Notes: a model not told the origin generated them from the letters alone. A DNA stretch of 64,000 nt from an uncultured Dehalococcoidia bacterium (GCA_958296245.1 OY282458.1:1850197-1914196), one strand, 5' to 3'. Shown: positions 1 to 64,000, numbered from the stretch's first letter. Made by a program: numbers and translations.

Positions 1-1513
1 GCGCGTCCCCACGATTGAAGGCGATGGCCGTCCACGCCCTCCCGCCGTGAAGCGTGCGCAGCCTGAGATGGGCCCCGTCCTGCCCTACACGCCTCGCCTC
101 TACGACCTTCGCTCTGCGGGTCAGGAATACGGGCTCCGGGTTGCCATGGCCGAAGGGCCTCAGAGAGTCGAGGAAGCTCATGGTGGGCTCGGTGAGCAGC
201 GCGGGCGAAATCTCGCAGTCGAACTTCAGCCCAGGAGCCGGGCGGGCGCCATCCGTCTCCTCACTGGCCGTGACCAGCAGCCGCTCCTCCAACTCGGCCA
301 GCCTTGGCGTAGCCACCGTAAAGCCGGCCGCTTGCGGGTGACCTCCGAACCGATCCAAGAGCCCCTCATTCAACCGCAGCGCGTGCTCTATGTCGAAGTT
401 AGGGACGCTGCGAGCGCTGGCGCGGGACGCCTCGGGCCCGACGGACACGGCTATCGAAGGGCGGGCAAATGTATCGACCATCCGGGCTGCGATGAGCCCC
501 AGGATGCCGGGATGCCAGCCCTCTTTCCTCACGACGATCAGGGGCGGGACGGCGCCGAGGGCCTGCACCTGCCCCAAGGCGTCCGCGACGGCCTCGCGGG
601 CCAGGCGGCGGCGCCTGTCGTTCTGTTTCTCGATCTCATCCGCCAGCGGCTCAGCCTCCTCGCGGCTGGCGGCCGTCAACACTTGGAGGCTGACAGAAGG
701 GTCGCCGAGCCTGCCCGAGGCGTTCACGCGCGGTATCAGCTTGAAGGCGAGCGCCTCGACGTCTATCTTCCCCGGCTCCAACCTGGACCTGGCGATGAGC
801 GCCTCCAATCCCGGTCTCGGCGATCGGTTGATGGTCTCCAGACCCCGCCTGACGAAGTAACGGTTTTCGCCGCCAAGTCGGCCAACGTCCGCAACAGTGC
901 CGAGAGCCACCAGGTCCAGGAGGTGCTCGGGACGGGGCCTTCCGATCTCGGACCATAGGGCCTCGACCAGCTTGAACGCCAGCCCCACGCCGGTGAGGCC
1001 GTCGAAGGGGTAGCGCGACCCGTGGAGGTTGGGGTCAACAACCGCCGCCGCCTCCGGGAGGCGCGGCGGCGGGCTGTGGTGGTCCGTGACGATCGTATCG
1101 ATGCCGCGCGACGCGGCCAGCGCGACCTCCTCGCGCGAGCTCACTCCGCAGTCGACGGTGATCACGAGCTTGACGCCTCGGGCGTCGAGGGCGGCAATGG
1201 CGCCGGGGTTCATGCCGTGGCCCTCTTTCTCACGGTCCGGCAGATACGAGGTGACGGGGCAATCCAGCTCTCGAAGCGCCTCGACCAGCAGCGCGGTACC
1301 CGTGACCCCGTCGGCGTCGAAGTCGCCGAATACGGCGACGGGCTCGCGCGTTTCCGTTGCCCGGCGGAGCCGCGCAACGGCTCTATCCATGTCCGGGAGC
1401 ATGAACGGGTCATGCGAGAGGCGCGCATCTGCGGCCAGGTAGGGTCCCATCTGGCCGGGCGACCTGACGCCCCGGTTGTAGAGAAGATGCGATTCGAATG
1501 CGGACCTGCCCAA
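1..1513 (-). CDS. recJ: Single-stranded-DNA-specific 5'-3' exonuclease RecJ (C-terminus outside window)
   Basis: RecJ degrades 5'-ended single strands in recombination and mismatch or base-excision repair. Reading the minus strand from about 1500 gives a continuous frame with the DHH-superfamily signature. Motif I is FGDFDADGVTGTALL, encoded near 1320. A second acidic strand reads VITVDCGVSS. The family-naming motif is TDHHSPPP, followed by VVDPNL, near 1040-1100. The RecJ-typical segment HLLYNRGV precedes them. The frame stays open to position 1, so the C-terminus is outside the window. The start is uncertain: after the frame's last stop inside fabF there is no ATG or GTG, and the first usual start is a TTG at 1513. 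Homology to the usual RecJ N-terminus (a Trp-Leu-Pro-like stretch) appears to continue about 20 codons upstream. It lies just downstream of fabF on the same strand and may be cotranscribed. Confidence 0.9.
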   Translation of the reverse strand, partial: MGRSAFESHLLYNRGVRSPGQMGPYLAADARLSHDPFMLPDMDRAVARLRRATETREPVAVFGDFDADGVTGTALLVEALRELDCPVTSYLPDREKEGHGMNPGAIAALDARGVKLVITVDCGVSSREEVALAASRGIDTIVTDHHSPPPRLPEAAAVVDPNLHGSRYPFDGLTGVGLAFKLVEALWSEIGRPRPEHLLDLVALGTVADVGRLGGENRYFVRRGLETINRSPRPGLEALIARSRLEPGKIDVEALAFKLIPRVNASGRLGDPSVSLQVLTAASREEAEPLADEIEKQNDRRRRLAREAVADALGQVQALGAVPPLIVVRKEGWHPGILGLIAARMVDTFARPSIAVSVGPEASRASARSVPNFDIEHALRLNEGLLDRFGGHPQAAGFTVATPRLAELEERLLVTASEETDGARPAPGLKFDCEISPALLTEPTMSFLDSLRPFGHGNPEPVFLTRRAKVVEARRVGQDGAHLRLRTLHGGRAWTAIAFNRGDA

Positions 1514-1596
1514 GGCGGCGCCAAAGCCCGCGGGCGGAGCCGGAAGGGATGTCCAGGTCCTGGGAGGGGAGGCAGTATTGACGGCGGTGGTTGCTG

Positions 1597-2838
1597 CTAC
1601 TGCTGGAACTCCCGGAAGACGAGGCTGGCGTTGTGCCCGCCGAAGCCGAATGAGTTACTCATGGCAAAGTTCAGGGCGCGCTCTCGCGCGGTGTTGGGGA
1701 TGTAGTCAAGGTCGCAGTCGGGGTCGTTGGTCTCCAGGTTGATGGTGGGCGGCATGGCCCCGTTTTGGATGGCCAAGACCGTAACGCAGGCCTCCAAGGC
1801 GCCTCCGGCGCCGAGCAGGTGTCCGGTCATGGACTTGGTGGAGCTGATGGGGACATCGTACGCGCGCTCTTGGAAGACGGCCTTCATCGCCATCGTCTCG
1901 TACTTATCGTTTAGGGGGGTCGAGGTGCCATGAGCGTTGACGTAATCGACGTCGGACGGCTGCACGCCGGCTTGGTCAAGCGCGGCCCGCATTGCGCGGG
2001 CGGCGCCCTCCCCGCCGGGGGCGGGTTGTGTGATGTGGTGGGCGTCGGCGGTCGAGCCGTAGCCGACCATCTCACCGACCGGTTCCACTCCGCGCTCGGC
2101 GGCGCTCTCGGCGCTCTCCAGAACGAGGACGCCGGCCCCCTCACCAAGCACGAACCCATCGCGGCCGGCGTCGAAGGGCCTAGAGGCCCTGCTCGGCTCG
2201 TCGTTGCGTTTGGACAGGGCTTTGCAGGCGTTGAAACCGGCTACGCCGATCGGACATATAGCCGCCTCCGAGCCGCCGGCCAGCGCAACTTCCACGGTTC
2301 CTTCACGCACCAGTTCGAAGGCCGAGCCGACGGCGTCCGCGCCGCTCGAACACGCTGAAACCGTCGCGAAGTTGGGACCCTTGGCCCCTATGAGCATCGA
2401 AATCTGACCGGACGCCATGTCTGGCAGCATCATGGGCACGAGGAACGGGCTCACTCTAGAAGCGCCCCGGCCGTTCATCACGCCGATCTGCTCCGACAGC
2501 GTGATTATGCCCCCGATGCCGCTGGCGACGATGACGGCGACACGCTCGCTGTTGCCGTCGTGGACCTCCAAGGATGCCTGCTCCATCGCCTCTAGGGTAG
2601 CGGCCACCGCCAACTGGACGAAACGGTCCATGCGCCTGGCCTCTTTCCTACCCACGTAGCCGGTAGGGTCGAACCCCTTCACCTCGCCGGCGATCGTGGT
2701 CTCGAGCTCCTCGGGGTCGAACGACGATATGTAGTCGATGCCCGACTCTCCGGCCAGAAGGCTCCTCCACGTGGCCTCGCGGGTGAGCCCGACCGGGCTG
2801 ACGAGGCCGATCCCTGTTACAACCACGCGACGTTTCAT
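1597..2838 (-). CDS. fabF: 3-oxoacyl-[acyl-carrier-protein] synthase II
   Basis: This condensing enzyme elongates acyl-ACP with malonyl-ACP in cytoplasmic type II fatty-acid synthesis. The 413-aa length is standard. It starts MKRRVVVTGIGLVSPVG. The nucleophile is Cys163 in VSACSSGADAVGSAF, and the two catalytic histidines lie in NAHGTSTPLND (about residue 304) and STKSMTGHLLGAGG (about 340). The C-terminus has the family's NSFGFGGHNASLVF. No acpP or other fab gene is adjacent in the window. It is transcribed divergently from the paralog array that begins at 3142, with about 300 bp between. All catalytic residues are present, so it should be active. Confidence 0.97.
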   Translation of the reverse strand: MKRRVVVTGIGLVSPVGLTREATWRSLLAGESGIDYISSFDPEELETTIAGEVKGFDPTGYVGRKEARRMDRFVQLAVAATLEAMEQASLEVHDGNSERVAVIVASGIGGIITLSEQIGVMNGRGASRVSPFLVPMMLPDMASGQISMLIGAKGPNFATVSACSSGADAVGSAFELVREGTVEVALAGGSEAAICPIGVAGFNACKALSKRNDEPSRASRPFDAGRDGFVLGEGAGVLVLESAESAAERGVEPVGEMVGYGSTADAHHITQPAPGGEGAARAMRAALDQAGVQPSDVDYVNAHGTSTPLNDKYETMAMKAVFQERAYDVPISSTKSMTGHLLGAGGALEACVTVLAIQNGAMPPTINLETNDPDCDLDYIPNTARERALNFAMSNSFGFGGHNASLVFREFQQ

Positions 2839-3051
2839 GGATACAGCTCCTCAGTGTCTCGCTAGAGGTTATACTACAGAGCCGGACACAAGCAAAGCCC
2901 CCGCAGCCCACGGCGTGCGCGATAGCAGGCCAAACCCGTGCCGCCGACTCCCCGAAAGAGCGCCCCACTACCGCCTGCGCCGCCGGACGCAGGCTCAAGG
3001 GTTCCCACAAGGCACGGGCCCTACGGCGTCGGGCGGCGAGCCGCGTTCATG

Positions 3052-3079
3052 TTGACATCCCGACGTTTCGTGCTTTAAT
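3052..3079 (+). promoter_or_regulatory. Sigma70-type promoter of the five-paralog array
   Basis: A perfect -35 box TTGACA (3052-3057) is followed after 16 bp by TTTAAT (3074-3079), which matches the -10 consensus at 5 of 6 positions. It lies about 60 bp upstream of the GTG start at 3142, which has AGGAGG at 3128-3133. No similar promoter is obvious between the later paralogs, so this is probably the main promoter of the array. The rest of the 2839-3141 gap shows no gene. Confidence 0.7.
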
Positions 3080-3141
3080 TCAAGCGCCCCTGACCGGGCC
3101 AGCGCGCCTAGCAGGCGGGAGGTTTCCAGGAGGTATCAAGC

Positions 3142-4896
3142 GTGGCCTCAGAACAGTACTCCGACACCTGGCTCTCCGGGGAGCCGGTCTACCTTGCCGA
3201 CTTGGACAGATGCCTTCCCGCCGACGCGCTCTCCTCATTCCCGACCCGCGGACGCTGGAGGATGCTCGATTACGACACCGACGACTTCTCGGGCGTCATG
3301 CTGCTAGCAGGACCCGAGACGGCGGCGCCCGAGATCACGTACCCGCTGAACGTCACCGGATGGCACGCGGTTTCGGTTGGTGTTTTTCCGCACTACGAGG
3401 AAGGATCGGAGGTGCTGGTCCGCCTCAGTGGGGATGACACCTTCTCCATGCTGAGACGGGTCAACGAGGAGATGACCGTCCATGAGCTCACGATCCAGCA
3501 GATGTTCTGGCGGGTTGCGGACCTGACGGACCAAGACTTGGTCTTCGGCCAGATTGCCTACGAGCTCAGTTCCGGCGGAGGCATAGGCTCGGTCGAATCT
3601 CCCAGCGCGCAGGTCGCCTACGTAAAGCTCGTTCCTCTCACCGACACCGAGGTGCAGTCCTACCTGTCAGACCGGTCCACGAAGAGGAACAAACGCCTGT
3701 TCGCGCACAACGACGCCCACGGGGTCCACTTCAGCTACAAGCCGACGAACGCCGAGCACGTCCGGCGGCACGTCGAGGCGTACAGGGACACCGATTTCGG
3801 CAAGTTGTGCTGGGAGGCGGCCGGGGGCGACCTGCTTCAGTACTTGGGCAAGACAGGCAGGCACTCGACCTTCGACGGCCTGCAGGACTTCGGACCTCAG
3901 GGCTACCGCAAGCTGGCCGAGAGCTGGAGGACGTTCCGCGACGCGGGAGTGGACCCCTTCGAGGTGGCGTTGGAGCACACCCATGAGCTCGGGATGGAGT
4001 TCCACGCCGGGTACCGGATGACCGGCTTCTACTACCCGCCGCCCATCGACTACTTCAATCACGGCGCGTCGTTCTACAAGTACCATCCCGAGCTGCGGAG
4101 CATCGACAGAGACGGCGGCGCCGCTCCGCGCATGTCGTACGCCTTCCCAGCCGTTCGCGACTACGTGGTGTCCGTCTTCCGGGAGATCGCCCAGTATGAC
4201 GTAGACGGGATATCCCTGCTCTACAACAGGCGCCCGCCATACGTCGACTACGACCCCCCGATCGTCGAGGGCTTCAAGCAGGAGACCGGGCAGAACCCCC
4301 GGGAGATAGACGACGCCGACCCGGATTGGCTGTCCTACCGAGCCAGGACGATGACCCGGTTCATGCGAGAGGTCAGGGAGGCGATGGACGACGAGGCTAA
4401 GAGGCAGGGTAGGCGGAAGATCGAGATCTCTGCCGTAGTCATGGGCAGCGAGGAGGAGAACCTCTACAACGCTCTGGATCTGAAGGCATGGATCTCCCAG
4501 GGGCTGATCGACACCCTGGTCCCGTACACTTCGAGGCCGAGTCTCGACAGCATGTCGCGGTCGTGGACGGATCCCCGGGACGTCGAACACTTCGTTTCGC
4601 TTACCAAAGGCTCCGATTGCGAACTGGCCCTGAACGTCATGCCCCGCCAGCAGAGCGCCGAGGACTTCCGGCGCATGGCGGCGCTGGTGTACGGCGCCGG
4701 CGGCGAGCAGCTATTCTTCTGGGACGGCGACACGGGGCGGGCCAACTTCTCCACCGCATACGACTCGTTGAGGCGTCTGGGCCACAGGGAGGACGTGCTG
4801 GCCTGGAGCGGCGCCGGCGAACCCGGTCTGCCCGCGGTCGGCAAGGCGGTGCGCAAACTGGGCGACTGGGACATGACCTACCAGACGCCGGGGTAG
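3142..4896 (+). CDS. Family-10-like (GHL10/DUF187-type) glycosyl hydrolase-like protein, array member 1
   Basis: This 584-aa cytoplasmic protein has no signal peptide or membrane segment. Residues 15-168 look like a beta-sandwich (GWHAVSVGVF, VLVRLSGDDTF, VAYVKLVPL). Residues 185-560 look like a TIM barrel. The barrel carries FAHNDAHG (187-194), LGMEFHAGYR (283-292), a strand YDVDGISLLYNRRPP (352-366) and, near the end, QLFFWDGD. The YDVDG strand, followed by a WLSYRA...FMREVREAMDD helix and a GLIDTLVPYTS strand, resembles the GHL10 pattern. Family membership is inferred from that pattern only. Acidic residues in the E-F-H and D-V-D-G motifs are the natural catalytic candidates. It starts with GTG behind a strong AGGAGG (3128-3133) and is the promoter-proximal gene of five. 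The substrate is unknown. Confidence 0.6.
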   Translation: MASEQYSDTWLSGEPVYLADLDRCLPADALSSFPTRGRWRMLDYDTDDFSGVMLLAGPETAAPEITYPLNVTGWHAVSVGVFPHYEEGSEVLVRLSGDDTFSMLRRVNEEMTVHELTIQQMFWRVADLTDQDLVFGQIAYELSSGGGIGSVESPSAQVAYVKLVPLTDTEVQSYLSDRSTKRNKRLFAHNDAHGVHFSYKPTNAEHVRRHVEAYRDTDFGKLCWEAAGGDLLQYLGKTGRHSTFDGLQDFGPQGYRKLAESWRTFRDAGVDPFEVALEHTHELGMEFHAGYRMTGFYYPPPIDYFNHGASFYKYHPELRSIDRDGGAAPRMSYAFPAVRDYVVSVFREIAQYDVDGISLLYNRRPPYVDYDPPIVEGFKQETGQNPREIDDADPDWLSYRARTMTRFMREVREAMDDEAKRQGRRKIEISAVVMGSEEENLYNALDLKAWISQGLIDTLVPYTSRPSLDSMSRSWTDPRDVEHFVSLTKGSDCELALNVMPRQQSAEDFRRMAALVYGAGGEQLFFWDGDTGRANFSTAYDSLRRLGHREDVLAWSGAGEPGLPAVGKAVRKLGDWDMTYQTPG

Positions 4897-4903
4897 AACA
4901 GAC

Positions 4904-6694
4904 TTGGACTCGAGCGACATCCTGCGGGACAACACTTTCTCGGCTAGGCCCGTATACCTGAGCAGCCTCGATACGTGCCAGCCTGACGGCGCCCTGTCGC
5001 GCGGCGCGATGCCCGGGCGATGGCGTGCGATGGAGTACGAGGCCGAAGGGATCTCCGGCGTCATGCTGCTGGCGGGGCCCGAGACCGCCGCCCCGGAGAT
5101 CACGGTACCGATGAACGCCTCGGGGTGGCACGCCGTCTCCGTGGGCCTCTTCGCAGACCAGAGGCAGCCCACCAGCGTGCTTGTGAGGCTTACCGGCGAC
5201 GACACCTTCTCCGTGCTGGACCAGCCCCCCCTCGAGTCCGAGCAGCAGGCCGGCAAGGAGGAGACGCCAGCTTACAGAGCGCACCAGATCAGGGAGCTGT
5301 TCTGGCGTGTCGTCGACCTGACGCACAGGGACTTGGTGCTGGGCCAGATACAGTGGCGGGTTGCGCCGGGAGAAGGAGAAGGCGCGCTCAGATCGGTCGC
5401 CAGCCGCGTCGCCTACGTGAAGATCACCCCCCTGACCCCCGCCGAGGCGGCGGCGGCAAGGGCGGACGCCGCCCGAACCGACACGCGGCGCCTGTTCGCC
5501 CATAACGACGCCCACGGCCTTCACTACTCCCACCGCCCGACCACTGCGGAGGAGATACGGCGCGAGATCGAGTGCTTCAGGGGCTCCGATTTCTCCCGAA
5601 TCTACTGGGAGACCGGATCGGGGGACATGCTCAAGTACTTCAGCAGGCTGGGTAGGATGGGCACCTACGACGACCAGGGAGACTTTGGGCGCAGGGGCGA
5701 CCGGCTCCACGCCGAAAGCTGGAGGTCGCTCATCAGGGACCGCATAGACCCCTTCGAGGCCGCGCTGTCCCACGCGCATGACATCGGCTTGGAGCTCCAC
5801 GCGTCCTACCGCGTCGCCGGGTTCCACTACCCGCCGCCGCTGGACTACAACAGCTACGGAACGACCTTCTACAAGTTCGGCGCCAAGCTCAGGAGCGCCG
5901 ACAAGAGAGGCCGCCGCGCGCCCCGCCTGTCGTACGCCTATCCACAGGTACGGCGCTTCGTCATCTCGCTTCTCAAGGAGATGGCAGGGTACGACGTTGA
6001 CGGCGTCTGCCTGCTGTACAATCGGCGCCCCCCGGTCGTAGAGTACGACCCTCCCTTGGTGGAAAGCTTCCAGGCTAAGTACGGCTCCGACCCCCGGCAA
6101 CTCGACGACGAGGACCCCCGTTGGCTCTCCCACAAGGCTCAGGCGCTTACGCAATTCCATAGAGAGGTGCGCCAGGCGATGGACGACGTGGCCGAAGAGC
6201 GCAAGCTGAGCAAGCGCATACAGGTCTCTGCCGTCACGATGCGCGACGAGCGCGAGAACATGCTCTACGCCATGGACTTGAAGGCCTGGATCGATGAGGG
6301 TCTGGTGGACACGATCATCCCCTACACCTCGGAGCCGATGCTCAACAGCGCGAGTGAGTCTTGGGCTGACCCGTGCGCGGCGCGGTACTTCGTGGAGTTG
6401 ACCAAAGGGACCCCGTGCAAGCTTGCGTTGAACATCATGCCCCGCCGGATGACCGCCGACGAATACCGCAGCCGGATTGCGGCCCTCTACTCGGTGGGGG
6501 TGGAGAACTTCTTCTTCTGGGACTGCACGCCGGGCCGCGCCAATTTTACTTCCTCGTACGACGCCATGCGGCGGTTGGGTCACAGAGACGAGATAGAAGC
6601 TTGGAGCGCACAAGGACAGCCTACGCATGGGGCCGCCAGCGTAGAGATCAAGCAACTCGGCGGTTGGGACTTCAGGTACGCCACGCCGGGTTAG
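4904..6694 (+). CDS. GHL10-like glycosyl hydrolase-like protein, array member 2
   Basis: This 596-aa paralog keeps the full architecture of member 1: FAHNDAHG, LELHASYRVAGFHYPPP, YDVDGVCLLYNRRPP, IIPYTSEP, NFFFWD and the common C-terminus Y-x-T-P-G. It begins with TTG only 7 nt after the stop of member 1 and has no clear ribosome-binding site of its own. Translation is therefore probably coupled to the upstream gene. The stretch between the two N-terminal beta-sandwich halves (around residue 110) carries a short Glu/Gln-rich insertion compared with member 1. The beta-sandwich and barrel are otherwise collinear, without frameshifts, so the copy looks functional. Confidence 0.6.
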   Translation: MDSSDILRDNTFSARPVYLSSLDTCQPDGALSRGAMPGRWRAMEYEAEGISGVMLLAGPETAAPEITVPMNASGWHAVSVGLFADQRQPTSVLVRLTGDDTFSVLDQPPLESEQQAGKEETPAYRAHQIRELFWRVVDLTHRDLVLGQIQWRVAPGEGEGALRSVASRVAYVKITPLTPAEAAAARADAARTDTRRLFAHNDAHGLHYSHRPTTAEEIRREIECFRGSDFSRIYWETGSGDMLKYFSRLGRMGTYDDQGDFGRRGDRLHAESWRSLIRDRIDPFEAALSHAHDIGLELHASYRVAGFHYPPPLDYNSYGTTFYKFGAKLRSADKRGRRAPRLSYAYPQVRRFVISLLKEMAGYDVDGVCLLYNRRPPVVEYDPPLVESFQAKYGSDPRQLDDEDPRWLSHKAQALTQFHREVRQAMDDVAEERKLSKRIQVSAVTMRDERENMLYAMDLKAWIDEGLVDTIIPYTSEPMLNSASESWADPCAARYFVELTKGTPCKLALNIMPRRMTADEYRSRIAALYSVGVENFFFWDCTPGRANFTSSYDAMRRLGHRDEIEAWSAQGQPTHGAASVEIKQLGGWDFRYATPG

Positions 6695-6751
6695 CGGGGC
6701 CCTCAGGCCGCGGGAAGCTTGGGGGCTTGAATTTGCCCGCGCGGGCGTCCC

Positions 6752-6816
6752 CGAAGCCGGACTTGGGAAGCGCCGCTATGAGGGGCTGGCGCATGGGCGC
6801 CGCAGCCCCCGGATAA
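6752..6816 (+). pseudogene. Relic of the 3' end of another array copy
   Basis: The 144-bp gap between members 2 and 3 contains a degraded copy of a member-3-like gene end. The stretch from 6752 matches the member-3 codons for E-P-G-L-G-A-P, loses about 20 bp, then reads Gly-Trp-Arg-Met-Gly-Ala-Ala-Ala-Pro-Gly-stop. Member 3 itself ends Gly-Trp-His-Met-Gly-Ala-Ile-Ala-Pro-Gly-stop at 8576-8608. This suggests that a sixth paralog, most like member 3, once stood here and was deleted. Confidence 0.65.
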
Positions 6817-6847
6817 CCACGCAGACCGCGACAGGAGGTTGAGTCTC

Positions 6848-8608
6848 ATGACACAGAGCAGCTTTGAGGGGAGCGACTTCTTCGGTGACCGGGGCTTTGC
6901 CGCCGCGCCGGTCTACCTTACCGACTTGGAGCGGTGTACGCCGTCCGGGTCCATCGCCCGGGAGTCGGTGCGGGGAAGGTGGAGGGCCTATGACTACGAG
7001 ACCTCGGGTTTCAACGGCGTCCTGCTGATGGCGGGCCCCGAGACCGAGGCGCCGGACATAACCTACCCGCTCGACGTTAAGGGCTGGCACGCCGTGTCCC
7101 TGGGCATACATCCCACGGACAGCGGCCAAAGCGAACGGTCCCGCCTGCTGGTGAAGCTGAGCAGCGACGATACCCACGTTGAGGTGACGTGGGAGCCCGA
7201 CGGGCACCTCGCGCGGCAGAGGCTCGAGGAGGTGTTCTGGAAGACTGCCGATCTGTCCGGCCAGCAGATACACTTCAGGCAGTACCGGGAGAGCCGCGTT
7301 CCGGGAAGCGCCGGTCGTGCAGCCGAGTGCTCCGCGGCCCGGATCGCCTATATAAAGCTGGTGCCGCTCACCGGCGAAGAGGTCCGGCGCGCCGGCGGCG
7401 GCCCTTCGGACCGGCGGCTCTTCGCACACTCGGACACCGACTGGGCCATGAGCAAGGGTACCGTCAAGGGCATCAAGACCGTCTTGGAACCCTACCGCGA
7501 CACCGACTTTTCGCGCATGTACTGGGAGATGGGCAGCGGCGACCTGCTCCACTACCCGACCGAGGTCGCCCGAACGGTGGCCGAACTGGGCGTGACCGAC
7601 TACGCGCGGGCCTTCGACCGGCAGCGGGACGAGGGATCGAAACGGTTTTGGGATGATGGAGTGGACCCATTCCAGGCGGCGTTGGACCACACGCACGAGA
7701 TGGGCATGGAGTTCCACGGGGCGTACCGGCTTGCAGGCTGGACGTACCCGCCCCCCCTGCTGGACTACATGTGGGAGGGCGGCTTCTACGAGAGCCACCC
7801 CCAGTGGCGATGCGTGGACCGTGAGGGGAGGACCGTGCCCCGCATGTCGTACGCGTACAGGGAGGTACAGGACTTCGCCCTCTCGGTGCTGCGCGAGGTC
7901 GCGGTGAAGTACGACGTGGAGGGAGTATGCCTGCTGTACAACCGCAGACCCCCATACGTGGACCATGAAGAGCCGGTGCTGGAGGGGTTCAGGAAGGAAT
8001 ACGGAAAAGACCCACGCGACCTGGACGAGCAGGACGGCCGTTGGCTGCGGTACAAGGCCGGGGTCGTAACGGAGTTCATGCGCCGCGTGCGGAGCGAGAT
8101 GGAGGCGGCGGGCCGCGAGCGTGGAAAGCGCGTAGACATAGGCGCGTGCGTGCTGGGGAAGGAAGAGGACAATATGTACTTCGCGTTGGACGTGAGGGGA
8201 TGGGTGAGGGAAGGTCTGATCGACACGTTGATTCCGTACAGCCCCGCACCGTTGGCAATGCCGGTGGAGACGGACACGTGGGCGACTGCGGAGCAGATAG
8301 CGCCGTTCGTGGAGGCCGTCGAGGGCACTCCGGTTGTGATGGCGGCGAACATCATGCCCAGGCAGATGAGCCCTGAGAAGTTCCGGCGGAACGCGTCGAT
8401 GCTGTACGGGGCGGGTGTGGACCAGCTGTTCTTCTGGGATTGCGAGGGCCGATCCAACTACAAGCCGATGTGGAACGCGCTGAGACGGCTGGGGCACAGG
8501 GAGGAGATCGAGGCCTGGAAGGCATCCGGTGAGCCGGGCTTGGGAGCGCCGCTGACACCGCTCCGCACGCTGGAAGGCTGGCACATGGGCGCAATCGCCC
8601 CCGGATAG
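6848..8608 (+). CDS. GHL10-like glycosyl hydrolase-like protein, array member 3 (most divergent)
   Basis: The start was chosen at ATG 6848 because AGGAGG occupies 6833-6838, right against the alternative TTG at 6839 and 9 nt before the ATG. This gives 586 aa. It is the most divergent array member. The FAHNDAHG motif is replaced by FAHSDTDWAMSKG, LLDYM replaces the usual DY/N segment after YPPP, and the C-terminus ends AIAPG rather than TPG. It keeps MEFHGAYRLAGWTYPPP, YDVEGVCLLYNRRPP (the middle Asp of D-V-D-G is now Glu) and QLFFWDCE. These changes hit the putative active-site face, so its substrate probably differs from that of its neighbours. The next paralog follows after 20 bp. Confidence 0.6.
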   Translation: MTQSSFEGSDFFGDRGFAAAPVYLTDLERCTPSGSIARESVRGRWRAYDYETSGFNGVLLMAGPETEAPDITYPLDVKGWHAVSLGIHPTDSGQSERSRLLVKLSSDDTHVEVTWEPDGHLARQRLEEVFWKTADLSGQQIHFRQYRESRVPGSAGRAAECSAARIAYIKLVPLTGEEVRRAGGGPSDRRLFAHSDTDWAMSKGTVKGIKTVLEPYRDTDFSRMYWEMGSGDLLHYPTEVARTVAELGVTDYARAFDRQRDEGSKRFWDDGVDPFQAALDHTHEMGMEFHGAYRLAGWTYPPPLLDYMWEGGFYESHPQWRCVDREGRTVPRMSYAYREVQDFALSVLREVAVKYDVEGVCLLYNRRPPYVDHEEPVLEGFRKEYGKDPRDLDEQDGRWLRYKAGVVTEFMRRVRSEMEAAGRERGKRVDIGACVLGKEEDNMYFALDVRGWVREGLIDTLIPYSPAPLAMPVETDTWATAEQIAPFVEAVEGTPVVMAANIMPRQMSPEKFRRNASMLYGAGVDQLFFWDCEGRSNYKPMWNALRRLGHREEIEAWKASGEPGLGAPLTPLRTLEGWHMGAIAPG

Positions 8609-8628
8609 CCCGGCATGAGGAGGCTCAG

Positions 8629-10431
8629 GTGGCCGGAGATTACATAGACGACCGCGCCTTCGAATCGGGACCGGTCTACTTCACCGACTTGGACAACTGC
8701 GAGCCCTCGTCCGCAGTGTCGCCGTATCCGGGGCTCGGCAGATGGCGCAAGCTGAGCTACGAGGCCGAGGGGATCTCGGGCACGATGCTGTTGGCGGGGC
8801 CCGAGACCGCCGCGGCGCCCGTGACCTACCGGCTCCCGGTGTCGGGCTGGCACGCAATATCCGTAGGGTCCTACGGCGGCGTAGTCTGGGCCGGCGAAGG
8901 CTCCCGGGGCGTCCACCTGAGAACGAGGACCCTCGTACTGGCCCGGCTGACGGGCGAGCGGACCTTCAGCCCGTTGTCGCTGCCCGAAGAGTGGCTCCGT
9001 CAGGGCGAGGAGGAGGGCGAGGTCCTGCGGGACATGTATTGGAAGGTCGCCGACCTTACCGGGCAGGACATCGTCCTTGGGCAGCTTGGCTGGCGGGCGG
9101 CGCCCGGCGATGGCCCGGGCAGCTTTGCGTCCGTTGCCGCCAGGGTGGCGTACGTCAAGGTCGTGCCGCTCTCCGACTCCGAGGTCGAGGCGGTAGAGTC
9201 AGACCGCCGGCGAACGGACACGAAGAGGATATTCGTTCACAACGACGTATTCTCCTTCTTCTACGGATGCCGCCCCACGACCGAGGGCGACGTCAGGAGG
9301 CACCTGGAGCCGAACCGCGACAGCGACGTCTCCCGCGTCTACTGGGAGATGGGCGGCGGCGACCTCCCCAAGTACCCCTCCAAGATCGGGCGCGCCGCGC
9401 CCTTCGATGGCCTGAACGACTTCTCCAGGGTGGGCGACCGGCTTCAGGCAGAGGCTAGGAGGGTGCTGAGGGACAAGGGCATAGACGCGGCGCGGGTGGC
9501 GATCGATCACACTCACGATATGGGCCTGGAGCTCCACGCCTGTTACCGCGTGGCCGGATTCCACTACCCGCCGCCTATCGACAACGTCAACCACGGCGCC
9601 AGCTTCTACAAGCAGCACCCGGAGTGGCGCGGCACTGACAGGGGAGGCAATACGACGCCCAGGCTTGCGTACTCCTATCCCGGAGTCCGCCGATACGTTC
9701 TCGCCATGCTTCGCGAGATGCTGGAATACGGCGTGGACGGCCTCTGCCTGCTGTACAACCGGCGTCCGCCGCTGGTCGAGTACGAGCCGCCCGTGGTGGA
9801 CGGCTTCATACGAGAGTACGGCAAGGACCCGCGCCACCTCGACGACGCCGATCCGGTGTGGCTGAAGTACAGGGCGCGGGTGCTCACGCAGTTTATGCGC
9901 GAGGTGCGCCGGCTCGTGGACGACGCCGCGGCGGAGCAGGGCAAGGACGTCGCCCTTTCGGCGGTCGTGCTCGACACCGAGGCCTCCAACATGTACAACG
10001 GCTTGGACTTGAAGGCGTGGATCGACGAGGGGCTGGTGGATACCCTGATACCGTACACTTCCGAGCCGAATCTGAACAGCACAGTGACCGGGTGGGCCGA
10101 TCCGGCGAGCGCCGAGTACTTCGTATCGCTGACCAAGGGAACGAAATGCGAGCTCGCCTTGAACCTAATGCCCAGGAACCTGACGGCGGAGCAGTACCGG
10201 ACCCTGGCTGCTTCCCTGTACGAGGTCGGCGTGGATAATTTCTTCTTCTGGGACGCCGACATGCTGCAGGCGCGGTTCAGCAGCGAAGGTTCGTGGAACG
10301 CGCTGAGGCGGCTGGGCCACAGGGATGAAATCGAAGCATGGGCCGCCGAAGGTAAGCCCAGCCTGGCTACCTCGGCGTTGAAGCTGAAGAGCATCGGCGA
10401 CTGGGACGTCTCCTACGACACGCCCGGCTGA
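8629..10431 (+). CDS. GHL10-like glycosyl hydrolase-like protein, array member 4
   Basis: This 600-aa paralog starts with GTG preceded by GAGGAGG (8617-8623). It carries FVHNDVFSFFYG in place of FAHNDAHG, then LELHACYRVAGFHYPPP, YGVDGLCLLYNRRPP, LIPYTSEPNLNS and NFFFWDADM, ending YDTPG. The first Asp of the Y-D-V-D-G strand is Gly here, but the second Asp is retained. The N-terminal beta-sandwich has an insertion of about 10 residues rich in Arg and Gly (around residue 85-95). It has no signal peptide. The gap to member 5 is 37 bp. Confidence 0.6.
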   Translation: MAGDYIDDRAFESGPVYFTDLDNCEPSSAVSPYPGLGRWRKLSYEAEGISGTMLLAGPETAAAPVTYRLPVSGWHAISVGSYGGVVWAGEGSRGVHLRTRTLVLARLTGERTFSPLSLPEEWLRQGEEEGEVLRDMYWKVADLTGQDIVLGQLGWRAAPGDGPGSFASVAARVAYVKVVPLSDSEVEAVESDRRRTDTKRIFVHNDVFSFFYGCRPTTEGDVRRHLEPNRDSDVSRVYWEMGGGDLPKYPSKIGRAAPFDGLNDFSRVGDRLQAEARRVLRDKGIDAARVAIDHTHDMGLELHACYRVAGFHYPPPIDNVNHGASFYKQHPEWRGTDRGGNTTPRLAYSYPGVRRYVLAMLREMLEYGVDGLCLLYNRRPPLVEYEPPVVDGFIREYGKDPRHLDDADPVWLKYRARVLTQFMREVRRLVDDAAAEQGKDVALSAVVLDTEASNMYNGLDLKAWIDEGLVDTLIPYTSEPNLNSTVTGWADPASAEYFVSLTKGTKCELALNLMPRNLTAEQYRTLAASLYEVGVDNFFFWDADMLQARFSSEGSWNALRRLGHRDEIEAWAAEGKPSLATSALKLKSIGDWDVSYDTPG

Positions 10432-10468
10432 TTCGCCAACCTGCACATACCAATCAGGAGGACATTGA

Positions 10469-12265
10469 ATGACTGTTGCCGACCGTATCGCCGACCGTGG
10501 GCTCTCCGGCGAGCCCATCTACAAGACCGACATGGACAGCTGCATCCCGGCTGACGCGATCTCGGAGACCCCCAAGCACAGGCGGTGGAGGAGGATGGGC
10601 TACGTTGCCGAGAACGGCCTGTCCGGCGTCATGCTGCTGGCCGGTCCCGAGACGGCTGCCCCAGACGTTACGTATCCGCTGAGGGCCTCCGGCTGGCACG
10701 CGGTGTCGATCGGCGTCTACGGAGCGCGGCGGCATCAGGTCGGGATCATGGTGAGGCTCACCAGCGACGACACGTTCCACATCCTATCCCTGCCGGAAGT
10801 GGCGGCGCCCGTGAGCAGCCCAAGCGGCAAGATGAGGGAAGTACACGATCCCGGCATTCACGAGCTCTACTGGCGCGCGGCGGATCTGACGAACGAAGAC
10901 CTGGTGATAGGACAAGAGCAGTGGCGCGGCGCGCCCGGCGACGGCCCTGGATCCTACGCCTCCCAGGAGAGCAGGATAGCCTACGTCAAGCTGGTCCCCC
11001 TCTCGGACTCCGAGGCCGCCGAAGTAGTGGCCGACAGGAATAGGGCCGATACGAAGCGGCTCTTCGTGCATAACGACTCCCACGGTGTCCACGTCCAGCC
11101 CCGCCCGACCACCGCCGAGGAGATACGCAGGCACGTCGAGCCGTACCGCGACAGCGACATCTCCAGGGTGTATTGGGAGTCCGGCATGGGAGACCTGCTG
11201 CACTACTTCACCAAGATCGGCAGAATCCCATCCTACTACGGGCTGGATGACTACGTTGGGATCCACTACCGGTGGGGCGCTGAGAGCTGGCGCTCGCTCC
11301 AAGAGCAGGGCATCGACCCCTTCAAGGTGGCCTTGGAACACGCGCACCGGCTGGGTATCGAGTTTCACGCGAGCTACCGCGTGGCCGGGTTCCACTTCCC
11401 ACCCCATCACGACCACTTCGACTACGGCTCCACCTTCTACGACCACCACCCGGAGTGGCGCGCCACGGACCGAGGCGGCAATATAACCCCCAGGCTCTCA
11501 TACGCCTATGAGGGGGTGCGCAACTTCGTGATCAAGCTGCTGCGCGAGATGGCCGGGTACGACATAGACGGCGTATGCCTGCTCTACAACCGGCGCCCGC
11601 CTCTGGTGGAGTACGACGAACCCTTGGTGGAGGACTTCAGGCGGGAGCACGGCGAGGACCCGCGCAGACTGGCTGACGACGACCCCCGCTGGCTCTCGTA
11701 CCGGGCACGCATCCTGACCCACTTCCACCGTCAAGTACGTGACGCAATGAACGACGAGGCGCGAAAGCAGGGCCGCAGGCCCATCGAGATAACCGCCGTC
11801 GTCATGAGCACGGAGCAGGAAAACCTCTACAACGCCATGGACCTGAAAGCGTGGGTGGACGAGGGCCTCGTGGACACGCTCATTCCCTATACGTCGGTGC
11901 CCAACCTGGACAGTATGCGCCACTCATGGACCGACCCGCGCGCCGCCGAATACTTCGTTTCGCTGACGAAGGGCACGGCGTGCCAGCTTGCGGTCAACCT
12001 GATGCCCCGCCACCTGAGCTCGGAGGAGTACAGGCAACGCGCGGCGGCCCTCTACGGCGTGGGGGTCGAGCGCTTCTTCTTCTGGGACTCGGACGTCCAC
12101 CAAGCCCGGTCCCACAACGCCAACAACTGGAACGGCCTGATGCGCTTGGGACACCGCGACGAGATAGAGTCCTGGGTGCGAGCAGGGCAACCGGACCTGA
12201 ACATGCCCTGGACCCCGCTGTCCGTGCTGGGCGACTGGGACCTAGCCTACGAGACCCCGGGCTAA
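10469..12265 (+). CDS. GHL10-like glycosyl hydrolase-like protein, array member 5
   Basis: This 598-aa protein starts with ATG and has its own AGGAGG at 10456-10461. It retains FVHNDSHGVH, IEFHASYRVAGFHFPP (with HHDHFDYG after it instead of the usual P-P/I-D-Y), YDIDGVCLLYNRRPP, LIPYTSVPNLDS and RFFFWDSDV, ending YETPG. The extra histidines after the F-P-P motif could add a metal or substrate contact; this is speculative. Its 3' third is the source of the degenerate copies that fill the next 600 bp, showing that the array end is prone to duplication. Confidence 0.6.
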   Translation: MTVADRIADRGLSGEPIYKTDMDSCIPADAISETPKHRRWRRMGYVAENGLSGVMLLAGPETAAPDVTYPLRASGWHAVSIGVYGARRHQVGIMVRLTSDDTFHILSLPEVAAPVSSPSGKMREVHDPGIHELYWRAADLTNEDLVIGQEQWRGAPGDGPGSYASQESRIAYVKLVPLSDSEAAEVVADRNRADTKRLFVHNDSHGVHVQPRPTTAEEIRRHVEPYRDSDISRVYWESGMGDLLHYFTKIGRIPSYYGLDDYVGIHYRWGAESWRSLQEQGIDPFKVALEHAHRLGIEFHASYRVAGFHFPPHHDHFDYGSTFYDHHPEWRATDRGGNITPRLSYAYEGVRNFVIKLLREMAGYDIDGVCLLYNRRPPLVEYDEPLVEDFRREHGEDPRRLADDDPRWLSYRARILTHFHRQVRDAMNDEARKQGRRPIEITAVVMSTEQENLYNAMDLKAWVDEGLVDTLIPYTSVPNLDSMRHSWTDPRAAEYFVSLTKGTACQLAVNLMPRHLSSEEYRQRAAALYGVGVERFFFWDSDVHQARSHNANNWNGLMRLGHRDEIESWVRAGQPDLNMPWTPLSVLGDWDLAYETPG

Positions 12266-12860
12266 CCTCGAGCGCCTACAGGCCTGCAACCGCGCCCTGA
12301 CCTAGCCTACGAGACCCCAGGCTAGGAGCGAATCCCCAACGGCTGGTAGGCGACGAGGCGCGGGGGGCAGAGGCGACTCCCCTTTACCCTTGCGCTCAAC
12401 TTGATGCCCGCCACCTGAGCTCGGAGGAGTACAGGCAACGCGCGGCGACCCTCTACGGCGTGGGGGTCGAGCGCTTCTTCTCTGGGACTCGGACGTCCAC
12501 CAAGCCCGGTCCCACAACGCCAACAACTGGAACGGCCTGATGCGCCTGGGACACCGCGACGAGATAGAGTCCTGGGTGCGAGCAGGGCAACCGGATTCTG
12601 AACATGCCCTGGACCCCGCTGTCCGTGCTGGGCGACTGGGACCTAGCCTACGAGACCCCGGGCTAACCCACAGCGCCTACAGGCCTGCAACCGCGCCCTG
12701 GACCTAGGCCTACGAGACCCCGGGCTAACCCACAGCGCCTACAGGCCTGCAAACGCGCCCTGGACCTAGCCTACGAGACCCCGGGCTAACCCTAGGGGCG
12801 AATCCCCAACGGCTGGTAGGCGACGAGGCGCGGGGGACGAAGGCGACTCCCCTTTACCGC
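12239..12860 (+). repeat. Nested direct repeats derived from the end of array member 5
   Basis: Two units recur. Unit A is about 60 bp: the last codons of member 5 (DLAYETPG-stop) plus the following 30 bp. It appears at 12239-12299, in short form at 12300-12324, then at about 12639-12701, 12702-12762 and 12763-12793. Unit B is about 60 bp, beginning GCGAATCCCCAACGGCTGG, and appears at 12328-12388 and 12797-12858. The A-B junction is similar in both places, so the block arose by stepwise local duplication. Nothing else is seen in 12266-12960. Confidence 0.8.
12389..12666 (+). pseudogene. Truncated, frameshifted copy of the 3' end of array member 5
   Basis: This stretch matches member 5 from about 11990 to its stop almost base for base but carries single-base indels. 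One C is missing in the codons for M-P-R, one T is missing in the F-F-F-W run, and a T is added in the Pro-Asp-Leu segment. It has no start and no 5' portion. Few substitutions are present, so the duplication is recent. Confidence 0.85.
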
Positions 12861-12966
12861 GGGTCTGAGGGAATCCACCTGATACAAAAAGTCCCCCTTC
12901 TGGGAGGAGGGGGAGCTAACGGAAGGGTGCGGGAGGACGTTTCCGCAACCCTGCTGGGCACGAGCA

Positions 12967-12990
12967 GAGGGGGGCCAATTGGCCCCCCTC
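12967..12990. terminator. Bidirectional terminator between the array and the solute-binding protein
   Basis: A perfect 24-bp palindrome, GAGGGGGGCCAA with its reverse complement, is followed by a pyrimidine-rich CTCTCTAACTT tract. It stands between two convergent transcription units, where a shared terminator is expected. A weaker G/C hairpin lies at about 12888-12914. Confidence 0.7.
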
Positions 12991-13015
12991 TCTCTAACTT
13001 ACTACCCGCTGTCTT

Positions 13016-15034
13016 CTATGGGCCTTGAATCGCGATCTGCTTGGCGAGCGGCCCGGTCTCGTTGAGAGGATGGACGCCGCCAAACGCGACGATGTCGGTC
13101 TGATGGATCAGGTAGTTCCAAGAGTCGTCTTGGCCGTGGAACTCAGGAGTGAACCGGACGTCCTTGAGCTGGTTGGGCTGAGGACGCCGGCCGAACCCGG
13201 GTATCCAGACGTGCGCGCCGTAGGTGAAGAGCCGCAGCGGCGAGGAGATGACGACGATCGGCAGGTCCTCGATGAAGAACTCGTTCATCTTGATGCCGAT
13301 GTCCACCAACTCCTCGTTCGTCAGCGCCCGGGGCACTGCGTCCAAGAGGGCGTCCAACTCGGGGCTGGCGTAGCCCATCGCGTTGGTGTTCTTGCTGTGG
13401 AAGTAGTAGTCCTGGGCGTCAATCGCGCCTGCCCAGCCGCCCACGCGAACCGAGTCGTAGTTGTAGTTCTCGTAGTAGACGGCAGCCCATACCGGGGTCT
13501 CCATCGTCTCGAAGTTGACCTTCAACCCGGCGTCAGCAAGCATCTGCTGCTCGGCGGCGAACTGGACCAGAGCTTGGCCGGTGTAGCCGGGGGCCTTCTC
13601 GGTGATCTCACGGTCGAAGTCCCAGCCAGCCTCTTCCAGAAGCTGCCGCGCCGTGGCCGTGTCGCCCTCGTGGGTGTAGCGGGCCATCATCTCGGGGGTC
13701 TCGACGCCCGTGGGGACGAAGAGGTTGGTGTTGTGGATGTAACCCAACCCGCCCTCGAACGTGTCAACAAGCTGCTTGCGGTTCAGCGCCCACATGTGCG
13801 CCTGGTGGATGCGCGAGTCGCGGATCCACTCGGTGCGGAAGTTGAACGAGTAGCCGCCGCCGTTGTTGCGCCGGCCGGTGGCCGCGACCAAGAACCGCGC
13901 GTCCGCAAGGAAGGCCTCGTTGACCTCCGGCGGGAAGCCGCCGCGCCTGCTGGTGTCGATCTCGCCCTTCTGCATGGCAATCTGAGCGGTGTCAGGAGAC
14001 GAGATCAGATGGACGAACACCCTGTCGATCTTCGGCTTGCCGAAGTGGTAGTCATCGTTGGCCACGAGCTCGTGGAACTGGTCGGGCTCGTGCTTGACGA
14101 ACTTCCAAGGGCCTGTGCCGATGGGGGTGCTGCCGCTCAGACCGATGAAGAAGTCATGGTCGTCCAAGTCCTCAACCGGAATGCTGCTGAGGATGTGCTC
14201 AGGCATGAGGTACAGCCCCAAGCCCGAAGTGGTGCCCCCCGACTGCGCGACGAACTGGCTGCTGGGGAACGCCATCTCTACGGTTAGGGTATGGTCGTCG
14301 ACCACCGTTATGCCGGACACCGAGTCGGCAGTGCCCTCGGCGAAGGCGTCTGAGCCCTTGACCATAGCGAACTTCCCGACGTGCCTGCTCTTGGTACGGG
14401 GGTCCATGTAGAGGTTGAACGTGAACGCCAAGTCCTCCGCAGTTACCGCCTCGCCATCGTGCCAGACCGCGTTCTTCCTCATGTAGAACGTGACTGCGCT
14501 GCCGTCGGGGGCCATGTCCCAGCGCTCCACGATGTCAGGGATGTAGCGCTGCTCGTGGGGGTCTACCTGCCAGAGCCTGGACATGATCATGTTGTTGATC
14601 AGCCCAACGTAACCGCTGACCCCCGTGAACGGGGACAGCTTCGAGACGGCGCTGGAGACGCGATGGTTGATGAGCTTCGTCGCCCCCTCCGCGCTCACCT
14701 CGACCTCGACGATCTTCTCTACGGTCTTCACGACCTCTTTCTCGACGATGACCGGCTTCTCAATCTCCCTCACCACCTCTTTCTCGACCACCACCTCGAC
14801 CGGCTTCTCAACCTCTCTCACCACCTCTTTCTCGACCACCACCTCGACCGGCACCTCTTTCACCACCTGCTTCTCGACCACCACCTCGACCGGCACCTCT
14901 TTGACCACCGTCTCAGTGACGATCTCGGTCACCGGCACCTCTTTGACCACCTCCCGTGTACACGCGAAGGCGGCAACCAATGCGACCACTGCCGTGACCG
15001 CCAACAATATCCGAGACTTCCTAACCATCAGCAT
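13016..15034 (-). CDS. ABC transporter family-5 (peptide/nickel-type) substrate-binding lipoprotein
   Basis: This extracytoplasmic receptor delivers peptides or other small solutes to an ABC permease. The start at 15034 gives 672 aa and has AGGAGG four bases upstream (ATG 15028 is an alternative). A signal peptide ends in the lipobox VAAFAC, with the lipidated Cys at residue 25. Residues 26-115 are a striking repeat of V-V-K-E-V-P-V-E-V-V-V-E-K-type units, a spacer typical of Chloroflexota binding proteins. The remainder is a full SBP_bac_5 domain with ...WDMAPDGSAVTFYMRKNAVWHDGEAVTAEDLAFTF..., split here as WHDGEAVTAEDL near residue 200. No permease or ATPase genes are adjacent, so it either works with a distant transporter or is an orphan receptor. 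It converges on the hydrolase array. Confidence 0.92.
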   Translation of the reverse strand: MLMVRKSRILLAVTAVVALVAAFACTREVVKEVPVTEIVTETVVKEVPVEVVVEKQVVKEVPVEVVVEKEVVREVEKPVEVVVEKEVVREIEKPVIVEKEVVKTVEKIVEVEVSAEGATKLINHRVSSAVSKLSPFTGVSGYVGLINNMIMSRLWQVDPHEQRYIPDIVERWDMAPDGSAVTFYMRKNAVWHDGEAVTAEDLAFTFNLYMDPRTKSRHVGKFAMVKGSDAFAEGTADSVSGITVVDDHTLTVEMAFPSSQFVAQSGGTTSGLGLYLMPEHILSSIPVEDLDDHDFFIGLSGSTPIGTGPWKFVKHEPDQFHELVANDDYHFGKPKIDRVFVHLISSPDTAQIAMQKGEIDTSRRGGFPPEVNEAFLADARFLVAATGRRNNGGGYSFNFRTEWIRDSRIHQAHMWALNRKQLVDTFEGGLGYIHNTNLFVPTGVETPEMMARYTHEGDTATARQLLEEAGWDFDREITEKAPGYTGQALVQFAAEQQMLADAGLKVNFETMETPVWAAVYYENYNYDSVRVGGWAGAIDAQDYYFHSKNTNAMGYASPELDALLDAVPRALTNEELVDIGIKMNEFFIEDLPIVVISSPLRLFTYGAHVWIPGFGRRPQPNQLKDVRFTPEFHGQDDSWNYLIHQTDIVAFGGVHPLNETGPLAKQIAIQGP

Positions 15035-15155
15035 GTCCCTCCTGATTTGTCCCATCCCGTTCTCTTGTAAACCGACACGTCATTCTCCTAAGGACGCGGG
15101 CATTAAACCACAAGGTGAAGGCGCGTGTCAACGCAATATCCTCATAGAACCTGGC

Positions 15156-15278
15156 CCAAACTCTGTGAGACCCGAAGGGAAGTCCAGAGAGATTCTCCCC
15201 TCTGGCAGGGGTCTGGGGGCCGTGCCCCAGTTACCAAGGGGCGGGCGGGTGGGGTCCAAAGACGTTACGAACAGTCAC
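15156..15278 (+). repeat. MITE-like element, copy 1 (degraded)
   Basis: This carries the element's interior (GTGAGACCCGAAGGGAAGTC, the pyrimidine block, the hairpin zone and GGGGCGGGCGGG). The left terminal repeat has lost about 8 bp, and the right third is deleted down to a remnant GAACAGTCAC. The 15035-15373 gap holds only this copy and the ribosome-binding site of the next gene. An open frame running through it upstream of 15374 is not real coding. Confidence 0.7.
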
Positions 15279-15373
15279 CGCGGGTTGCCGCCCACGGGTC
15301 ATTTTCGTACAATCGGCCAACTGTGGGGGCTGAGCATTCGACGAATCTACACAGCCTCACGTGGAGGCGCGGT

Positions 15374-16153
15374 TTGTGGTTCAAGAGTATCCTTACCCTA
15401 TCGGCGATGGCCGTTGCCCTGGCTGGCGCCGCCTGCGGCGGCGGGGCGTCAGACTCTACGGACGGAGAGCAGACCTCAGGCGGCGATGGGGTGTTCTTCA
15501 TCGAGCCCACGGACGGCGCGCAGGTCGTTAGCCCCTTCAGGGTCAAGATGGGCGCCAGGGGGCTGGTCGTCCGCAAAGGCTTCTCGGTCAAACGAGGGTA
15601 CGGACACCATCACATCTTCATAGACGACTCGTCCCTGCCTGCCGCCGACCAGCAGATACCCTCGGACGCGACCCATTTCCACTACCACAGCTCAGAGACG
15701 GACACCATAATCGACCTCTCCCGTGGCCGCCACTCGCTGACCCTGCTGTTCGGGAACGACATAGACCGGCCGCACGACCCGCTCTACACCGACACGATCA
15801 CAGTCGACGTGATCGACTCCAAGAGGGTGTTCTTCGAGGCTCCGAAGGACGGAGCCGACATCAGGGAGTTCCCGTTCGAGGTGGTGATAGGGTCGGAGGG
15901 ACTGGAGGACGAGGAGGGCCATTTCGTAGTCATCTACGACATCTTCCCGCTCCTGAACTTGGGAGAGCCGTTCCCTGAAGACGAGTACCACATCCATCTC
16001 GAGCCGGGCGAGACCCGCACCGAAATGGACATCAGGGTCGGGGCGCGGCCGCTGTGGGTCTTCTTCGTGGACGAGAACAACATACCGCCGGACCCGCCGA
16101 TCTTCGACGAGATAGAGATAACCGTGTGGCGGCCGATCGGCGAAGCCCCCTAG
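15374..16153 (+). CDS. Lipoprotein with tandem DUF4399-like domains
   Basis: The start is taken as TTG 15374, with GGAGG at 15363-15367, because the open frame upstream is repeat DNA. The result is a 259-aa protein beginning LWFKSILTLSAMAVALAGAAC, a clean lipoprotein signal with Cys21. Two similar beta-rich halves follow. The first holds GYGHHHIFIDDS and HFHYHSSET, the His-rich signature of DUF4399, a domain of unknown function. The second (from about residue 145, FFEAPKDGADIREFPFEVVIGSEGL) keeps the fold pattern but has only E-Y-H-I-H. It is likely an extracytoplasmic domain pair. The histidine clusters suggest metal binding, which is inference. It converges with the LUD gene. Confidence 0.8.
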   Translation: MWFKSILTLSAMAVALAGAACGGGASDSTDGEQTSGGDGVFFIEPTDGAQVVSPFRVKMGARGLVVRKGFSVKRGYGHHHIFIDDSSLPAADQQIPSDATHFHYHSSETDTIIDLSRGRHSLTLLFGNDIDRPHDPLYTDTITVDVIDSKRVFFEAPKDGADIREFPFEVVIGSEGLEDEEGHFVVIYDIFPLLNLGEPFPEDEYHIHLEPGETRTEMDIRVGARPLWVFFVDENNIPPDPPIFDEIEITVWRPIGEAP

Positions 16154-16179
16154 CCGATCCTCATTATAAGAGGGAACGC

Positions 16180-16350
16180 CCTCCCCCGGCGCAGGGCCTT
16201 TCCAAGGTTCGTCACTGTCATGCTGAGCGAAGCCGAAGCATCTGTCGCGCCGCGTGCTCAGACCTATTATCTGAATCCTACATCATGACTTTTGGAAAGG
16301 CCTGCTCCCGGCAGGGAGCCCCGTCCCTCTGCACACCCCGTATCCCTCCC
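16180..16350. repeat. Dispersed GC-rich repeat, family 2 fragment
   Basis: This holds a motif, CATGCTGAGCGAAGCCGAAG (about 16219-16238), of a kind that recurs in many bacterial intergenic regions. It is followed by a piece resembling the end of the repeats at 26475 and 51050 (CCCTCTGCAC-A-CCCCGTATCCC). There is no open frame with coding character. It lies between convergent genes. Confidence 0.45.
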
Positions 16351-16353
16351 CCT

Positions 16354-17115
16354 TTAAGCCGGGTCCACCAACAGCATGTGAACGTTCCCGGGCCCGTGAA
16401 CGCCCTTGACGATCGTCTGCTCGATGTCGGCAGACCTGCTGGGGCCGGTCACGATATTCATGTATCCCAATCTGCGGCCTTCGACGTGGGCGTGGCGCCG
16501 CAGGGTGAACAGCTCATCGAGGCTCGGCAACACCTGGCCCCTCTCCACGACGGCGACGTGAACCGGGGGCAGCAGGGCCGCCAAACGGCTCACTCCCGCA
16601 CCCGCCAACAGCACGCAACTGCCCGTCTCGGCGATCGCGTAGTCCACACCGGTAACCCCGAGGTCGGCGTGGATGGCCGCGTCCCGCATCGCCGAACGCT
16701 CATGCTCCCTTTCGGCCCCGGCGCTGCCGGAGGTGTCCATCACGGCGACCTCGGCGCCCGCCGAAGACAACGCCTCCTCGACGCACATGCGCTCCAACAC
16801 GTCGTGCCTCGTCCGCACCGCCGAGAGCGCCCCGAGCTCACCGGCCAGCGCTTCGACGTAGCCGGAAGCCTCCACGAGGGAGGCGAGCCGGGCCACCGTC
16901 CATCCGGCGCCGTCCGCCGTGTGCTCAAGCTCGTCTAGAAGAGGACCCGCAAACTCAGAGGCCCTTTCCAGCGCCGCCGCCGCGCGCGCCCGCACCGCAG
17001 CATGGTCCGCGGCCTCCGCTCCGGGGTCCCGGGGCGCACCCGCGCGCTCGCTGCCCAGAGCGCCCCTGAGGGTGTCGAAGAAGCCTTCCCGCCCGGCGCC
17101 GTCCGGGCGGCTCAC
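16354..17115 (-). CDS. LUD-domain protein (LutC/YkgG-like)
   Basis: This 253-aa protein starts with GTG. The C-terminal 150 residues carry the LUD-domain pattern: DYAIAETGSCVLL, then a strand HVAVVERGQVLPSLDELF, and the terminal GPSRSADIEQTIVKGVHGPGNVHMLLVD. LutC-type proteins act with LutA/LutB iron-sulfur partners in L-lactate oxidation, but neither partner is nearby, so its role here is open. It starts 9 nt after the small lipoprotein gene, so the two are probably cotranscribed. The N-terminal helical region (about 90 aa, Ala/Arg-rich) is typical of the family. Confidence 0.85.
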   Translation of the reverse strand: MSRPDGAGREGFFDTLRGALGSERAGAPRDPGAEAADHAAVRARAAAALERASEFAGPLLDELEHTADGAGWTVARLASLVEASGYVEALAGELGALSAVRTRHDVLERMCVEEALSSAGAEVAVMDTSGSAGAEREHERSAMRDAAIHADLGVTGVDYAIAETGSCVLLAGAGVSRLAALLPPVHVAVVERGQVLPSLDELFTLRRHAHVEGRRLGYMNIVTGPSRSADIEQTIVKGVHGPGNVHMLLVDPA

Positions 17116-17124
17116 CGGGGCATC

Positions 17125-17487
17125 TCAATCGTCAATGTCATCGATTACCAGCACACCGTCCTCTTTATGATATTCAACCGTGACGGGTTCCCCCAAGACC
17201 ATGTGCGCCCTGAGGTGCGACGGCGTGAAGTCGATTGGGTCGCTGAAGCCGCGCGCCTCGAAGCGCCACCGCTTGCCGTCTCCATCCACGATCTCGGCAG
17301 ACGTAAGCTCCAGCAGCGACGCAGACTGAACGTCCACCACGCGGCCTCGAACGGCCCCGGCCTGATCCCCGCAGGCTCCAAACGCCAGCAGCAGCCCAAC
17401 CGCGGCCAAGGCCGCTGCAAGGCGTCTCCACCTGACGACCAACCGGCGCACCGACCGGGACGCGCACCTTACCATCTCGCGGAGCAA
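17125..17487 (-). CDS. Small conserved lipoprotein
   Basis: This is a 120-aa frame with an Arg-rich start and a signal peptide ending LLLAFGAC, a lipobox with Cys at about residue 39. The true start may be one of the later in-frame GTG or ATG codons, which would give a normal-length signal. The mature part of about 80 aa is beta-rich (VRGRVVDV, AEIVDGDGKRWRFEARG, FTPSHLRAHMVLGEPVTVEYH). I recall similar small lipoproteins in Chloroflexota genomes but know of no assigned function. It precedes the LUD gene on the same strand. Confidence 0.7.
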   Translation of the reverse strand: MLREMVRCASRSVRRLVVRWRRLAAALAAVGLLLAFGACGDQAGAVRGRVVDVQSASLLELTSAEIVDGDGKRWRFEARGFSDPIDFTPSHLRAHMVLGEPVTVEYHKEDGVLVIDDIDD

Positions 17488-17558
17488 TTATAGCGCAGCG
17501 CGCCTCCCGACACGCCCCCGCCCCTCGACCTGAGGCTACGGCGGGAAACCGGATTTAT

Positions 17559-17595
17559 TCCGACTTTTGGATAAAAATTAAACCGACTTTCGGTT
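17559..17595 (+). promoter_or_regulatory. AT-rich upstream region with two spaced palindromes
   Basis: In an otherwise GC-rich window, 17550-17640 is AT-rich. It holds a perfect inverted repeat AACCGA-CTT-TCGGTT (17581-17595). A second, imperfect one, TCCGA-CTT-TTGGA, lies at 17559-17571. Their centres are 23 bp apart, about two helical turns. A TTGACC box (17594-17599) overlaps the second palindrome's end. The layout suits a repressor or activator site controlling the vWA-like gene at 17647. Confidence 0.5.
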
Positions 17596-17646
17596 GACCG
17601 TTAGTTTGTCCATTGTTTAGGTTGAAGGATAATGTGGAGGTGGAAG

Positions 17647-19950
17647 ATGACCAAATTGGGTACTCTCCTATCGCTCGCCGCCGTCGCGGCCCTCTTCTTC
17701 GTGAGTGCAGGGGTGTCCGAGGCCCAGAGCGTCGGCGCGCAGCAAATGGCCCTGGTAGTCGCCGACCGGGACGCGGTACGCGCTTCGGAGGATAACGAGC
17801 GCCTGTTCCAGTCCCTGTTCGGGCTGCTGACGACGCTGCGTCCCGAGGACCGGATGGCCTTCGTGCCGGTGCAGGAGCCCGGGGACGCCGTTGGGCCGGT
17901 CGGAGGCCGCGAGGTCGATCTGCCGCTCATGATCGCGGACGTCGGCAGCATAATGGACGGCACCCCGCTGGAGCCGGCGACCCTCATGGAGGCCATGACC
18001 GAGGCTAATTCCCTGCTGGGCGCCGAGCGTGCCCTGGCAGGGTCCGACGTATACCTGATCGTCGGCGATGCTTCACGGGCAGATCTCGAGAGGCAGCATT
18101 CACGCCTCGCCCCGCTGCTCTCGCGGTTCCAGGACAACGGATGGCGGGTAAACGGCCTCATACTCCCCGAGACTACGGGCAGGGTGAAGCAGTTCCTTGG
18201 AAGGGCAGCCCAAGACGGCGGGGGCAGTGTCTTCGACCTCTCCGTGGACGGCGGTCTAGGGGAGCTTGGTCAGACGATTTTGAGTGAGGACATCAGGGGA
18301 AGCCTAACGCCGCTCGGCCAGCGCGAATTGGACCTTACCGACCTGATGACGACCGTCGTCAACATCCCGCCGGGCACTGAAGAGACCACCGTGATAATCA
18401 TCAAGGAGGCCCCATTCGGATCTCTGCGCATCAGCAATCCCGACGGGCCGGAGTCGTCGGAGGGAGACAGGTCGTCCTTCAAGGTCATCGAGACGCCCCA
18501 CGTGGTCGCATGGAAGCTGAAAGACCCTGCGACCGGCTCTCGGGAGATAAATATAGATGGCGTCGAGGGCCAGGTCTCGGTGTGGAGCCACTCGACAAAC
18601 CGTTACAGCCTCGTGCTCGGGGACACCGGCCCTGTTCCAACGGGCCAGCCGGCGGCGCTCTCGGCCTACATAACGGAAGACGGTAGGCCGGTGAAGCTGG
18701 AGGGTGTCTCGGTGGTCGCCAAGCTGACCACTCCCGACGGGGTGAAGCTCGCTTACACGATGAACGATGACGGCGAAAGCTGGGATGCCGTCGCAGGCGA
18801 CGGCTACTATTCGGCCGCAATGGGGCCGTTGCAGAGCGGCGGGGAATACGCGGTCGTGCTCGAGATGTGGTGGTCCGGCCACAGCTACACGGTAACCTCA
18901 GACTCCAGCTTCACGGCGTCCGCGTTCCCGGCCCTGGAGATAGAGCCGAGGCGGATAGAGGAGCTTGAGCCGGGCGTGCGGACGCTGGTAGCCGACGTAT
19001 TCGTCCACGTCCAGGGCGAGCCATACGCGATTCCGAGCGAGCAACTCACGGCTGCCATCGGCACCCCGTTCGAGCAGGGGCGGCGCCCGACGCTAGGCAG
19101 GGGGCAGGCCGCCCAAGGGGCTGAAGGACAATCTCTTCCAACACCGGACACGGCGCCGGAGGGGCTGGGCCTCCTCGAAGTGGAGCCTCAGCGGCTGTTC
19201 GGAGACGGACCCGCTTGGGAGTACCACGTCTACTACACGCCCGCCAGTGAGGGAACGCGCAACCTGATCTTCGACCTCGACTTGGAATACGCCGGGGTGC
19301 GCTACTCGCACGCCTCCGAGGCGCTGACGCTGACCTCTTTGGCGCCTGCTCTCCCTGAAGCGCCCGCAGCAACGGATCCCGTAGCAGCTGCCCCCGTAAC
19401 GGCAACGGATCCCATAGCAGCAGCCCCCGTAGTAACGGCAGCGGCTCCCGTAGCGGCGCCCTCTTCGCCGCCAAGCCCCGCCGTCACTGTCCCAGTGACG
19501 AATCCACCCGCACCGCGGCCGGCGGAGCCGCAACCGATGCCGTTGTGGCCGGTTGTCGTCGTGCTGGTCGTCGCCGTCATAGCGGTCGCCGCCGCCCTCG
19601 CCTACCTGCTGGCGCAGGCGCGCCCACGCGGGTACCTGTACAACGACCTCAACGAACCTATCGTAGACTTCGGGAAGCTGAAGCGTCGGCCGGCTGTGGC
19701 GTTGTTCCTCAAGAATTTCGTCCCTGGGAAGGACCTCAACGTGCCTGAGCTTAGTGGGTTGGTCTTCATGTTCTCACGCTCGGGGGTCAAGCTGCGGTCC
19801 GCAAGCGAGCACCCGACGGTGAGGGTCAACAACCAACCCCTGGTCACCGAGGCTCAAATCGACGACCGGACGTGGATCGGCAGCGGCGGCAAGCTCTTCA
19901 CCTACATGCTGTCTCCCCTGCCAAGCCCCATCCCCGCCCCCGCCGAGTGA
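17647..19950 (+). CDS. Membrane-anchored protein with vWA-like N-domain and FHA-like cytoplasmic tail
   Basis: The start at ATG 17647 is supported by GGAGG 6 nt upstream and gives 767 aa. A signal peptide ends near VSEAQS. Residues 30-215 fold like a von Willebrand A domain (MALVVADRDAVRAS; SDVYLIVGDASRADL) but lack a proper Asp-x-Ser-x-Ser metal site. Residues 300-440 resemble a choice-of-anchor/Ig-like domain (YSLVLGDTGP..., AVAGDGYYSA). An Ala/Pro/Val/Thr-rich linker (about 575-635) precedes one transmembrane helix, LWPVVVVLVVAVIAVAAALAYLL. The roughly 100-residue cytoplasmic tail has VRVNNQPL and a closing IGSGGKLFTYML, suggestive of an FHA-like fold. The whole looks like a surface sensor or adhesion protein. 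The function is unknown. A strong hairpin follows. Confidence 0.7.
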   Translation: MTKLGTLLSLAAVAALFFVSAGVSEAQSVGAQQMALVVADRDAVRASEDNERLFQSLFGLLTTLRPEDRMAFVPVQEPGDAVGPVGGREVDLPLMIADVGSIMDGTPLEPATLMEAMTEANSLLGAERALAGSDVYLIVGDASRADLERQHSRLAPLLSRFQDNGWRVNGLILPETTGRVKQFLGRAAQDGGGSVFDLSVDGGLGELGQTILSEDIRGSLTPLGQRELDLTDLMTTVVNIPPGTEETTVIIIKEAPFGSLRISNPDGPESSEGDRSSFKVIETPHVVAWKLKDPATGSREINIDGVEGQVSVWSHSTNRYSLVLGDTGPVPTGQPAALSAYITEDGRPVKLEGVSVVAKLTTPDGVKLAYTMNDDGESWDAVAGDGYYSAAMGPLQSGGEYAVVLEMWWSGHSYTVTSDSSFTASAFPALEIEPRRIEELEPGVRTLVADVFVHVQGEPYAIPSEQLTAAIGTPFEQGRRPTLGRGQAAQGAEGQSLPTPDTAPEGLGLLEVEPQRLFGDGPAWEYHVYYTPASEGTRNLIFDLDLEYAGVRYSHASEALTLTSLAPALPEAPAATDPVAAAPVTATDPIAAAPVVTAAAPVAAPSSPPSPAVTVPVTNPPAPRPAEPQPMPLWPVVVVLVVAVIAVAAALAYLLAQARPRGYLYNDLNEPIVDFGKLKRRPAVALFLKNFVPGKDLNVPELSGLVFMFSRSGVKLRSASEHPTVRVNNQPLVTEAQIDDRTWIGSGGKLFTYMLSPLPSPIPAPAE

Positions 19951-19984
19951 TGGGCGGGTGAGCCTGCCTGAAAGACCCCTACGA

Positions 19985-20018
19985 GATGAGGGGCGGGGCC
20001 GAGTCCCCGCCCCTCATC
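19985..20018 (+). terminator. Hairpin terminator after the vWA-like gene
   Basis: A perfect 14-bp stem GATGAGGGGCGGGG pairs with its complement around the loop CCGAGT, 34 nt after the stop. There is no clear T-tract, so termination could be partial. Confidence 0.6.
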
Positions 20019-20071
20019 CATTCCAAGGGACGCGCCGCGACCAACCCCGAGGGAGGGGCAATGCTGCTGCG

Positions 20072-21307
20072 ATGACAGAGCGAAAAAAGGTCGCCGCAAT
20101 CGTAACGACCTATTTCCCCCACTCCCACGCCGACTTGATCGTGTCCAAGTTCGTCGAGGGCTTCCCCACCGGAGGCGGCCTCATCGAACCCTCGGTGGAC
20201 CTCGTGTCGATGTACGTCGACCAGCCCCACCCCGACGACGTGGGAATGGAGGTCGCCCGGAAGCACGGCGTCGACGTCTACCCCAGCATACGCAGCGCCC
20301 TCACGCTGACGCCCCCCAGCGCCGGCCACTGGCCCACGGCCTCGGACTGGAAGGTAGGCGAGCTGGCCGTAGATGGGGTGCTCATCATCGGCGAGCACGG
20401 CGACTACTCCGGCAACGAACGCGGGCGTCAGATGTACCCTCGGAGGCACTTCTTCGAGCAGGTCTGCGGCATATTCGCAACGTCAGGCCGAGCCGCGCCG
20501 GTGTTCAACGACAAGCACCTTGCCCACAGCTGGGCCGACTGCGTCTGGATGTACGAACGGGCCGCTGAGTTGGGCGCGCCCTTCATGGCGGGCTCCGCCC
20601 TGCCGGTCGCCGACCGCGCCCCCGAGCTCGATCACGAAGTCGGGGCGCCTATCGAGGAAGCCCTATCTCTGGGCTACTTCCATCCTTACGTCAACGGGCT
20701 CGACTCCTACGGCTTCCACGGTCTGGAAGCCCTGCAATGCATGGTTGAGCGGCGGCGCGGCGGCGAGACCGGAATCAGGGCCGTGCAGTGCATCGAGGGC
20801 GGCGCGGTCTGGGCGGCGGGTCGGGATGGTCTATGGCCCCGTGACCTCGCGGATGCCGCCGAGGCCCAAATCCGGCAGAGGGACCCGGGGCGCATGGAGG
20901 ACAACTGCGCGAACCCCGCAGTCTTCCTGCTGGAGTATCTCGACGGGCTGCGCGCCGCCGCCCTCATGCTGGACGGACACCTGAAGGGCTTCGGCTACGC
21001 CGCCAGGGTGGACGGAGAGACGCACGGCGCCGGGTTCAACGCGACAGGCTCTCGACACATGCCGTTCAGCTATCTCGGCCTCAACATACAGGAGATGTTC
21101 CTCACCGGCCGACCTCAATACCCCGTGGAGAGAACGCTCCTGGTCAGCGGCGCACTCGACGCGCTCATGGAATCCCGCTACCGGGGCCACGTCCGAATCG
21201 AGACGCCTCACCTGCGGGTGGCTTACAGCCCGCCGGAAAGGCCGCCGGCGCGGCCATGCAGCCCACAGCGCGCCGGGCCCGAGTTGACGGCAGCAAGCAT
21301 GAACTGA
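20072..21307 (+). CDS. Conserved protein of unknown function (Gfo/Idh-like length, Planctomycete/Chloroflexota type)
   Basis: This is a 411-aa cytoplasmic protein. It starts MTERKKVAAIVTTYFPHSHADLI and contains VSMYVDQPHPDD, VDGVLIIGEHGDY, QMYPRRHFFEQV and AAPVFNDKHLAHSW. I recall a family with this pattern in Planctomycetes and allied environmental genomes, annotated only as hypothetical. The N-terminal strand lacks a Gly-x-Gly-x-x-Gly dinucleotide site. Conserved His, Asp and Glu residues (HSHAD, EHGDY, NDKH, CNA/NPAVFLLEYLDG) suggest an enzyme. The start overlaps by ATGA the stop of a four-codon leader (ATG 20061, M-L-L-R) that itself sits behind GGGAGGGG. The function is unassigned. Confidence 0.75.
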   Translation: MTERKKVAAIVTTYFPHSHADLIVSKFVEGFPTGGGLIEPSVDLVSMYVDQPHPDDVGMEVARKHGVDVYPSIRSALTLTPPSAGHWPTASDWKVGELAVDGVLIIGEHGDYSGNERGRQMYPRRHFFEQVCGIFATSGRAAPVFNDKHLAHSWADCVWMYERAAELGAPFMAGSALPVADRAPELDHEVGAPIEEALSLGYFHPYVNGLDSYGFHGLEALQCMVERRRGGETGIRAVQCIEGGAVWAAGRDGLWPRDLADAAEAQIRQRDPGRMEDNCANPAVFLLEYLDGLRAAALMLDGHLKGFGYAARVDGETHGAGFNATGSRHMPFSYLGLNIQEMFLTGRPQYPVERTLLVSGALDALMESRYRGHVRIETPHLRVAYSPPERPPARPCSPQRAGPELTAASMN

Positions 21308-21430
21308 CATTCTCACTGAACGGCTAGCGCTACCGGAATCATAGACCGCCGACGGGTAACCGTTCCGACTTAGTGAGAAACGCAGGGAATTGTCATTCCG
21401 AACAAGGTTGCCCTTATCCCCTCCCCTAGT

Positions 21431-21458
21431 GTTATTATGATTATCATCGTGTTATCGA
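21431..21458 (+). promoter_or_regulatory. AT-rich palindromic site, metalloregulator-like
   Basis: GTTATTATGATTATCATCGTG contains the perfect 11-bp palindrome ATGAT-T-ATCAT (21437-21447). Alternating A/T-rich palindromes of this style are typical operators of Fur/Zur-type regulators. It is 45-55 bp upstream of the metal-binding peptide gene and contains TATGAT, a possible -10. The assignment to a metal regulator is inferred from the shape and the neighbours. Confidence 0.45.
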
Positions 21459-21491
21459 TTGGCGCATTGTAAACTTGTACGGAGGTTCGGG

Positions 21492-21698
21492 ATGACACAC
21501 GACAAGCACGAATGCGACGACCACGAACACCATGCCCACGAGCATGACAAGCACGAATGCGACGACCACGAGCACCACGGCGAGCCGGGACACGCGCACG
21601 ACAGGCACGAGTGCGACGACCACGAACACCACGGCGAGCCGGGGGGACACGTGCATGACAGGCACGAGTGCGACGACCACGAGCACCACGGCCACTGA
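21492..21698 (+). CDS. Small His/Cys/Asp-repeat metal-binding peptide
   Basis: This 68-aa protein starts at ATG 21492, 6 nt after GGAGG (21481-21485). It consists almost wholly of four repeats of H-x-K/R-H-E-C-D-D-H-E-H-H joined by A-H-E-H-D or G-E-P-G-H spacers, with no signal peptide. Each repeat supplies one Cys, several His and three acidic residues, a composition suited to binding Zn, Ni, Co or Cu. It lies about 180 bp upstream of a His-rich CDF exporter on the same strand and behind a palindromic AT-rich site. It resembles no metallothionein family I know. A role as cytoplasmic metal buffer or chaperone is inference. It is too simple in composition to be certain from sequence alone, but the start, RBS and codon-level variation between repeats support real coding. 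Confidence 0.7.
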   Translation: MTHDKHECDDHEHHAHEHDKHECDDHEHHGEPGHAHDRHECDDHEHHGEPGGHVHDRHECDDHEHHGH

Positions 21699-21875
21699 TG
21701 GCAAACGGACTCGCCGGCGGCGGCCTGCGTTAGAACGATGCGCGGGCCGGCTGCCGGGAGCAGCTAGGAATATGCGTCATCTCCAAGCGCCTGTCAGCGC
21801 CATGTTACCGGCTCTCTCGTCGAGACAGGCACGCCCCGTACGCCAAGCAGCCGCGTCAGGTCTGCTTTTACGATC

Positions 21876-23051
21876 ATGAGCTCGTCAGACGAACGGCCTG
21901 AGCCCAAACGCCCAAGTCCGCCCCAAGGTCACGCGGACGAACACGACCACGACGAACACGACCACAGCGGCCATGACCACGGCGAACACGACCACGGCGG
22001 CCACGGCCACGACGAACATGACCACAGCGGCCATGACCACGGCGAACACGACCACGGCGGCCATGACCACGACGAACACGACCACGGCGGCCATGACCAC
22101 GACGAACACGACCACGGCGGCCATGACCACGCGCACGACCTGCGGGGCGTCAGCCGGCGCAATCTGATAATCGTCCTGACCCTGGTTGCGGGGTACACGT
22201 TGGTCGAGCTGATAGGCGGGTTGGCCTCGGGCAGCCTCGCCCTCGTGTCCGACTCGGCGCACATGTTCACCGACGCCGGCGCGATAGTCTTGGCTCTCTT
22301 CTCCATGTGGATCGCGGAACGGGAAGCGTCCGCGGAGCGCACGTTCGGATTTTATCGCACCGAGGTGCTCGCGGCCTTGGTCAACGCCCTCTCACTATGG
22401 CTGATCGTGGGCTGGATATCCTTTGAGGCCTACCATCGATTCACGGACGGAGCGGAAGTAAACGGGGTGGGGGCGCTGGTCATCGGCGCCGGCGGATTGG
22501 TCGTGAACATGGTCAGCGCCTGGATACTCCACAGATCGGCGCAGCACAGCCTGAACGTGGAGGGCGCCTTCCAGCACGTGATGGCCGACCTGCTGGGGTC
22601 CGTCGGCGTGGTCGTCTCTTCCATCCTCATCATAGCGTTCGGATGGATGATCGCCGACATCGTCGTGAGCGTCTTCATCGGGTTGCTCATCCTGGTCAGC
22701 TCCTTCCGTCTGATGACCAGGGTGTTCCACGTGCTGTTGGAGGGAACCCCAAAGCATATCGACGTATACAAGCTGTGCAGTAACATCGAGGACCTGGAGG
22801 GGGTGACCCTGATACACGACGTCCACATCTGGACCATAACCTCCGGGAAGGAGGCCTTCACCGCGCACGTACTGGTGGACCCACGCCACAAGGGAGACAT
22901 CGGCCTGCTGCTCAACCGGGTGCAGGATATCGTCCACCGAGACTTCGGAATCGGCCACGCCACCATACAGTTGGAGCAGTCGGCGAGCGGCTGCCCAGAA
23001 GGCCACCACGTGGGCCATCTGCTGGCCACAAGCGCGTCTGACGCCTCTTGA
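21876..23051 (+). CDS. Cation diffusion facilitator (CzcD/ZitB-like) metal/proton antiporter with extended His-rich N-terminus
   Basis: CDF proteins export Zn, Co, Cd or related divalent metals against protons. This 391-aa protein begins with about 70 residues of tandem D-H-D-E-H-D-H-G-G-H repeats (residues 19-87), encoded by roughly 30-bp DNA repeats at 21940-22135. Six transmembrane helices follow. Both transport-site motifs are present: H129-M-F-T-D133 in helix II and H234-V-M-A-D238 in helix V, the H-D pattern usual for zinc-type CDFs. The C-terminal cytoplasmic ferredoxin-like domain ends with GHATIQLEQ and extra His residues. It is probably coexpressed with the upstream metal-binding peptide. 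A MITE copy is inserted at its stop codon. Confidence 0.93.
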   Translation: MSSSDERPEPKRPSPPQGHADEHDHDEHDHSGHDHGEHDHGGHGHDEHDHSGHDHGEHDHGGHDHDEHDHGGHDHDEHDHGGHDHAHDLRGVSRRNLIIVLTLVAGYTLVELIGGLASGSLALVSDSAHMFTDAGAIVLALFSMWIAEREASAERTFGFYRTEVLAALVNALSLWLIVGWISFEAYHRFTDGAEVNGVGALVIGAGGLVVNMVSAWILHRSAQHSLNVEGAFQHVMADLLGSVGVVVSSILIIAFGWMIADIVVSVFIGLLILVSSFRLMTRVFHVLLEGTPKHIDVYKLCSNIEDLEGVTLIHDVHIWTITSGKEAFTAHVLVDPRHKGDIGLLLNRVQDIVHRDFGIGHATIQLEQSASGCPEGHHVGHLLATSASDAS

Positions 23052-23053
23052 GG

Positions 23054-23229
23054 GAAACTGTTCAGACTCTGTGAGACCCGAAGAGGGAAATCCAGAGAGG
23101 TTCTCCCCTCCGGCAGGGGGTCTGAGGGCTGTGCCCCCAGTTACCAAGGGGCGGGTGGGGATCTGAAGACGCCTGCTTTATCGGGGCTGCGCCAGTCGAA
23201 AAGGACCTCAACAAAGCCTGAACAGTTAC
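23054..23229 (+). repeat. MITE-like element, copy 2, with 8-bp target duplication
   Basis: This 176-bp element runs from GAAACTGTTCAGACTCTGTG to GCCTGAACAGTTAC. It is flanked by the identical octamer TCTTGAGG at 23046-23053 and 23230-23237. The left octamer contains the stop codon of the CDF gene, so insertion took place exactly there without truncating the protein. Internally it has the shared hairpin (here TGAGGGC/GCCCCCAG, imperfect). It has no coding capacity. Confidence 0.9.
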
Positions 23230-23293
23230 TCTTGAGGGACTGGGCAGCTTGCCCACCGCCCAGTCGTCCGCTTCTCGGATAACCTGCGGAAAG

Positions 23294-24529
23294 CTACCCT
23301 ACGATGTCTCTGAAAACCCGCAGGTAGTTCAACCCCAAGAGCTTCCGCAGCTCCTGTTCGCTGTAACCTCGTTCGGCCAGCTTCAGGGTAATGTTGGGCC
23401 AGTCGGTAAACTGATCGAATCCGTCGATCCTGTGGTCCTGGCTCAGCCTGTGTTCGGGCCGGAAGCCCGACCAGTTGAACCCCTGGGGCACGCTCCTAGG
23501 ATCCGGGGCGTCATTGTAGAGGTGGGATTGTTCGAATGGACCCAACTCGGCGGGGAATAGGACGTTGGACTCTGTGCCCGGCCCCGGGCCGCACTTGTCG
23601 CAGCCTATCCCCACGTGGTCGATGCCCATCACGTCGACGAGGTGGTCCACGTGGTCGGCAAAGTGGTCCAGCGTCACCTCTGTGGTCTCCGAGAGGAACC
23701 CCCCGATCGCTGCGACGCCGAAATATCCGCCCTGGTCGGCGATGGCCCTAGCCAGCTCGTCCCCCTTGCCGCGGTCGTGGTAGCAGACGGCGTTGCTGGC
23801 CGAGTGTGTGACGATGACCGGCGACGACGACGCCTCGATGGCATCCCAACCCACCTGCTCGCTGCAGTGGCTCACGTCCACCGCCATCCCCAACTCGTTG
23901 AGCCGTTCGACGACCTCCAGGCCGAAATAGGTCAGTCCCGTCTTATAGCGCTCGGTGCAGCCGTCCCCCACCAGGTTCCGCAGGTTGTAGGTGAGCTGTA
24001 CGACGCGGAGTCCCAGGTTCCTGAACAGCTCTATCCTGTCCAAGTCGCTGCCGAACGGTGTCGTGTCCTGGAAATCGAATATGACGCCTCGCTTGCCGTC
24101 CTCATGGACGCGCTCGACGTCGTCAGCCGTGAGGACCAGGCGCACCTCGTCTTGGAGAGCGTCGATCATGGCGCGAGCCTGGGTCATCATCTTGAGGGAG
24201 GTCTCGAACGCAATGTTGGGGGGGATCGGCCCGGCATAGGTGGCGCTGGCGACGTCCACTCCCGAACTCTCCCAGACTGCCATGTACTCGCGCCGGGCGT
24301 CGGCGGACGCCTGGACCTCCTCGACGGCCATGTCCCTGAGACGCTGCGCGATCTCACCCCTGGACAGCTTGCCCTCTCTCGCGTACTCGTCCAGGGCAGC
24401 CTTCATGTTGTCGTTGAACAGCATCCCGCTGGTGGCGCCGGGCTGCTGGCTATCGACCACCAACGCCTCTTCGTGGAGGCGGCGGGCCTCGTCCGGGGTC
24501 AGGGTCGGTCTCCTCCGCGTCATCGCCAT
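23294..24529 (-). CDS. Membrane dipeptidase (M19/renal dipeptidase)-family hydrolase, altered metal site
   Basis: M19 enzymes are binuclear-zinc TIM barrels that cleave dipeptides or related amides. This 411-aa member shows VVQLTYNLRNLVGDGCTE, MAVDVSHCSEQ, PVIVTHSASNAVCYHDR and HVGIGCDKCGP, giving the two His ligands, the substrate Arg and the late Asp. The canonical first-metal D-G-H-x-D near the N-terminus is replaced by VVDSQQP, and the bridging Glu of the IEGG motif aligns with Gln in FDFQDTTP. I recall a subfamily sharing this QQP pattern. It probably holds at most one metal or has another chemistry. It follows the DapA-like gene by 48 nt on the same strand. Confidence 0.85.
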   Translation of the reverse strand: MAMTRRRPTLTPDEARRLHEEALVVDSQQPGATSGMLFNDNMKAALDEYAREGKLSRGEIAQRLRDMAVEEVQASADARREYMAVWESSGVDVASATYAGPIPPNIAFETSLKMMTQARAMIDALQDEVRLVLTADDVERVHEDGKRGVIFDFQDTTPFGSDLDRIELFRNLGLRVVQLTYNLRNLVGDGCTERYKTGLTYFGLEVVERLNELGMAVDVSHCSEQVGWDAIEASSSPVIVTHSASNAVCYHDRGKGDELARAIADQGGYFGVAAIGGFLSETTEVTLDHFADHVDHLVDVMGIDHVGIGCDKCGPGPGTESNVLFPAELGPFEQSHLYNDAPDPRSVPQGFNWSGFRPEHRLSQDHRIDGFDQFTDWPNITLKLAERGYSEQELRKLLGLNYLRVFRDIVG

Positions 24530-24577
24530 TCGATCCCCTCCTAGCTACGGAAAGCGCTCTACGGCTCCCCGCACCCC

Positions 24578-25504
24578 TTACGGCACGGGCCACCCGGCGC
24601 TGCGCAGCGCCGCCTTGAGCTCCGCCATCTCATCACTGTTCATAGCCCCGGACGGCGGCCTGGACGCCCCGCACGGCCGGCCCATCGCGGCCATCATCCC
24701 CTTCTTCACCACACCCTGCCCGCCTGTCCGCTCGCCGACCTTCCGGAATATCTCGTCCAGTGGACCATTCGCCGAGTCCAGCAGCTCTTGCGCCTCCTCC
24801 CACCGTTCGGCCTCCAGCAGGTCCAGCACCTTGAGGTCGTGCGGAGGGTGAATGTCCACGGTGTGGTTGATATAACCGTGGCCGCCGAGCTTGTAGCACC
24901 TTACCGCGTTGCCTCCATTGTCGATGATGTTGAACCTGTCCTTTAACTCGAAGATGTCCTCGTAGTCTCCTACGACAGGATTCCACTTGACTCCGACCAC
25001 GCGCTCGAAGTCGGTCATGCGGCGGTAGGTCTCCATGTAGATGGGGCAGTTCATCCCACGGGTGACGTAAACGAGAATCCCGATGTCTATGGCGTCCGAA
25101 AGGTCGCCGTAGTAGGCGAGGATGTCGTCCTGCGTGGGAAGGTTGAAGATCGGCGGGCTTACCTGGAGCCCATGCGCCCCGAGGTCCTGGGCCCGCTTGG
25201 CGTCCTCGATAGTGCGCTTGGTGTCCTTGTAGTGCAGCCCGCACACGATGGCCGCCTTGCCGTGGGCCGCCTGGACCACGGTGCGGAGCAGCATGGGCCA
25301 CTCGTCGTCCTTCAGCATCGGCCCTTCGCCCATTGCGGCGGCGACTTTGATGACCGACCTGCCCTTGACCAACCCGCTCTCGACCCACCACTCGGTCAGC
25401 TCGGCCATCAGCCCGTAGTCCACCTCGAAGTCGTCGTCGAACGGCGTCGGCACCGTGGCGATCGGCCCGACGAGTAGCCCTCTATTCTCTTCACGATCCA
25501 TCAT
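24578..25504 (-). CDS. DapA/NAL-family aldolase
   Basis: Members of this family are class I aldolases or lyases acting on pyruvate or related oxo acids. The 308-aa barrel has ATVPTPFDDDFEVD at the N-terminus, the Tyr of ILVYVTRG and the Schiff-base Lys in VGVKWNPVVGDY. The usual G-T-T-G-E loop is replaced by VAAAMGEGPML, so it is not a standard dihydrodipicolinate synthase. Its setting between an M19-like hydrolase and a P-loop protein points to catabolism. The C-terminal ERTGGQGVVKKGMMAAMGRPCG matches the specificity tail seen in catabolic DapA-like enzymes. Confidence 0.88.
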   Translation of the reverse strand: MMDREENRGLLVGPIATVPTPFDDDFEVDYGLMAELTEWWVESGLVKGRSVIKVAAAMGEGPMLKDDEWPMLLRTVVQAAHGKAAIVCGLHYKDTKRTIEDAKRAQDLGAHGLQVSPPIFNLPTQDDILAYYGDLSDAIDIGILVYVTRGMNCPIYMETYRRMTDFERVVGVKWNPVVGDYEDIFELKDRFNIIDNGGNAVRCYKLGGHGYINHTVDIHPPHDLKVLDLLEAERWEEAQELLDSANGPLDEIFRKVGERTGGQGVVKKGMMAAMGRPCGASRPPSGAMNSDEMAELKAALRSAGWPVP

Positions 25505-25534
25505 CGACCTCCATCAGACATTCTGACGGCTGCG

Positions 25535-25590
25535 GAAGCGCTCCCCGGTTTCCCCAGCCATTTCTTTCCGGGGGATGATTACGCCCCGAC
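25535..25590 (-). repeat. Dispersed repeat family 2, fragment
   Basis: GGCTGCGGAAGCGCTCCC, a pyrimidine block, GGGGGATGATTA and GACGTCCCTCAGAC resemble the fuller copy at 26475-26625. No gene lies in 25505-25675. Confidence 0.4.
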
Positions 25591-25675
25591 GTCCCTCAGA
25601 CCTGTTGCCGGAGCGCGCGCAACCTCGCCGCGCACCCCAAGATCATCAGCCTTCTGGGAGCGCAGCTTCTCGCTC

Positions 25676-26443
25676 TTATACCACCCACTGCCCGCGCCGC
25701 TTCGCGCCGTGTACCAGCATTCTAACGCGGTCCGCCTCGCTGATGTACGGCTCGTACTTCACGACGAACTCACGCAACGACTCCTCGACGTCCTTCGTCC
25801 CGGTGTCCACGGTAATCTTGTTCTGGAACCGCGACAACTCGTACTCCTCCTCGAACCGCTTCACGACCATCTCGACGTCCTTGTCCTGCACTACGGCGTT
25901 CGGGTGCGGGTTCTCTCGCATCCGACGCCGTATCACGTCGGGGGACGCCTGACACAATACGAGGACCGTGTCCGGGGCGCGCTCGACCATGGTCTCCTCG
26001 ACGTGCCGGGCGAACTGCTTCCTGTCGGCGTACTCTCCGTCCCCGCCATAGCCGTAGTAGATCCCTGCGTAGACCGCTTCGTCGATGTGCATCCCCACCA
26101 CGTTGTGGTGGTCATAGGAGTAGAAGCTCGTCGACACGTGATACTCCATGTGATAGCGCTGGAAAGCCTCCTTCTGCTTGGGGGTGAGCGCCAAGAACAG
26201 GCTCTGCTCCTCCTCGGTGAACCCCACCATGGTCGGGTCTTCTCCCCTACCCTCCGACCATGCCACGAAGGCCGCGTTGCTCTCCTCCTGCGTTTCGGCG
26301 GGCGGATGGCTCACGTGCGGGATCTTCCAGTGGTCATGGAATCCAAACCCGTCGCCCCCGAAGGCTTCCTTGGTCCACTTAGTGATGGCCCAAGCCAAAG
26401 TGCTGGTTCCCGAATACTCACAGCCGATTAGTACGAGGTGCAT
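25676..26443 (-). CDS. P-loop nucleotide-kinase-like protein with non-canonical Walker A
   Basis: The 255-aa sequence opens MHLVLIGCEYSGTSTLAWAI, the beta1/P-loop of a nucleotide-kinase fold. The invariant Lys of GxxxxGK(S/T) is Thr here (G-C-E-Y-S-G-T-S-T). A later strand TVLVLCQASPDVIRRRMRENPHPNA resembles the LID/R-x-x-x-R region of adenylate- or thymidylate-like kinases. The protein also has a Tyr/His-rich middle (YHMEYHVSTSFYSYDHHN). No signal peptide. A family name is not recognised. It lies between the FAD oxidoreductase and DapA-like genes, all on minus, with gaps over 150 bp. It could be a nucleoside or sulfate-type kinase or a non-catalytic nucleotide binder. Confidence 0.6.
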   Translation of the reverse strand: MHLVLIGCEYSGTSTLAWAITKWTKEAFGGDGFGFHDHWKIPHVSHPPAETQEESNAAFVAWSEGRGEDPTMVGFTEEEQSLFLALTPKQKEAFQRYHMEYHVSTSFYSYDHHNVVGMHIDEAVYAGIYYGYGGDGEYADRKQFARHVEETMVERAPDTVLVLCQASPDVIRRRMRENPHPNAVVQDKDVEMVVKRFEEEYELSRFQNKITVDTGTKDVEESLREFVVKYEPYISEADRVRMLVHGAKRRGQWVV

Positions 26444-26474
26444 GACTTCTCCTCCTTCGCGGATCAGTTGCCCT

Positions 26475-26625
26475 ACCGGGCTGCGGAAACGCTTCCGGCT
26501 TCCTTGCAGCCCCCCTTCCTGGGCCAGGAAGGGGAATGATTATATCTGAGGGACGCCCCCCAGACTCTCGGCGAAAGGGGTCTGCCCCCTCTGCACCGCC
26601 CGTATTCCCGCAACCCGCTGGTTCA
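26475..26625 (-). repeat. Dispersed repeat family 2, near-complete copy
   Basis: This contains GGCTGCGGAAACGCTTCC, CCAGGAAGGGGAATGATTA, ATATCTGAGGGACGCCCC, CAGACTCTCGGC and CCCCTCTGCACC. The reverse complement of 51050-51180 has the same blocks in the same order. It fills most of the gap before the FAD oxidoreductase. No terminal repeats or target duplications were found. Confidence 0.55.
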
Positions 26626-26672
26626 GATGGCGGGCATTGTATATGAGTTCCGCCCCGCGTGGGCAGGCCGGA

Positions 26673-28139
26673 CTACTGCGCTACGCCGCCCGCCGCAGCG
26701 TTTGCGCCCGCGATGCGCCCCGTAGCAAAGGTCCACGCCAGCGCGTGGCCGTGACCTGCGATCAAGACGTTCGAAGATCCGGTCATCCCGGCCGCGTACA
26801 GGCACGGGATTGGGCGCCCTTCCCCGTTCAAGACACGCATCTCCCTATCGACCCTGAGGCCCCCGCTGGAGCCCAGCACCGCCTTGATAGGCCCCAGGGC
26901 ATGGAAAGGCGGCGCAAAGGGGCCAATGCCGTCAAGGTCGCGTCCGAAGGGGTCAGGAGCGCGCCCGGCCGCCGCCTCGTTCAGGCGGTCAAGCGTGCGC
27001 CGTACCGCCGACGCAGGGGCCCGGATGAACTCCGCCAACTGCGCGGCGTTAGCCGCCTCGACGAAATACCCGGTGCGCTGGCGGTAATCCTCCAAGTAAG
27101 CGTAGCCGATCTCCGGGAACGTGGAGAGGAACATCTTGCCTTGGCGATACCAACCGTCGCGCGGCGGCGGGACGTCCGAGTCCGCTGTCGCGACGCGGGC
27201 GGCCAAGTGCGAGTCGAACACCACGAAGCCCACCCTGCCCGGTTGCCGACTGGTGGCCAATTCGGCGCCCTCCAATTCGTTCACGTACCGGTGTCCATCG
27301 CGGTTGATCAGTATGGCGCCCGCTGCGAATATCCCCGCGGGAGGGTGTATATACGGCTTGGCGACTGTTCTGAAGTGCGGAGGCGCGCCGGCGTGCATTC
27401 CGGCTGTCGCTGCGCCCAAGGCGGAGGCCAGGGTCACGCCATCGCCCGTTGCGCCGTCGAACAGCGGCTCTACGTCGTCGTACTCCAAGGGCCTGCCGTG
27501 GGCCCGCGACATCTGCCCATTCGCGCTGAAGTAGCCTGTGGCCAGCACCACGCCCCCGCCGACCTCGACGTCCCGGCGGCCTGCGCCGGTCACGTCCGCA
27601 AGCGCAGCCCCGGACACCGCGCCATCGGCATCCGCCGCAAGACTCGCCGCCGCAACCCCGGTCCGCGTCGAGACCCCTGCCGCTGCGGCGGCCCTCTGCA
27701 GAGCGCGCGTGTACGCCGTGGCGTCCGGGACCGCGTTGTGCATGCGGTAGACGGTGTGAGGCGGTTCGGGCTGCGGCCCCGTGAACTCTACTCCAAGCTC
27801 GATCATCCGCTCCACGACCGACGGAGCGAGATCCACCAGCATACGGGTCAGCTCGAGGTCATACTCTTCGACGCTGCGGCCCGGCTCGACGAACCCGAGG
27901 TAGTCCCTGAAGTGGGCTTCGGCGGAGTCCTCGATGCCGGCCGCCTCTTGCAAGGCCGTGCCCGCCGCCGTCAGGGCGCCGACCGCCATCGCCGTGGAGC
28001 CGCCGATTTCCGGCCGGCCCTCCACTAGCAAGACGCTCGCGCCCCTTTCAGCCGCCTCCACGGCGGCCATCAACCCCGCGCCGCCGCCCCCAACCACAAG
28101 GACGTCGTACCCGCCGTCCAACTCACTCAGCCCGGACAT
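26673..28139 (-). CDS. FAD-dependent oxidoreductase (fumarate-reductase flavoprotein/KstD-like)
   Basis: This is a 488-aa cytoplasmic flavoprotein. The N-terminal dinucleotide site is YDVLVVGGGGAGLMAAVEAAERGASVLLVE, followed by IGGSTAMAVGAL, the FAD/substrate loop of the fumarate reductase/3-ketosteroid dehydrogenase group. GGGVVLATGYFSANGQM is the second FAD motif, and ...IPCLYAAGMTGSSNVLIAGHGHALAWTFATGRIAG is the C-terminal FAD closing motif. It has no Fe-S or heme partner nearby, so the electron acceptor is unknown. It is divergently arranged with the threonine-synthase-like gene. A substrate cannot be deduced. Confidence 0.9.
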   Translation of the reverse strand: MSGLSELDGGYDVLVVGGGGAGLMAAVEAAERGASVLLVEGRPEIGGSTAMAVGALTAAGTALQEAAGIEDSAEAHFRDYLGFVEPGRSVEEYDLELTRMLVDLAPSVVERMIELGVEFTGPQPEPPHTVYRMHNAVPDATAYTRALQRAAAAAGVSTRTGVAAASLAADADGAVSGAALADVTGAGRRDVEVGGGVVLATGYFSANGQMSRAHGRPLEYDDVEPLFDGATGDGVTLASALGAATAGMHAGAPPHFRTVAKPYIHPPAGIFAAGAILINRDGHRYVNELEGAELATSRQPGRVGFVVFDSHLAARVATADSDVPPPRDGWYRQGKMFLSTFPEIGYAYLEDYRQRTGYFVEAANAAQLAEFIRAPASAVRRTLDRLNEAAAGRAPDPFGRDLDGIGPFAPPFHALGPIKAVLGSSGGLRVDREMRVLNGEGRPIPCLYAAGMTGSSNVLIAGHGHALAWTFATGRIAGANAAAGGVAQ

Positions 28140-28221
28140 CTACCCTCCAAGGCTGCTACGTGCCCGGCCCATGCTACCACAGCGGCCCACCCCGCAAGCA
28201 TCCGAGGACACGCGCTCAGGG

Positions 28222-28230
28222 TGTTATAAT
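28222..28230 (+). promoter_or_regulatory. Extended -10 promoter
   Basis: TGTTATAAT is an exact extended -10 (TG-n-TATAAT), 55 bp before the TTG start at 28285. No -35 match is seen, which extended -10 promoters tolerate. It lies in the divergent gap 28140-28284. Confidence 0.6.
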
Positions 28231-28284
28231 CCGCTGGGCGTCGACACCGTACACCGTCGGGCGTAGAGCAAACTGAGGGAAGCT

Positions 28285-29394
28285 TTGTCCCACTTCGTCC
28301 TGACCTGCACCGGCTGCGACGCCGAGCACACGGTTACTATGCGCGTCCTGGAGTGCTCGGCGTGCGGATGCCCTTTGCGGATCGACTACCGAGGCGCGGG
28401 ACCCGCAGGCGCGCCCATGCAAGTTCCTCTGCGCAGGCCGGCGGCGGCCCTGACCCTGGGTGAAGGGAATACCCCCAGCATCGCAATGCCGGCGGCCGGC
28501 ATTGCTGCCGGGGTGGAGCAGCTTTACGGCAAGCTGGAATTCTCCAACCCCACCGGGTCGTTCAAGGACCGCGGCTCCGCAATGATGATGTCTGCCTTGG
28601 TCGAGCACGGCGTCGGGGAGGTGGTCGAGGACTCATCGGGCAACGCGGGCGCCTCCGTGTCGGCGTACGCCGCCCGCGCCGGCATCTCGGCCCACGTCTT
28701 CGCGCCGGACTCCACGCCCAAGGCCAAGCTGCGCCAGATCTCGGTTTACGGCGCAACGCTCCACACGATCGAAGGCCCGCGTGAGGAGGCGGCCGCCGCT
28801 GCCATTCGCTTCGCCGAGAGCCGCAACGTCGTCTACGCCTCGCACGCGCTGAGCCCTTTCTTCTTAGAGGGCATGAAGAGCTTTGCCTACGAGGTATCCG
28901 AGCAGTTCCCGGGCCGAATGCCCGACCACGTGGTATTCCCCGTCGGCAACGGGTCGCTGCTCATCGGGGCCTACATGGGATTCGAGGCGTTGGCCGAGCG
29001 GGGCAGACTGTCCCGGACGCCGGCGCTCCATGCGGTCCAGGCCGAGGCCGCGGCGCCCGTGGCGGCGGCCTTCTACGATCAGCCGTGGATCAAGGCCGAG
29101 GGCGCCCGGACCGTCGCCGGGGGCATCTCGGTCGCAGAGCCGCCGCAGCTGCACCGGATGGTGCAGGCGCTCCGCGCAACCGGCGGCAGCGCCGCCACTG
29201 TCGGTGACGATGACATTCTGAGGTGGCAGAGGCTCCTCGCTGAAAGAGAGGGCATCTTCGCGGAGTCCTCAGCAGCAGCCGCCTTCGCGGGCCTGGAAGC
29301 ACTCGCGACGAGGGGAATTATAAGCCCCGGCGACGCGGTGCTCGCGCCGGTAACCGGCTTCGGCCTCAAGGAGAGCCCGGCAGCCCAAGGCTGA
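28285..29394 (+). CDS. Threonine-synthase-like PLP-dependent enzyme with N-terminal zinc ribbon
   Basis: This is a 369-aa fold-type II PLP enzyme. Residues 1-40 hold two Cys pairs, CTGC and CSAC-GC, a likely zinc ribbon found on archaeal-type threonine synthases. The PLP lysine is in LEFSNPTGSFKDRGSAMMM, the Asn loop in EDSSGNAGASVSAYAARAG and the phosphate-binding strand in VVFPVGNGSLLIGAY. It could make threonine from O-phosphohomoserine or act as another ammonia-lyase or synthase of the family. No homoserine pathway gene is adjacent. The TTG start has GAGGGA 5 nt upstream. Confidence 0.85.
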   Translation: MSHFVLTCTGCDAEHTVTMRVLECSACGCPLRIDYRGAGPAGAPMQVPLRRPAAALTLGEGNTPSIAMPAAGIAAGVEQLYGKLEFSNPTGSFKDRGSAMMMSALVEHGVGEVVEDSSGNAGASVSAYAARAGISAHVFAPDSTPKAKLRQISVYGATLHTIEGPREEAAAAAIRFAESRNVVYASHALSPFFLEGMKSFAYEVSEQFPGRMPDHVVFPVGNGSLLIGAYMGFEALAERGRLSRTPALHAVQAEAAAPVAAAFYDQPWIKAEGARTVAGGISVAEPPQLHRMVQALRATGGSAATVGDDDILRWQRLLAEREGIFAESSAAAAFAGLEALATRGIISPGDAVLAPVTGFGLKESPAAQG

Positions 29395-29531
29395 GCCCAT
29401 GCTCAGGTACGGGGGCAGACACCTTGAGCGTTCATGACGACGTTGTAAGCGAGCCAAAGGCAAAGCGGCATCGCCACGACAACCGGCAGCAAGCCGACGC
29501 CCCTGCCCCCGCACATCGTTCTTAAAGGACG

Positions 29532-29960
29532 CTATAGATTCTCCACAAGCTCTACCCAGTTGCCCTCGGGGTCTTGTAGGTAGCACCGCCACTGGCCCGG
29601 GGCGACCTCCTGCGGAGGGTTCAGCTCCTTTGCGCCGCGCGAGATGAGGAGGTCGAACGTACCCCGTATGTCCTCGCACGTGAAGGCCACGTGGCTGGCC
29701 CCGAGGACGTTGCGCTCCTCCGTCGGGCGCTCGGAGGGCGCGGGGTTGATGTACTGGATCAGCTCCAGCGTAGGGCCGTCTCCCGGGGTCATGTGAGCGC
29801 CCTTGAAGTGTATGTCATCGTACCCGAGCAGCTTGGACGGCGCCTCCCCCGTCCTCTCCATCGTGGTCTTGACCTCCAAGCTGATGACGTCTTGATAGAA
29901 CGCAATCGCCTTCTCCAAGTCTTGGACTATAAGGCCCGCGTGGTTGATTCCGGTGATCAT
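29532..29960 (-). CDS. VOC-superfamily (glyoxalase/dioxygenase fold) protein
   Basis: This 142-aa protein has two beta-alpha-beta-beta-beta modules: MITGINHAGLIVQDLEKAIAFYQDVISLEV at the start and LGASHVAFTCEDI in the second half, ending WRCYLQDPEGNWVELVENL. Metal ligand candidates are His7 (INHAGL), Glu in LELIQY, His in SHVAFT and the terminal Glu of WVELVE, the usual H-E-H-E set of metal-dependent members. The substrate may be a methylglyoxal adduct, epimerase intermediate or catechol; the context does not decide. It is downstream of rpiB on the same strand. Confidence 0.88.
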   Translation of the reverse strand: MITGINHAGLIVQDLEKAIAFYQDVISLEVKTTMERTGEAPSKLLGYDDIHFKGAHMTPGDGPTLELIQYINPAPSERPTEERNVLGASHVAFTCEDIRGTFDLLISRGAKELNPPQEVAPGQWRCYLQDPEGNWVELVENL

Positions 29961-29994
29961 CGCTTCCTCTCCTTCTGAGCCTCTTCCCGGTCGG

Positions 29995-30100
29995 AAAAGA
30001 GGCGTATTTCATATCTGAGGGACACCCCTTCGACAGGCTCAGGGCAGGCTCTCAGACTCTCGTAAGGGGGCTCCGCCCCGAAGACCCCCGTTTTCCCAGC
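29995..30100 (-). repeat. Dispersed repeat family 2, copy reaching into rpiB
   Basis: ATATCTGAGGGACACCCC, CAGGCTCAGGGCAGG, CAGACTCTCGTAAGG and GGGCTCCGCCCC are shared with the copies at 26475 and 51050. The right side overlaps the last 20 or so codons of rpiB, which therefore read repeat DNA. Confidence 0.55.
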
Positions 30101-30539
30101 CGGCCTCGAGCGCCAGCACCTTGTTCAGTCTACGCCTATGGCGGGGCTCGTCGGTGAACTTGGCCTCCATGAAGGCGGCGACGACCTCCTTGGCGAGCTC
30201 TTCGCCGACGATGCGGGAGCCGAGACACAGCACGTTCATATCGTCGTGCTCCACGCCCTGGCGCGCCGAGTAGGTGTCGTGGCAGACGCTGGCGCGGACG
30301 CCTTTGATCTTGTTGGCGGTCACGCACGCCCCCACGCCGCTGCCGCAGACGATGACGCCGCGCTCGGCAGCGGCGGCGACCCGCTGCGCCACCGCGCCGG
30401 CGTAGTCCGGGTAATCGTCGTGTGCGTCGTAGGTGCGGGCTCCCACGTCGTCCACGCGGTGGCCGAGCTCCCGGAGCAGGGCCGTCAGCACCGACTTGAG
30501 CTCGAGCCCATTGTGATCAGCGCCTATAGCGACCTGCAT
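30039..30539 (-). CDS. rpiB: Ribose-5-phosphate isomerase B/LacAB-type sugar isomerase
   Basis: RpiB interconverts ribose 5-phosphate and ribulose 5-phosphate (some members act on allose or galactose phosphates). The start at ATG 30539 begins the family core MQVAIGADHNGLELKSVL; a longer open frame upstream lacks homology. Key features are ADHNG, YPDYAGAVAQRV, the anion loop VCGSGVGACVTANKIKGVRAS with the catalytic Cys of the V-C-G-S-G motif, and ARQGVEHDDMNVLCLGSR. The length is 166 aa against the usual 145-150. The extra C-terminal 15-20 residues (GGLRGGAPLRESESLP) are translated from a dispersed repeat. It is 85 nt downstream of a Gfo/Idh gene, which fits sugar metabolism. Confidence 0.92.
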   Translation of the reverse strand: MQVAIGADHNGLELKSVLTALLRELGHRVDDVGARTYDAHDDYPDYAGAVAQRVAAAAERGVIVCGSGVGACVTANKIKGVRASVCHDTYSARQGVEHDDMNVLCLGSRIVGEELAKEVVAAFMEAKFTDEPRHRRRLNKVLALEAGWENGGLRGGAPLRESESLP

Positions 30540-30624
30540 CCCTCGTACCTCTCCGGCGGCCGCCGGAACCCCGAAGGACCGCCCGAACAGTATCCCATCG
30601 CTGTCGCCATGATAGCAGCCCACT

Positions 30625-31767
30625 CTACCTTGCCAATCGGGCGCCGTAGGGATTTCCTCGGTTCTCCAGCGGGAACGCAACCCTGGCGCCAATCCTTTGG
30701 GATTCATGCACCGCCATGATCATCTCCAGAGCGGCGCGGCCATCCTCATCGCTGGAGAACGATTCGACGCCGCGGTCCTCTATGACGGCCCGGGCAAGCT
30801 CATCCGCGATCAAGTGGTTACTGAGGAGCATCGCCTCGTCGTAGGTCCTGATCCTCCCGTCGGGATGCTTCTCCCAGTCGTCCAGCAGCACGCGCTCCCA
30901 CTTCCCGGCCCTCTCGTCGGGTATCCACTGGCCGTACGGGTAGCGGTACATCTCGCCCCTGGGAGAGTTCCGCAGCGAGATGATCCCGCCCGTGCCGTAT
31001 ATTTCAAATCCGAACCACCGACGGGTGCGGTTTGCCGACGTGTCAGTGGGGTGGGACTCGAAGTGGCCCGTGATTCCGTTGTCGAACGCGAAATAGGCAG
31101 CCACGCCGTTACCGGCGATCAGCCCGATCCCCTCGTCGCCGTCGCGGACGTCGCCGGCCTCCACCTCGCGCCCGTCCTGGGTCACGTGCCCGTGGGCCCA
31201 GACCGGGTCGGCCCCCGCGAAGTACCGCATACTGTCCATCATGTGAGTGCCGAGCACCATGAGGTCCTCCGCGCCCGACCGGTGGTCCGCCTTGCCGTGC
31301 GTCCGGATCACCTGTACGTCTCCGATCTCCCCTGTGTCTACCAGCTTCTTCGCGTGCATCTCGTAGGCGTTGGCGCGCCGGTGGGCGACGACCATCCTGA
31401 CGCCGTTGGCGCGGCACGCCTCGACCATCGCGTCGGCGTCGATCAGGGTTGGCGCCATGGGCTTCTCGCACAGAATGCCCCTGGCGCCCGACTCCGCTGA
31501 GGCGACGACCATGTCCCTATGGCAGTCCACCCAACGGGGGCAGACGTTCACCAGATCGAGGTCCTCCGCTTCCAGCATCTCGCGATAGTCGGGGTATAGA
31601 CGCCGCGCCCCGGTCCGCCTACCTGCCGAGACGAGGCCGTCAGCGTCGCCGTCCGCTACGGCCACCACCTCTACGCCGGGCACCCACTGGTAAGCAGTGT
31701 CCAGATGGTGGCCGTAGTCTCCCCCGCCCGTCCTGCCTATAATGCCCGCTCGCAGCTTCGTCTTCAT
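30625..31767 (-). CDS. Gfo/Idh/MocA-family NAD(P)-dependent oxidoreductase
   Basis: This is a 380-aa cytoplasmic dehydrogenase of sugars, inositols or similar polyols. The Rossmann start is LRAGIIGRTGGGDYGHHLDTA, an unusual insertion form of G-x-G-x-x-G. The family's catalytic motif appears as CEKPMAPTLIDAD, with the conserved Lys. The C-terminal alpha/beta domain includes the M-V-L-G-T-H-M-M-D segment (His for substrate). It starts 8 nt after the stop of the CehA/McbA-like gene, so the two form an operon with rpiB downstream. The substrate is unknown. Confidence 0.9.
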   Translation of the reverse strand: MKTKLRAGIIGRTGGGDYGHHLDTAYQWVPGVEVVAVADGDADGLVSAGRRTGARRLYPDYREMLEAEDLDLVNVCPRWVDCHRDMVVASAESGARGILCEKPMAPTLIDADAMVEACRANGVRMVVAHRRANAYEMHAKKLVDTGEIGDVQVIRTHGKADHRSGAEDLMVLGTHMMDSMRYFAGADPVWAHGHVTQDGREVEAGDVRDGDEGIGLIAGNGVAAYFAFDNGITGHFESHPTDTSANRTRRWFGFEIYGTGGIISLRNSPRGEMYRYPYGQWIPDERAGKWERVLLDDWEKHPDGRIRTYDEAMLLSNHLIADELARAVIEDRGVESFSSDEDGRAALEMIMAVHESQRIGARVAFPLENRGNPYGARLAR

Positions 31768-31775
31768 GGACCCGC

Positions 31776-34334
31776 CTACGGCGACACGCCAAAGGCCCGC
31801 ATACGCTGCTCGATGGCTTGGCGCGCCTCCACGAACGGACGCTGGAGATGGGCCACGTGGTCCGGCTCGCCGTGTGGATGGGTAGTCGTGCCGGGCAGAT
31901 GCTGGACAGAGGTATGCTCCATATAGGCCATGCCGCCCTCAATCAGCTTCAGCATCAGCCGCGCCGTGCCCGGATCGAACATCCGCCAGTCGCCGCCGCA
32001 CGCAACGTAGATGGGCGACGTATGCGCGAAGGTACCGCGCCTCCAGTTGTTGTAGAAGTAGTCGCCTATCTGGAGGCCCCCGGGGTCGGCGCCCCATCCC
32101 GGGAAGGCCTCCGGCGCAAGATAGCCGGGGCCGCCGCACCGGGCGGCTATCCAGGTATGGCCGTCGACCCTGAGCCGCTCGCGCAACTCCAGCCGGCGCT
32201 TGCCCTTCTCCGACTGCGCCGACGCAACGACCCTGCCGGACTGCACGACCTCAAGACGGTGCAGCGGGAAGAGGCTCTCCGCGCTTGCGTGGACCTCGAC
32301 CGCGCCCGGGCCCGACATGCTGACGGTGCTGCCGATGGGCTGGCCGTCAACGGTGAGCTCCAGGATGGGGCCGCCGCTGAGGAAGGTGCGCCCAGCCGAC
32401 ACGGCGGCGCGCCAGTTGTCGTAGCTGAACTCCTGGTCCGGGGGGATGTATGCGTAGGTGCGGTAGCTGCCGAGGGCCACGTCGCTGGACATCTTGTCGG
32501 TGCCCCCCACCAGAGGAAGCCTGTAGCCGCAATTGAGGGCCTGGTAGTAGTCCCTGTGGTTGGTCGTGCTATGGCTGATCATCTCCACGCCCCTGACGCG
32601 GCCCGTCGCTATCAGCGCCACGGCCTCCCCCGTAAGGCCTCCATAGTGGGCGGCTATGGCGGTCCCTCCCTGTTCGTGCGTCATGTCGGCCCAGTCGCTG
32701 AGGGTAGCCTCCAAGGTGCCGCCGACCTCGGCCTCCCCCAAACCGTCGGAGCACCAGGGCATCACCGGCTTCTTGAGGCCCCAGAGCAGGATGTGACCCA
32801 TCAGGTGCTGCCTGTTCTCCTGCCCCACGTAGACGATGGTCTGGCCGTCCTTGGAGACGCTGGGCTCCCCGGTGAAGTCCTCGGTGTTGGTGAAGTGGTT
32901 GCCCCATTGTGATTGAAGCAGGTTGACGACGTTGAGGTCCTCGGCGCGGGCCTCTGTGTGGGAGCCCTGGGTCGAGAGCCAATGGACGTGGGAATCGCCG
33001 CTGAACCAGCGGCGGGCGTTCATGTTCGTCCAGCGTTTGAGCCTGAGCGTCAACTCCTGCTGGCCGGGCTCGATCTGCACCCTGGCCCGCAGGGGCTCGT
33101 ACTCGAAGCCGCGGGCGGCGTCCACGATGACCTCACCCCTCGGCAGCCACCCTTCGCAGGCGCCGTCGACGTAGGCGTAGGTGGCCTGGCCCAGCCTCAG
33201 GTCGCCGCCGACGTCGGTGTACCACGTGCCAAGGTCGGAGTGGACGTGGCCGTGGTGGCCGTGAGGTTGATACGGCACGCCGTCGGGCGAGCGGAAGTGT
33301 ACGCGGCACGGCACGGGCGCGCCGGTGTCGTCGTCTATGACGGTAACGCGCACCCAGTTCCTGCCGGGGTCGGTCAGCTCGAAGCGCACGTGCTCGGTCT
33401 CGACCGCGCCGGCGCTCTGGACGTCGCCCCAGCGGGCGCTGCCGACCTCCTCGCCGGACTGCTTCACCGTGACGGTGGCCGAGGGGATGGCGGAGACCTC
33501 GACGTAAGCCGGGCTGGACGTCCGGTTGGGCGCCTGCCCCCAGCCCTTGAACGAGTCGCCGACGAACTGCTCGCTCGACTCCCGAGGCAGGGTGAAGGCA
33601 TAGGTGTTCTCGCCCCTGTCCACCTCGACGTCCAGGTCGAAGGGACGGTCAGCCCGCTCAGCATCCTTGAGGGTCACCCTCACCGGCCGGCGGCCGGTCC
33701 TGACCAGCGGGCGCTCGTCCACGCCGCCCAGGGTGATACCCGCGACCAGGAAGCGAGGCCCCCCTGGGACGATCTCTACAGCGTCGATCCCCTGCTCGGG
33801 GCGTGGGTTCTCCCATGCCCATAGGTAATAGCGCGGGGCGCCCCCCTGTTCCGCCTCGAACTGCCTGCGTCCCATCGCGTCCCATCGCCCAGCCGTGCGC
33901 GGCATCGGCTCCGCGCCCCGTTCTGACACGGCCAGAAACGGCATCCCCCCTCTGCCGCCGAGCCCGCCGCGGCCCGGCAGGCCGGCGATCTCGAAACGCT
34001 CCCGGATCGCCGCGCGCTCCACGCCGCCGTCCGCGAGGTGGAAGACGTACTCGGCAACGTCCACCCCCAACGGCCCGCCCTCGGCAAGCTCGGACTCCAA
34101 CAGCCGGTGCGCAAAGACGACGCGCAGCGCGGGCCGGCCGACCGCCACCGTGACGGGCGCGTCCCCGCCCTTCAGATCGATGAAGCAGTTGTCGCCCGGC
34201 TTGCCCCCGTCCTGCCCGACCAAGAACGGCAGACCGAGAAGGCTCTGTTGCCCTACCTCCGGCGACTCCCCATGCAGCGCACCGACTCCCGCGTTGCACC
34301 AACGCGAGATGTCCAACGCCTCGTAGTCCTGCAT
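31776..34334 (-). CDS. CehA/McbA-family metallohydrolase (PHP-like) with long N-terminal beta domains
   Basis: This is an 852-aa protein without a signal peptide. The N-terminal 430 residues are beta-rich. They include a Gly/Arg-rich stretch (about 110-140) and an Ig/carbohydrate-binding-like region with VRVTVIDDDTGAPVPCRVHFRSPDG. The catalytic part begins WFSGDSHVHWLSTQGSHTEA, the H-x-H metal motif of PHP/CehA proteins. It continues with GGTAIAAHYGG, VEMISHSTTNH and LPLVGGTDKMSSDVALGSYRTYAY, supplying further His and Asp ligands. Characterised CehA and McbA hydrolyse the carbamate carbaryl, but most relatives have unknown substrates. It is translated just ahead of a Gfo/Idh dehydrogenase, so a polyol- or sugar-ester substrate is possible (inference). 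Confidence 0.85.
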   Translation of the reverse strand: MQDYEALDISRWCNAGVGALHGESPEVGQQSLLGLPFLVGQDGGKPGDNCFIDLKGGDAPVTVAVGRPALRVVFAHRLLESELAEGGPLGVDVAEYVFHLADGGVERAAIRERFEIAGLPGRGGLGGRGGMPFLAVSERGAEPMPRTAGRWDAMGRRQFEAEQGGAPRYYLWAWENPRPEQGIDAVEIVPGGPRFLVAGITLGGVDERPLVRTGRRPVRVTLKDAERADRPFDLDVEVDRGENTYAFTLPRESSEQFVGDSFKGWGQAPNRTSSPAYVEVSAIPSATVTVKQSGEEVGSARWGDVQSAGAVETEHVRFELTDPGRNWVRVTVIDDDTGAPVPCRVHFRSPDGVPYQPHGHHGHVHSDLGTWYTDVGGDLRLGQATYAYVDGACEGWLPRGEVIVDAARGFEYEPLRARVQIEPGQQELTLRLKRWTNMNARRWFSGDSHVHWLSTQGSHTEARAEDLNVVNLLQSQWGNHFTNTEDFTGEPSVSKDGQTIVYVGQENRQHLMGHILLWGLKKPVMPWCSDGLGEAEVGGTLEATLSDWADMTHEQGGTAIAAHYGGLTGEAVALIATGRVRGVEMISHSTTNHRDYYQALNCGYRLPLVGGTDKMSSDVALGSYRTYAYIPPDQEFSYDNWRAAVSAGRTFLSGGPILELTVDGQPIGSTVSMSGPGAVEVHASAESLFPLHRLEVVQSGRVVASAQSEKGKRRLELRERLRVDGHTWIAARCGGPGYLAPEAFPGWGADPGGLQIGDYFYNNWRRGTFAHTSPIYVACGGDWRMFDPGTARLMLKLIEGGMAYMEHTSVQHLPGTTTHPHGEPDHVAHLQRPFVEARQAIEQRMRAFGVSP

Positions 34335-34424
34335 ACCCTCCTCCGTCTATTGAGCCGTCGAACTCGCCCTGCCACGATACCACAGTCTGACCGGTCGCAA
34401 CCGGCCATACCTAGATGAGCTGTG

Positions 34425-34515
34425 CGAGGGGTTGCTGTCCTCCCCTCCGGCAGGGGTCGCTGTGCCCCCGATTTTGACCAGGGGCGGGCGGGTTGGGAAT
34501 CAAAGACGTACCAGA
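34425..34515 (+). repeat. MITE-like element fragment, copy 3 (degraded)
   Basis: CTCCCCTCCGGCAGGGGTC, GCTGTGCCCCC, CAGGGGCGGGCGGGTTGGGA and ATCAAAGACGT match the interior of the full elements, but both terminal repeats are lost. Apart from this and the tRNA, 34335-34713 shows nothing convincing. Confidence 0.65.
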
Positions 34516-34713
34516 CTCCGTCCCAAGGGTCTACCTGGAGCCGCTGCCCATCCGACATGGTAAGATAGCTGCATGGACGCTCAGGGCCACAGCCGTACGG
34601 CGCAGAGCTCCTTGGAGGCTGCCCACAAAGAGCCTTCTACCGGAGACGCCTTGCAGGGCTCGGAGAAGCTCTGGGGCGCGGCCTGAGGGTAGTCCCCTGC
34701 GGCGGACTCATAA

Positions 34714-34788
34714 GCCAACGTAGCTCAGTGGTAGAGCAGCGGTTTCGTAAACCGCAGGCCGTGGGTTCGAGTCCCACCGTTGGCTCCA
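34714..34788 (+). tRNA. tRNA-Thr (anticodon CGT)
   Basis: The acceptor stem GCCAACG pairs with CGTTGGC. The D-arm is GCTCAGTGGTAGAGC. The anticodon arm GCGGT-TTCGTAA-ACCGC gives anticodon CGT, which reads ACG. The T-arm GTGGG-TTCGAGT-CCCAC is standard. CCA is encoded at 34786-34788. Confidence 0.97.
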
Positions 34789-34817
34789 TCCCATCCCGGT
34801 AGCGCGGGGCGAGGGCC

Positions 34818-35894
34818 ATGACTAAAGCGAGAATAGGCGTGATAGGCGCGGGATGGTGGGCCACGCAGTTCCACATCCCCAGCCTGAAGACCTACGAGAA
34901 GGCGGACCTAGCGGGCGTCGCCGACGTCAAACCCGAGAAGGCCAGGGCCGCCGCCGACTACTACGACTTACAGAACACCTACGACGACCATCGCGACCTG
35001 CTGGCGGCAGGGGTAGACGGCGTCGTCATAGCCGTCCAGCACGCCTACCACTACCAGATTGCCCGCGACGCGCTGGACGCCGGCGTCCACGTGCTCGTCG
35101 AGAAGCCGATGACACTCACCGCAGCCGACGCCTGGGATCTGGTTGAGCGGGCCAAGAGCAACGGCCTGCACCTCATGGTCGGCTACACGTACCAGTTCAC
35201 CCGGCACGCGCAGGCGGCCCGTGAGATCGTCCGGTCGGGCAAGATCGGCGAACTTCAGCTGGTCTCCGGCATATACACCTCATGGGTCGAGTCCTACCTC
35301 CGCGGCAGACCCCAAGACTACGCCGAGGCCTTCGGGTTCCCGGTGACCGGCCCAGAGCCGGACAGCTACTCGGACCCGAAGAGGGCCGGGGGCGGCCAGG
35401 GCCACTTGCAGGTAACGCACCCAATGGGCATGGCTCTATGGGTCACCGGCCGGCGCGCGGTGGAGGTCTTCGCCCTCATGCAGAGCTACGACCTTGCCGT
35501 GGATCTGGTCGACTCGTTCAGCTATAGGCTGGACAACGGAGCGATAGGCGCGATGGCGTCGACCGGCGCCATGCGCCCCAACCAACGCCTGGACCAAGGG
35601 TTCGTGTACGCTGGCAGCGGCGGCTTCGTGCGCCAGGACCTGGCCGGGGGCCGACTGGAAGCACAATACAACGACGGTACGTCCGAGCGCTTCACGGACC
35701 TGTCCGAGGACGAGCTCTACCCGGCGCACATGCCGTCGCGGGGGCTTGTGGACCTGATCTTGGGCGAGGGCGAGAACCTTGCGCCAGGCGAGGCAGGGGC
35801 GCGGGTCGTGGAGTTCCTGGAAGCAGGCTACCGGTCATCGATCTCAGGACGCCCCATCAAGGTGGACTCCCTGGCCGGCGGCTGCTCACCGTAG
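34818..35894 (+). CDS. Gfo/Idh/MocA-family oxidoreductase
   Basis: This 358-aa dehydrogenase begins MTKARIGVIGAGWWATQFHIPSL, a normal G-x-G-x-x-(G/A) NAD(P) site. It has VLVEKPMTLTAADAWDL with the catalytic Lys and a GHLQVTHPMG segment supplying the substrate His. The start lies 30 bp after the tRNA. It heads a plus-strand group with an amidohydrolase-2 gene (36-bp gap) and a second Gfo/Idh gene. Dehydrogenase plus lactonase-like partners suggest oxidation of an aldose or inositol to a lactone, then hydrolysis. Confidence 0.92.
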   Translation: MTKARIGVIGAGWWATQFHIPSLKTYEKADLAGVADVKPEKARAAADYYDLQNTYDDHRDLLAAGVDGVVIAVQHAYHYQIARDALDAGVHVLVEKPMTLTAADAWDLVERAKSNGLHLMVGYTYQFTRHAQAAREIVRSGKIGELQLVSGIYTSWVESYLRGRPQDYAEAFGFPVTGPEPDSYSDPKRAGGGQGHLQVTHPMGMALWVTGRRAVEVFALMQSYDLAVDLVDSFSYRLDNGAIGAMASTGAMRPNQRLDQGFVYAGSGGFVRQDLAGGRLEAQYNDGTSERFTDLSEDELYPAHMPSRGLVDLILGEGENLAPGEAGARVVEFLEAGYRSSISGRPIKVDSLAGGCSP

Positions 35895-35930
35895 GGCAGC
35901 GCCGCCGATCCGGAAGCAGGAGGGTTGCTT

Positions 35931-36803
35931 ATGAACAGGCTGGCCTTCGTCGATACTCACGTCCACTTCTACGACATGCAGCACCCCGAGCTCGTCTACG
36001 ACCACTGGCAGCCCGGCGTTCCCCATCCGACCCTGGGATGGCAGATACAGAAGCTCGCCGAGAGGAACTACGTTGCCGAGGACTACGCCGCCGAGACTCG
36101 GAACGCCAACGTCACTAAGGCTGTGCACGTGCAGGCCGCCATCGGCAGCCCGGACCCGGTCAAGGAGACCGAGTGGCTCCAGGAGGCAGCCGAGCGGACG
36201 GGGTTTCCCCACGGCATCGTCGCGCACGCCGACCTACGCGACCCCGGCGTCGAGGGGGTCTTGGAGCGCCACTGCGAATACCCCAACATGCGCGGCATAC
36301 GGGACTTTTCCTATGGCGACTACCTCGTAGAGCCGGACTACCACCGGGGCTTCGCCCTCCTGGAGAAGTACAACCTGGTGTCCAGTATGCCCGCCGGGTG
36401 GCAGGACATGGAGAAGCTCCGGGCGCTGGCCGACAGGTTCCCCAACATCATCATCGTCGTCGATCACACGGGATCCCCCGCAGAGCGCACCGACGAGTAT
36501 TTCGAGAAGTGGAAGGGTGGCGTGGCCGTGGCCGCCGCCTGCGACAACATCCGCTGGAAGATCTCCGGCCTCGGCATGGGCGACCATGACTGGACCGCCG
36601 ACAGCATCAGGCGGTACGTGATCACGTCCATAGAGACGTTCGGCGTCGACCGCTGCTTCTTCGCCACCAACTGGCCGGTGGACTGGCTATGGAGCGCCTA
36701 CGACGAATTGATAGACGCCTACACCGAGATCATCTCAGGCTTCAGCCGGGACGAGCAAGTCTCGCTCTTCTCGAAGAACGCCGAGGAGCTGTACCGCATC
36801 TGA
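35931..36803 (+). CDS. Amidohydrolase-2 family protein (fuconolactonase/LigI-like)
   Basis: ATG 35931 has AGGAGG at 35919-35924 and gives 290 aa. The TIM barrel begins LAFVDTHVHFYD with the H-x-H metal pair. AVHVQAAIGS, HGIVAHADLRDPGVEGVLERH, MRGIRDFSYGDY, IIIVVDHTGSPA and FGVDRCFFATNWPVD follow in family order. The last strand normally supplies a catalytic Asp (S-D-W-P); here it is N-W-P-V-D. Relatives hydrolyse sugar lactones or decarboxylate aromatic acids. The neighbours favour lactonase activity, an inference from context. Confidence 0.88.
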   Translation: MNRLAFVDTHVHFYDMQHPELVYDHWQPGVPHPTLGWQIQKLAERNYVAEDYAAETRNANVTKAVHVQAAIGSPDPVKETEWLQEAAERTGFPHGIVAHADLRDPGVEGVLERHCEYPNMRGIRDFSYGDYLVEPDYHRGFALLEKYNLVSSMPAGWQDMEKLRALADRFPNIIIVVDHTGSPAERTDEYFEKWKGGVAVAAACDNIRWKISGLGMGDHDWTADSIRRYVITSIETFGVDRCFFATNWPVDWLWSAYDELIDAYTEIISGFSRDEQVSLFSKNAEELYRI

Positions 36804-36850
36804 CGGCAGCGTCCCGCTCGGCTGCGGCAATTCGGAACCGGGGGCGGTAG

Positions 36851-38122
36851 ATGGCCCTTCTTCAACTGGCTCAGGCCGGGTGCGGCGGCATGGGCTTGCG
36901 CCACGTCTACGGACTGGCCGAGCTCCGGCGGTGCGGCTTCGACACCTTCGATCTCGCCGCGCTGTGCGACCTGCACCGCTCCGCCGCAGAGCACGTGGCC
37001 CGTGAAGCCGAAGCGGCGCTGGGCCTGAAGCCGCGCGTCTATACCGACTTCAAAGCCATGCTCGACGCCGAGCCCGGCTTGGACGCCGTCAACGTCGTCA
37101 CCGACACCCGGATGCACCACGCCTTCGCTCTGGACGCATTCGACGCGGGCCTCCACGCCGCCGTGGAGAAGCCCATGGGCCTCACCGTCCGAGCCTGCCG
37201 CAAGATGATCGACGCGGCGAGCGCCGCGGGCAGGGTCCTGTCCGTCTCCGAGAACTACCGCCGCGACCCGATGAACCGCCTCGCCAAGGCGCTGCTGCGC
37301 GGCGGGGTCGTCGGCGAGCCCCGGCTGGCCCTCAGCGCCGCCACCTACGGGGGGCGCGGCGTCCGGCAGGTCGTGGCCTGGCGGCACATGAGGGACCGGG
37401 GCGGTCTGGTCCTGGAATACGGCGTACACGCATCCGACCTGACACTGTACTTCATGGGCGGCGTGGAGCGGGTCTTCGCGGAAACTCACCTCTGGGAGAA
37501 GACACGCGCGATGCAGAAGGCGGAACAGCCCATGCAGCGCTTCTACGACCACCGCGTCAGGGAGGAGGTCGAGGAGGCCGGGGCGATAGAGGCGACCGCC
37601 GAGGACACCGCGCTGGCCCTGATGAGGTTCACGTCGGGCGCAATCGGCCAGACCACGTACAGCGACGCCGCACCCGGCGAGCCGTCGGATACGGACGTCA
37701 TCTACGGCAGCGAAGGGTCCCTGAGGCTTCCGGGCAGCCGTACGGGCCGTCCGATCCACGTCACCCTGTCCGGCAGGCGCTCCCCGGTCGGCCAGAAAGA
37801 CCTGCTCGGGCAGGCGCCCGACTTCAGGCTCGACGAGGTGACTTCCAAGATGTTCGGCGGCAGGGACAAGATGTCGTCGTACGACGCGGCGTTAGAGCAA
37901 CCGGACCGCAAGCTCATCGCCATCGAGCTACAGGACTTCGCCGACGCCATACTGAGCGGGCGCAGGCCCGAGGTGACGGGAGAAGAGGGGCTGGACGCCG
38001 TGGCGCTCTCCTACGCCATCCTCGAGTCCGGCCGCCTCGCGCAGCCGGTCGGCTTCTCCGACGTTCGCAGCGACCGCGTCAGCGCCTACCAACAGCCTAT
38101 CAACGCAGCCGCCGGCCTGTAG
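36851..38122 (+). CDS. Gfo/Idh/MocA-family oxidoreductase (long form)
   Basis: This is a 423-aa protein starting MALLQLAQAGCGGMGLRHVYG, a variant Rossmann motif. It has AAVEKPMGLTVRACRKM, containing the E-K-P with the catalytic Lys, and LVLEYGVHASDLTLYFMG providing the substrate His. It is about 60 residues longer than its neighbour, mostly by an Arg/Glu-rich insert after the ...LWEKTRAMQKAEQPMQRFYDHR segment. It is the third Gfo/Idh gene in 8 kb, and the three are not close to one another in sequence, which suggests different substrates. Confidence 0.9.
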   Translation: MALLQLAQAGCGGMGLRHVYGLAELRRCGFDTFDLAALCDLHRSAAEHVAREAEAALGLKPRVYTDFKAMLDAEPGLDAVNVVTDTRMHHAFALDAFDAGLHAAVEKPMGLTVRACRKMIDAASAAGRVLSVSENYRRDPMNRLAKALLRGGVVGEPRLALSAATYGGRGVRQVVAWRHMRDRGGLVLEYGVHASDLTLYFMGGVERVFAETHLWEKTRAMQKAEQPMQRFYDHRVREEVEEAGAIEATAEDTALALMRFTSGAIGQTTYSDAAPGEPSDTDVIYGSEGSLRLPGSRTGRPIHVTLSGRRSPVGQKDLLGQAPDFRLDEVTSKMFGGRDKMSSYDAALEQPDRKLIAIELQDFADAILSGRRPEVTGEEGLDAVALSYAILESGRLAQPVGFSDVRSDRVSAYQQPINAAAGL

Positions 38123-38181
38123 CAGCCCGCCGCAGACTCCACCCCTCGGACCGACGCGGACGAAACCCGACACCGCGTTGG

Positions 38182-38417
38182 GAAACTGTTCAGACCCTGT
38201 GAGACGCGAAGGGGGAGCCCAAAGAGGTTCTCCCTTCTGGCAGGGGGTCTGGGCTCGTATCGCGTGGGTCGGAGCAGGTCCGGGTGGTTCTCCCTTCGGG
38301 CAGGGGGTCTGGGGGCTGTGCCCCCAGTTACCAATGGGCGGGCGGGTGGGGATCAAAGACGTCTGCTTTATCGGGCTACGCCAGCCGAAAAGAACCTCAC
38401 TAAGTCTGAACAGTTAC
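38182..38417 (+). repeat. MITE-like element, copy 4, longest, with 8-bp target duplication
   Basis: This 236-bp element is bounded by GAAACTGTTCAGAC and GTCTGAACAGTTAC and by the octamer CGCGTTGG at 38174-38181 and 38418-38425. It carries the perfect hairpin CTGGGGGC-TGT-GCCCCCAG (38309-38327). An internal tandem duplication of the block GGTTCTCCCTTCnGGCAGGG explains its greater length. It lies just upstream of the HEPN-HTH gene. Confidence 0.92.
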
Positions 38418-38421
38418 CGCG

Positions 38422-38450
38422 TTGGAATGGCTATTCCCTTGAAGTATCAT
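38422..38450 (+). promoter_or_regulatory. Promoter of the HEPN-HTH gene, -35 inside the MITE target duplication
   Basis: TTGGAA (38422-38427) and TATCAT (38445-38450) are separated by 17 bp, matching the sigma70 consensus at 4/6 and 5/6 positions. The -35 starts within the right copy of the duplicated target site. The start ATG 38478 has AGGAGG at 38463-38468. Confidence 0.6.
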
Positions 38451-38477
38451 ACGGGACGCTTTAGGAGGCGACCCCGA

Positions 38478-39314
38478 ATGACCACCATACAACGACCGAA
38501 CAGGGATGCGCTGAGCAGAGCCGTAGACGTCTACAGAGACGCGATGCGCCCGTTCATCGTGCGCTGTCTCAAGCAGGTCCGAGGCCAGAGAGTAGAGGAC
38601 CTCATTCGCAGTGCGCTTCGAGACCGGCAGGCCGACCAGTTCGCCTCCAGACTCCGGACGAACGGCGGCGACGTCGAGGCGTCCATAGACATCGACAACT
38701 TCCCGCCCCTCGTCCAGGGACTATGGAGGGACGCCTTCGAGAGACAACTCTCGGAACACAGGGCCATTACCAACCGCCTCTGGCTCATCAAGGACGCGCG
38801 CAACCTGGCCTCCCACCCCGGATCCAGGGACCTCCAGCCCGACGACACGACCAACCACCTGTACCAGATATCCGCCGTCCTCGACCAGATCAACGCGCCT
38901 CAGCAGGCCGGAGAGGTCCGGTCCATCAGCAACGAAGTGCAAAGCCGCTCGCAAAGCGGCGGAGAGCCGACGACGAACGCGCCCGCGACCAACTTCGCCA
39001 GACCCGCGCCATCACAGGCTAACGGCAACCTCACCCAGCGGATTCTCAAGTTCATTGATGATAGTGAGTTTTCGAGGGCTGACGTGCTCATCGCCCTCAA
39101 GACGGTCTTTGAAGCCCCCGCCAAGCGGGGCAAGCGGGGCAAGTTGAAGACTGAGGACTACGGGGCCATCATGGCGGCCCTGAAGGCGGGCGAGACCAAC
39201 AAGGAGTTGGCCGCCAAGTACGGAGTGAGTTCTTCCCGGATCTCGGAGATCCGGAATGAGAAGTCCATCCCAAGAGACGCCCTAGCGTCCTACCTCGAGG
39301 CTAAGTACAGCTAG
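38478..39314 (+). CDS. Swt1-type HEPN domain protein with C-terminal helix-turn-helix
   Basis: The 278-aa start was set by AGGAGG nine bases upstream; the open frame continues into a repeat but is not coding there. Residues 1-140 resemble the Swt1-family HEPN fold: NRDALSRAVDVYRDAMRPFIVRCLKQV, LWRDAFERQL, then IKDARNLASHPGSRDLQPDD. This contains R108-N-L-A-S-H113, the R-x4-H signature of HEPN ribonucleases. A polar linker (140-185) leads to a C-terminal domain. Its last 40 residues read TNKELAAKYGVSSSRISEIRNEKS, a helix-turn-helix. HEPN RNases act in toxin-antitoxin, abortive-infection and RNA-processing systems. No nucleotidyltransferase antitoxin is adjacent, so the HTH may give autoregulation. 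Function is inferred. Confidence 0.75.
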   Translation: MTTIQRPNRDALSRAVDVYRDAMRPFIVRCLKQVRGQRVEDLIRSALRDRQADQFASRLRTNGGDVEASIDIDNFPPLVQGLWRDAFERQLSEHRAITNRLWLIKDARNLASHPGSRDLQPDDTTNHLYQISAVLDQINAPQQAGEVRSISNEVQSRSQSGGEPTTNAPATNFARPAPSQANGNLTQRILKFIDDSEFSRADVLIALKTVFEAPAKRGKRGKLKTEDYGAIMAALKAGETNKELAAKYGVSSSRISEIRNEKSIPRDALASYLEAKYS

Positions 39315-39400
39315 CGGGGTACCCCCTTGGCGCGGCGTGATTTGCCCCAAAGCCGACGCTGCCGGCGGTACCTCCGGGGAAGCGGCCTCTAGGCGTAGGC

Positions 39401-40453
39401 TTACCCCGCGGAAGCGTCCGCAGCCGACGCCGTTAGCTCGTAGACCTGGATGCGGTGGCGGTTGCGATCCGTGACGAGGAGCCTGCGCCCGCCGTCGAGC
39501 TTGACCGAAACGGGAGCCCAGAACCTCTTCTCCACGTGGTAGGGCTCCTCCCGCGCGTCCACCCCCAGAGACCGCACGTCTGGCTCCAGGTCCGAGCGAT
39601 CCCTCGCCTCCTTCTCCTCCACGTTGGTGTTCAGGTAGTCCCTGGCCCACGGCGACAACGTCGCCTCCCCCATCACGGCGCAGACGAACCCCCCTTCCGG
39701 GTCGAAGACCTGCACCCGGTTGTTGCCCCAATCGGCAACGTAGACGCAGCCGGCGCCATCGACGGCGACGCTGGAGGGGCGGAGCAACTGCCCGTCCTCG
39801 CTCCCGGACCCGCCGTAGGACCGGACGTATTCGCCGTCCGGCGTGAAGCGCAGGACGCGGTCGTTTCCCCAATCGGCAACGTACAGGTCCCCGCCGGGCG
39901 ACGCGGTGACGCCCCACGGCAACTTCATCTGGCCGTCGCCGACCCCCCCGGCTCCGAAGCCGGAGAGGTAATGGCCCCCTCGCGTGAACCGCTGCAGGCG
40001 CGCGTTCCGGTGGTCTACCACCCAGAGATGCTGGTCCGCGTCGAGCGCCATGCCCGACGGCCCGTCCAACTCTCCCTCCCCCGCGCCCGGGACGCCCCAC
40101 TTCCGCAGGAACCTTCCCGACTCGTCGAAGATGCTGATCCGGTTGAGGTACTCGTCGCTGACGTAGACCAACCCCTCGCCGTCGATGACTATCGCGGACG
40201 CCCAGGTGAATTGCCCGTCAGCCTCGCCGATAGATCCGAAGACGCCGTGATAGCCGCCGTCGTGATCCGTCATGCAGACCTGGACGCCGCGGGTATCCCC
40301 CTCGTGAGAGCGTCCGAGCACGTAGAGGCGCCCGTTGGGGGCGATGTCCAAGTCCACCGGGTAGTAGAAGCCCCGCCCCTCCATGGCGGCAACGCCCAAG
40401 GTGTAGCTATAGCGCAGGAACCCGACCCGAGGGCCGGCGGCGGTCGCATCCAT
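39401..40453 (-). CDS. NHL-repeat six-bladed beta-propeller protein
   Basis: This is a 350-aa cytoplasmic protein made of NHL repeats, each near 45 residues. Examples are GLVYVSDEYLNRISIFDESGRFLRKWG, HLWVVDHRNARLQRFTRGG, DLYVADWGNDRVLRFTPDGEYV, CVYVADWGNNRVQVFDPEG and RLLVTDRNRHRIQVYEL. An insertion of about 45 charged residues (NVEEKEARDRSDLEPD...) interrupts the last two blades. NHL propellers bind proteins or ligands, and a few are lyases or lactonases. The start is 2 nt after the DUF1800 gene's end, so they form an operon. The function is unknown. Confidence 0.87.
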   Translation of the reverse strand: MDATAAGPRVGFLRYSYTLGVAAMEGRGFYYPVDLDIAPNGRLYVLGRSHEGDTRGVQVCMTDHDGGYHGVFGSIGEADGQFTWASAIVIDGEGLVYVSDEYLNRISIFDESGRFLRKWGVPGAGEGELDGPSGMALDADQHLWVVDHRNARLQRFTRGGHYLSGFGAGGVGDGQMKLPWGVTASPGGDLYVADWGNDRVLRFTPDGEYVRSYGGSGSEDGQLLRPSSVAVDGAGCVYVADWGNNRVQVFDPEGGFVCAVMGEATLSPWARDYLNTNVEEKEARDRSDLEPDVRSLGVDAREEPYHVEKRFWAPVSVKLDGGRRLLVTDRNRHRIQVYELTASAADASAG

Positions 40454-40455
40454 GC

Positions 40456-41883
40456 CTACTCCCTCTGGAAGTCGGGGGTGGATGCCACCAGCTCGACCAG
40501 CTCGGCGACGTTCTCAGCCGACCCGCAGCCGCCGTCTCCGACCACGCGCCCGGCGGCGAACTCCAACAGCGCGCCGCGCGTGCTCTCATCCACGGAGATG
40601 GCCCCCATCCGGTCCAAGCACGCCTGCACCAGGCTATCCGCCGTCGCGTTGCCGTTGCCCGACGCGCGCATCACGCTATCCACAAGCCGCTTCACGCCCG
40701 GCCGGGCCGGGTCGGAAAGCTGCTGCACCGCGTAGTTGATCCTCTCAACCGCCGTGCCGGTGTCTATCCACTCGACCCCCTGATGCCACCCCTCGACGCT
40801 GGGCGGGTTGATGAGGGTCTGCCCCATGACTGTCATCAGGTTGGCGTCTTCCTGCAATCCCGGATCGGGCAGACGGTACCGCCCCGTCAGCTTGAGGAGC
40901 CCCGCCACCAACTCCGCAGGGCCCTTCACCTTCTTGAACCAGCTCGACCTGGACCTGAAGAACTCCGACTTGAACAACACCCGCAGCATCTCGTCGATCC
41001 GGTAGTCGTGCTCGAAGTATGCCTGCGCCAGGATGTCGATGGCCTCCGGATCGGCCGGGGGGTGCAGGGCCCACTGCGGCACGGGCGGCTCGTCGGCGAC
41101 GAAGAAGTGGTACATGTGCCGCGCGATGAACCGCGCAGTAGCCGGCTGGGCGCATATTATGTCCACCACGTCTTGGCCGTCGAAACGGCCGGCGTGCCCC
41201 AGGAACTCCTTCTCGCCGGCGTCATGGTCGTCGGCGCGGTACTCGAAGCGGAGGGACATGCGCCCGTAGGGCCACAACGAGTCGCGCTGCGCCTTCATGG
41301 CGACGTAGTCGATGTTGGCGGCCGTCCATCCCGTGAAGGCGCGGGCGCACTCCTTCACGTCCTGCTCGGTGTAGTTGCCGACGCCCATGGAGAAGAGCTC
41401 CAAGAGCTCGCGCCCGTAGTTCTCGTTAACCGCGCCCGCGTGGTTCTCGTGATTGTCCAGCCACAGGACCATGCACGGGTCCTTGGAGATCTCGACGAGC
41501 ATGTCGCGGAAGCTCCCCATACCGTGTTGCCGGAACATGGCTATCTGGTTCATCATGCCCTTGCCCTGGGTCACCTTCTGGTAACCCGTGGCCAACACGG
41601 AATGCCAGAACAGGGACATCTTCTCGTGGAGCGGCCCCCCGGTGTTGACCATCCGGTAGAGCCAATACGCGGCAGCGCCCGCCATGCCCAACCCGCCCTG
41701 GTGGTCCGGGTGGTAACGGTACAGGAGCAGGTCGTCTATGCCCTCCTGGCTGTCGGCGGCGATGAGCTCGTCAACCGTCGCCTCGTAGCCCTTCTCCGCC
41801 CGGGCCTCCAGCTCCTCATAGTCGGCGCCGAAACCGGCCCGCCGCATCAGGTGCCCCATAAGCTCGACGTCATGTGTGCTCAT
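40456..41883 (-). CDS. DUF1800 family protein
   Basis: This is a 475-aa protein with the family landmarks: HLMRRAGFGADYEEL at the start, KMSLFWHSVLATGYQKV, NENYGRELLELFSMGVGNYTEQDVKECARAFTGW and the C-terminal LINPPSVEGWHQGVEWI. DUF1800 genes normally sit beside a DUF1501 (sulfatase-like) gene and are thought to act outside the cytoplasm. Here DUF1501 is absent, no signal peptide is visible and an NHL-propeller gene follows at once. No enzymatic role is established for the family. Confidence 0.92.
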   Translation of the reverse strand: MSTHDVELMGHLMRRAGFGADYEELEARAEKGYEATVDELIAADSQEGIDDLLLYRYHPDHQGGLGMAGAAAYWLYRMVNTGGPLHEKMSLFWHSVLATGYQKVTQGKGMMNQIAMFRQHGMGSFRDMLVEISKDPCMVLWLDNHENHAGAVNENYGRELLELFSMGVGNYTEQDVKECARAFTGWTAANIDYVAMKAQRDSLWPYGRMSLRFEYRADDHDAGEKEFLGHAGRFDGQDVVDIICAQPATARFIARHMYHFFVADEPPVPQWALHPPADPEAIDILAQAYFEHDYRIDEMLRVLFKSEFFRSRSSWFKKVKGPAELVAGLLKLTGRYRLPDPGLQEDANLMTVMGQTLINPPSVEGWHQGVEWIDTGTAVERINYAVQQLSDPARPGVKRLVDSVMRASGNGNATADSLVQACLDRMGAISVDESTRGALLEFAAGRVVGDGGCGSAENVAELVELVASTPDFQRE

Positions 41884-41972
41884 AGCTCGCTCCCTTCCTT
41901 AGTCCAGACCTACCGGCGGACGCGCGAATTGTACTCAGGAACGACCGGGGGAATCAAGGCGCAACGCCGCCC

Positions 41973-42149
41973 GAAACTGTTCAGACTTCGTGAGGTCTTT
42001 TCGACTGGCGTAGCCCCGATAAAGCAGAGGTCTTTGATCCCCACCCGCCCGACCCTTGGTAACTGGGGGCACAGCCCCCAGACTCCCTTGCCAGAGGGGA
42101 GAACCTCTCTGGACTTACCTCTTCGGTCTCACAAAATCTGAACATTTTC
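41973..42149 (-). repeat. MITE-like element, copy 5 (reverse orientation)
   Basis: This reverse-complement copy starts GAAACTGTTCAGACTTCGTG and ends at CTCACAAAATCTGAACATTT, with a decayed right terminal repeat. The hairpin CTGGGGGCACAGCCCCCAG is intact. No target duplication is recognisable. The gap 41884-42409 holds this, the direct repeat below and the start region of the amidase. Confidence 0.82.
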
Positions 42150-42246
42150 AGCATGGCTGATTCCATCATGCCGGGGATGGATTCTCGCTCTCGCGGGTAT
42201 GACAGTGGCGAGGCGTTCACGTGTAGGCACCTGAACGCTGTCTCAC

Positions 42247-42337
42247 GCTTGCCCCGTCAGCGCATAGGTGCTAGCCCGCCGAGCCTGACGCACTCGCTCA
42301 GGCTGAGGCTTGCCCCGTCAACGCATAGGTGCTAGCC
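42247..42337 (+). repeat. Pair of 31-bp direct repeats
   Basis: The sequence GCTTGCCCCGTCA(G/A)CGCA followed by TAGGTGCTAGCC occurs at 42247-42277 and 42307-42337, 60 bp apart centre to centre, with one mismatch. Between them lies GCCTGACGCACTCGCTCAGGC, itself partly palindromic. There is no evidence of coding. Confidence 0.7.
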
Positions 42338-42409
42338 TTCCTTCGGCGCGGCGCAACGGCCATTCCGAACCGGGAGCCGCGTACACTGCGACTCAGGACC
42401 TGCGCCGAC

Positions 42410-43816
42410 GTGAGCGACGATATAGTATTCGCGCCCGCTGCCGAGCTGGCCGAGCGCATTCGCAGCAAGCTCGTCTCCCCGACGGAGGTGATGGAAGCGC
42501 ACCTCGCCCGCATCGAGAACGTCAACCCCAAGCTCAACGCCATAGTCACCCCCGACGATACCGCCATGGACCACGCCCGCGAGGCGGAGGATTCGCTGAT
42601 GCGGGGGGAGCTGCGGGGCCCGCTGCACGGCGTCCCGTTCACGGCGAAGGACTCCGTCGACGTTCGCGGCCTGCGCACCACCCGAGGCTCCAAGTTCTTC
42701 GAGAACCACGTCCCCCACGATGACGCGGTGGTGATGACCCGCATGAAGGACGCAGGGGCTATCTTCCTGGGGCATACCAACGTCCCGGAGTTCGTGTTCT
42801 GGTTCGAGACGGACAACGCGGTCTTCGGGCGCACGGAGAACCCCTGGAAGCCCGGGCGGACGACGGGGGGATCGAGCGGCGGAGAGGCGGCCGCGCTGTC
42901 CGCCGGGATGTCTCCGCTGGGGATTGGCAGTGACGTCGGGTGCTCGATCCGGCTGCCGGCCGCCTACTGCGGCGTCGTGGGGCTCAAGCCGACGCACGGG
43001 CGCGTGCCGCTGACGGGGCACTGGCCCGACGCCCTGCTGCGCTTCATGCACGTCGGGCCGATGGCGCGCACGGTGCGGGACGTTGCCGTTGCGCTGTCCC
43101 TGCTGTCGGGACCCGACGGCCTCGACCCCTACGCCATGCCCGTGCCCGTACCGGCGTCCGACAGTCTGGAGGGGCCGATACGCGGGCTCAAGGTCGGCTG
43201 GTGCGCCGAGGGCCCGTTCGCCCCGGTCTCAGGGGAGATCCAAGCCGCCGTTGCCGGGGCGGCGTCCGCCCTGGAGGAGATGGGCTGCGAGGTGGAGCAG
43301 GTCGCCCTGAAGGAGTGGGAAGATCTCCAGGGCCAAGACATATCGCTGTCCCTGTACGGCGCAGAGGTGAGGCACGCGCTGGACCCGATGATCGCAGGCC
43401 GCCGCGAGATGCTGTCCCCGCCGCTCCGCGCCAGGCTCACCGGCCCCAAGCCGACGGCTGAAGAGTACCTCGACGCGCTCGAGAAGTGCGAGCGGCTGCG
43501 CCGGGAGGCCGCCAGGTACTTCTCCGAATACGACGTCCTGCTCTGTCCCATGAGCGTCGTTCCCGCCCACCCCTGCGGAGCGTCGGAGTTGGACGTGGAC
43601 GGCGTTAAGGCGCCTCCCAGGAACGCGCTCAGGGCAGCCGTACCCTTCGACCTGACGGGATCCCCCGCCCTATCCGTCCCCTTCGGCGTGAGCGGCGACG
43701 GGCTGCCCCTGGCAGTCCAGATCGTGGGCCGCCACTTTGAAGAGGTCGCCCAGCTTCGGATTGCCGCTGCGCTGGAGGGCGTCGACGGCGCCGGCTACCG
43801 GCGCCCCCCTATCTAA
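42410..43816 (+). CDS. Amidase-signature family hydrolase
   Basis: This enzyme hydrolyses amides or related bonds through the Ser-cisSer-Lys triad. GTG 42410 gives 468 aa, beginning at the conserved helix (SDDIVFAPAAELAERIRSKLVSPTEV). The open frame upstream overlaps the direct repeats. The triad is Lys80 (PFTAKDSVDV), cis-Ser155 (TTGGSSGGEAAAL) and nucleophile Ser179 (GSDVGCSIRLPAAYCGVVGLKP). Where most members have D-I-G-G-S, this one has D-V-G-C-S. No gatB/gatC is adjacent, so it is a catabolic amidase rather than the tRNA amidotransferase. A phosphotriesterase-like gene follows. Confidence 0.93.
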   Translation: MSDDIVFAPAAELAERIRSKLVSPTEVMEAHLARIENVNPKLNAIVTPDDTAMDHAREAEDSLMRGELRGPLHGVPFTAKDSVDVRGLRTTRGSKFFENHVPHDDAVVMTRMKDAGAIFLGHTNVPEFVFWFETDNAVFGRTENPWKPGRTTGGSSGGEAAALSAGMSPLGIGSDVGCSIRLPAAYCGVVGLKPTHGRVPLTGHWPDALLRFMHVGPMARTVRDVAVALSLLSGPDGLDPYAMPVPVPASDSLEGPIRGLKVGWCAEGPFAPVSGEIQAAVAGAASALEEMGCEVEQVALKEWEDLQGQDISLSLYGAEVRHALDPMIAGRREMLSPPLRARLTGPKPTAEEYLDALEKCERLRREAARYFSEYDVLLCPMSVVPAHPCGASELDVDGVKAPPRNALRAAVPFDLTGSPALSVPFGVSGDGLPLAVQIVGRHFEEVAQLRIAAALEGVDGAGYRRPPI

Positions 43817-43838
43817 AAATGGGCATGAGGAGACAACG

Positions 43839-44951
43839 ATGACCGGTCCGGGCGCGCCAAACATCGCGGGGAAGGCCATGACGGTCCTGGGGGCTGTCGA
43901 CCCGGGCGACCTCGGCGTGACGCTGACGCACGAGCACATATTCATCGACCTGCGAAAGACCCACTTGCCCTACCGGCGATTCTTCGTAGAGGACGGCCGC
44001 CTCGTTGCCGACCCGCCCGATGACGACTTCCCGGCCACGGAATTGCACCTGTGGGAAGCCAAGCTCGACCTCAGCAACATGCACCTGGCCCGCAACGTCG
44101 CCCCAATATCGGACAACTACTTCCTCGACGACGAAGACCTGGCCGTGCGGGAAGTGGCGGAGTACAAGCGGCACGGCGGCAACACCATCGTCGAGATGAC
44201 GAGCATCGGCATCAAGCGGGACCCCGAGGCCCTGCGGCGTGTTTCCAAGCAGACCGGCGTCCACGTCGTCATGGGAACCGCCTACTACCAGAGGGTGTAC
44301 CACCCGGACGACATGGACTCCCGCACCGTGGAGCAGCTCACGGACGTAATCATGCGCGACGTCACTGTGGGGGTGCGCGAGTCGGGGATCCGGTCAGGCA
44401 TCGTGGGAGAGGTGGGCATCAACGGAAACCCGCTAACGGACAACGAGCTCAAGAGCATGAGGGCCGCGGCGCGCGCCGCAAGGCTCACCGGAGCCCCGGT
44501 CTGCATACACCTAGGCGGCGTTGGGGAGGAAAAACACCGCGTCTTGGACGTCGCAGCCGACGAGGGCGTCGATCTGGAGCGCGTCATCATGGGGCACTGC
44601 GACGACTTGGTGAATGACATGCCCCTGCTGTACGAGCTTCTGGAGCGCGGGGTATACGCCGCCTTCGACAATCTGGGCCGCGAGCCGGAAGTGGTAACCC
44701 CAAGCCGCACCGCCCTGATCGCACAGGCCATACCGGGCATAATAGACGCCGGCTACGCCAACCGCCTGCTCATCTCCCAGGACGTATGTTGGAAGATGCA
44801 CCTGAAGGCCTACGGCGGCTTGGGATACTCCTTCCTGCTGGAGCGGTTCATACCAGGCCTGAAGACCCTGGGGGTAACGGACTCGCATATCCAAACCATC
44901 ATGGTCGACAACGCCCGGCGGATACTGACGTTCGCCGCGCCCCAGGACTAG
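43839..44951 (+). CDS. Phosphotriesterase-family metallohydrolase
   Basis: This is a 370-aa TIM barrel; ATG 43839 has GAGGAG about 7 nt upstream. The metal ligands are H31-x-H33 (TLTHEHIFID), a bridging Glu in NTIVEMTSIG (Lys in classical phosphotriesterase), His in APVCIHLGG, His in VIMGHCDD and the Asp of LISQDVCWK. Glu-bridged members are mostly lactonases or enzymes on unknown esters. An insert of about 45 residues after the first strand (FVEDGRLVADPPDDDFPATELHL) is typical of the larger environmental homologs. It follows the amidase by 22 bp and precedes an MFS transporter, suggesting an uptake-and-hydrolysis unit. Confidence 0.9.
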   Translation: MTGPGAPNIAGKAMTVLGAVDPGDLGVTLTHEHIFIDLRKTHLPYRRFFVEDGRLVADPPDDDFPATELHLWEAKLDLSNMHLARNVAPISDNYFLDDEDLAVREVAEYKRHGGNTIVEMTSIGIKRDPEALRRVSKQTGVHVVMGTAYYQRVYHPDDMDSRTVEQLTDVIMRDVTVGVRESGIRSGIVGEVGINGNPLTDNELKSMRAAARAARLTGAPVCIHLGGVGEEKHRVLDVAADEGVDLERVIMGHCDDLVNDMPLLYELLERGVYAAFDNLGREPEVVTPSRTALIAQAIPGIIDAGYANRLLISQDVCWKMHLKAYGGLGYSFLLERFIPGLKTLGVTDSHIQTIMVDNARRILTFAAPQD

Positions 44952-44984
44952 CGCCTCGCCCTCTCCAATAGCCAACACCTGCTG

Positions 44985-46283
44985 ATGCCAGCCAGCCAAT
45001 CCCCGCAGCAGGCCGGGCCGAGCTACAAGCCTTGGGCTATCTTCAGATACGGCGACTTCAACATCCTGCTGGCGGGCGGCGTGGCAATGGCCGTCAGTTC
45101 CTCGCTGACCACGTTGATCAGCGGGCAGTGGCTCTACGAGAAGACCGGCTCGCCGGCGCAGCTAGGGTTGCTGGGGGCAGTCCACCTGATACAGATGCCG
45201 GCCGCACTGTACGGCGGCGCCCTAGCCGACAGCGTCGACCGCAAGAAGCTGATGACCGCGACCCAAGGCGTAGCCTTCGCGGTCCTGCTGGCGCTCACGG
45301 TGCTGGCCATGCTGGACCGGCTCGCGCCCTGGCACATCTTCGCAGCCACGGCGGTCTCGAGCATCGCAGGCCTGCTGGGAGGGTCGGCTAGGCCGGCGAT
45401 GCTGCCGCGCGTCGTTCCCCGGGCCCTCCTGATCAACGGCGTGACGACCCAGAACGTCACGTTCCAGATCGCGGCGGTGGGGGCGCCGTTCATATTCTGG
45501 CAGATGTTCGAAACCTTCGGGGTCGCAACCTCGTTAGCGGCATCGACGGTTATCGCGCTCGGGGCCGCAGTGGCCCCAAGCATGATCCGGGCGTCCGGGC
45601 AGGCGGACGGGGGATCGGCGCGGGCCCCGATCAGAGCGTTGAAGGAGGGCTACGGGTTCGTCATGGGCCACCAACTCCTGCCGGGCCTGTTCCTTCTCGA
45701 CATAGGGGTTACCGTCGTCAGCTTCTACCGCATGTTATTCCCGGTCTTCGCGGACCATCTCTACGGGCTGGGAGCTTCCGGGACAGGCCTGTTGGGTTCT
45801 GCAAACTCCATCGGCGCCATACTCGGCAGCTCGGTCGTCTTTCTCACTGACAGGTTCGCGCGCAAGGGGATGCTGGTGCTGGCGGCCACCCTCGCATACG
45901 CCTTTCTGCTATTCGCCTTCGGCCTGAATAAGGTCTTCGTGCTCGGCCTGGTGATCGTGGCGTCTCTGGGGGCGATGGACTCGATAGGACAGACCATGAG
46001 GCAGGCCGTCGCCCAGCTCACCACGCCGGACAAGCTCCTCGGCAGGGCGAGCAGCGCCCACTCGTTCTCGGCAATGGCGGCGAACAACTTGGGCCAGATC
46101 GAAGTAGGCGTCCTGTCGGCGGCCATCGGCGCCGGGGCCGCGATGGTATTTGGCGGGGCAATATCGGTGGCGGTAGTACTCACCATCTGGTGGCTGGCGC
46201 CGGGAATACGCCGGTATCGGTACGACGTGAGCGACCCCTTCGGGCGGAGCCAACCACGCCGCAACGAGCGCAACGGCTTGTAA
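44985..46283 (+). CDS. MFS transporter
   Basis: This 432-aa protein has about 12 hydrophobic helices. The cytoplasmic loop motif between helices 2 and 3 reads GGALADSVDRKKLM, the MFS G-x-x-x-D-R-x-x-R/K pattern. It resembles the MFS_3/enterobactin-exporter-like group of drug or metabolite exporters (YRMLFPVFADHLYGLGASGTGLLGSANSIGAILGS in the second half). It follows the phosphotriesterase-like gene by 33 bp, so both may be in one operon. The substrate is unknown. Confidence 0.9.
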   Translation: MPASQSPQQAGPSYKPWAIFRYGDFNILLAGGVAMAVSSSLTTLISGQWLYEKTGSPAQLGLLGAVHLIQMPAALYGGALADSVDRKKLMTATQGVAFAVLLALTVLAMLDRLAPWHIFAATAVSSIAGLLGGSARPAMLPRVVPRALLINGVTTQNVTFQIAAVGAPFIFWQMFETFGVATSLAASTVIALGAAVAPSMIRASGQADGGSARAPIRALKEGYGFVMGHQLLPGLFLLDIGVTVVSFYRMLFPVFADHLYGLGASGTGLLGSANSIGAILGSSVVFLTDRFARKGMLVLAATLAYAFLLFAFGLNKVFVLGLVIVASLGAMDSIGQTMRQAVAQLTTPDKLLGRASSAHSFSAMAANNLGQIEVGVLSAAIGAGAAMVFGGAISVAVVLTIWWLAPGIRRYRYDVSDPFGRSQPRRNERNGL

Positions 46284-46369
46284 TATATGCCCTACGTTCC
46301 TACAATCATCCGCAGCGTCTCAGCTGCGGCGCTCGGCCTTAAACGGATGCTTCACAAGGAGCTTTCCCC

Positions 46370-48286
46370 ATGTCCCAACGTCTCTTGGAGCTGATCGACG
46401 CACCGAGTGACCTCAGGGCCCTTACCTACGATGACTTGGCCCAGGTTGCGCAAGAGGCGCGGGACACTATCATCTCCGTCATAACCGAGCGCGGCGGACA
46501 TCTGGCCTCGAATCTAGGAGTCGTCGAGCTCACGTTGGCGCTGCACCGCATTTTCGACAGCCCCACGGACAACATCGTCTGGGACACTACCAACCAGACC
46601 TATACGCACAAGCTGGTGACGGGGAGGCGCGACGAGTTCCAGAACATACGCTTGGAGGGCGGCCTGTCCGGGTTCGGAGAGCCGCGCGAAAGTCCGCACG
46701 ACACACTCTGCGCCGGACACGCCGGCACCGGGCTTTCGATCGCTCTCGGCATCGCGGAAGGCGCTGCAAAGCGCCGGATGGACTCGTGGACCATAGCGGT
46801 GGTCGGCGACGGCGCGATGACCTCCGGATCGAGCTTCGAGGCGCTGAACAACATCGTGCATCTCAACCCTGAGAGGTTCATCGTCGTCCTCAACGATAAC
46901 GGAATGTCCATCTCCGAGAACATAGGCTTCCTCACCAACTGGCGCAAGCGCCTGATCACCCACCCTGAGTTCAACGCTATGGCCGAGCGGATGAAGGCCC
47001 TTTCGAAGAAGGTGCCTTCCGGCGAGTTGATGTACCGGCTCGTCAAGAGGTTCAAAGCAGGGCTTGCGGGTTTCATCGTGCCCACGATGTTCTGGACCGA
47101 GATGGGATTCCAATACCTCGGCCCCGTGGACGGCCACGACTTCAAGCAGCTCGAAGAGACCCTCCGGCAAGCCAGAACGTCCACCGGCCCGGTGCCCCTG
47201 GTCCACGTCGTGACGCACAAAGGCCACGGCTACGAGCCCGCCGAGGACGACCCTGTCAAGTTTCATCAGCCGAGCTCCCCGCTGGGGGGCGCGTCGGGAA
47301 GCCCCACCTACTCGAAGGTGTTCGCCCAGACTATCGCGCGCCTCATGCGCGAGGACGAATCGGTGGTCGGCATCAGCGCGGCAATGCTCGATGGCACGGG
47401 CCTGGCGGAAGTACGGCGCGATTTCCCCGACAGGGTCTTCGACGTCGGCATCGCGGAGCAACACGCCGTCAGCATGGCGGCGGGAATGGCCTCGAATGGA
47501 CTCAACCCCTTCGTCTCGATCTACTCCACGTTCCTACAACGAGCATTCGATCAAGTAGTCCACGACATCTGCATCCAGAATCTACCGGTGACGCTGATCG
47601 CCGACCGCGCCGGTATCGTCGGCGAGGACGGCAAGACGCACCACGGCGCGTTCGACGTCTCATACCTGCGGTGCCTGCCCAACGCCGTCGTGGCGGCCCC
47701 CATGGATGAGAACGAGCTCCAGCATCTCGTATACACCGCCTATAAGCACCGGGGGCCCTTCGCAATCCGCATCGCGAGGGGAGCCGCCGCCGGAGTCCCC
47801 CTGGACAGCAACCTCAAGGCCCTGCCGCTCGGCAAGGGCTACGTGATCAGAGAGGGCGGGGACGTCGTGATCCTTGCTCTGGGCAAGCCGGTCAGCGCGG
47901 CTGTCGAGGCAGCAGAAATACTCGCCGATTACGGCATCTCATGCGGCGTCGCGAACTCCGTCTTCGTGAAGCCCCTGGACATAGACCTGCTCCTGGAGGC
48001 GGCGCGCAGCTCCCGCCGCATCGTGACAGTGGAAGAAAACGTGCTGGCCGGCGGGTTCGGCTCCGCCGTACTCGAAGCCCTCGCCGATGCCGGCGTAGCG
48101 GGCGTATCGGTCCACCGCATCGGCATGCCGGACTCGTTCATCGAGCACGGCGCCGCGTCTGATCAACGGCGCCGGCTGCAACTGGATGCCCAAGGCATCG
48201 CGCAACAAGCCCTGAGCGCCTTCTTCCCCGAAGCGGCGCTGCCCTACCGGAGCGAGGCCGATCTGGAAGTGGCGGCAAGGGTCTAG
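46370..48286 (+). CDS. dxs: 1-deoxy-D-xylulose-5-phosphate synthase, divergent
   Basis: DXS joins pyruvate and glyceraldehyde 3-phosphate with thiamine diphosphate in the first step of the MEP isoprenoid pathway. The 638-aa length fits. Conserved parts include HLASNLGVVELTLALH, VVGDGAMTSGSSFEALNN and LNDNGMSISENIG (ThDP/Mg site), GPVDGHD, FDVGIAEQHAVSMAAGMAS with the catalytic Glu, and DRAGIVGEDGKTHHGAFD. Several near-invariant spots are changed. V-W-D-V-G-H-Q is VWDTTNQ, G-H-S/A-S-T-S is GHAGTG, F-E-E-L-G-F is WTEMGF and I-R-Y-P-R-G is IRIARG. It may be a fast-evolving DXS or a paralog with altered specificity. No other MEP gene is adjacent. Confidence 0.88.
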   Translation: MSQRLLELIDAPSDLRALTYDDLAQVAQEARDTIISVITERGGHLASNLGVVELTLALHRIFDSPTDNIVWDTTNQTYTHKLVTGRRDEFQNIRLEGGLSGFGEPRESPHDTLCAGHAGTGLSIALGIAEGAAKRRMDSWTIAVVGDGAMTSGSSFEALNNIVHLNPERFIVVLNDNGMSISENIGFLTNWRKRLITHPEFNAMAERMKALSKKVPSGELMYRLVKRFKAGLAGFIVPTMFWTEMGFQYLGPVDGHDFKQLEETLRQARTSTGPVPLVHVVTHKGHGYEPAEDDPVKFHQPSSPLGGASGSPTYSKVFAQTIARLMREDESVVGISAAMLDGTGLAEVRRDFPDRVFDVGIAEQHAVSMAAGMASNGLNPFVSIYSTFLQRAFDQVVHDICIQNLPVTLIADRAGIVGEDGKTHHGAFDVSYLRCLPNAVVAAPMDENELQHLVYTAYKHRGPFAIRIARGAAAGVPLDSNLKALPLGKGYVIREGGDVVILALGKPVSAAVEAAEILADYGISCGVANSVFVKPLDIDLLLEAARSSRRIVTVEENVLAGGFGSAVLEALADAGVAGVSVHRIGMPDSFIEHGAASDQRRRLQLDAQGIAQQALSAFFPEAALPYRSEADLEVAARV

Positions 48287-48339
48287 CAGACCGCACCAAA
48301 GACGGCCTCCGTCCGAAATACCACCGAGGAGGGACAAGC

Positions 48340-48873
48340 ATGAGAGAGGCTAAGGTCGGCGCTGCTGCTCTGGTCCTAGTAACTCTGCTTGCGCTATCCG
48401 CCTGCGGGCCCAGGCCTCCGGGTATGCCTCTACTGGACGCTATAAACCAAGATAACGCGGACGTGGTGCTCGAACATATGGAATTCGGCACAGACCCGGA
48501 CAATACGTTCATTCCTCCGGGGGCGCCCTTTGCCGGAGCGTCTGCGCTGCATCTCGCGGTGCTGAAGAACAACGAGGAGATCGTAACCATCCTGCTGGAT
48601 AACGGGGCAAACATCGACGTCAAGGCCCGGGAGACGTTCAAAGGCACGCCTCTCGACTGGGCCGCCTTCTGGGGAGTGAGGGGCATGGTGATGCTCCTCG
48701 TTGAGAAAGACGCAGACGTCAACTCGAAGAACGCCGTGGGCGGCACCCCTCTGGACGCGGCAAAGGCCGACAATCCCTTCGTAGACAAGGAAGACTTGGA
48801 GCAGTTCCAAGAGAGCCGGGCGTTTATCAGGGAATACCTAGCAGGCAAGGGCGGGAAGCCTGGCGCCGAGTGA
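48340..48873 (+). CDS. Ankyrin-repeat lipoprotein
   Basis: This is a 177-aa protein with signal peptide VGAAALVLVTLLALSAC; the lipobox Cys is about residue 22. The mature part has about three ankyrin repeats: PLLDAINQDNADVVLEHMEFG, SALHLAVLKNNEEIVTILLDNGANIDV and TPLDWAAFWGVRGMVMLLVEKDADVNSKN. It is an extracytoplasmic protein-interaction domain. Its stop overlaps the GTG of the acyltransferase gene by four bases (GTGA), so the two are probably translationally coupled and functionally linked. Confidence 0.9.
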   Translation: MREAKVGAAALVLVTLLALSACGPRPPGMPLLDAINQDNADVVLEHMEFGTDPDNTFIPPGAPFAGASALHLAVLKNNEEIVTILLDNGANIDVKARETFKGTPLDWAAFWGVRGMVMLLVEKDADVNSKNAVGGTPLDAAKADNPFVDKEDLEQFQESRAFIREYLAGKGGKPGAE

Positions 48874-50120
48874 GCACTCCGCAGGCGCCGGCTTCCCAGA
48901 GGTACCACGGGCTCGACGGGCTCAGAGGATTCGCGATGCTGCTGGGCATCGTGCTGCATGCGGCGCTGCCATACTTCACGCGCGTACTCGGGGTTGAGGC
49001 CTATTGGCCGGCGGACGACGACCAGTCCCTCTGGCTATTTCTGGTGTTCGACTTCATCCATACTTGGCGGATGCCGATATTCTTCCTGCTGGCGGGCTTC
49101 TTCGCCTGCCTGGTGCTGGAGCGGCGCTCCACGTCGACCTTCGTTCTGGACAGGTTGAAGAGAATCGCCCTGCCGCTTGTGCTGTTTGGGCTGGTGATGG
49201 CCGTGATCATCCCGCCCATATGGATCTACGGACTCTCCGGCGTCATGTCTATCGAGACATTCCGGGACCTGCTGAAGGATAGCCCGGATCTCGACTCCAG
49301 CGGCGAGCTCGTCGCCCATCTGTGGTTCCTCTACTACCTGCTGCTGATGTACGCCGCGCTGGTAGCCTTCAAGTTGCTGGGAGGGCTCTGGAAAGCTCGG
49401 CCAGCAGGCGGGCTTACCCTCGTCAGGTACCTCGGCAACGCCGTCTACGCTCGCGTACCAATACTGCTGACACTGGGAACGGTGCTGCTGCTCATCCTAC
49501 GAGAGGGCAACGAGTCAAAGCCCGTCTGGCCTCTGAACGTACCGGACGTCCTGTACGGCGCGCTGTTCTTCTTCTATGGGTACGGGCTCTACGCTCGGAG
49601 GGAGCTCATAGACAGACTCAGGGGAACGGGAACGATGGTCGCCCTGTGGACCGCCGCGGGCGTGGTCTTCTTCGTCCACCTCGTGCTGCTCGGAGCGATG
49701 GACGAGGCGTCGAAGCCCGGCGAAGACGCCGGGCTTCTCGAACTCCTACAACTTGCCCACGTTATCGCCTACGGAACGTCCGCCGTCCTGTTCTGCGTCG
49801 GGTTTATCGGGCTCTTCGAGTTGCTTCTACGGGCGCCGCGAGCGTGGATTCGTTGGCTCGCGGACTCGTCGTACTGGATATACATCATGCACCTGCCGGT
49901 AGTGATGCTCCTGACCTTCTATCTCGCACACCTCGACAGGCGGGGCTGGCTGAAGTACCTGACGGGCTTAAGCTGGAACGCGGAGATGAAGTTCCTGGCG
50001 GCGTGCGTCGTGACCGGAGCGCTGGGGGTGGTGACATATCGGTACATGGTCAGGTACACGCCCCTGGGAACGCTGCTGAACGGGAAGAGGGACCGCGCCC
50101 GGCGGGCTGACGCAATATGA
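48870..50120 (+). CDS. Acyltransferase family 3 membrane protein
   Basis: This is a 416-aa protein with about 10 transmembrane helices. The N-terminus YHGLDGLRGFAMLLGIVLHAALPYF carries the family motif R-G-x-A and the catalytic His of the helix I-II region (VLHAAL). FFLLAGFFACLVLERRS follows as in OpgC/OafB relatives. Such proteins move acyl or succinyl groups onto sugars or lipids at the membrane. The start is GTG overlapping the ankyrin lipoprotein's stop. The acceptor molecule is not deducible. Confidence 0.9.
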   Translation: MSTPQAPASQRYHGLDGLRGFAMLLGIVLHAALPYFTRVLGVEAYWPADDDQSLWLFLVFDFIHTWRMPIFFLLAGFFACLVLERRSTSTFVLDRLKRIALPLVLFGLVMAVIIPPIWIYGLSGVMSIETFRDLLKDSPDLDSSGELVAHLWFLYYLLLMYAALVAFKLLGGLWKARPAGGLTLVRYLGNAVYARVPILLTLGTVLLLILREGNESKPVWPLNVPDVLYGALFFFYGYGLYARRELIDRLRGTGTMVALWTAAGVVFFVHLVLLGAMDEASKPGEDAGLLELLQLAHVIAYGTSAVLFCVGFIGLFELLLRAPRAWIRWLADSSYWIYIMHLPVVMLLTFYLAHLDRRGWLKYLTGLSWNAEMKFLAACVVTGALGVVTYRYMVRYTPLGTLLNGKRDRARRADAI

Positions 50121-50136
50121 GTGGAAAGGAGCAGGC

Positions 50137-51036
50137 ATGACCAGATTCGGCGTGGACGCAATCAAGGGAATCGTGCCGCCAATCGCCACCCCGATCACCA
50201 AGGACGAAGCGGTGGACGTGCAAGCGATGCGGCGGCTGGTGGACTTCCTGCTCGACCAGGGGGCGAACGCCATCTTCGTGATGGGCGGGACAGGTGAGTT
50301 CTTCTGCTTCCCGGATCGCGAAAAGCGGCGCGCGATAGAAACCGTAGTGGACCAGGTGGCCGGACGCGCGCCGGTGATCGCCGGCGTCACGGACCTGAGC
50401 ACGCGCCGGACGGTCGCCAACGCCCACGCGGCGCAGGAGGCCGGAGCCGACTTCATCACGTCGCTGCCGCCGTTCTTCTTCAGCCTACAGCAAGATTGGA
50501 TCCACCGGTTCTACACGGCTGTCGCCGCCGAAACCGATCTGCCGCTGCTGATGTACAACATCCTCAACCCGATACACACCAACATCCAGCCCCAAACGGT
50601 CAGAAGCTTGAGTGAGAACCCCAAGATCGTCGGGATCAAGGACTCCGAGGAGTACGCTCACGTACAGGAGGTTGTGTTCCTGACCGACAACGACGACTTC
50701 AGAGTCCTCACCGGTCTGGAGCAGAACTACTATGCGTCGCTGAACGCCGGCGCCGCCGGAGGCGTTCTGTCGGCGGCCAATTTCTGCCCGGCGCTGTGCA
50801 GGAGCATCTACGACCACACCGTAGCCGGCCAACGCGACAAGGCAATCGAGCTACAGGCCAAGCTCAACCGCATGTTGGGCGAGCTTCAGGGGTTCAGCTC
50901 TTGGTGGGGTGTGGTCAAGATGTGCCTCAACATTCTGGGGATATGCGATAGCGCGGTGACGCACCCGATGCCCGCCTGCACGAACGAGGAGCGGCCGCGG
51001 CTCGCCAGGATAATGAAGGATTACGGCCTACTCTAG
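50137..51036 (+). CDS. DapA/NAL-family aldolase (second copy)
   Basis: This is a 299-aa class I aldolase-type barrel. It has GIVPPIATPITKDEAVD, the loop VMGGTGEFFCF (family G-T-T-G-E as G-G-T-G-E), Tyr in LLMYNILNP and the Schiff-base Lys in IVGIKDSEEY. It is closer to standard DapA/N-acetylneuraminate lyase than the copy at 24578. No lysine-pathway genes surround it, so a catabolic oxo-acid aldolase or dehydratase is more likely than dihydrodipicolinate synthase. The start ATG has GGAAAGGAG upstream, in the 16-bp gap after the acyltransferase. Confidence 0.9.
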   Translation: MTRFGVDAIKGIVPPIATPITKDEAVDVQAMRRLVDFLLDQGANAIFVMGGTGEFFCFPDREKRRAIETVVDQVAGRAPVIAGVTDLSTRRTVANAHAAQEAGADFITSLPPFFFSLQQDWIHRFYTAVAAETDLPLLMYNILNPIHTNIQPQTVRSLSENPKIVGIKDSEEYAHVQEVVFLTDNDDFRVLTGLEQNYYASLNAGAAGGVLSAANFCPALCRSIYDHTVAGQRDKAIELQAKLNRMLGELQGFSSWWGVVKMCLNILGICDSAVTHPMPACTNEERPRLARIMKDYGLL

Positions 51037-51049
51037 CACGACTGCGGAC

Positions 51050-51180
51050 GTATTGAGGAGTGCAGAGGGGCGCAGCCCCTTGCCGGGAGCCTGAGAGCCT
51101 GCCCGAAAGGGGCGGCCCTCAGATATAATCTCTCCCACTTCCCGGCAAGGAAGGGGTCTTCCGCAGCCTGCCGGTATGGC
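51050..51180 (+). repeat. Dispersed repeat family 2, complete copy
   Basis: In reverse complement it gives GCGGAAGACCCCTTCC, GATTATATCTGAGGG, CGCCCCTTTCGGGCAGG, GAGCCTGAGAGCC-type and CCCCTCTGCACTCC blocks, collinear with 26475-26625. CAGATATAAT inside could act as a -10 element. It occupies most of 51037-51227. Confidence 0.55.
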
Positions 51181-51227
51181 CCCTCCCGTATCCGGGGCGA
51201 ATCAGAACCGAGGAGACCTGCCTGAAA

Positions 51228-52076
51228 ATGTCGATTGAAGACATCATTCTCTCCAGAGACCAGAGGGGAATCTCCGCCCTGCGAGGGCATCTGCCCGCAG
51301 ACTTCTGCCGCCAAGCGGCCGGCCGGATATCCGAGGAACCGGGAACCGCCATCATCACCACGGGGTTCTACATCCTGGCCGCGCGCTCCAACGAGACCGA
51401 CGGGCCGCCCGGCGCAATAGCTGCGGGAATGGCGCTTGAGTCCATTGGATACGAGGTCGCATACGTTACGGACAGGTACGCCGCCGAACTGATGAAAGCG
51501 CTTGCGGGAAGCGGGCCGCGGGTGGTCGACTTCCCGATCGTCGACGACGAGGCGAGTAGGAGCTACGCGCTTGGTCTTCTCGAGGAGATCCACCCGTCAG
51601 TGATCATATCCACCGAGAGGTGCGGCCTCACCGACGAGGGGCTTTACCGCAATATGCGCGGCCAGGACATAACCAAGTACACCGCCCGGGTAGATCACCT
51701 CTTCTTGAACCATCCCAACACCATCGGCATCGGCGACGGCGGCAACGAACTGGGCATGGGCAACTTGGCCGAGCACACCCCCGGCGTCCCCACGCTGGTC
51801 GGGAAGCCGTGCGTCATCAGCTCGACCAAGCCCATAATCTGCTCCGTCTCGAACTGGGGTTGCTATGGGCTGATCGCTGCCCTGTCCCTTCTGAGGGGAA
51901 GAAATCTGCTGCCGTCGGTAGAGGTGGAGCGCGCGCTCGTCGAAAAGTGCGTCGAGATGGGATCGGTAGACGGCAAGAGCCACACGGTCACGCCCCGTGT
52001 GGACGGCTTCACCCTGGAAGAGAACAGCGAGGTCCTGGCCGCTCTGCACGAGGTGTTGGCTCAAGAGGGCCTTTGA
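51228..52076 (+). CDS. DUF4392 (D-glutamate cyclase C-terminal-like) protein
   Basis: This is a 282-aa cytoplasmic protein. TAIITTGFYI with NETDGPPGAIAAGMALESIGY, then VIISTERCGLTDEGLYRNMRGQDIT and the signature NTIGIGDGGNELGMGNL match the DUF4392 domain. That domain is the C-terminal part of mitochondrial D-glutamate cyclase, which interconverts D-glutamate and 5-oxo-D-proline. As a stand-alone bacterial protein it probably acts on a similar amino acid or lactam, an inference. The GIGDGGNE loop and the ERCG residues are the likely active-site elements. The 52077-52298 gap after it is featureless. Confidence 0.85.
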   Translation: MSIEDIILSRDQRGISALRGHLPADFCRQAAGRISEEPGTAIITTGFYILAARSNETDGPPGAIAAGMALESIGYEVAYVTDRYAAELMKALAGSGPRVVDFPIVDDEASRSYALGLLEEIHPSVIISTERCGLTDEGLYRNMRGQDITKYTARVDHLFLNHPNTIGIGDGGNELGMGNLAEHTPGVPTLVGKPCVISSTKPIICSVSNWGCYGLIAALSLLRGRNLLPSVEVERALVEKCVEMGSVDGKSHTVTPRVDGFTLEENSEVLAALHEVLAQEGL

Positions 52077-52298
52077 CCAGCGGAGCTACCGATCAAGTGC
52101 GCCGCTGGGATCCGCAAGTAGTCGAGCAGACCGCAACCGCCCTACGGACGCGGCGAGCGGGAAGCAGCCCCGGGTCGATACCGTCGGCAGCGTCAGGCCT
52201 TACCTGATACCCCGCCTCATGCCGCTCTACCTCCTCTGCGCAGCGCGATGCACGGTGACGCCTAGAGATAGAAGCTTGGACCGGCGGGGCGCACCCTA

Positions 52299-53249
52299 TC
52301 AGTAGTTGAACATGGCTCCGACGGAGAGGCCGCTGTGTATCCGGTGAATAGCCTCCCCCAGCAGTCCGGCGACGGAGACGACCTTGAGCCCGTCGAACCG
52401 CTTCTCCGGCGGCAGGGGCAGGGTGTCCGTAACCACCGTCGAGACGAGGTTGCTGTCGGCGAGGGCCTCCGACGCCTTGTCGGATAGGATGGGATGGACG
52501 GCGCTACAGTAGATTTCTGAGGCGCCGTGCTGATCAAGCGCCTGCGCCGCGGCGACCACGGTCCCGCCCGTGTTGATCTCGTCGTCGACGATGAGCGCCG
52601 TCTTGCCCTCGACGTCGCCGATCACGTTGGCGGCGCGGACGCGGTCCTCGTTCCCCAAGCGCTGCTTGTCGATAATCGCTATGGGGGAGTCCAGATGGTC
52701 GGCCATGTACCTGGCCCGCTTGGCCGCGCCCACGTCCGTAGCGGCGACCACGAGGTCCTTATCCTTCAGGTGGCTGAACTGCTGCGCGAGCAAGGGTATC
52801 GCCGTCAGCTCGTCCAACGGAATGTTGAAGAAGCCCTGAATCTGGCCGGCGTGCAAGTTCATCGTCAGCACCCGATCGGCGCCCGCCACTGAGATGAAGT
52901 CGGCAACCAGACGCGCCGTGATGGCAACGCGGGGCTGGTCCTTCTTGTCCGTCCGTCCGTAAGGGTAATAGGGAATCACAGTCGTAATGCGGCCCGCGGA
53001 GGCCCTCCGCGCCGCGTCGATCATGATGAGAAGCTCCATGAGGCTGTCGTTCACGGGGCGCCCCACCGACTGGACCAGGAACACGTCCTTCTCTCGTATG
53101 TTCTCCCTGATCCTTGCGAAGCTCTCGTCATTGCTGAATTTGAAGACCTCGCACGCGCCAAGGCTCAAGCCAAGGTACGAGCAAATATCCCTGGCAAGGT
53201 CTGGGTGGGAGTTCCCGGTGAAAACCTTGAGGTCTTCGAACATGGGCAT
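52299..53249 (-). CDS. prs: Ribose-phosphate pyrophosphokinase (PRPP synthase)
   Basis: This enzyme makes 5-phosphoribosyl diphosphate from ribose 5-phosphate and ATP for nucleotide, His and Trp synthesis. ATG 53249 gives 316 aa starting MPMFEDLKVFTGNSHPDLA; the longer open frame upstream crosses a repeat. Key sites are YYPYGRTDKKDQPR (ATP loop), NLHAGQIQGFF, AATDVGAAKRARYMADHL and the PRPP loop ALIVDDEINTGGTVV. Two positions depart from the usual pattern: V-S-P-D-V/G-G is AATDVGA, and D-M-I-D-T-G-G-T is DEINTGGT. It should nonetheless be active. Confidence 0.95.
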   Translation of the reverse strand: MPMFEDLKVFTGNSHPDLARDICSYLGLSLGACEVFKFSNDESFARIRENIREKDVFLVQSVGRPVNDSLMELLIMIDAARRASAGRITTVIPYYPYGRTDKKDQPRVAITARLVADFISVAGADRVLTMNLHAGQIQGFFNIPLDELTAIPLLAQQFSHLKDKDLVVAATDVGAAKRARYMADHLDSPIAIIDKQRLGNEDRVRAANVIGDVEGKTALIVDDEINTGGTVVAAAQALDQHGASEIYCSAVHPILSDKASEALADSNLVSTVVTDTLPLPPEKRFDGLKVVSVAGLLGEAIHRIHSGLSVGAMFNY

Positions 53250-53286
53250 GGCGGCACCCCTGCGGAAAGGTCGGGAAAGCCCCGGC

Positions 53287-53295
53287 ATTATAGCA
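53287..53295 (-). promoter_or_regulatory. Extended -10 promoter of prs
   Basis: On the minus strand the sequence reads TGCTATAAT, an exact TG-n-TATAAT, 38 nt upstream of the prs ATG. The -35 position falls at 53310-53315, next to the left end of a MITE copy that begins at 53320. Confidence 0.6.
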
Positions 53296-53319
53296 TAGCC
53301 CCCGCTTACCTCCGGCTGG

Positions 53320-53432
53320 GAAACTGTGCCCCCTCTGGCAGGGGGTCTGGGGGTTGTGCCCCCAGTTGCCAAGGGGCGGGCGGGTCGGGGCTGCGCCAGT
53401 CGAAAAGGGCCTCACCAAGTCTGAACAGTTAC
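53320..53432 (+). repeat. MITE-like element, copy 6, short form with target duplication
   Basis: At 113 bp this is an internally deleted form. It keeps the ends GAAACTGTG... and GTCTGAACAGTTAC and the hairpin region CTGGGGGTTGTGCCCCCAG. It is flanked by CCGGCTGG (53312-53319) and ACGGCTGG (53433-53440), 7 of 8 identical. It lies between divergent prs and the dienelactone hydrolase gene. Confidence 0.88.
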
Positions 53433-53520
53433 ACGGCTGGCGCGGCGTCAGACCAGGGGGCGCGACTATGCTAGAATCGTCGCCTGACCCATTTGAAACT
53501 CTGACAACCGAGGTGGCGCG

Positions 53521-54267
53521 ATGGTTGCCTACGAGGGAATGCTGGCCGAAACCGTAACGTTCAGAGGCGCCGGCGGCGACACAGTTGCGGGTTACGCGGC
53601 GAGGCCGCTGGGGGCCGGGCCCTTCCCGGGCGTGGTGGTCCTGCACGAGGTGTTCGGGCTCGTCACTCACGTCAAGGAGGTTGCCCGCAAGATAGCCGCA
53701 CAGGGGTACGTAGCTATCGCGCCGGACCTGCACCACCGCGAGGGGCCGGGGGACCCCGAAGACGTCGCGGCTGTGGTGAGAGCCGCCGGCGGCAACCCGG
53801 ACCACCGTACCATAGGAGACGTTCAGGGAGCGGTAGACGCTCTCAGGTCGCTTCCGTACCACAACGGCAAGGTTGGAATCATTGGCTTCTGCTCCGGCGG
53901 CAGGCAGACCTACCTCGCGGCCTGCAACGTCCGGAGCCTGGATGCCGCAGTCGTCTGCTACGGCGGTAGAATCGTGGCCGGTCAGGACGACCTCAACGAA
54001 CGCCAGCCGGTCGCGCCCGTCGATATGACGGAGAGCATAGGCTGCCCCGTCCTCGGCCTGTTCGGCGCCCTGGACTCCAGCCCCTCCCCTGAGCAGACTA
54101 TGGAGATCGAGCGGGAGCTTGAGCGCCACGGCAAGCAGTTTGAGTTTCATACTTACGAGAACGCAGGGCACGCCTTCTTTGCCGACTACCGGCCGAGCTA
54201 CGATCAGGAGTCGGCGGTGGACGGATGGGAGCGGGTGTTCAGGTGGTACCGGAAGCACTTGGCATAG
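53521..54267 (+). CDS. Dienelactone hydrolase-family alpha/beta hydrolase
   Basis: This is a 248-aa cytoplasmic enzyme. The nucleophile is Cys in GKVGIIGFCSGGRQTYLA, the acid is the Asp of GLFGALDSSPSPE and the base is the His of YENAGHAFFADYRPSY. The early VVVLHEVFGLVTHVKEVARKIAAQGYVAIAPDL is typical, including the Glu that activates Cys in dienelactone hydrolase. Classical enzymes open dienelactone in chloroaromatic degradation, but many bacterial paralogs act on other esters. No catechol-pathway genes are adjacent. ATG 53521 has a weak GAGG upstream. Confidence 0.92.
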   Translation: MVAYEGMLAETVTFRGAGGDTVAGYAARPLGAGPFPGVVVLHEVFGLVTHVKEVARKIAAQGYVAIAPDLHHREGPGDPEDVAAVVRAAGGNPDHRTIGDVQGAVDALRSLPYHNGKVGIIGFCSGGRQTYLAACNVRSLDAAVVCYGGRIVAGQDDLNERQPVAPVDMTESIGCPVLGLFGALDSSPSPEQTMEIERELERHGKQFEFHTYENAGHAFFADYRPSYDQESAVDGWERVFRWYRKHLA

Positions 54268-54308
54268 ACCAGGCAACGGGCTGCCCAAGCTTCTGAAAGG
54301 AGCGCGAC

Positions 54309-54572
54309 ATGTGCGCGGGACACGTTCATACCGCCGAGGTGGACGGCAGCGCCAAGGGCCGAGCGGGTTGGTTCCCGGTCCGGAGGGCGCAGGTCGTACT
54401 CGACCATCCATACCATGCGCAGATGGAAGAGTCGCTGATCATCGACTTCGTGAACCCGGACAGGGGCCCTGGCGCGCGGGTATCCGTGGAGCTCAGCGAG
54501 GGGTCTGCCGAGCGGCTGGCAAAGCTGATCCAAACAGCCTTGGGACACGGCCCGGAACCCTCGCCCCCCTGA
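54309..54572 (+). CDS. DUF6295-like small protein
   Basis: This is an 87-aa protein beginning MCAGHVHTAEVDGSAKGRAGWFPVRRAQVVLDHPYHA and ending with an amphipathic helix SERLAKLIQTALG. I recall the pattern C-x(n)-G-S-x-K-G-x-x-G-W-F-P ... D-H-P-x-H-A ... D-F-x-N-P-x-x-G-P-x-A-R-V-x-V-E-L from the DUF6295 family, which has no known function. The conserved Cys, His and Asp residues could bind a metal. ATG 54309 has AAAGGAG 7 nt upstream. It is 41 bp after the dienelactone hydrolase gene, so it is probably cotranscribed. Confidence 0.75.
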   Translation: MCAGHVHTAEVDGSAKGRAGWFPVRRAQVVLDHPYHAQMEESLIIDFVNPDRGPGARVSVELSEGSAERLAKLIQTALGHGPEPSPP

Positions 54573-54675
54573 GTGGAGCCGAAACCGTGCGCCGGGTTAG
54601 CCTGAGACGGCGCCCTCAGCCGCGTCAGGAAACCGCCGTTGGCCCGTGAACGTATTGCAATCAGGCGCTAGACGT

Positions 54676-54849
54676 GAAACCGTTCAAACTCTGTGAGACC
54701 TTAAACGGGAAGTCCAGAGAGGTTCTCCCCTCCGGCAGGAGGTCTGGGGGCTGTGCCCCCAGTTACCAAGGGGCGGGCGGGATCAAAGACGTCTGCTTTA
54801 TAGGGGCTGCGCCAGTCGAAAAGGACCTCACGAAGTCTGAAACAGTAGC
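54676..54849 (+). repeat. MITE-like element, copy 7
   Basis: This 174-bp copy has slightly decayed ends (GAAACCGTTCAAACTCTGTG and GTCTGAAACAGTAGC). The hairpin is intact (CTGGGGGC-TGT-GCCCCCAG, about 54745-54763). Candidate target repeats CTAGACGT (54668-54675) and CTGGACGC (54850-54857) agree at 6 of 8 positions, consistent with an older insertion. It occupies the 54573-54938 gap. Confidence 0.85.
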
Positions 54850-54938
54850 CTGGACGCGATTCGTGCTTGACATCAACGGCGTAGGCATCTACGGTATCAT
54901 GCCAGTTCCAACAGGAAGAAAGGGTCTGACAACGCAAG

Positions 54939-55856
54939 TTGGCCTTCGTCAGGTTCATACTGTTCTGCACCGACACGGTGAAAGATTTCCTGGACAGGAA
55001 CTGCCTCTATCTAGCCAGCGCAATCTCGTTCTACACCCTCTTCTCGATGTTCCCGCTGATGCTGGCCACGATATCGGTCCTCGGCTACATCATCAGTCCA
55101 TGGGCGCCGCAGGACCAGACGGAGTTGGCAAGAGACATCGCGGACATCGTTCCGGTATCCAGCCAATTCGTCAGCGACACCGTAGAGGGTGTGGTGGGCG
55201 CCCGGGCTCTCACCGGCATCGCATCCGTCTTCGGCATGCTCGTGGCGGCCACTGCCGTCTTCGGCGCGATCAGAAAGGGAATCAACGAGGCGTGGGGGAT
55301 CAGGGCGCCAAGGCCGTTCCTTCAGGAACGGCTGATGGACTTCGGGCTGGTGCTCGGCGCAGGACTGCTTCTCCTCGCCGCACTATTCATCGCCCCCGTT
55401 ATAGGCATACTAAAGGGAATCACGGACTTTCTGGCCCCGGAGGAGGCTGGGGACTTCAGCAATTTCGTCTGGAACTTGGCGGCGCAGCTCATACCGCCTG
55501 CCCTTGCTTTCCTGACCTTCCTGGCGTTCTACCGCCTGCTGCCAAATACGGAAATGCGCGTCCGGGACGTGTGGCCCGGGGCACTGGGGACCTCACTCAC
55601 CTTTCACGGCGTAACCGCGGGGTTCATCTGGTACGTGCAGACCTTCTCCATACACAACACCGTATACGGCCCCCTCGGGGGCATACTCGCCTTGCTGGCC
55701 TGGGTCTACCTCTCGGCCATCACCGTACTACTCGGAGCGCTGATTACGTCGCGTTACGCCTCGTACGCCTCCGAGAGCCCCACGCGGGACCTCAAACACC
55801 TGTGCACGGGGTTCTCACGTGTTAGGCTCCGCGTCGTGGCGTCTGCCCTATATTGA
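54939..55856 (+). CDS. YihY/BrkB-family inner-membrane protein
   Basis: This is a 305-aa protein starting with TTG, with six hydrophobic segments. The family core NCLYLASAISFYTLFSMFPLMLATISVLGYI is at the N-terminus. GPLGGILALLAWVYLSAITVLLGALI is near the C-terminus, as in YihY/virulence factor BrkB proteins. The family was once linked to RNase BN; its real role (possibly phospholipid or envelope transport) is not settled. The last 25 residues run into the region upstream of the HtrA-like gene. Confidence 0.9.
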   Translation: MAFVRFILFCTDTVKDFLDRNCLYLASAISFYTLFSMFPLMLATISVLGYIISPWAPQDQTELARDIADIVPVSSQFVSDTVEGVVGARALTGIASVFGMLVAATAVFGAIRKGINEAWGIRAPRPFLQERLMDFGLVLGAGLLLLAALFIAPVIGILKGITDFLAPEEAGDFSNFVWNLAAQLIPPALAFLTFLAFYRLLPNTEMRVRDVWPGALGTSLTFHGVTAGFIWYVQTFSIHNTVYGPLGGILALLAWVYLSAITVLLGALITSRYASYASESPTRDLKHLCTGFSRVRLRVVASALY

Positions 55857-55881
55857 CAAGCTGCGGAAGGCTGCGCCCCCC

Positions 55882-57015
55882 ATGTCTCCGCAGCCTGTTC
55901 GAGCGTCCGTATTAGCCATCGCCCTGATAACCGTCCTGGTAGGGTGCGCGCCGCCGAGGAGCGAGCCGACCCCGGAGCCCACCCAGGCGCCGACTACTCC
56001 CGAGCCGACCGCCACGCCCATAGTCGAGCAGTTGCGGAAGCCAACTCTGCCCCCGCCGCCGCCAGCCGATTCGACCTCCCTGAGCGCAGCCCTGATGCCG
56101 TCGGTCGCCGACGTTGCCGAGGCCGTCACCCCGTGGGTAGTCTCTATCACGGTGGAGGCCCTCACCGAGGGCGTCTTCCTCAACTTCTCCAGCGATGGGG
56201 CGGGATCAGGCTTCATCGTACGGCCCGACGGCTACGTCGTGACGAACGCCCACCTCATCGAGGGCGCCACGGACATAAAGGTGCATCTGGACAACGGAGA
56301 GACTTATGAAGCGGCTGTGGTGGGGCAGGACGCCCTGAGCGACTTGGCGATCCTCAAGATAGACGCGAACGAGCTCCCCTCAGCCGTATTCGCCAGCTCC
56401 GATCACTTGCGGGTGGGCGACTGGGTGCTGTCCGTCGGCAACGCCCTCGCACTCAAGGGCGGCCCCACCGTCACACTCGGCATCGTGAGCGGCCTAGGGC
56501 GCACCATAAGAACGCAGAGCGGCTCCTACTACGACCTCATACAGACCGACGCCGCCATCAACCAGGGAAACAGCGGCGGGCCGCTGGTAGACATGGACGG
56601 CCACGTCGTGGGCATCAACCAAGCCGTCCTCAGGGACGCCACGGGGGTCGGCTTCGCACTGGGCGCCTCAACCGCGGCGCGCCACATCGAGAGTCTCATA
56701 GAGAGCGGCCGAGTGGTGCGCCCGCTGATCGGCCTTACCGGTCAGGACATAACCATCGCTATCGCCAACCAGCTCGATCTCCCGGTTACCGAAGGGGTCA
56801 TCGTAACCACCATGTCCCGGAACGGGCCGGCTTACGAGCAGGGCATCAGGGTCGGGGACATCATCACAAGCATAGGCGGCGTCCCCACCAAGGACATGGC
56901 CGACTTCCTACTCCAACTCTGGTCTCACGACGTCGGCGACCAGGTCGAGGTGGAGTACATCCACGAGGACTTGAAGCACGTGGCAGTCGTCGAGCTGGCC
57001 GAGAGAGAACGGTAG
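55882..57015 (+). CDS. HtrA/DegP-like trypsin-fold serine protease, lipoprotein, one PDZ domain
   Basis: ATG 55882 gives 377 aa with a lipoprotein signal (VLAIALITVLVGC, Cys22). A Pro/Thr/Glu-rich spacer (PTPEPTQAPTTPEPTATP, then PPPPPADS) tethers the protease to the membrane surface. The triad is His in VVTNAHLIEGA, Asp in ALSDLAILKID and Ser in NQGNSGGPLVDMDG. One PDZ domain follows (GVIVTTMSRNGPAYEQGIRVGDIITSIGG). HtrA proteins degrade or sense misfolded envelope proteins. It lies 25 nt after the YihY gene. An alternative upstream start at 55819 would overlap that gene. Confidence 0.92.
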   Translation: MSPQPVRASVLAIALITVLVGCAPPRSEPTPEPTQAPTTPEPTATPIVEQLRKPTLPPPPPADSTSLSAALMPSVADVAEAVTPWVVSITVEALTEGVFLNFSSDGAGSGFIVRPDGYVVTNAHLIEGATDIKVHLDNGETYEAAVVGQDALSDLAILKIDANELPSAVFASSDHLRVGDWVLSVGNALALKGGPTVTLGIVSGLGRTIRTQSGSYYDLIQTDAAINQGNSGGPLVDMDGHVVGINQAVLRDATGVGFALGASTAARHIESLIESGRVVRPLIGLTGQDITIAIANQLDLPVTEGVIVTTMSRNGPAYEQGIRVGDIITSIGGVPTKDMADFLLQLWSHDVGDQVEVEYIHEDLKHVAVVELAERER

Positions 57016-57084
57016 TACGGACGTCATCGGCGCCCGAACGCTGTCGGTAAGCTGAGACCGGCATATCTGCCGAGGGCTGGTCGA

Positions 57085-57588
57085 TTGCGGCTCATAGACA
57101 GAAAGTTCATAAGTCACGCCCCGAACTACCTGTTTCAGGCCGCCCTCGCCACCGTCACGCTGCTCGTGGCCCTGATCGTCGGTAACACGGTCTTCGGCGC
57201 GGCGATAGTCGTGGCAGTGGCTTCTACAGCCTTCACCGTCTTCGTGATCCCCCACTCCATCGCATCCTCGCCCAAACGAGTAATCGGGGGGCACGCTGCC
57301 TCCGCCATATCGGGGTCCATCATCGCGGCAATCTTAGCCGTGCCGGCCGTGGGCTCATTCGGCGAGCAGGCCCCGGTCCTGATCCACGTCATGGCGGCGC
57401 TCTCGGTCGGAATAGGCATCCTGCTCATGGCGGTGACGAACACGGAGCACCCGCCCGCCGCAGGCACGGCGCTCGGGCTCGTCACGGACGGATGGAGCTG
57501 GACGGCCCTCGCTTTCATACTCAGCAGCGCGGCCGCCCTCTCGCTCATCCGGGCGGCCCTGCGCTCGAAGCTGGTCAACCTGATCTAA
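57085..57588 (+). CDS. HPP-family membrane protein
   Basis: This is a 167-aa protein with four hydrophobic segments. The name-giving motif occurs in VTNTEHPPAAGTALGLV after the fourth segment's start, and PHSIASSPKRVIGGHAASAISGSI carries the second conserved block. Some HPP proteins transport nitrite into chloroplasts or cyanobacteria, but most are uncharacterised. The start is TTG at 57085 with GAGGG nearby. It is separated by 69 bp from the HtrA-like gene and probably cotranscribed. Confidence 0.88.
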   Translation: MRLIDRKFISHAPNYLFQAALATVTLLVALIVGNTVFGAAIVVAVASTAFTVFVIPHSIASSPKRVIGGHAASAISGSIIAAILAVPAVGSFGEQAPVLIHVMAALSVGIGILLMAVTNTEHPPAAGTALGLVTDGWSWTALAFILSSAAALSLIRAALRSKLVNLI

Positions 57589-57593
57589 CTAGG

Positions 57594-57660
57594 GAGCGCA
57601 GAAGGGGCGAAGCCCCGCCGGGAGTCTGATATTCCCCCCGGCCAGGAAGCTAAGGCGTCC
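57594..57660 (+). repeat. Dispersed repeat family 2, fragment
   Basis: AGGGAGCGCAGAAGGGGCG, AAGCCCCGCCGGGAGTCTGA and CCCCGGCCAGGAAGC match the left part of the copy at 51050 in the same orientation. The rest of 57661-57774 has no recognisable feature. Confidence 0.45.
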
Positions 57661-57774
57661 TGAATCAGCAGCCCGTTTCGCAACGACAGGCCAAGGAGCC
57701 CAGGGCTTTGGCCCAAATGGGATCGGTCTGCGGCGATGCGGATATGGTCGTTGCCCCGCTGACGTACAGCAGGC

Positions 57775-58842
57775 TCAGGGCAACGGGCTCCAGCGGAGGC
57801 CAAGGGCAACGGCGGAGAGCGCGAGAAGGCCGCTTATGGCGGTCAGGATAGCCGACACCTCCATGCGGACCTGCTCCTTGGCGAGCTGAACAGGTATCGT
57901 GGAGAAGACTTGGAGCAGCTCATCCGCGCTTCCGGCCTGGTAGTACTCAGCATCTGTGGTCTCGGAGACGCGTTTCAAGGTGTACTCGTCCAGGATCAGA
58001 GGGTTTCCGCCCGTGAACCCGAAGCTCCCGAAACCGCCGCGTCCGATGCGATTCGCCAGTTCGTCCCCTCCGAGCTGATCGGGCGCGCACCTCAACACCG
58101 TCGGGCGCGTGGTGCCGAAACCGATGGTGTATACCCGGACCCCGCGGGCGCGGGCGGCCCGGGCGGCAGTCAGCGGGCGAACACCGCGGTTGCTCGCCCC
58201 ATCCGTCAACAGAACGATGACGTCCGGCTGAAAGGTATCCTCGACCGGCGAAGCCCACCCCGATTCAGGGCTCACGAATGCGCCGATTGGCGGAATGTCC
58301 GGGTTCACCTCGGCCAGCGCGTCCAACGAGCGGGCGATGGCGCTGCCTACCGCCGTAGAGCGCGCCGTCGTCAGGTTGGCGGCCGCCTCCAAGAGCGCGT
58401 CCCTGTCGGTTGTGGGCGGGACGATCAGCTCGGCTATCCCGGCGAAGGCGACTATGCCCACTCGGGTCCCGCGCTCCTGGCTCTCGATGAACTTCTCGGC
58501 GGCCTCCTGGGCAACCCTCAGCCTGTTGGGGGATATATCGTCGGCGCACATGCTCAGGGACACGTCCAGCGCCAGCATGACGGTGGTCCGGCTAGAGGCA
58601 ACCGTTACGTTGGCGAACGGGCGCGATAGGGCCAGTATCAGGAGCGCGAGGGCAAGTACCATCAGAGCAAACGGTACGTGACGCCTCAACCGGAAGCCGC
58701 CAGGCATCGCCTGCCGTATGAGCGACAGGCTGGAGTAGCGGACGGCGTACCGCTTTCTTCGCCTCAGAACCAAGACGTAGGCCAACACGGCCAAGGGTAT
58801 GGTGATCATGAGTAGCAAGTAGATCGGCCAAAGCAGCCCCAT
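57775..58842 (-). CDS. BatA-like vWA membrane protein
   Basis: The start at ATG 58842 is backed by GGAGG 6 nt upstream and gives 355 aa. Two N-terminal transmembrane helices (LLMITIPLAVLAYVLVL and VPFALMVLALALLILAL) and one C-terminal (ILTAISGLLALSAVALGL) bracket a vWA domain. Its metal-adhesion site is intact: DVSLSM (Asp-x-Ser-x-Ser), TARSTAV and VLLTDGASN. An insert GRGGFGSFGFTGGNPL is Gly-rich. It is the last gene of the five-gene unit. BatA-type proteins work with MoxR ATPases in metal-centre insertion or envelope stress tolerance; the exact role here is unknown. Confidence 0.9.
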   Translation of the reverse strand: MGLLWPIYLLLMITIPLAVLAYVLVLRRRKRYAVRYSSLSLIRQAMPGGFRLRRHVPFALMVLALALLILALSRPFANVTVASSRTTVMLALDVSLSMCADDISPNRLRVAQEAAEKFIESQERGTRVGIVAFAGIAELIVPPTTDRDALLEAAANLTTARSTAVGSAIARSLDALAEVNPDIPPIGAFVSPESGWASPVEDTFQPDVIVLLTDGASNRGVRPLTAARAARARGVRVYTIGFGTTRPTVLRCAPDQLGGDELANRIGRGGFGSFGFTGGNPLILDEYTLKRVSETTDAEYYQAGSADELLQVFSTIPVQLAKEQVRMEVSAILTAISGLLALSAVALGLRWSPLP

Positions 58843-58855
58843 GAATGACCTCCGG

Positions 58856-59860
58856 CTACGGTACCCGGCCAAACCAGAATAACGACAGAGCGCCACCCGC
58901 GAGCAGCAAGAGCGCGCTCACACCACCCAGGGCAAACGTGACCTCCATCTCTCTGGGCTCAACCACGAATTGGGTCTTCAACTCCTCATAGATCGACGGG
59001 ATGTCCTCAACGTCTTCGACCCTGAAGTAGGCCCCTTCCGTCAGCGACGCAATCTCCTTCAATACCGGTTCGTTTAGCTGCGTGAACAGGTTGAAGCCGT
59101 CGATCTCCAGAGTAGCCCCCTCTACGGTCCCAAAACCGGCGGTATAGACACGCACCCCGCGGTCAATGGCGAATTGGGCTGCCTCCAGAGGATCGGGCGG
59201 GTCCGTGTTTTCTCCGTCGGTCAATAGGACGATCACGGCGGGCGCGAAGGCGCCCTGAGGCGCCGCCCCGCTCGACGGAACCGACTCCCCGGAGCCCCCA
59301 TCCAAGCCCTGACCGAGATCGTACGACGACGAGACCAGGTTCAACGCGGTCAGAATGCCCCTGCCCAGCGACGTCCCGCTCTGCGGCGCCATGCGGGCGA
59401 CGGTAGCGCCCAACGCTTCCTCGTCGTCGGTAGGGGGCTGCACGACCAGCCCACCCTCCCCGAAGGCCACAACCCCTATCTTGACGCTGCCGGGGCGCTG
59501 GTCGATGAGGGTCATTGCGGCCAGTTTGGCGGCGTCCATCCTCGTCGGCTCGACGTCATCCGCGGCCATGCTGGCCGACACGTCGAACGCCAACACGACG
59601 GCGCCTTCCAGCCGGGGCACAGGCAGTGTCATCTGAGGCCGAGCCGAGGCTAACGCCAGAAGCGTCACGCCCACCAAGAACAAGATAGGCGGGACGTGGC
59701 GGCGCCGCCCCGCCGGAGCAGCGGCCCCCCCTCGCACAGCGCCCAGCGCGCCGAGGTCGACGGCGCCCCTGCTTCGCCCCCGCTGCAGACGCACGTACAC
59801 GAAGACGCACACGGGGAGCGCCAGCAGAGATACGAGTATCCAGGGCCAAACGAAAGACAC
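58856..59860 (-). CDS. BatA/BatB-like vWA membrane protein
   Basis: This is a 334-aa protein beginning at GTG 59860. An N-terminal helix (PWILVSLLALPVCVFVYV), a second (PPILFLVGVTLLALASA) and a C-terminal helix (ALGGVSALLLLAGGALSLFWF) flank the vWA domain. The metal site is DVSASM with SGTSLG and VLLTDGENTD. It is a paralog of the next gene (about 13 bp away). It may derive from duplication, or they may be the two partners of a heteromer. It stands 23 nt after the DUF58 gene. Confidence 0.9.
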   Translation of the reverse strand: MSFVWPWILVSLLALPVCVFVYVRLQRGRSRGAVDLGALGAVRGGAAAPAGRRRHVPPILFLVGVTLLALASARPQMTLPVPRLEGAVVLAFDVSASMAADDVEPTRMDAAKLAAMTLIDQRPGSVKIGVVAFGEGGLVVQPPTDDEEALGATVARMAPQSGTSLGRGILTALNLVSSSYDLGQGLDGGSGESVPSSGAAPQGAFAPAVIVLLTDGENTDPPDPLEAAQFAIDRGVRVYTAGFGTVEGATLEIDGFNLFTQLNEPVLKEIASLTEGAYFRVEDVEDIPSIYEELKTQFVVEPREMEVTFALGGVSALLLLAGGALSLFWFGRVP

Positions 59861-59883
59861 CGCTCTATACCCCCCTCTAGCCC

Positions 59884-60801
59884 CTACTGTCGGCGCGCTC
59901 TACTACGCAGCGAAGCGAACCGCAGGATGGCGAACACGATATCCTCCTCCGTGGACAATGGCATCTCATCTACGCCGGCGCGCCTGAAGGTCTGCGCCAG
60001 TTCCCCTTCGCGGCGACGCGCTGCTTCGTTGAAGCGCCGACGGAACCCGCGGTCGCTCGTATCTACGCTCAGTTGAACCCCGGTCTCCGAGTCCTCGACC
60101 AACACAATGCCGACGTCGGGCAGATCGACCTCGCGCGGGTCCCAGAGCCGCACCGCCAGCAGGTCATGCCTCCTGTTGAGACGGCCCATAATCCCCTCCC
60201 ACCCGGGCAAGCATATGAAGTCGGAGACTATGAACACGAGCGACCGCCTCCTGATGCTGTTGAAGCCGGACTGTAGCAACGCTGCCAGATCCGTCATCGC
60301 CCCGCCGGGGGACGGTTGCTGCCTCCGGACGTCGTTGAGCAGACGAAGGACTTGGGCGCGCCCGCCGCGAGGAGGAATCACCGACTCGACTTCGTTGTCG
60401 TACAAGACGGCCCCGACTCGGTTCCCGTTGCGGGTGAGCAGACGCGCCAGGACCCCGACGAAATCGACCATGACGGATTCTTTGCCCCGCCCCGGGGCGC
60501 CGAAGGCCATCGAAGGGCTCAGGTCGAGAAGGAACCATGCGGTGATCTCGCGGTCTTCCATGTACTGGCGCACGTAGGGCGTTTCCATCCGCGCCGTCAC
60601 GTTCCAGTCGATATGACGAACGTCGTCCGGCGGCTGGTACTCGCGCAGCTCGGCGAAGTCGAGGCCGCCGCCCATGAAGAGGGAGCGGTAGTCACCCTGA
60701 AGGATGCCGTCGAGCCGCCGCAGGACGTGCCAGTCCAGGCGGTGAAGCACCTGCTCGGGGGTACTCACGTCACCGGATGGCATCGGCGCCGGCGTATTCA
60801 C
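59884..60801 (-). CDS. DUF58 (MoxR-associated) protein
   Basis: This is a 305-aa soluble protein. It has the family core GDYRSLFMGGGLDFAELREYQPPDDVRHIDWNVTARMETPYVRQYMEDREI, and the degenerate vWA domain opens AWFLLDLSPSMAFGA (Asp-x-Ser-x-Ser retained). VFIVSDFI is the later strand. DUF58 proteins are nearly always encoded with MoxR and vWA proteins as a chaperone-like complex. It overlaps the 3' end of the MoxR gene by 32 nt, a strong sign of coupling; ATG 60783 would shorten the overlap. Confidence 0.93.
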   Translation of the reverse strand: MNTPAPMPSGDVSTPEQVLHRLDWHVLRRLDGILQGDYRSLFMGGGLDFAELREYQPPDDVRHIDWNVTARMETPYVRQYMEDREITAWFLLDLSPSMAFGAPGRGKESVMVDFVGVLARLLTRNGNRVGAVLYDNEVESVIPPRGGRAQVLRLLNDVRRQQPSPGGAMTDLAALLQSGFNSIRRRSLVFIVSDFICLPGWEGIMGRLNRRHDLLAVRLWDPREVDLPDVGIVLVEDSETGVQLSVDTSDRGFRRRFNEAARRREGELAQTFRRAGVDEMPLSTEEDIVFAILRFASLRSRARRQ

Positions 60802-61771
60802 GCAACGGTACCTCGGGCATTGGAATAGCCTCCATCAGCTTCCCCAGTATGTCGTCGCTTCCAATGTTATCCGAGAGCGCTTCGTAGGAGAGCACCAAGC
60901 GGTGCCTGATAACGTCGAGGGCCACGTCGCGAACGTCCTGCGGCAGGGTGTAGTCGCGCCCGCGCACGAAAGCCAGGGCCCGGCCCGCGATGATCAGGTT
61001 TATGGACGCGCGCGGGCTGGCGCCGAACGATATATAGCGGCTCAATTCGTCGAGGCCGCACGCCTCCGGGTGGCGCGTGGCCGTGGCCAGCTTCACCGAA
61101 TACTCGATGAGAGCGGGGTCTACGTAGACCTTGTCCGCTTGCCGTTGCAGGGCCAGCAACTGTTCGGCGTCTATGACCCGCTGCGCGTCCTGCAACGCGC
61201 CGGTCATGCGCTCCACGATTACGAACTCCTCGGTCGTGCTGGGATAGCCGACCAGCACCTTGAGCATGAAGCGGTCCACTTGCGCTTCGGGCAGTGGGTA
61301 CGTGCCTTCCGACTCGATGGGGTTCTGCGTCGCCATAACCAGGAAGGGCTTCGGTACCGGATAGGTCTCCCGCCCTATGGTGACCTGCCTCTCTTGCATG
61401 ACCTCGAGAAGGGCGCTCTGCACCTTAGCGGGGGCGCGGTTGATCTCATCGGCCAACAGCAGGTTGGTAAAGACAGGCCCCAGCGACGTATTGAACTCGC
61501 CCGTCTTCTGGTTGTAGATGCGAGTGCCTATCAGGTCGGCGGGCATGAGATCGGGCGTGAACTGGATCCGATGAAACTCCCCGCCTATGGCCCGGGACAG
61601 GGTCTTGACCGCCATGGTCTTCGCCAGTCCCGGGACGCCCTCGACCAGAATGTGCCCCCTCGCCAGCAATGCGACCACCAAGCGCTCCAGCAAGTGGTCC
61701 TGGCCCACGATGACCTTCTTCACCTCGTACAGCACCCGCTCCATCGGTTGGATGTTCCCGCTATTAGTCAT
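60770..61771 (-). CDS. MoxR-family AAA+ ATPase
   Basis: This 333-aa ATPase has Walker A in HILVEGVPGLAKTMAVKTL and Walker B in NLLLADEINRAPAKVQSALLEVMQERQVTIG. The sensor strand is FLVMATQNPIESEGTYPLPEAQVDRF, and the C-terminal lid includes YISFGASPRASINLI. MoxR ATPases remodel protein complexes, often those holding vWA proteins. It is 20 nt downstream of the trypsin-like protease and upstream of DUF58 and the vWA genes. GAGAGG precedes its ATG. Confidence 0.95.
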   Translation of the reverse strand: MTNSGNIQPMERVLYEVKKVIVGQDHLLERLVVALLARGHILVEGVPGLAKTMAVKTLSRAIGGEFHRIQFTPDLMPADLIGTRIYNQKTGEFNTSLGPVFTNLLLADEINRAPAKVQSALLEVMQERQVTIGRETYPVPKPFLVMATQNPIESEGTYPLPEAQVDRFMLKVLVGYPSTTEEFVIVERMTGALQDAQRVIDAEQLLALQRQADKVYVDPALIEYSVKLATATRHPEACGLDELSRYISFGASPRASINLIIAGRALAFVRGRDYTLPQDVRDVALDVIRHRLVLSYEALSDNIGSDDILGKLMEAIPMPEVPLREYAGADAIR

Positions 61772-61791
61772 GCCTGATTTACACCTCTCGG

Positions 61792-62673
61792 TTACTGCGC
61801 CGGCCCACCGGCGGCGACTGCCGCCACGTCGATGGGCGTAGCGAATCCTATGCCAATGAAGAAGTCGTCCTCGGTGGGATTGATCAGCCCGGTGACGATG
61901 CCGACGACCTGGCCCCGGCGGTCCAGCAGCGGGCCGCCCGAGTTGCCCGGATTCACGGCCGCGTCGAACTGAATCAGGCCCCGGAGAGGTCGGTTCCTAC
62001 CCGTAGGCTTGAACTCTCGCTCGAATCCGGACACGACGCCCGCGCTCATCGAGCCTACCAGCCCCAGCGGGTTGCCGACCGCAAACACCTCGTCGCCGAC
62101 CCGCATCGCGGAGGGGTTGCCGATGGTCGCAGGCAGGACCAAGTTGGGCGCCGCCGCCGGCGCCAGGACCGCAATATCGCTCTCGGGGTCTGCGTCGACG
62201 AGCGTGGCGGACGTAGTGGTCCCGTCCGCGAAAGCGACCTGTATCTCCGACGCCCCTTCGACGACGTGTAGCGCGGTAAGCACCTCGGCGCCGCTGTTGA
62301 TGACCACGCCGCTGCCCATGCCCAAGCCATCCCCTCCTCCCATAACCTGGACGACGACCAGCGAGGGCAGGATAGCTTGATAGACCTGCGCCGAGACGAC
62401 GGGGGCCGGCGTTGCAGAGGCCATAGCCTCAGCGACCGCCTCCTCAACGTCCATTGCAGTGAGCTGCAGGGCATCGGTTTGGAATGCCCTCCAGAGTAAC
62501 ACGGCAAGCAGCAACGCCGCCGCACCGAATACGATGAGCATGAGAGCGGCGTAGCGCTTGCGCATGTCCTGCCACCGTTCCCTCCAAGTCGATGACTTCG
62601 GGGCATCGGTCGCCGCCTGTGCTATCCGCCGCTCCGGGCCGAGCCTATCCGGCCGAATGGTTCCGCGGAGCAA
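61792..62673 (-). CDS. Membrane-anchored trypsin-like serine protease
   Basis: This is a 293-aa protein starting with TTG behind AAGGAGG. A cytoplasmic N-tail of about 40 residues is followed by one transmembrane helix (YAALMLIVFGAAALLLAVLLW), so the protease faces outward. The triad is His in VLTALHVVEGA, Asp in PESDIAVLAPAA and Ser in NPGNSGGPLLDRRG. It has no PDZ domain, unlike the HtrA-like lipoprotein at 55882. Leading the MoxR-DUF58-vWA operon, it may act on the same envelope targets; that link is inference. Confidence 0.92.
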   Translation of the reverse strand: MLRGTIRPDRLGPERRIAQAATDAPKSSTWRERWQDMRKRYAALMLIVFGAAALLLAVLLWRAFQTDALQLTAMDVEEAVAEAMASATPAPVVSAQVYQAILPSLVVVQVMGGGDGLGMGSGVVINSGAEVLTALHVVEGASEIQVAFADGTTTSATLVDADPESDIAVLAPAAAPNLVLPATIGNPSAMRVGDEVFAVGNPLGLVGSMSAGVVSGFEREFKPTGRNRPLRGLIQFDAAVNPGNSGGPLLDRRGQVVGIVTGLINPTEDDFFIGIGFATPIDVAAVAAGGPAQ

Positions 62674-62935
62674 TGCCGCCTCCTTGCTTCAGCGCGCGCC
62701 CCAAGGTACGCGGCGGAAGTCTCACACTGACGCGTCGATATGCACCCCTGCCGCCTGAGGGCGGTGTTGGAGGCCGGGCCCTGCACAGTTCGAAATTCTG
62801 CGAACCCCGCCCTCGAGCCCAACGATCGGAGCGCCTCCGGCTGCTCACCCTACCGGCGGAGGCATTCCGCCTCTGTGGCCGCCGGAGGAGTCATATAATA
62901 TCTACGTCGTAACTGAAAACGGGGATTCCTCCGGG

Positions 62936-63664
62936 TCATAGCGGGAGCGTCCGCTCGACCTCCCTCAACCTGTGGCGGCGTTGCAGCATGTCCGGCATTA
63001 CCTCGGACACCAGATCCCAGAAGGCTTTCGAGTGGTTCATAAACGTCAGGTGCGCCAGCTCATGTACGGCGACGTACTCGATCAGGGCGGGCTCCAACAT
63101 CATCAACCGCCAGCTGAAGCGCAGCGTACCGTCTGTGCCGCAACTGCCCCATCGGCGCCTCTGATAGCCGATGAGTATCAGGGGCATGACGGAGACGCCA
63201 AGCAGGCGCCGCCACTGCTCGACGCTGGCGCACAGGCGCTCGGCAGCTCGGGTACGGTACCACTCCACCACGGCGGCGCGGAGCCGCTCGCTGCGCGCGC
63301 CGCGGGGAATGCCCTTCGGAGCCGATATGCAGAGCCGCCAATGGTCGAAGCGGACCTCAGGTGAGAGCACGTCTGCGCGCTTCACCACCACGCGCAGGTT
63401 GCGGCCCAGGTACGGCAGCGTTTCACCGCTGACGAAGCGCTTCGGTGCGGGCGCGCGCGCCGACTCCTCAACACGGCTCAGTATCCAAGATGCCCGCTTG
63501 CGCACGATGTCGCGCAGGTCGCCGGCCGGTGTCGCCGAAGGAGAGTAGACCTGGACGGCGCCGCCATCCAAGGTTATCTGTACCGTCTTCTTGCGGCGCG
63601 TGCTGCGCCGGACCTCATACTCTATGGTGGAACCGCCGACCCGGACGCTGTCACGCTCGGCCAC
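62936..63664 (-). CDS. YgjP/SprT-like metallopeptidase (M48-related DUF45)
   Basis: This is a 242-aa protein from GTG 63664, with GAGG upstream. The zinc motif is VAVHELAHLTFMNHSKAFW, that is HELAH plus the third ligand His five residues on, as in YgjP/WLM-type proteases. The preceding RRWGSCGTDGTLRFSWRLMMLEPALIEYV is the DUF45 signature. The N-terminus STIEYEVRRSTRRKKTVQITLDGGAVQV is also typical. Such proteins commonly accompany type I restriction systems or stand alone, as here. The 62674-62935 gap upstream of the protease holds only a GC-rich stretch without a gene. Confidence 0.92.
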   Translation of the reverse strand: MAERDSVRVGGSTIEYEVRRSTRRKKTVQITLDGGAVQVYSPSATPAGDLRDIVRKRASWILSRVEESARAPAPKRFVSGETLPYLGRNLRVVVKRADVLSPEVRFDHWRLCISAPKGIPRGARSERLRAAVVEWYRTRAAERLCASVEQWRRLLGVSVMPLILIGYQRRRWGSCGTDGTLRFSWRLMMLEPALIEYVAVHELAHLTFMNHSKAFWDLVSEVMPDMLQRRHRLREVERTLPL

Positions 63665-63775
63665 AACCCATTCCTCCGTCGGGTCGGTGCTGGTGAAGCC
63701 TCTGAGCAGTCGAATCCACCGCCCTGACAGACCTATTCTACCCTGCGGCGCCCAGCCCGATGGTGAAACCCCAAA

Positions 63776-63870
63776 GAAACTGTTCAGACTCTGTGAGACT
63801 AAAGGGGGGAACTGGGGGGCACAGCCCCCAGACCCCCTGCCAAGAGGGGAGAGCCTCCCTGGACTTCAAG
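63776..63870 (+). repeat. MITE-like element, copy 8 (rearranged)
   Basis: It starts with the normal left end GAAACTGTTCAGACTCTGTG but then joins the interior in reversed orientation (AACTGGGGGGCACAGCCCCC and CAGACCCCCTGCC). The right end is missing, so it looks like a recombination product of two copies. The 63665-64000 end of the window holds nothing else recognisable. Confidence 0.7.
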
Positions 63871-64000
63871 GGGTTGCGGCAAGTACGAGGCGTGCTGCCT
63901 CCTTACGCTTCCTGTTCAGGAAGCACCCGAAGGACGGCGGCGCAGAAATGGGAGTGCGGAGAGACGATGCCCCCGTCGGGAAGGCCGAGGGTGTCCCCCG

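Follow-up and report, generated by a model that had tools for sequence, protein, structure and literature searches.

The closest described relative of the proteins considered here is EnvSia156, an inverting sialidase of glycoside hydrolase family GH156 (PDB 6rzd, 6s00 and 6s04; PMC6254351, PMC6811678). In this enzyme Asp14 acts as the base and His134 as the acid, and the carboxylate of the sialic acid is held by Arg129, Arg202 and Asn346 (PMC6811678). Barrels of a related kind are found in Cwp19 (5oq2) and in the C-terminal domain of PgaB (4p7l), both of them exported enzymes with other active-site residues, and the Pfam family GHL10 (PF02638) takes in Cwp19 together with proteins of the YddW/UPF0748 type. 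Two further systems are relevant as regards the organism. Large, old families of paralogues (enolases, FMNOs and ring-hydroxylating dioxygenases) are known from SAR202 Chloroflexota (PMC6946804), although the main text of that work does not contain the terms GHL10, COG1649 or glycosyl hydrolase. In sponge symbionts, enrichment of GH33 sialidases, which have a beta-propeller fold, was reported for Anaerolineae and Caldilineae but not for Dehalococcoidia/SAR202 (PMC8163846, PMC6306507). A literature search found no paper that dealt with GH156 or GHL10, whether in Chloroflexota or in sponge symbionts.

A tandem array of five GHL10 family genes

The window analysed here is a stretch of 64,000 nucleotides (positions 1850197-1914196) from the single-contig genome, 2,685,284 bp in length, of an uncultured Dehalococcoidia bacterium (GCA_958296245.1, OY282458.1). 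A preliminary description of the window had proposed five tandem, open-frame paralogues of 584-600 aa resembling GHL10 proteins, and the analysis of open reading frames, protein identity and Pfam membership bore this out. The genes are as follows, in window coordinates.

3142..4896, plus strand: member 1, 584 aa; Tyr at position 297; PF02638 match of 60 bits; the member from which the AlphaFold model was made
4904..6694, plus strand: member 2, 596 aa, listed with a TTG start; His at position 297; PF02638 match
6839..8608, plus strand: member 3, 589 aa, the most divergent; D191, R292, R363 and D528 kept, D355 replaced by Glu, Thr at position 297
8629..10431, plus strand: member 4, 600 aa; His at position 297; PF02638 match; tree partner of member 5 (support 92)
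10469..12265, plus strand: member 5, 598 aa; His at position 297; PF02638 match; tree partner of member 4

All five proteins exceeded the PF02638 gathering threshold of 27.9 bits (60, 33.2, 48, 48.6 and 41.2 bits), scores far above chance, with matches spanning approximately profile positions 49-266 of 311. They could be aligned end to end and shared 42-57% identity in pairwise comparisons, a level at which an assembly error, by collapse or by false duplication, is an unlikely source of the five; the tandem array of five genes is confirmed as genuine. NCBIfam had no family for any of the five, the single weak match, to PgaB, being far under its cutoff, and the only Rfam match was a tRNA. The intergenic gaps are, in order, 7, 144, 20 and 37 nt, and Shine-Dalgarno-like GGAGG/GAGG sequences lie just 5' of genes 1, 3, 4 and 5. 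The preliminary description had placed the genes on one promoter; scanning of the region for the sigma-70 consensus found a promoter nowhere, and the scan for promoters and terminators was no richer than that of shuffled sequences; the 144-nt gap in front of member 3 would leave room enough for one. None of the five proteins has an N-terminus resembling a signal peptide, and so, as the preliminary description had supposed, they are predicted to be cytoplasmic.

The array is old and is part of a larger set of paralogues

The quintet stands as a run of five adjacent genes, but it is not the whole set, as the genome encodes 18 full-length paralogues: the array, two groups of three (at 1643-1648 kb and at 1729-1736 kb) and seven isolated genes. 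The approximately 590-aa type accounts for 14 of these, and the remaining four, of a shorter type, group with the opening gene of an operon found in Caldilineaceae (see below). In a maximum-likelihood tree of 95 family proteins the five array members did not form a clade; member 1 was sister to the copy at 65.6 kb of the genome (support 99), member 3 to the copies at 1357 kb and 1811 kb (support 99), and only members 4 and 5 paired with each other. These distant sisters rule out that the array as a whole arose by tandem duplication in recent times. At fourfold sites in identical residues the match among the five was 0.32-0.44, compared with 0.38 expected at saturation. The dN/dS comparison that had been suggested earlier was rejected for the five, as the saturation of synonymous sites deprives the ratio of meaning. 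This saturation, together with the tree, indicates that the array is old and did not arise by simple, recent local duplication. The earlier idea of duplication followed by divergence is therefore supported, as an ancient process, whereas nothing speaks for the accompanying proposal of a hetero-oligomer.

Fragments of additional copies lie within and just beyond the array.

6770..6816, plus strand: short stretch between members 2 and 3, recognised by eye, that may be left over from the C-terminus of one more gene of the member 3 kind (PDLGSAAMRGWRMGAAAPG followed by a stop; compare EGWHMGAIAPG and stop in member 3)
12407..12667, plus strand: recent, frameshifted duplicate of the final ~260 bp of member 5 (97-99% identity, spacing 400-401; tblastn E 1e-19)
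12660..12792, plus strand: two additional units of ~61 nt that repeat the very 3' terminus of member 5 (repeat family D2)

The first of these is too short to give a significant tblastn match. The frameshifted 3' copy and the mini-repeats are visible decay of copies, and an artefact is still conceivable for the 97-99% identical copy following member 5.

The nearest known fold is that of a GH156 sialidase

The AlphaFold model of member 1, built with 41 sequences, had a mean pLDDT of 91.3 and a pTM of 0.92, and consists of an N-terminal CBM-like beta-sandwich followed by a (beta/alpha)8 barrel (residues 183-560 of 584), in agreement with the barrel and sandwich put forward in the preliminary description. 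When compared with known proteins, EnvSia156 ranked first in a profile search (E 6e-21), in Foldseek (E 1.5e-18) and in the VIA structural alignment (Z 32.1 over 339 residues, 3.0 A), and the next structural neighbours of the barrel were Cwp19 (Z 29.3) and PgaB (Z 23.9). Thus, the assignment to GHL10 holds at the level of PF02638, but the closest structural relative is GH156 rather than a generic GHL10 protein. The predicted barrel is of the EnvSia156 type, although sequence identity is only 20-22%, and the C-terminal eight-stranded beta-sandwich of EnvSia156 is lacking, the sandwich here being N-terminal and the barrel reaching to residue ~560 of 584. The N-terminal ~175 residues modelled alone gave a pLDDT of 92.4, and their structural neighbours were sandwiches of the CBM35, CBM36 and CBM6 types (Z 9-11), among them the CBM35 structure 2w47, solved with anhydro-galacturonic acid. 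Because other sandwiches, such as those of Eph receptor and Cry domains, scored equally, we refer to the domain simply as CBM-like.

The residues that could form the active site were located by HMMER alignment to EnvSia156, which placed R129 at R292, H134 at position 297, R202 at R363 and N346 at D528. Asp14 corresponds to D191, at the end of barrel strand 1, if the structurally aligned range (residue 183 matching residue 6 of the chain) is ungapped; the same equivalence was reached through a GH156-type homologue encoded in this genome (phmmer E 2.2e-25). Across the 95 family proteins both arginines are invariant, and D191, H288 and D528 are each kept in 94; in the secondary structure of the model all five residues lie at or near the C-terminal ends of barrel strands. 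Thus the putative base and the two carboxylate-binding arginines of EnvSia156 have counterparts, but its Asn346 is replaced by Asp and its acid is not conserved. Position 297 is His in 37 of the 95 proteins, Gln in 16 and Phe in 15, with Tyr, Thr, Arg, Lys and Met among the others; in members 1-5 it is Y, H, T, H and H, so that only members 2, 4 and 5 have the histidine. Because of the differences in the acid, the asparagine and the C-terminal sandwich we have not filed the family as GH156, although its proteins may work in the same way. They also differ from ordinary GHL10 proteins, in which position 292, where it can be aligned, is Asn (as in Cwp19) or another residue but not Arg; R363 also occurs in several ordinary GHL10 proteins from Chloroflexota.

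It had been suggested that the differences between the array members fall at active-site motifs. This is true of positions 192-193 and 297-298, but among the 18 paralogues the motif blocks are otherwise less variable (0.6-1.3 bits) than the average column (1.51 bits). Member 3 had been said to have lost the H-N-D-A-H motif; the motif is indeed altered, to H-S-D-T-D, with Ser at 190, but the invariant Asp at 191 is still there. Its change of D355 to Glu is rare (2/95), whereas the Y-G-V-D-G of member 4 involves a column that varies freely (P/D/G).

Gene neighbourhoods and distribution of the family

The genes flanking the array in the window are consistent with the earlier statement that it has no carbohydrate-operon neighbours.

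1597-2838: candidate FabF-like gene adjoining the array, which we take to be such from its sequence
13016..15055, minus strand: lipoprotein-like, Opp-type ABC substrate-binding protein (SBP_bac_5; PF00496, E 1.4e-62), convergent with the array

The statement does not extend to relatives, in which family genes occur in operon-like clusters with genes for an Opp-type importer, for enzymes of the DHDPS/NAL superfamily and for BNR proteins. In Caldilineaceae the gene order is GHL10 family gene, OppB, DHDPS, SBP, OppC, GHL10 family gene. DHDPS-family genes lie within one or two genes of a family gene in Caldilineaceae, in two other Chloroflexi clades and in Acidobacteria, and in the last three they are directly upstream. 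Overall, they made up 29 of 299 genes at a distance of 1-2 and 6 of ~460 at a distance of at least 4, counts that come from related and so not independent loci. BNR_2 (sialidase-fold) genes were found directly 5' of family genes in Poribacteria, in Acidobacteria and in one Chloroflexi from Lake Baikal. The main DHDPS partners form one supported clade (99/92), in which the Schiff-base Lys is kept and the catalytic Tyr replaced. Curated models exclude them as NanA or DapA, as their scores are far under both cutoffs (for NanA, TIGR00683, 33.1 bits against 382). The clade includes an unlinked orthologue in the present genome, at 2.229 Mb, which is 57% identical to the Caldilineaceae partner.

Within this genome the evidence from proximity is slighter. 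The DHDPS gene closest to the array is 12 kb away and is of another subfamily than the partners in relatives; with 21 DHDPS-family genes in the genome, chance nearness is plausible and the position of this one is weak evidence by itself. There are also 25 BNR_2 and 14 SBP_bac_5 genes. The convergent substrate-binding protein is 36% identical to that of the Caldilineaceae operon, its link to the array being only suggestive, and an Opp-type set of substrate-binding protein and permeases lies ~8 kb upstream of member 1 (1838.99-1845.30 kb of the genome).

The family is rare, being present in 3 of 197 genomes of this order and in 23 of 400 of the phylum. Five adjacent copies had been thought to be unmatched; among the genomes compared the run of five was indeed met only here, but members of the family tend to lie side by side, since in the genus g134 each genome has 11 copies, several of them in tandem pairs, and one other Chloroflexota genome has two copies and a partial one in a row. 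The isolate names RHO, COS and APA borne by many relatives appear, from the species list of PMC8163846, to denote the sponge metagenomes of that study; relatives in public genomes also include Baikal, ALOHA and other water-column MAGs.

Discussion

The best explanation of the 18 copies is a lineage-specific expansion of a GH156-like clade inside Pfam GHL10. Computation gives the family, the number of copies, the predicted fold, the conserved residues and the neighbourhoods; hydrolysis, a carboxylated substrate and location in the cytoplasm are inferred. As to what the proteins do, we tentatively favour, at a little under an even chance, cytoplasmic GH156-like exo-glycosidases that act on imported carboxylated, probably ulosonic-acid-type, glycosides and have diversified in substrate range. 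Acidic oligosaccharides or glycopeptides would be brought in by an Opp-type ABC transporter, and glycosides with a carboxylated non-reducing sugar, most probably a 2-keto-3-deoxy ulosonic (sialic-type) acid, would be hydrolysed by single displacement as in GH156. In such a mechanism D191 would take the part of the general base and R292 and R363 would bind the carboxylate; the part of the general acid would fall to His297 in members that possess it and to another residue in the others. The freed acid might then be processed by a DHDPS/NAL-superfamily enzyme, as the neighbourhoods in relatives and the unlinked orthologue suggest, and the paralogues would differ in leaving group or in tolerance of the sugar. 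The replacement of Asn by Asp and the variable acid position are the reasons why we hold this reading no more firmly and why the substrate need not be sialic acid; it would be unusual for an Asp (D528) to face a carboxylate, which means that a 2-keto acid may not be what these proteins act on. More specifically, the proteins might form a glycoside hydrolase family that is a sister of GH156, cytoplasmic and as yet uncharacterised, and specialised for imported ulosonic-acid-type glycosides, with 18 copies that divide the substrate range through changes at acid and aglycone positions and work with the Tyr-less DHDPS/NAL-superfamily enzyme; this proposal is distinctly more doubtful.

The same substitutions could mean that the proteins are cytoplasmic glycosidases for other acidic sugars (uronic acid, or sulfated or carboxylated sponge or algal oligosaccharides), with D191 and D528 forming an inverting acid/base pair instead of the Asp/His dyad of GH156. 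The near-invariance of D528 where GH156 has a carboxylate-binding Asn, the poor conservation at H134 and the likeness of the N-domain to CBM35, CBM6 and CBM36, including 2w47, would fit such enzymes. However, keto-acid or sialic-type sugars are what the adjoining DHDPS-family and BNR sialidase-fold genes would lead one to expect, GH156 is the best fold match overall, and we regard this alternative as unlikely, if still a serious one. Given that many copies carry Tyr, Thr, Arg, Lys, Gln or Met at position 297 and that decayed copies lie near the array, some or most copies might instead be non-catalytic, sugar-binding or regulatory pseudo-enzymes, with activity confined to those with His297. Retention of the putative base and both arginines in nearly all 95 proteins, members 1 and 3 included, would be unexpected had catalysis been lost, which makes this quite improbable.

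Ongoing birth and death is evident from the tandem runs, the remnants and the partial duplications of recent date, and the paralogues could be redundant duplication noise with one function, kept for dosage. The identity of 42-57%, the saturated synonymous sites and the intact frames argue rather for long separate maintenance, and sister copies sit at far-off loci, so that we consider this very unlikely. We give still less credence to enzymes like Cwp19 or PgaB acting on fragments of peptidoglycan or poly-N-acetylglucosamine, for example in cell-wall recycling. These two are the second and third structural neighbours, and all are related barrels. The array proteins, however, have no signal peptide, R292 is absent from Cwp19 and from the ordinary GHL10 proteins aligned there, and 18 copies with a patchy distribution are a poor fit to housekeeping recycling.

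If the favoured reading, that of GH156-like exo-glycosidases for carboxylated glycosides, is correct, these proteins would be intracellular sialidase-like enzymes outside both GH156 and the beta-propeller families. They would occur in bacteria whose named relatives, on our reading of the isolate names, come largely from sponge metagenomes, where the use of sialic acid was proposed; the sialic-acid theme, and probably for many relatives the kind of habitat, would be shared with the GH33 enrichment of sponge symbionts, although the fold differs. The 18 diverged variants on an invariant Asp/Arg/Arg core would provide a test set for shifts of the general acid in an inverting glycosidase of the His/Asp type. 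A carbohydrate-active family, different from the enzymes already described, would also join the paralogue expansions known from SAR202-type Chloroflexota.

Repeats and paralogs around the family copies

A 67-nt element occurs twice in the window (12322-12388 and 12792-12858, 94% alike), flanking the degenerate copy of member 5's 3' end. Its presence at both ends of that copy suggests that the partial duplication took flanking DNA along or happened more than once.

GHL10 genes from subfamilies other than that of the five lie near full-length family copies at two separate loci.

L030:4554-5717 and 5815-6981, two neighbouring GHL10-like genes (~388 aa each)
L034:8557-10191, GHL10 protein (545 aa)

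The L030 pair, which adjoins genes for an Opp-type substrate-binding protein and permeases, is 3.8 kb upstream of a family copy, and the L034 gene is ~100 bp downstream of one.

Other genes were annotated in the window.

19958-21304 (+), 449-aa protein, no match in Pfam or NCBIfam
23297-24529, Peptidase_M19, adjoining the next gene
24581-25504 (-), DHDPS family
50137-51033 (+), DHDPS family

The last two are among 21 DHDPS-family genes found by Pfam search in this small genome, a separate large paralog expansion.

Sialidase-related genes

A phmmer comparison with the exosialidase EnvSia156 matched a further gene of the same genome (E 2.2e-25).

L023:1483-3093 (genome ~1789.06-1790.67 kb), GH156-type homolog

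Its product keeps both carboxylate-ligand Arg residues and the Asn of GH156, and had no match in Pfam or NCBIfam. The whole genome has 25 genes of the sialidase-fold BNR_2 family, some of them clustered in runs at 75-82 kb and at 1117-1120 kb; the GH33 enrichment reported for this lineage is slight (PMC8163846, PMC6306507). At locus L069 of a Lake Baikal Chloroflexi MAG, three family genes are interleaved with six BNR sialidase-fold genes, accompanied by one GH127-like and one PhyH gene, and this set is a candidate degradation cluster.
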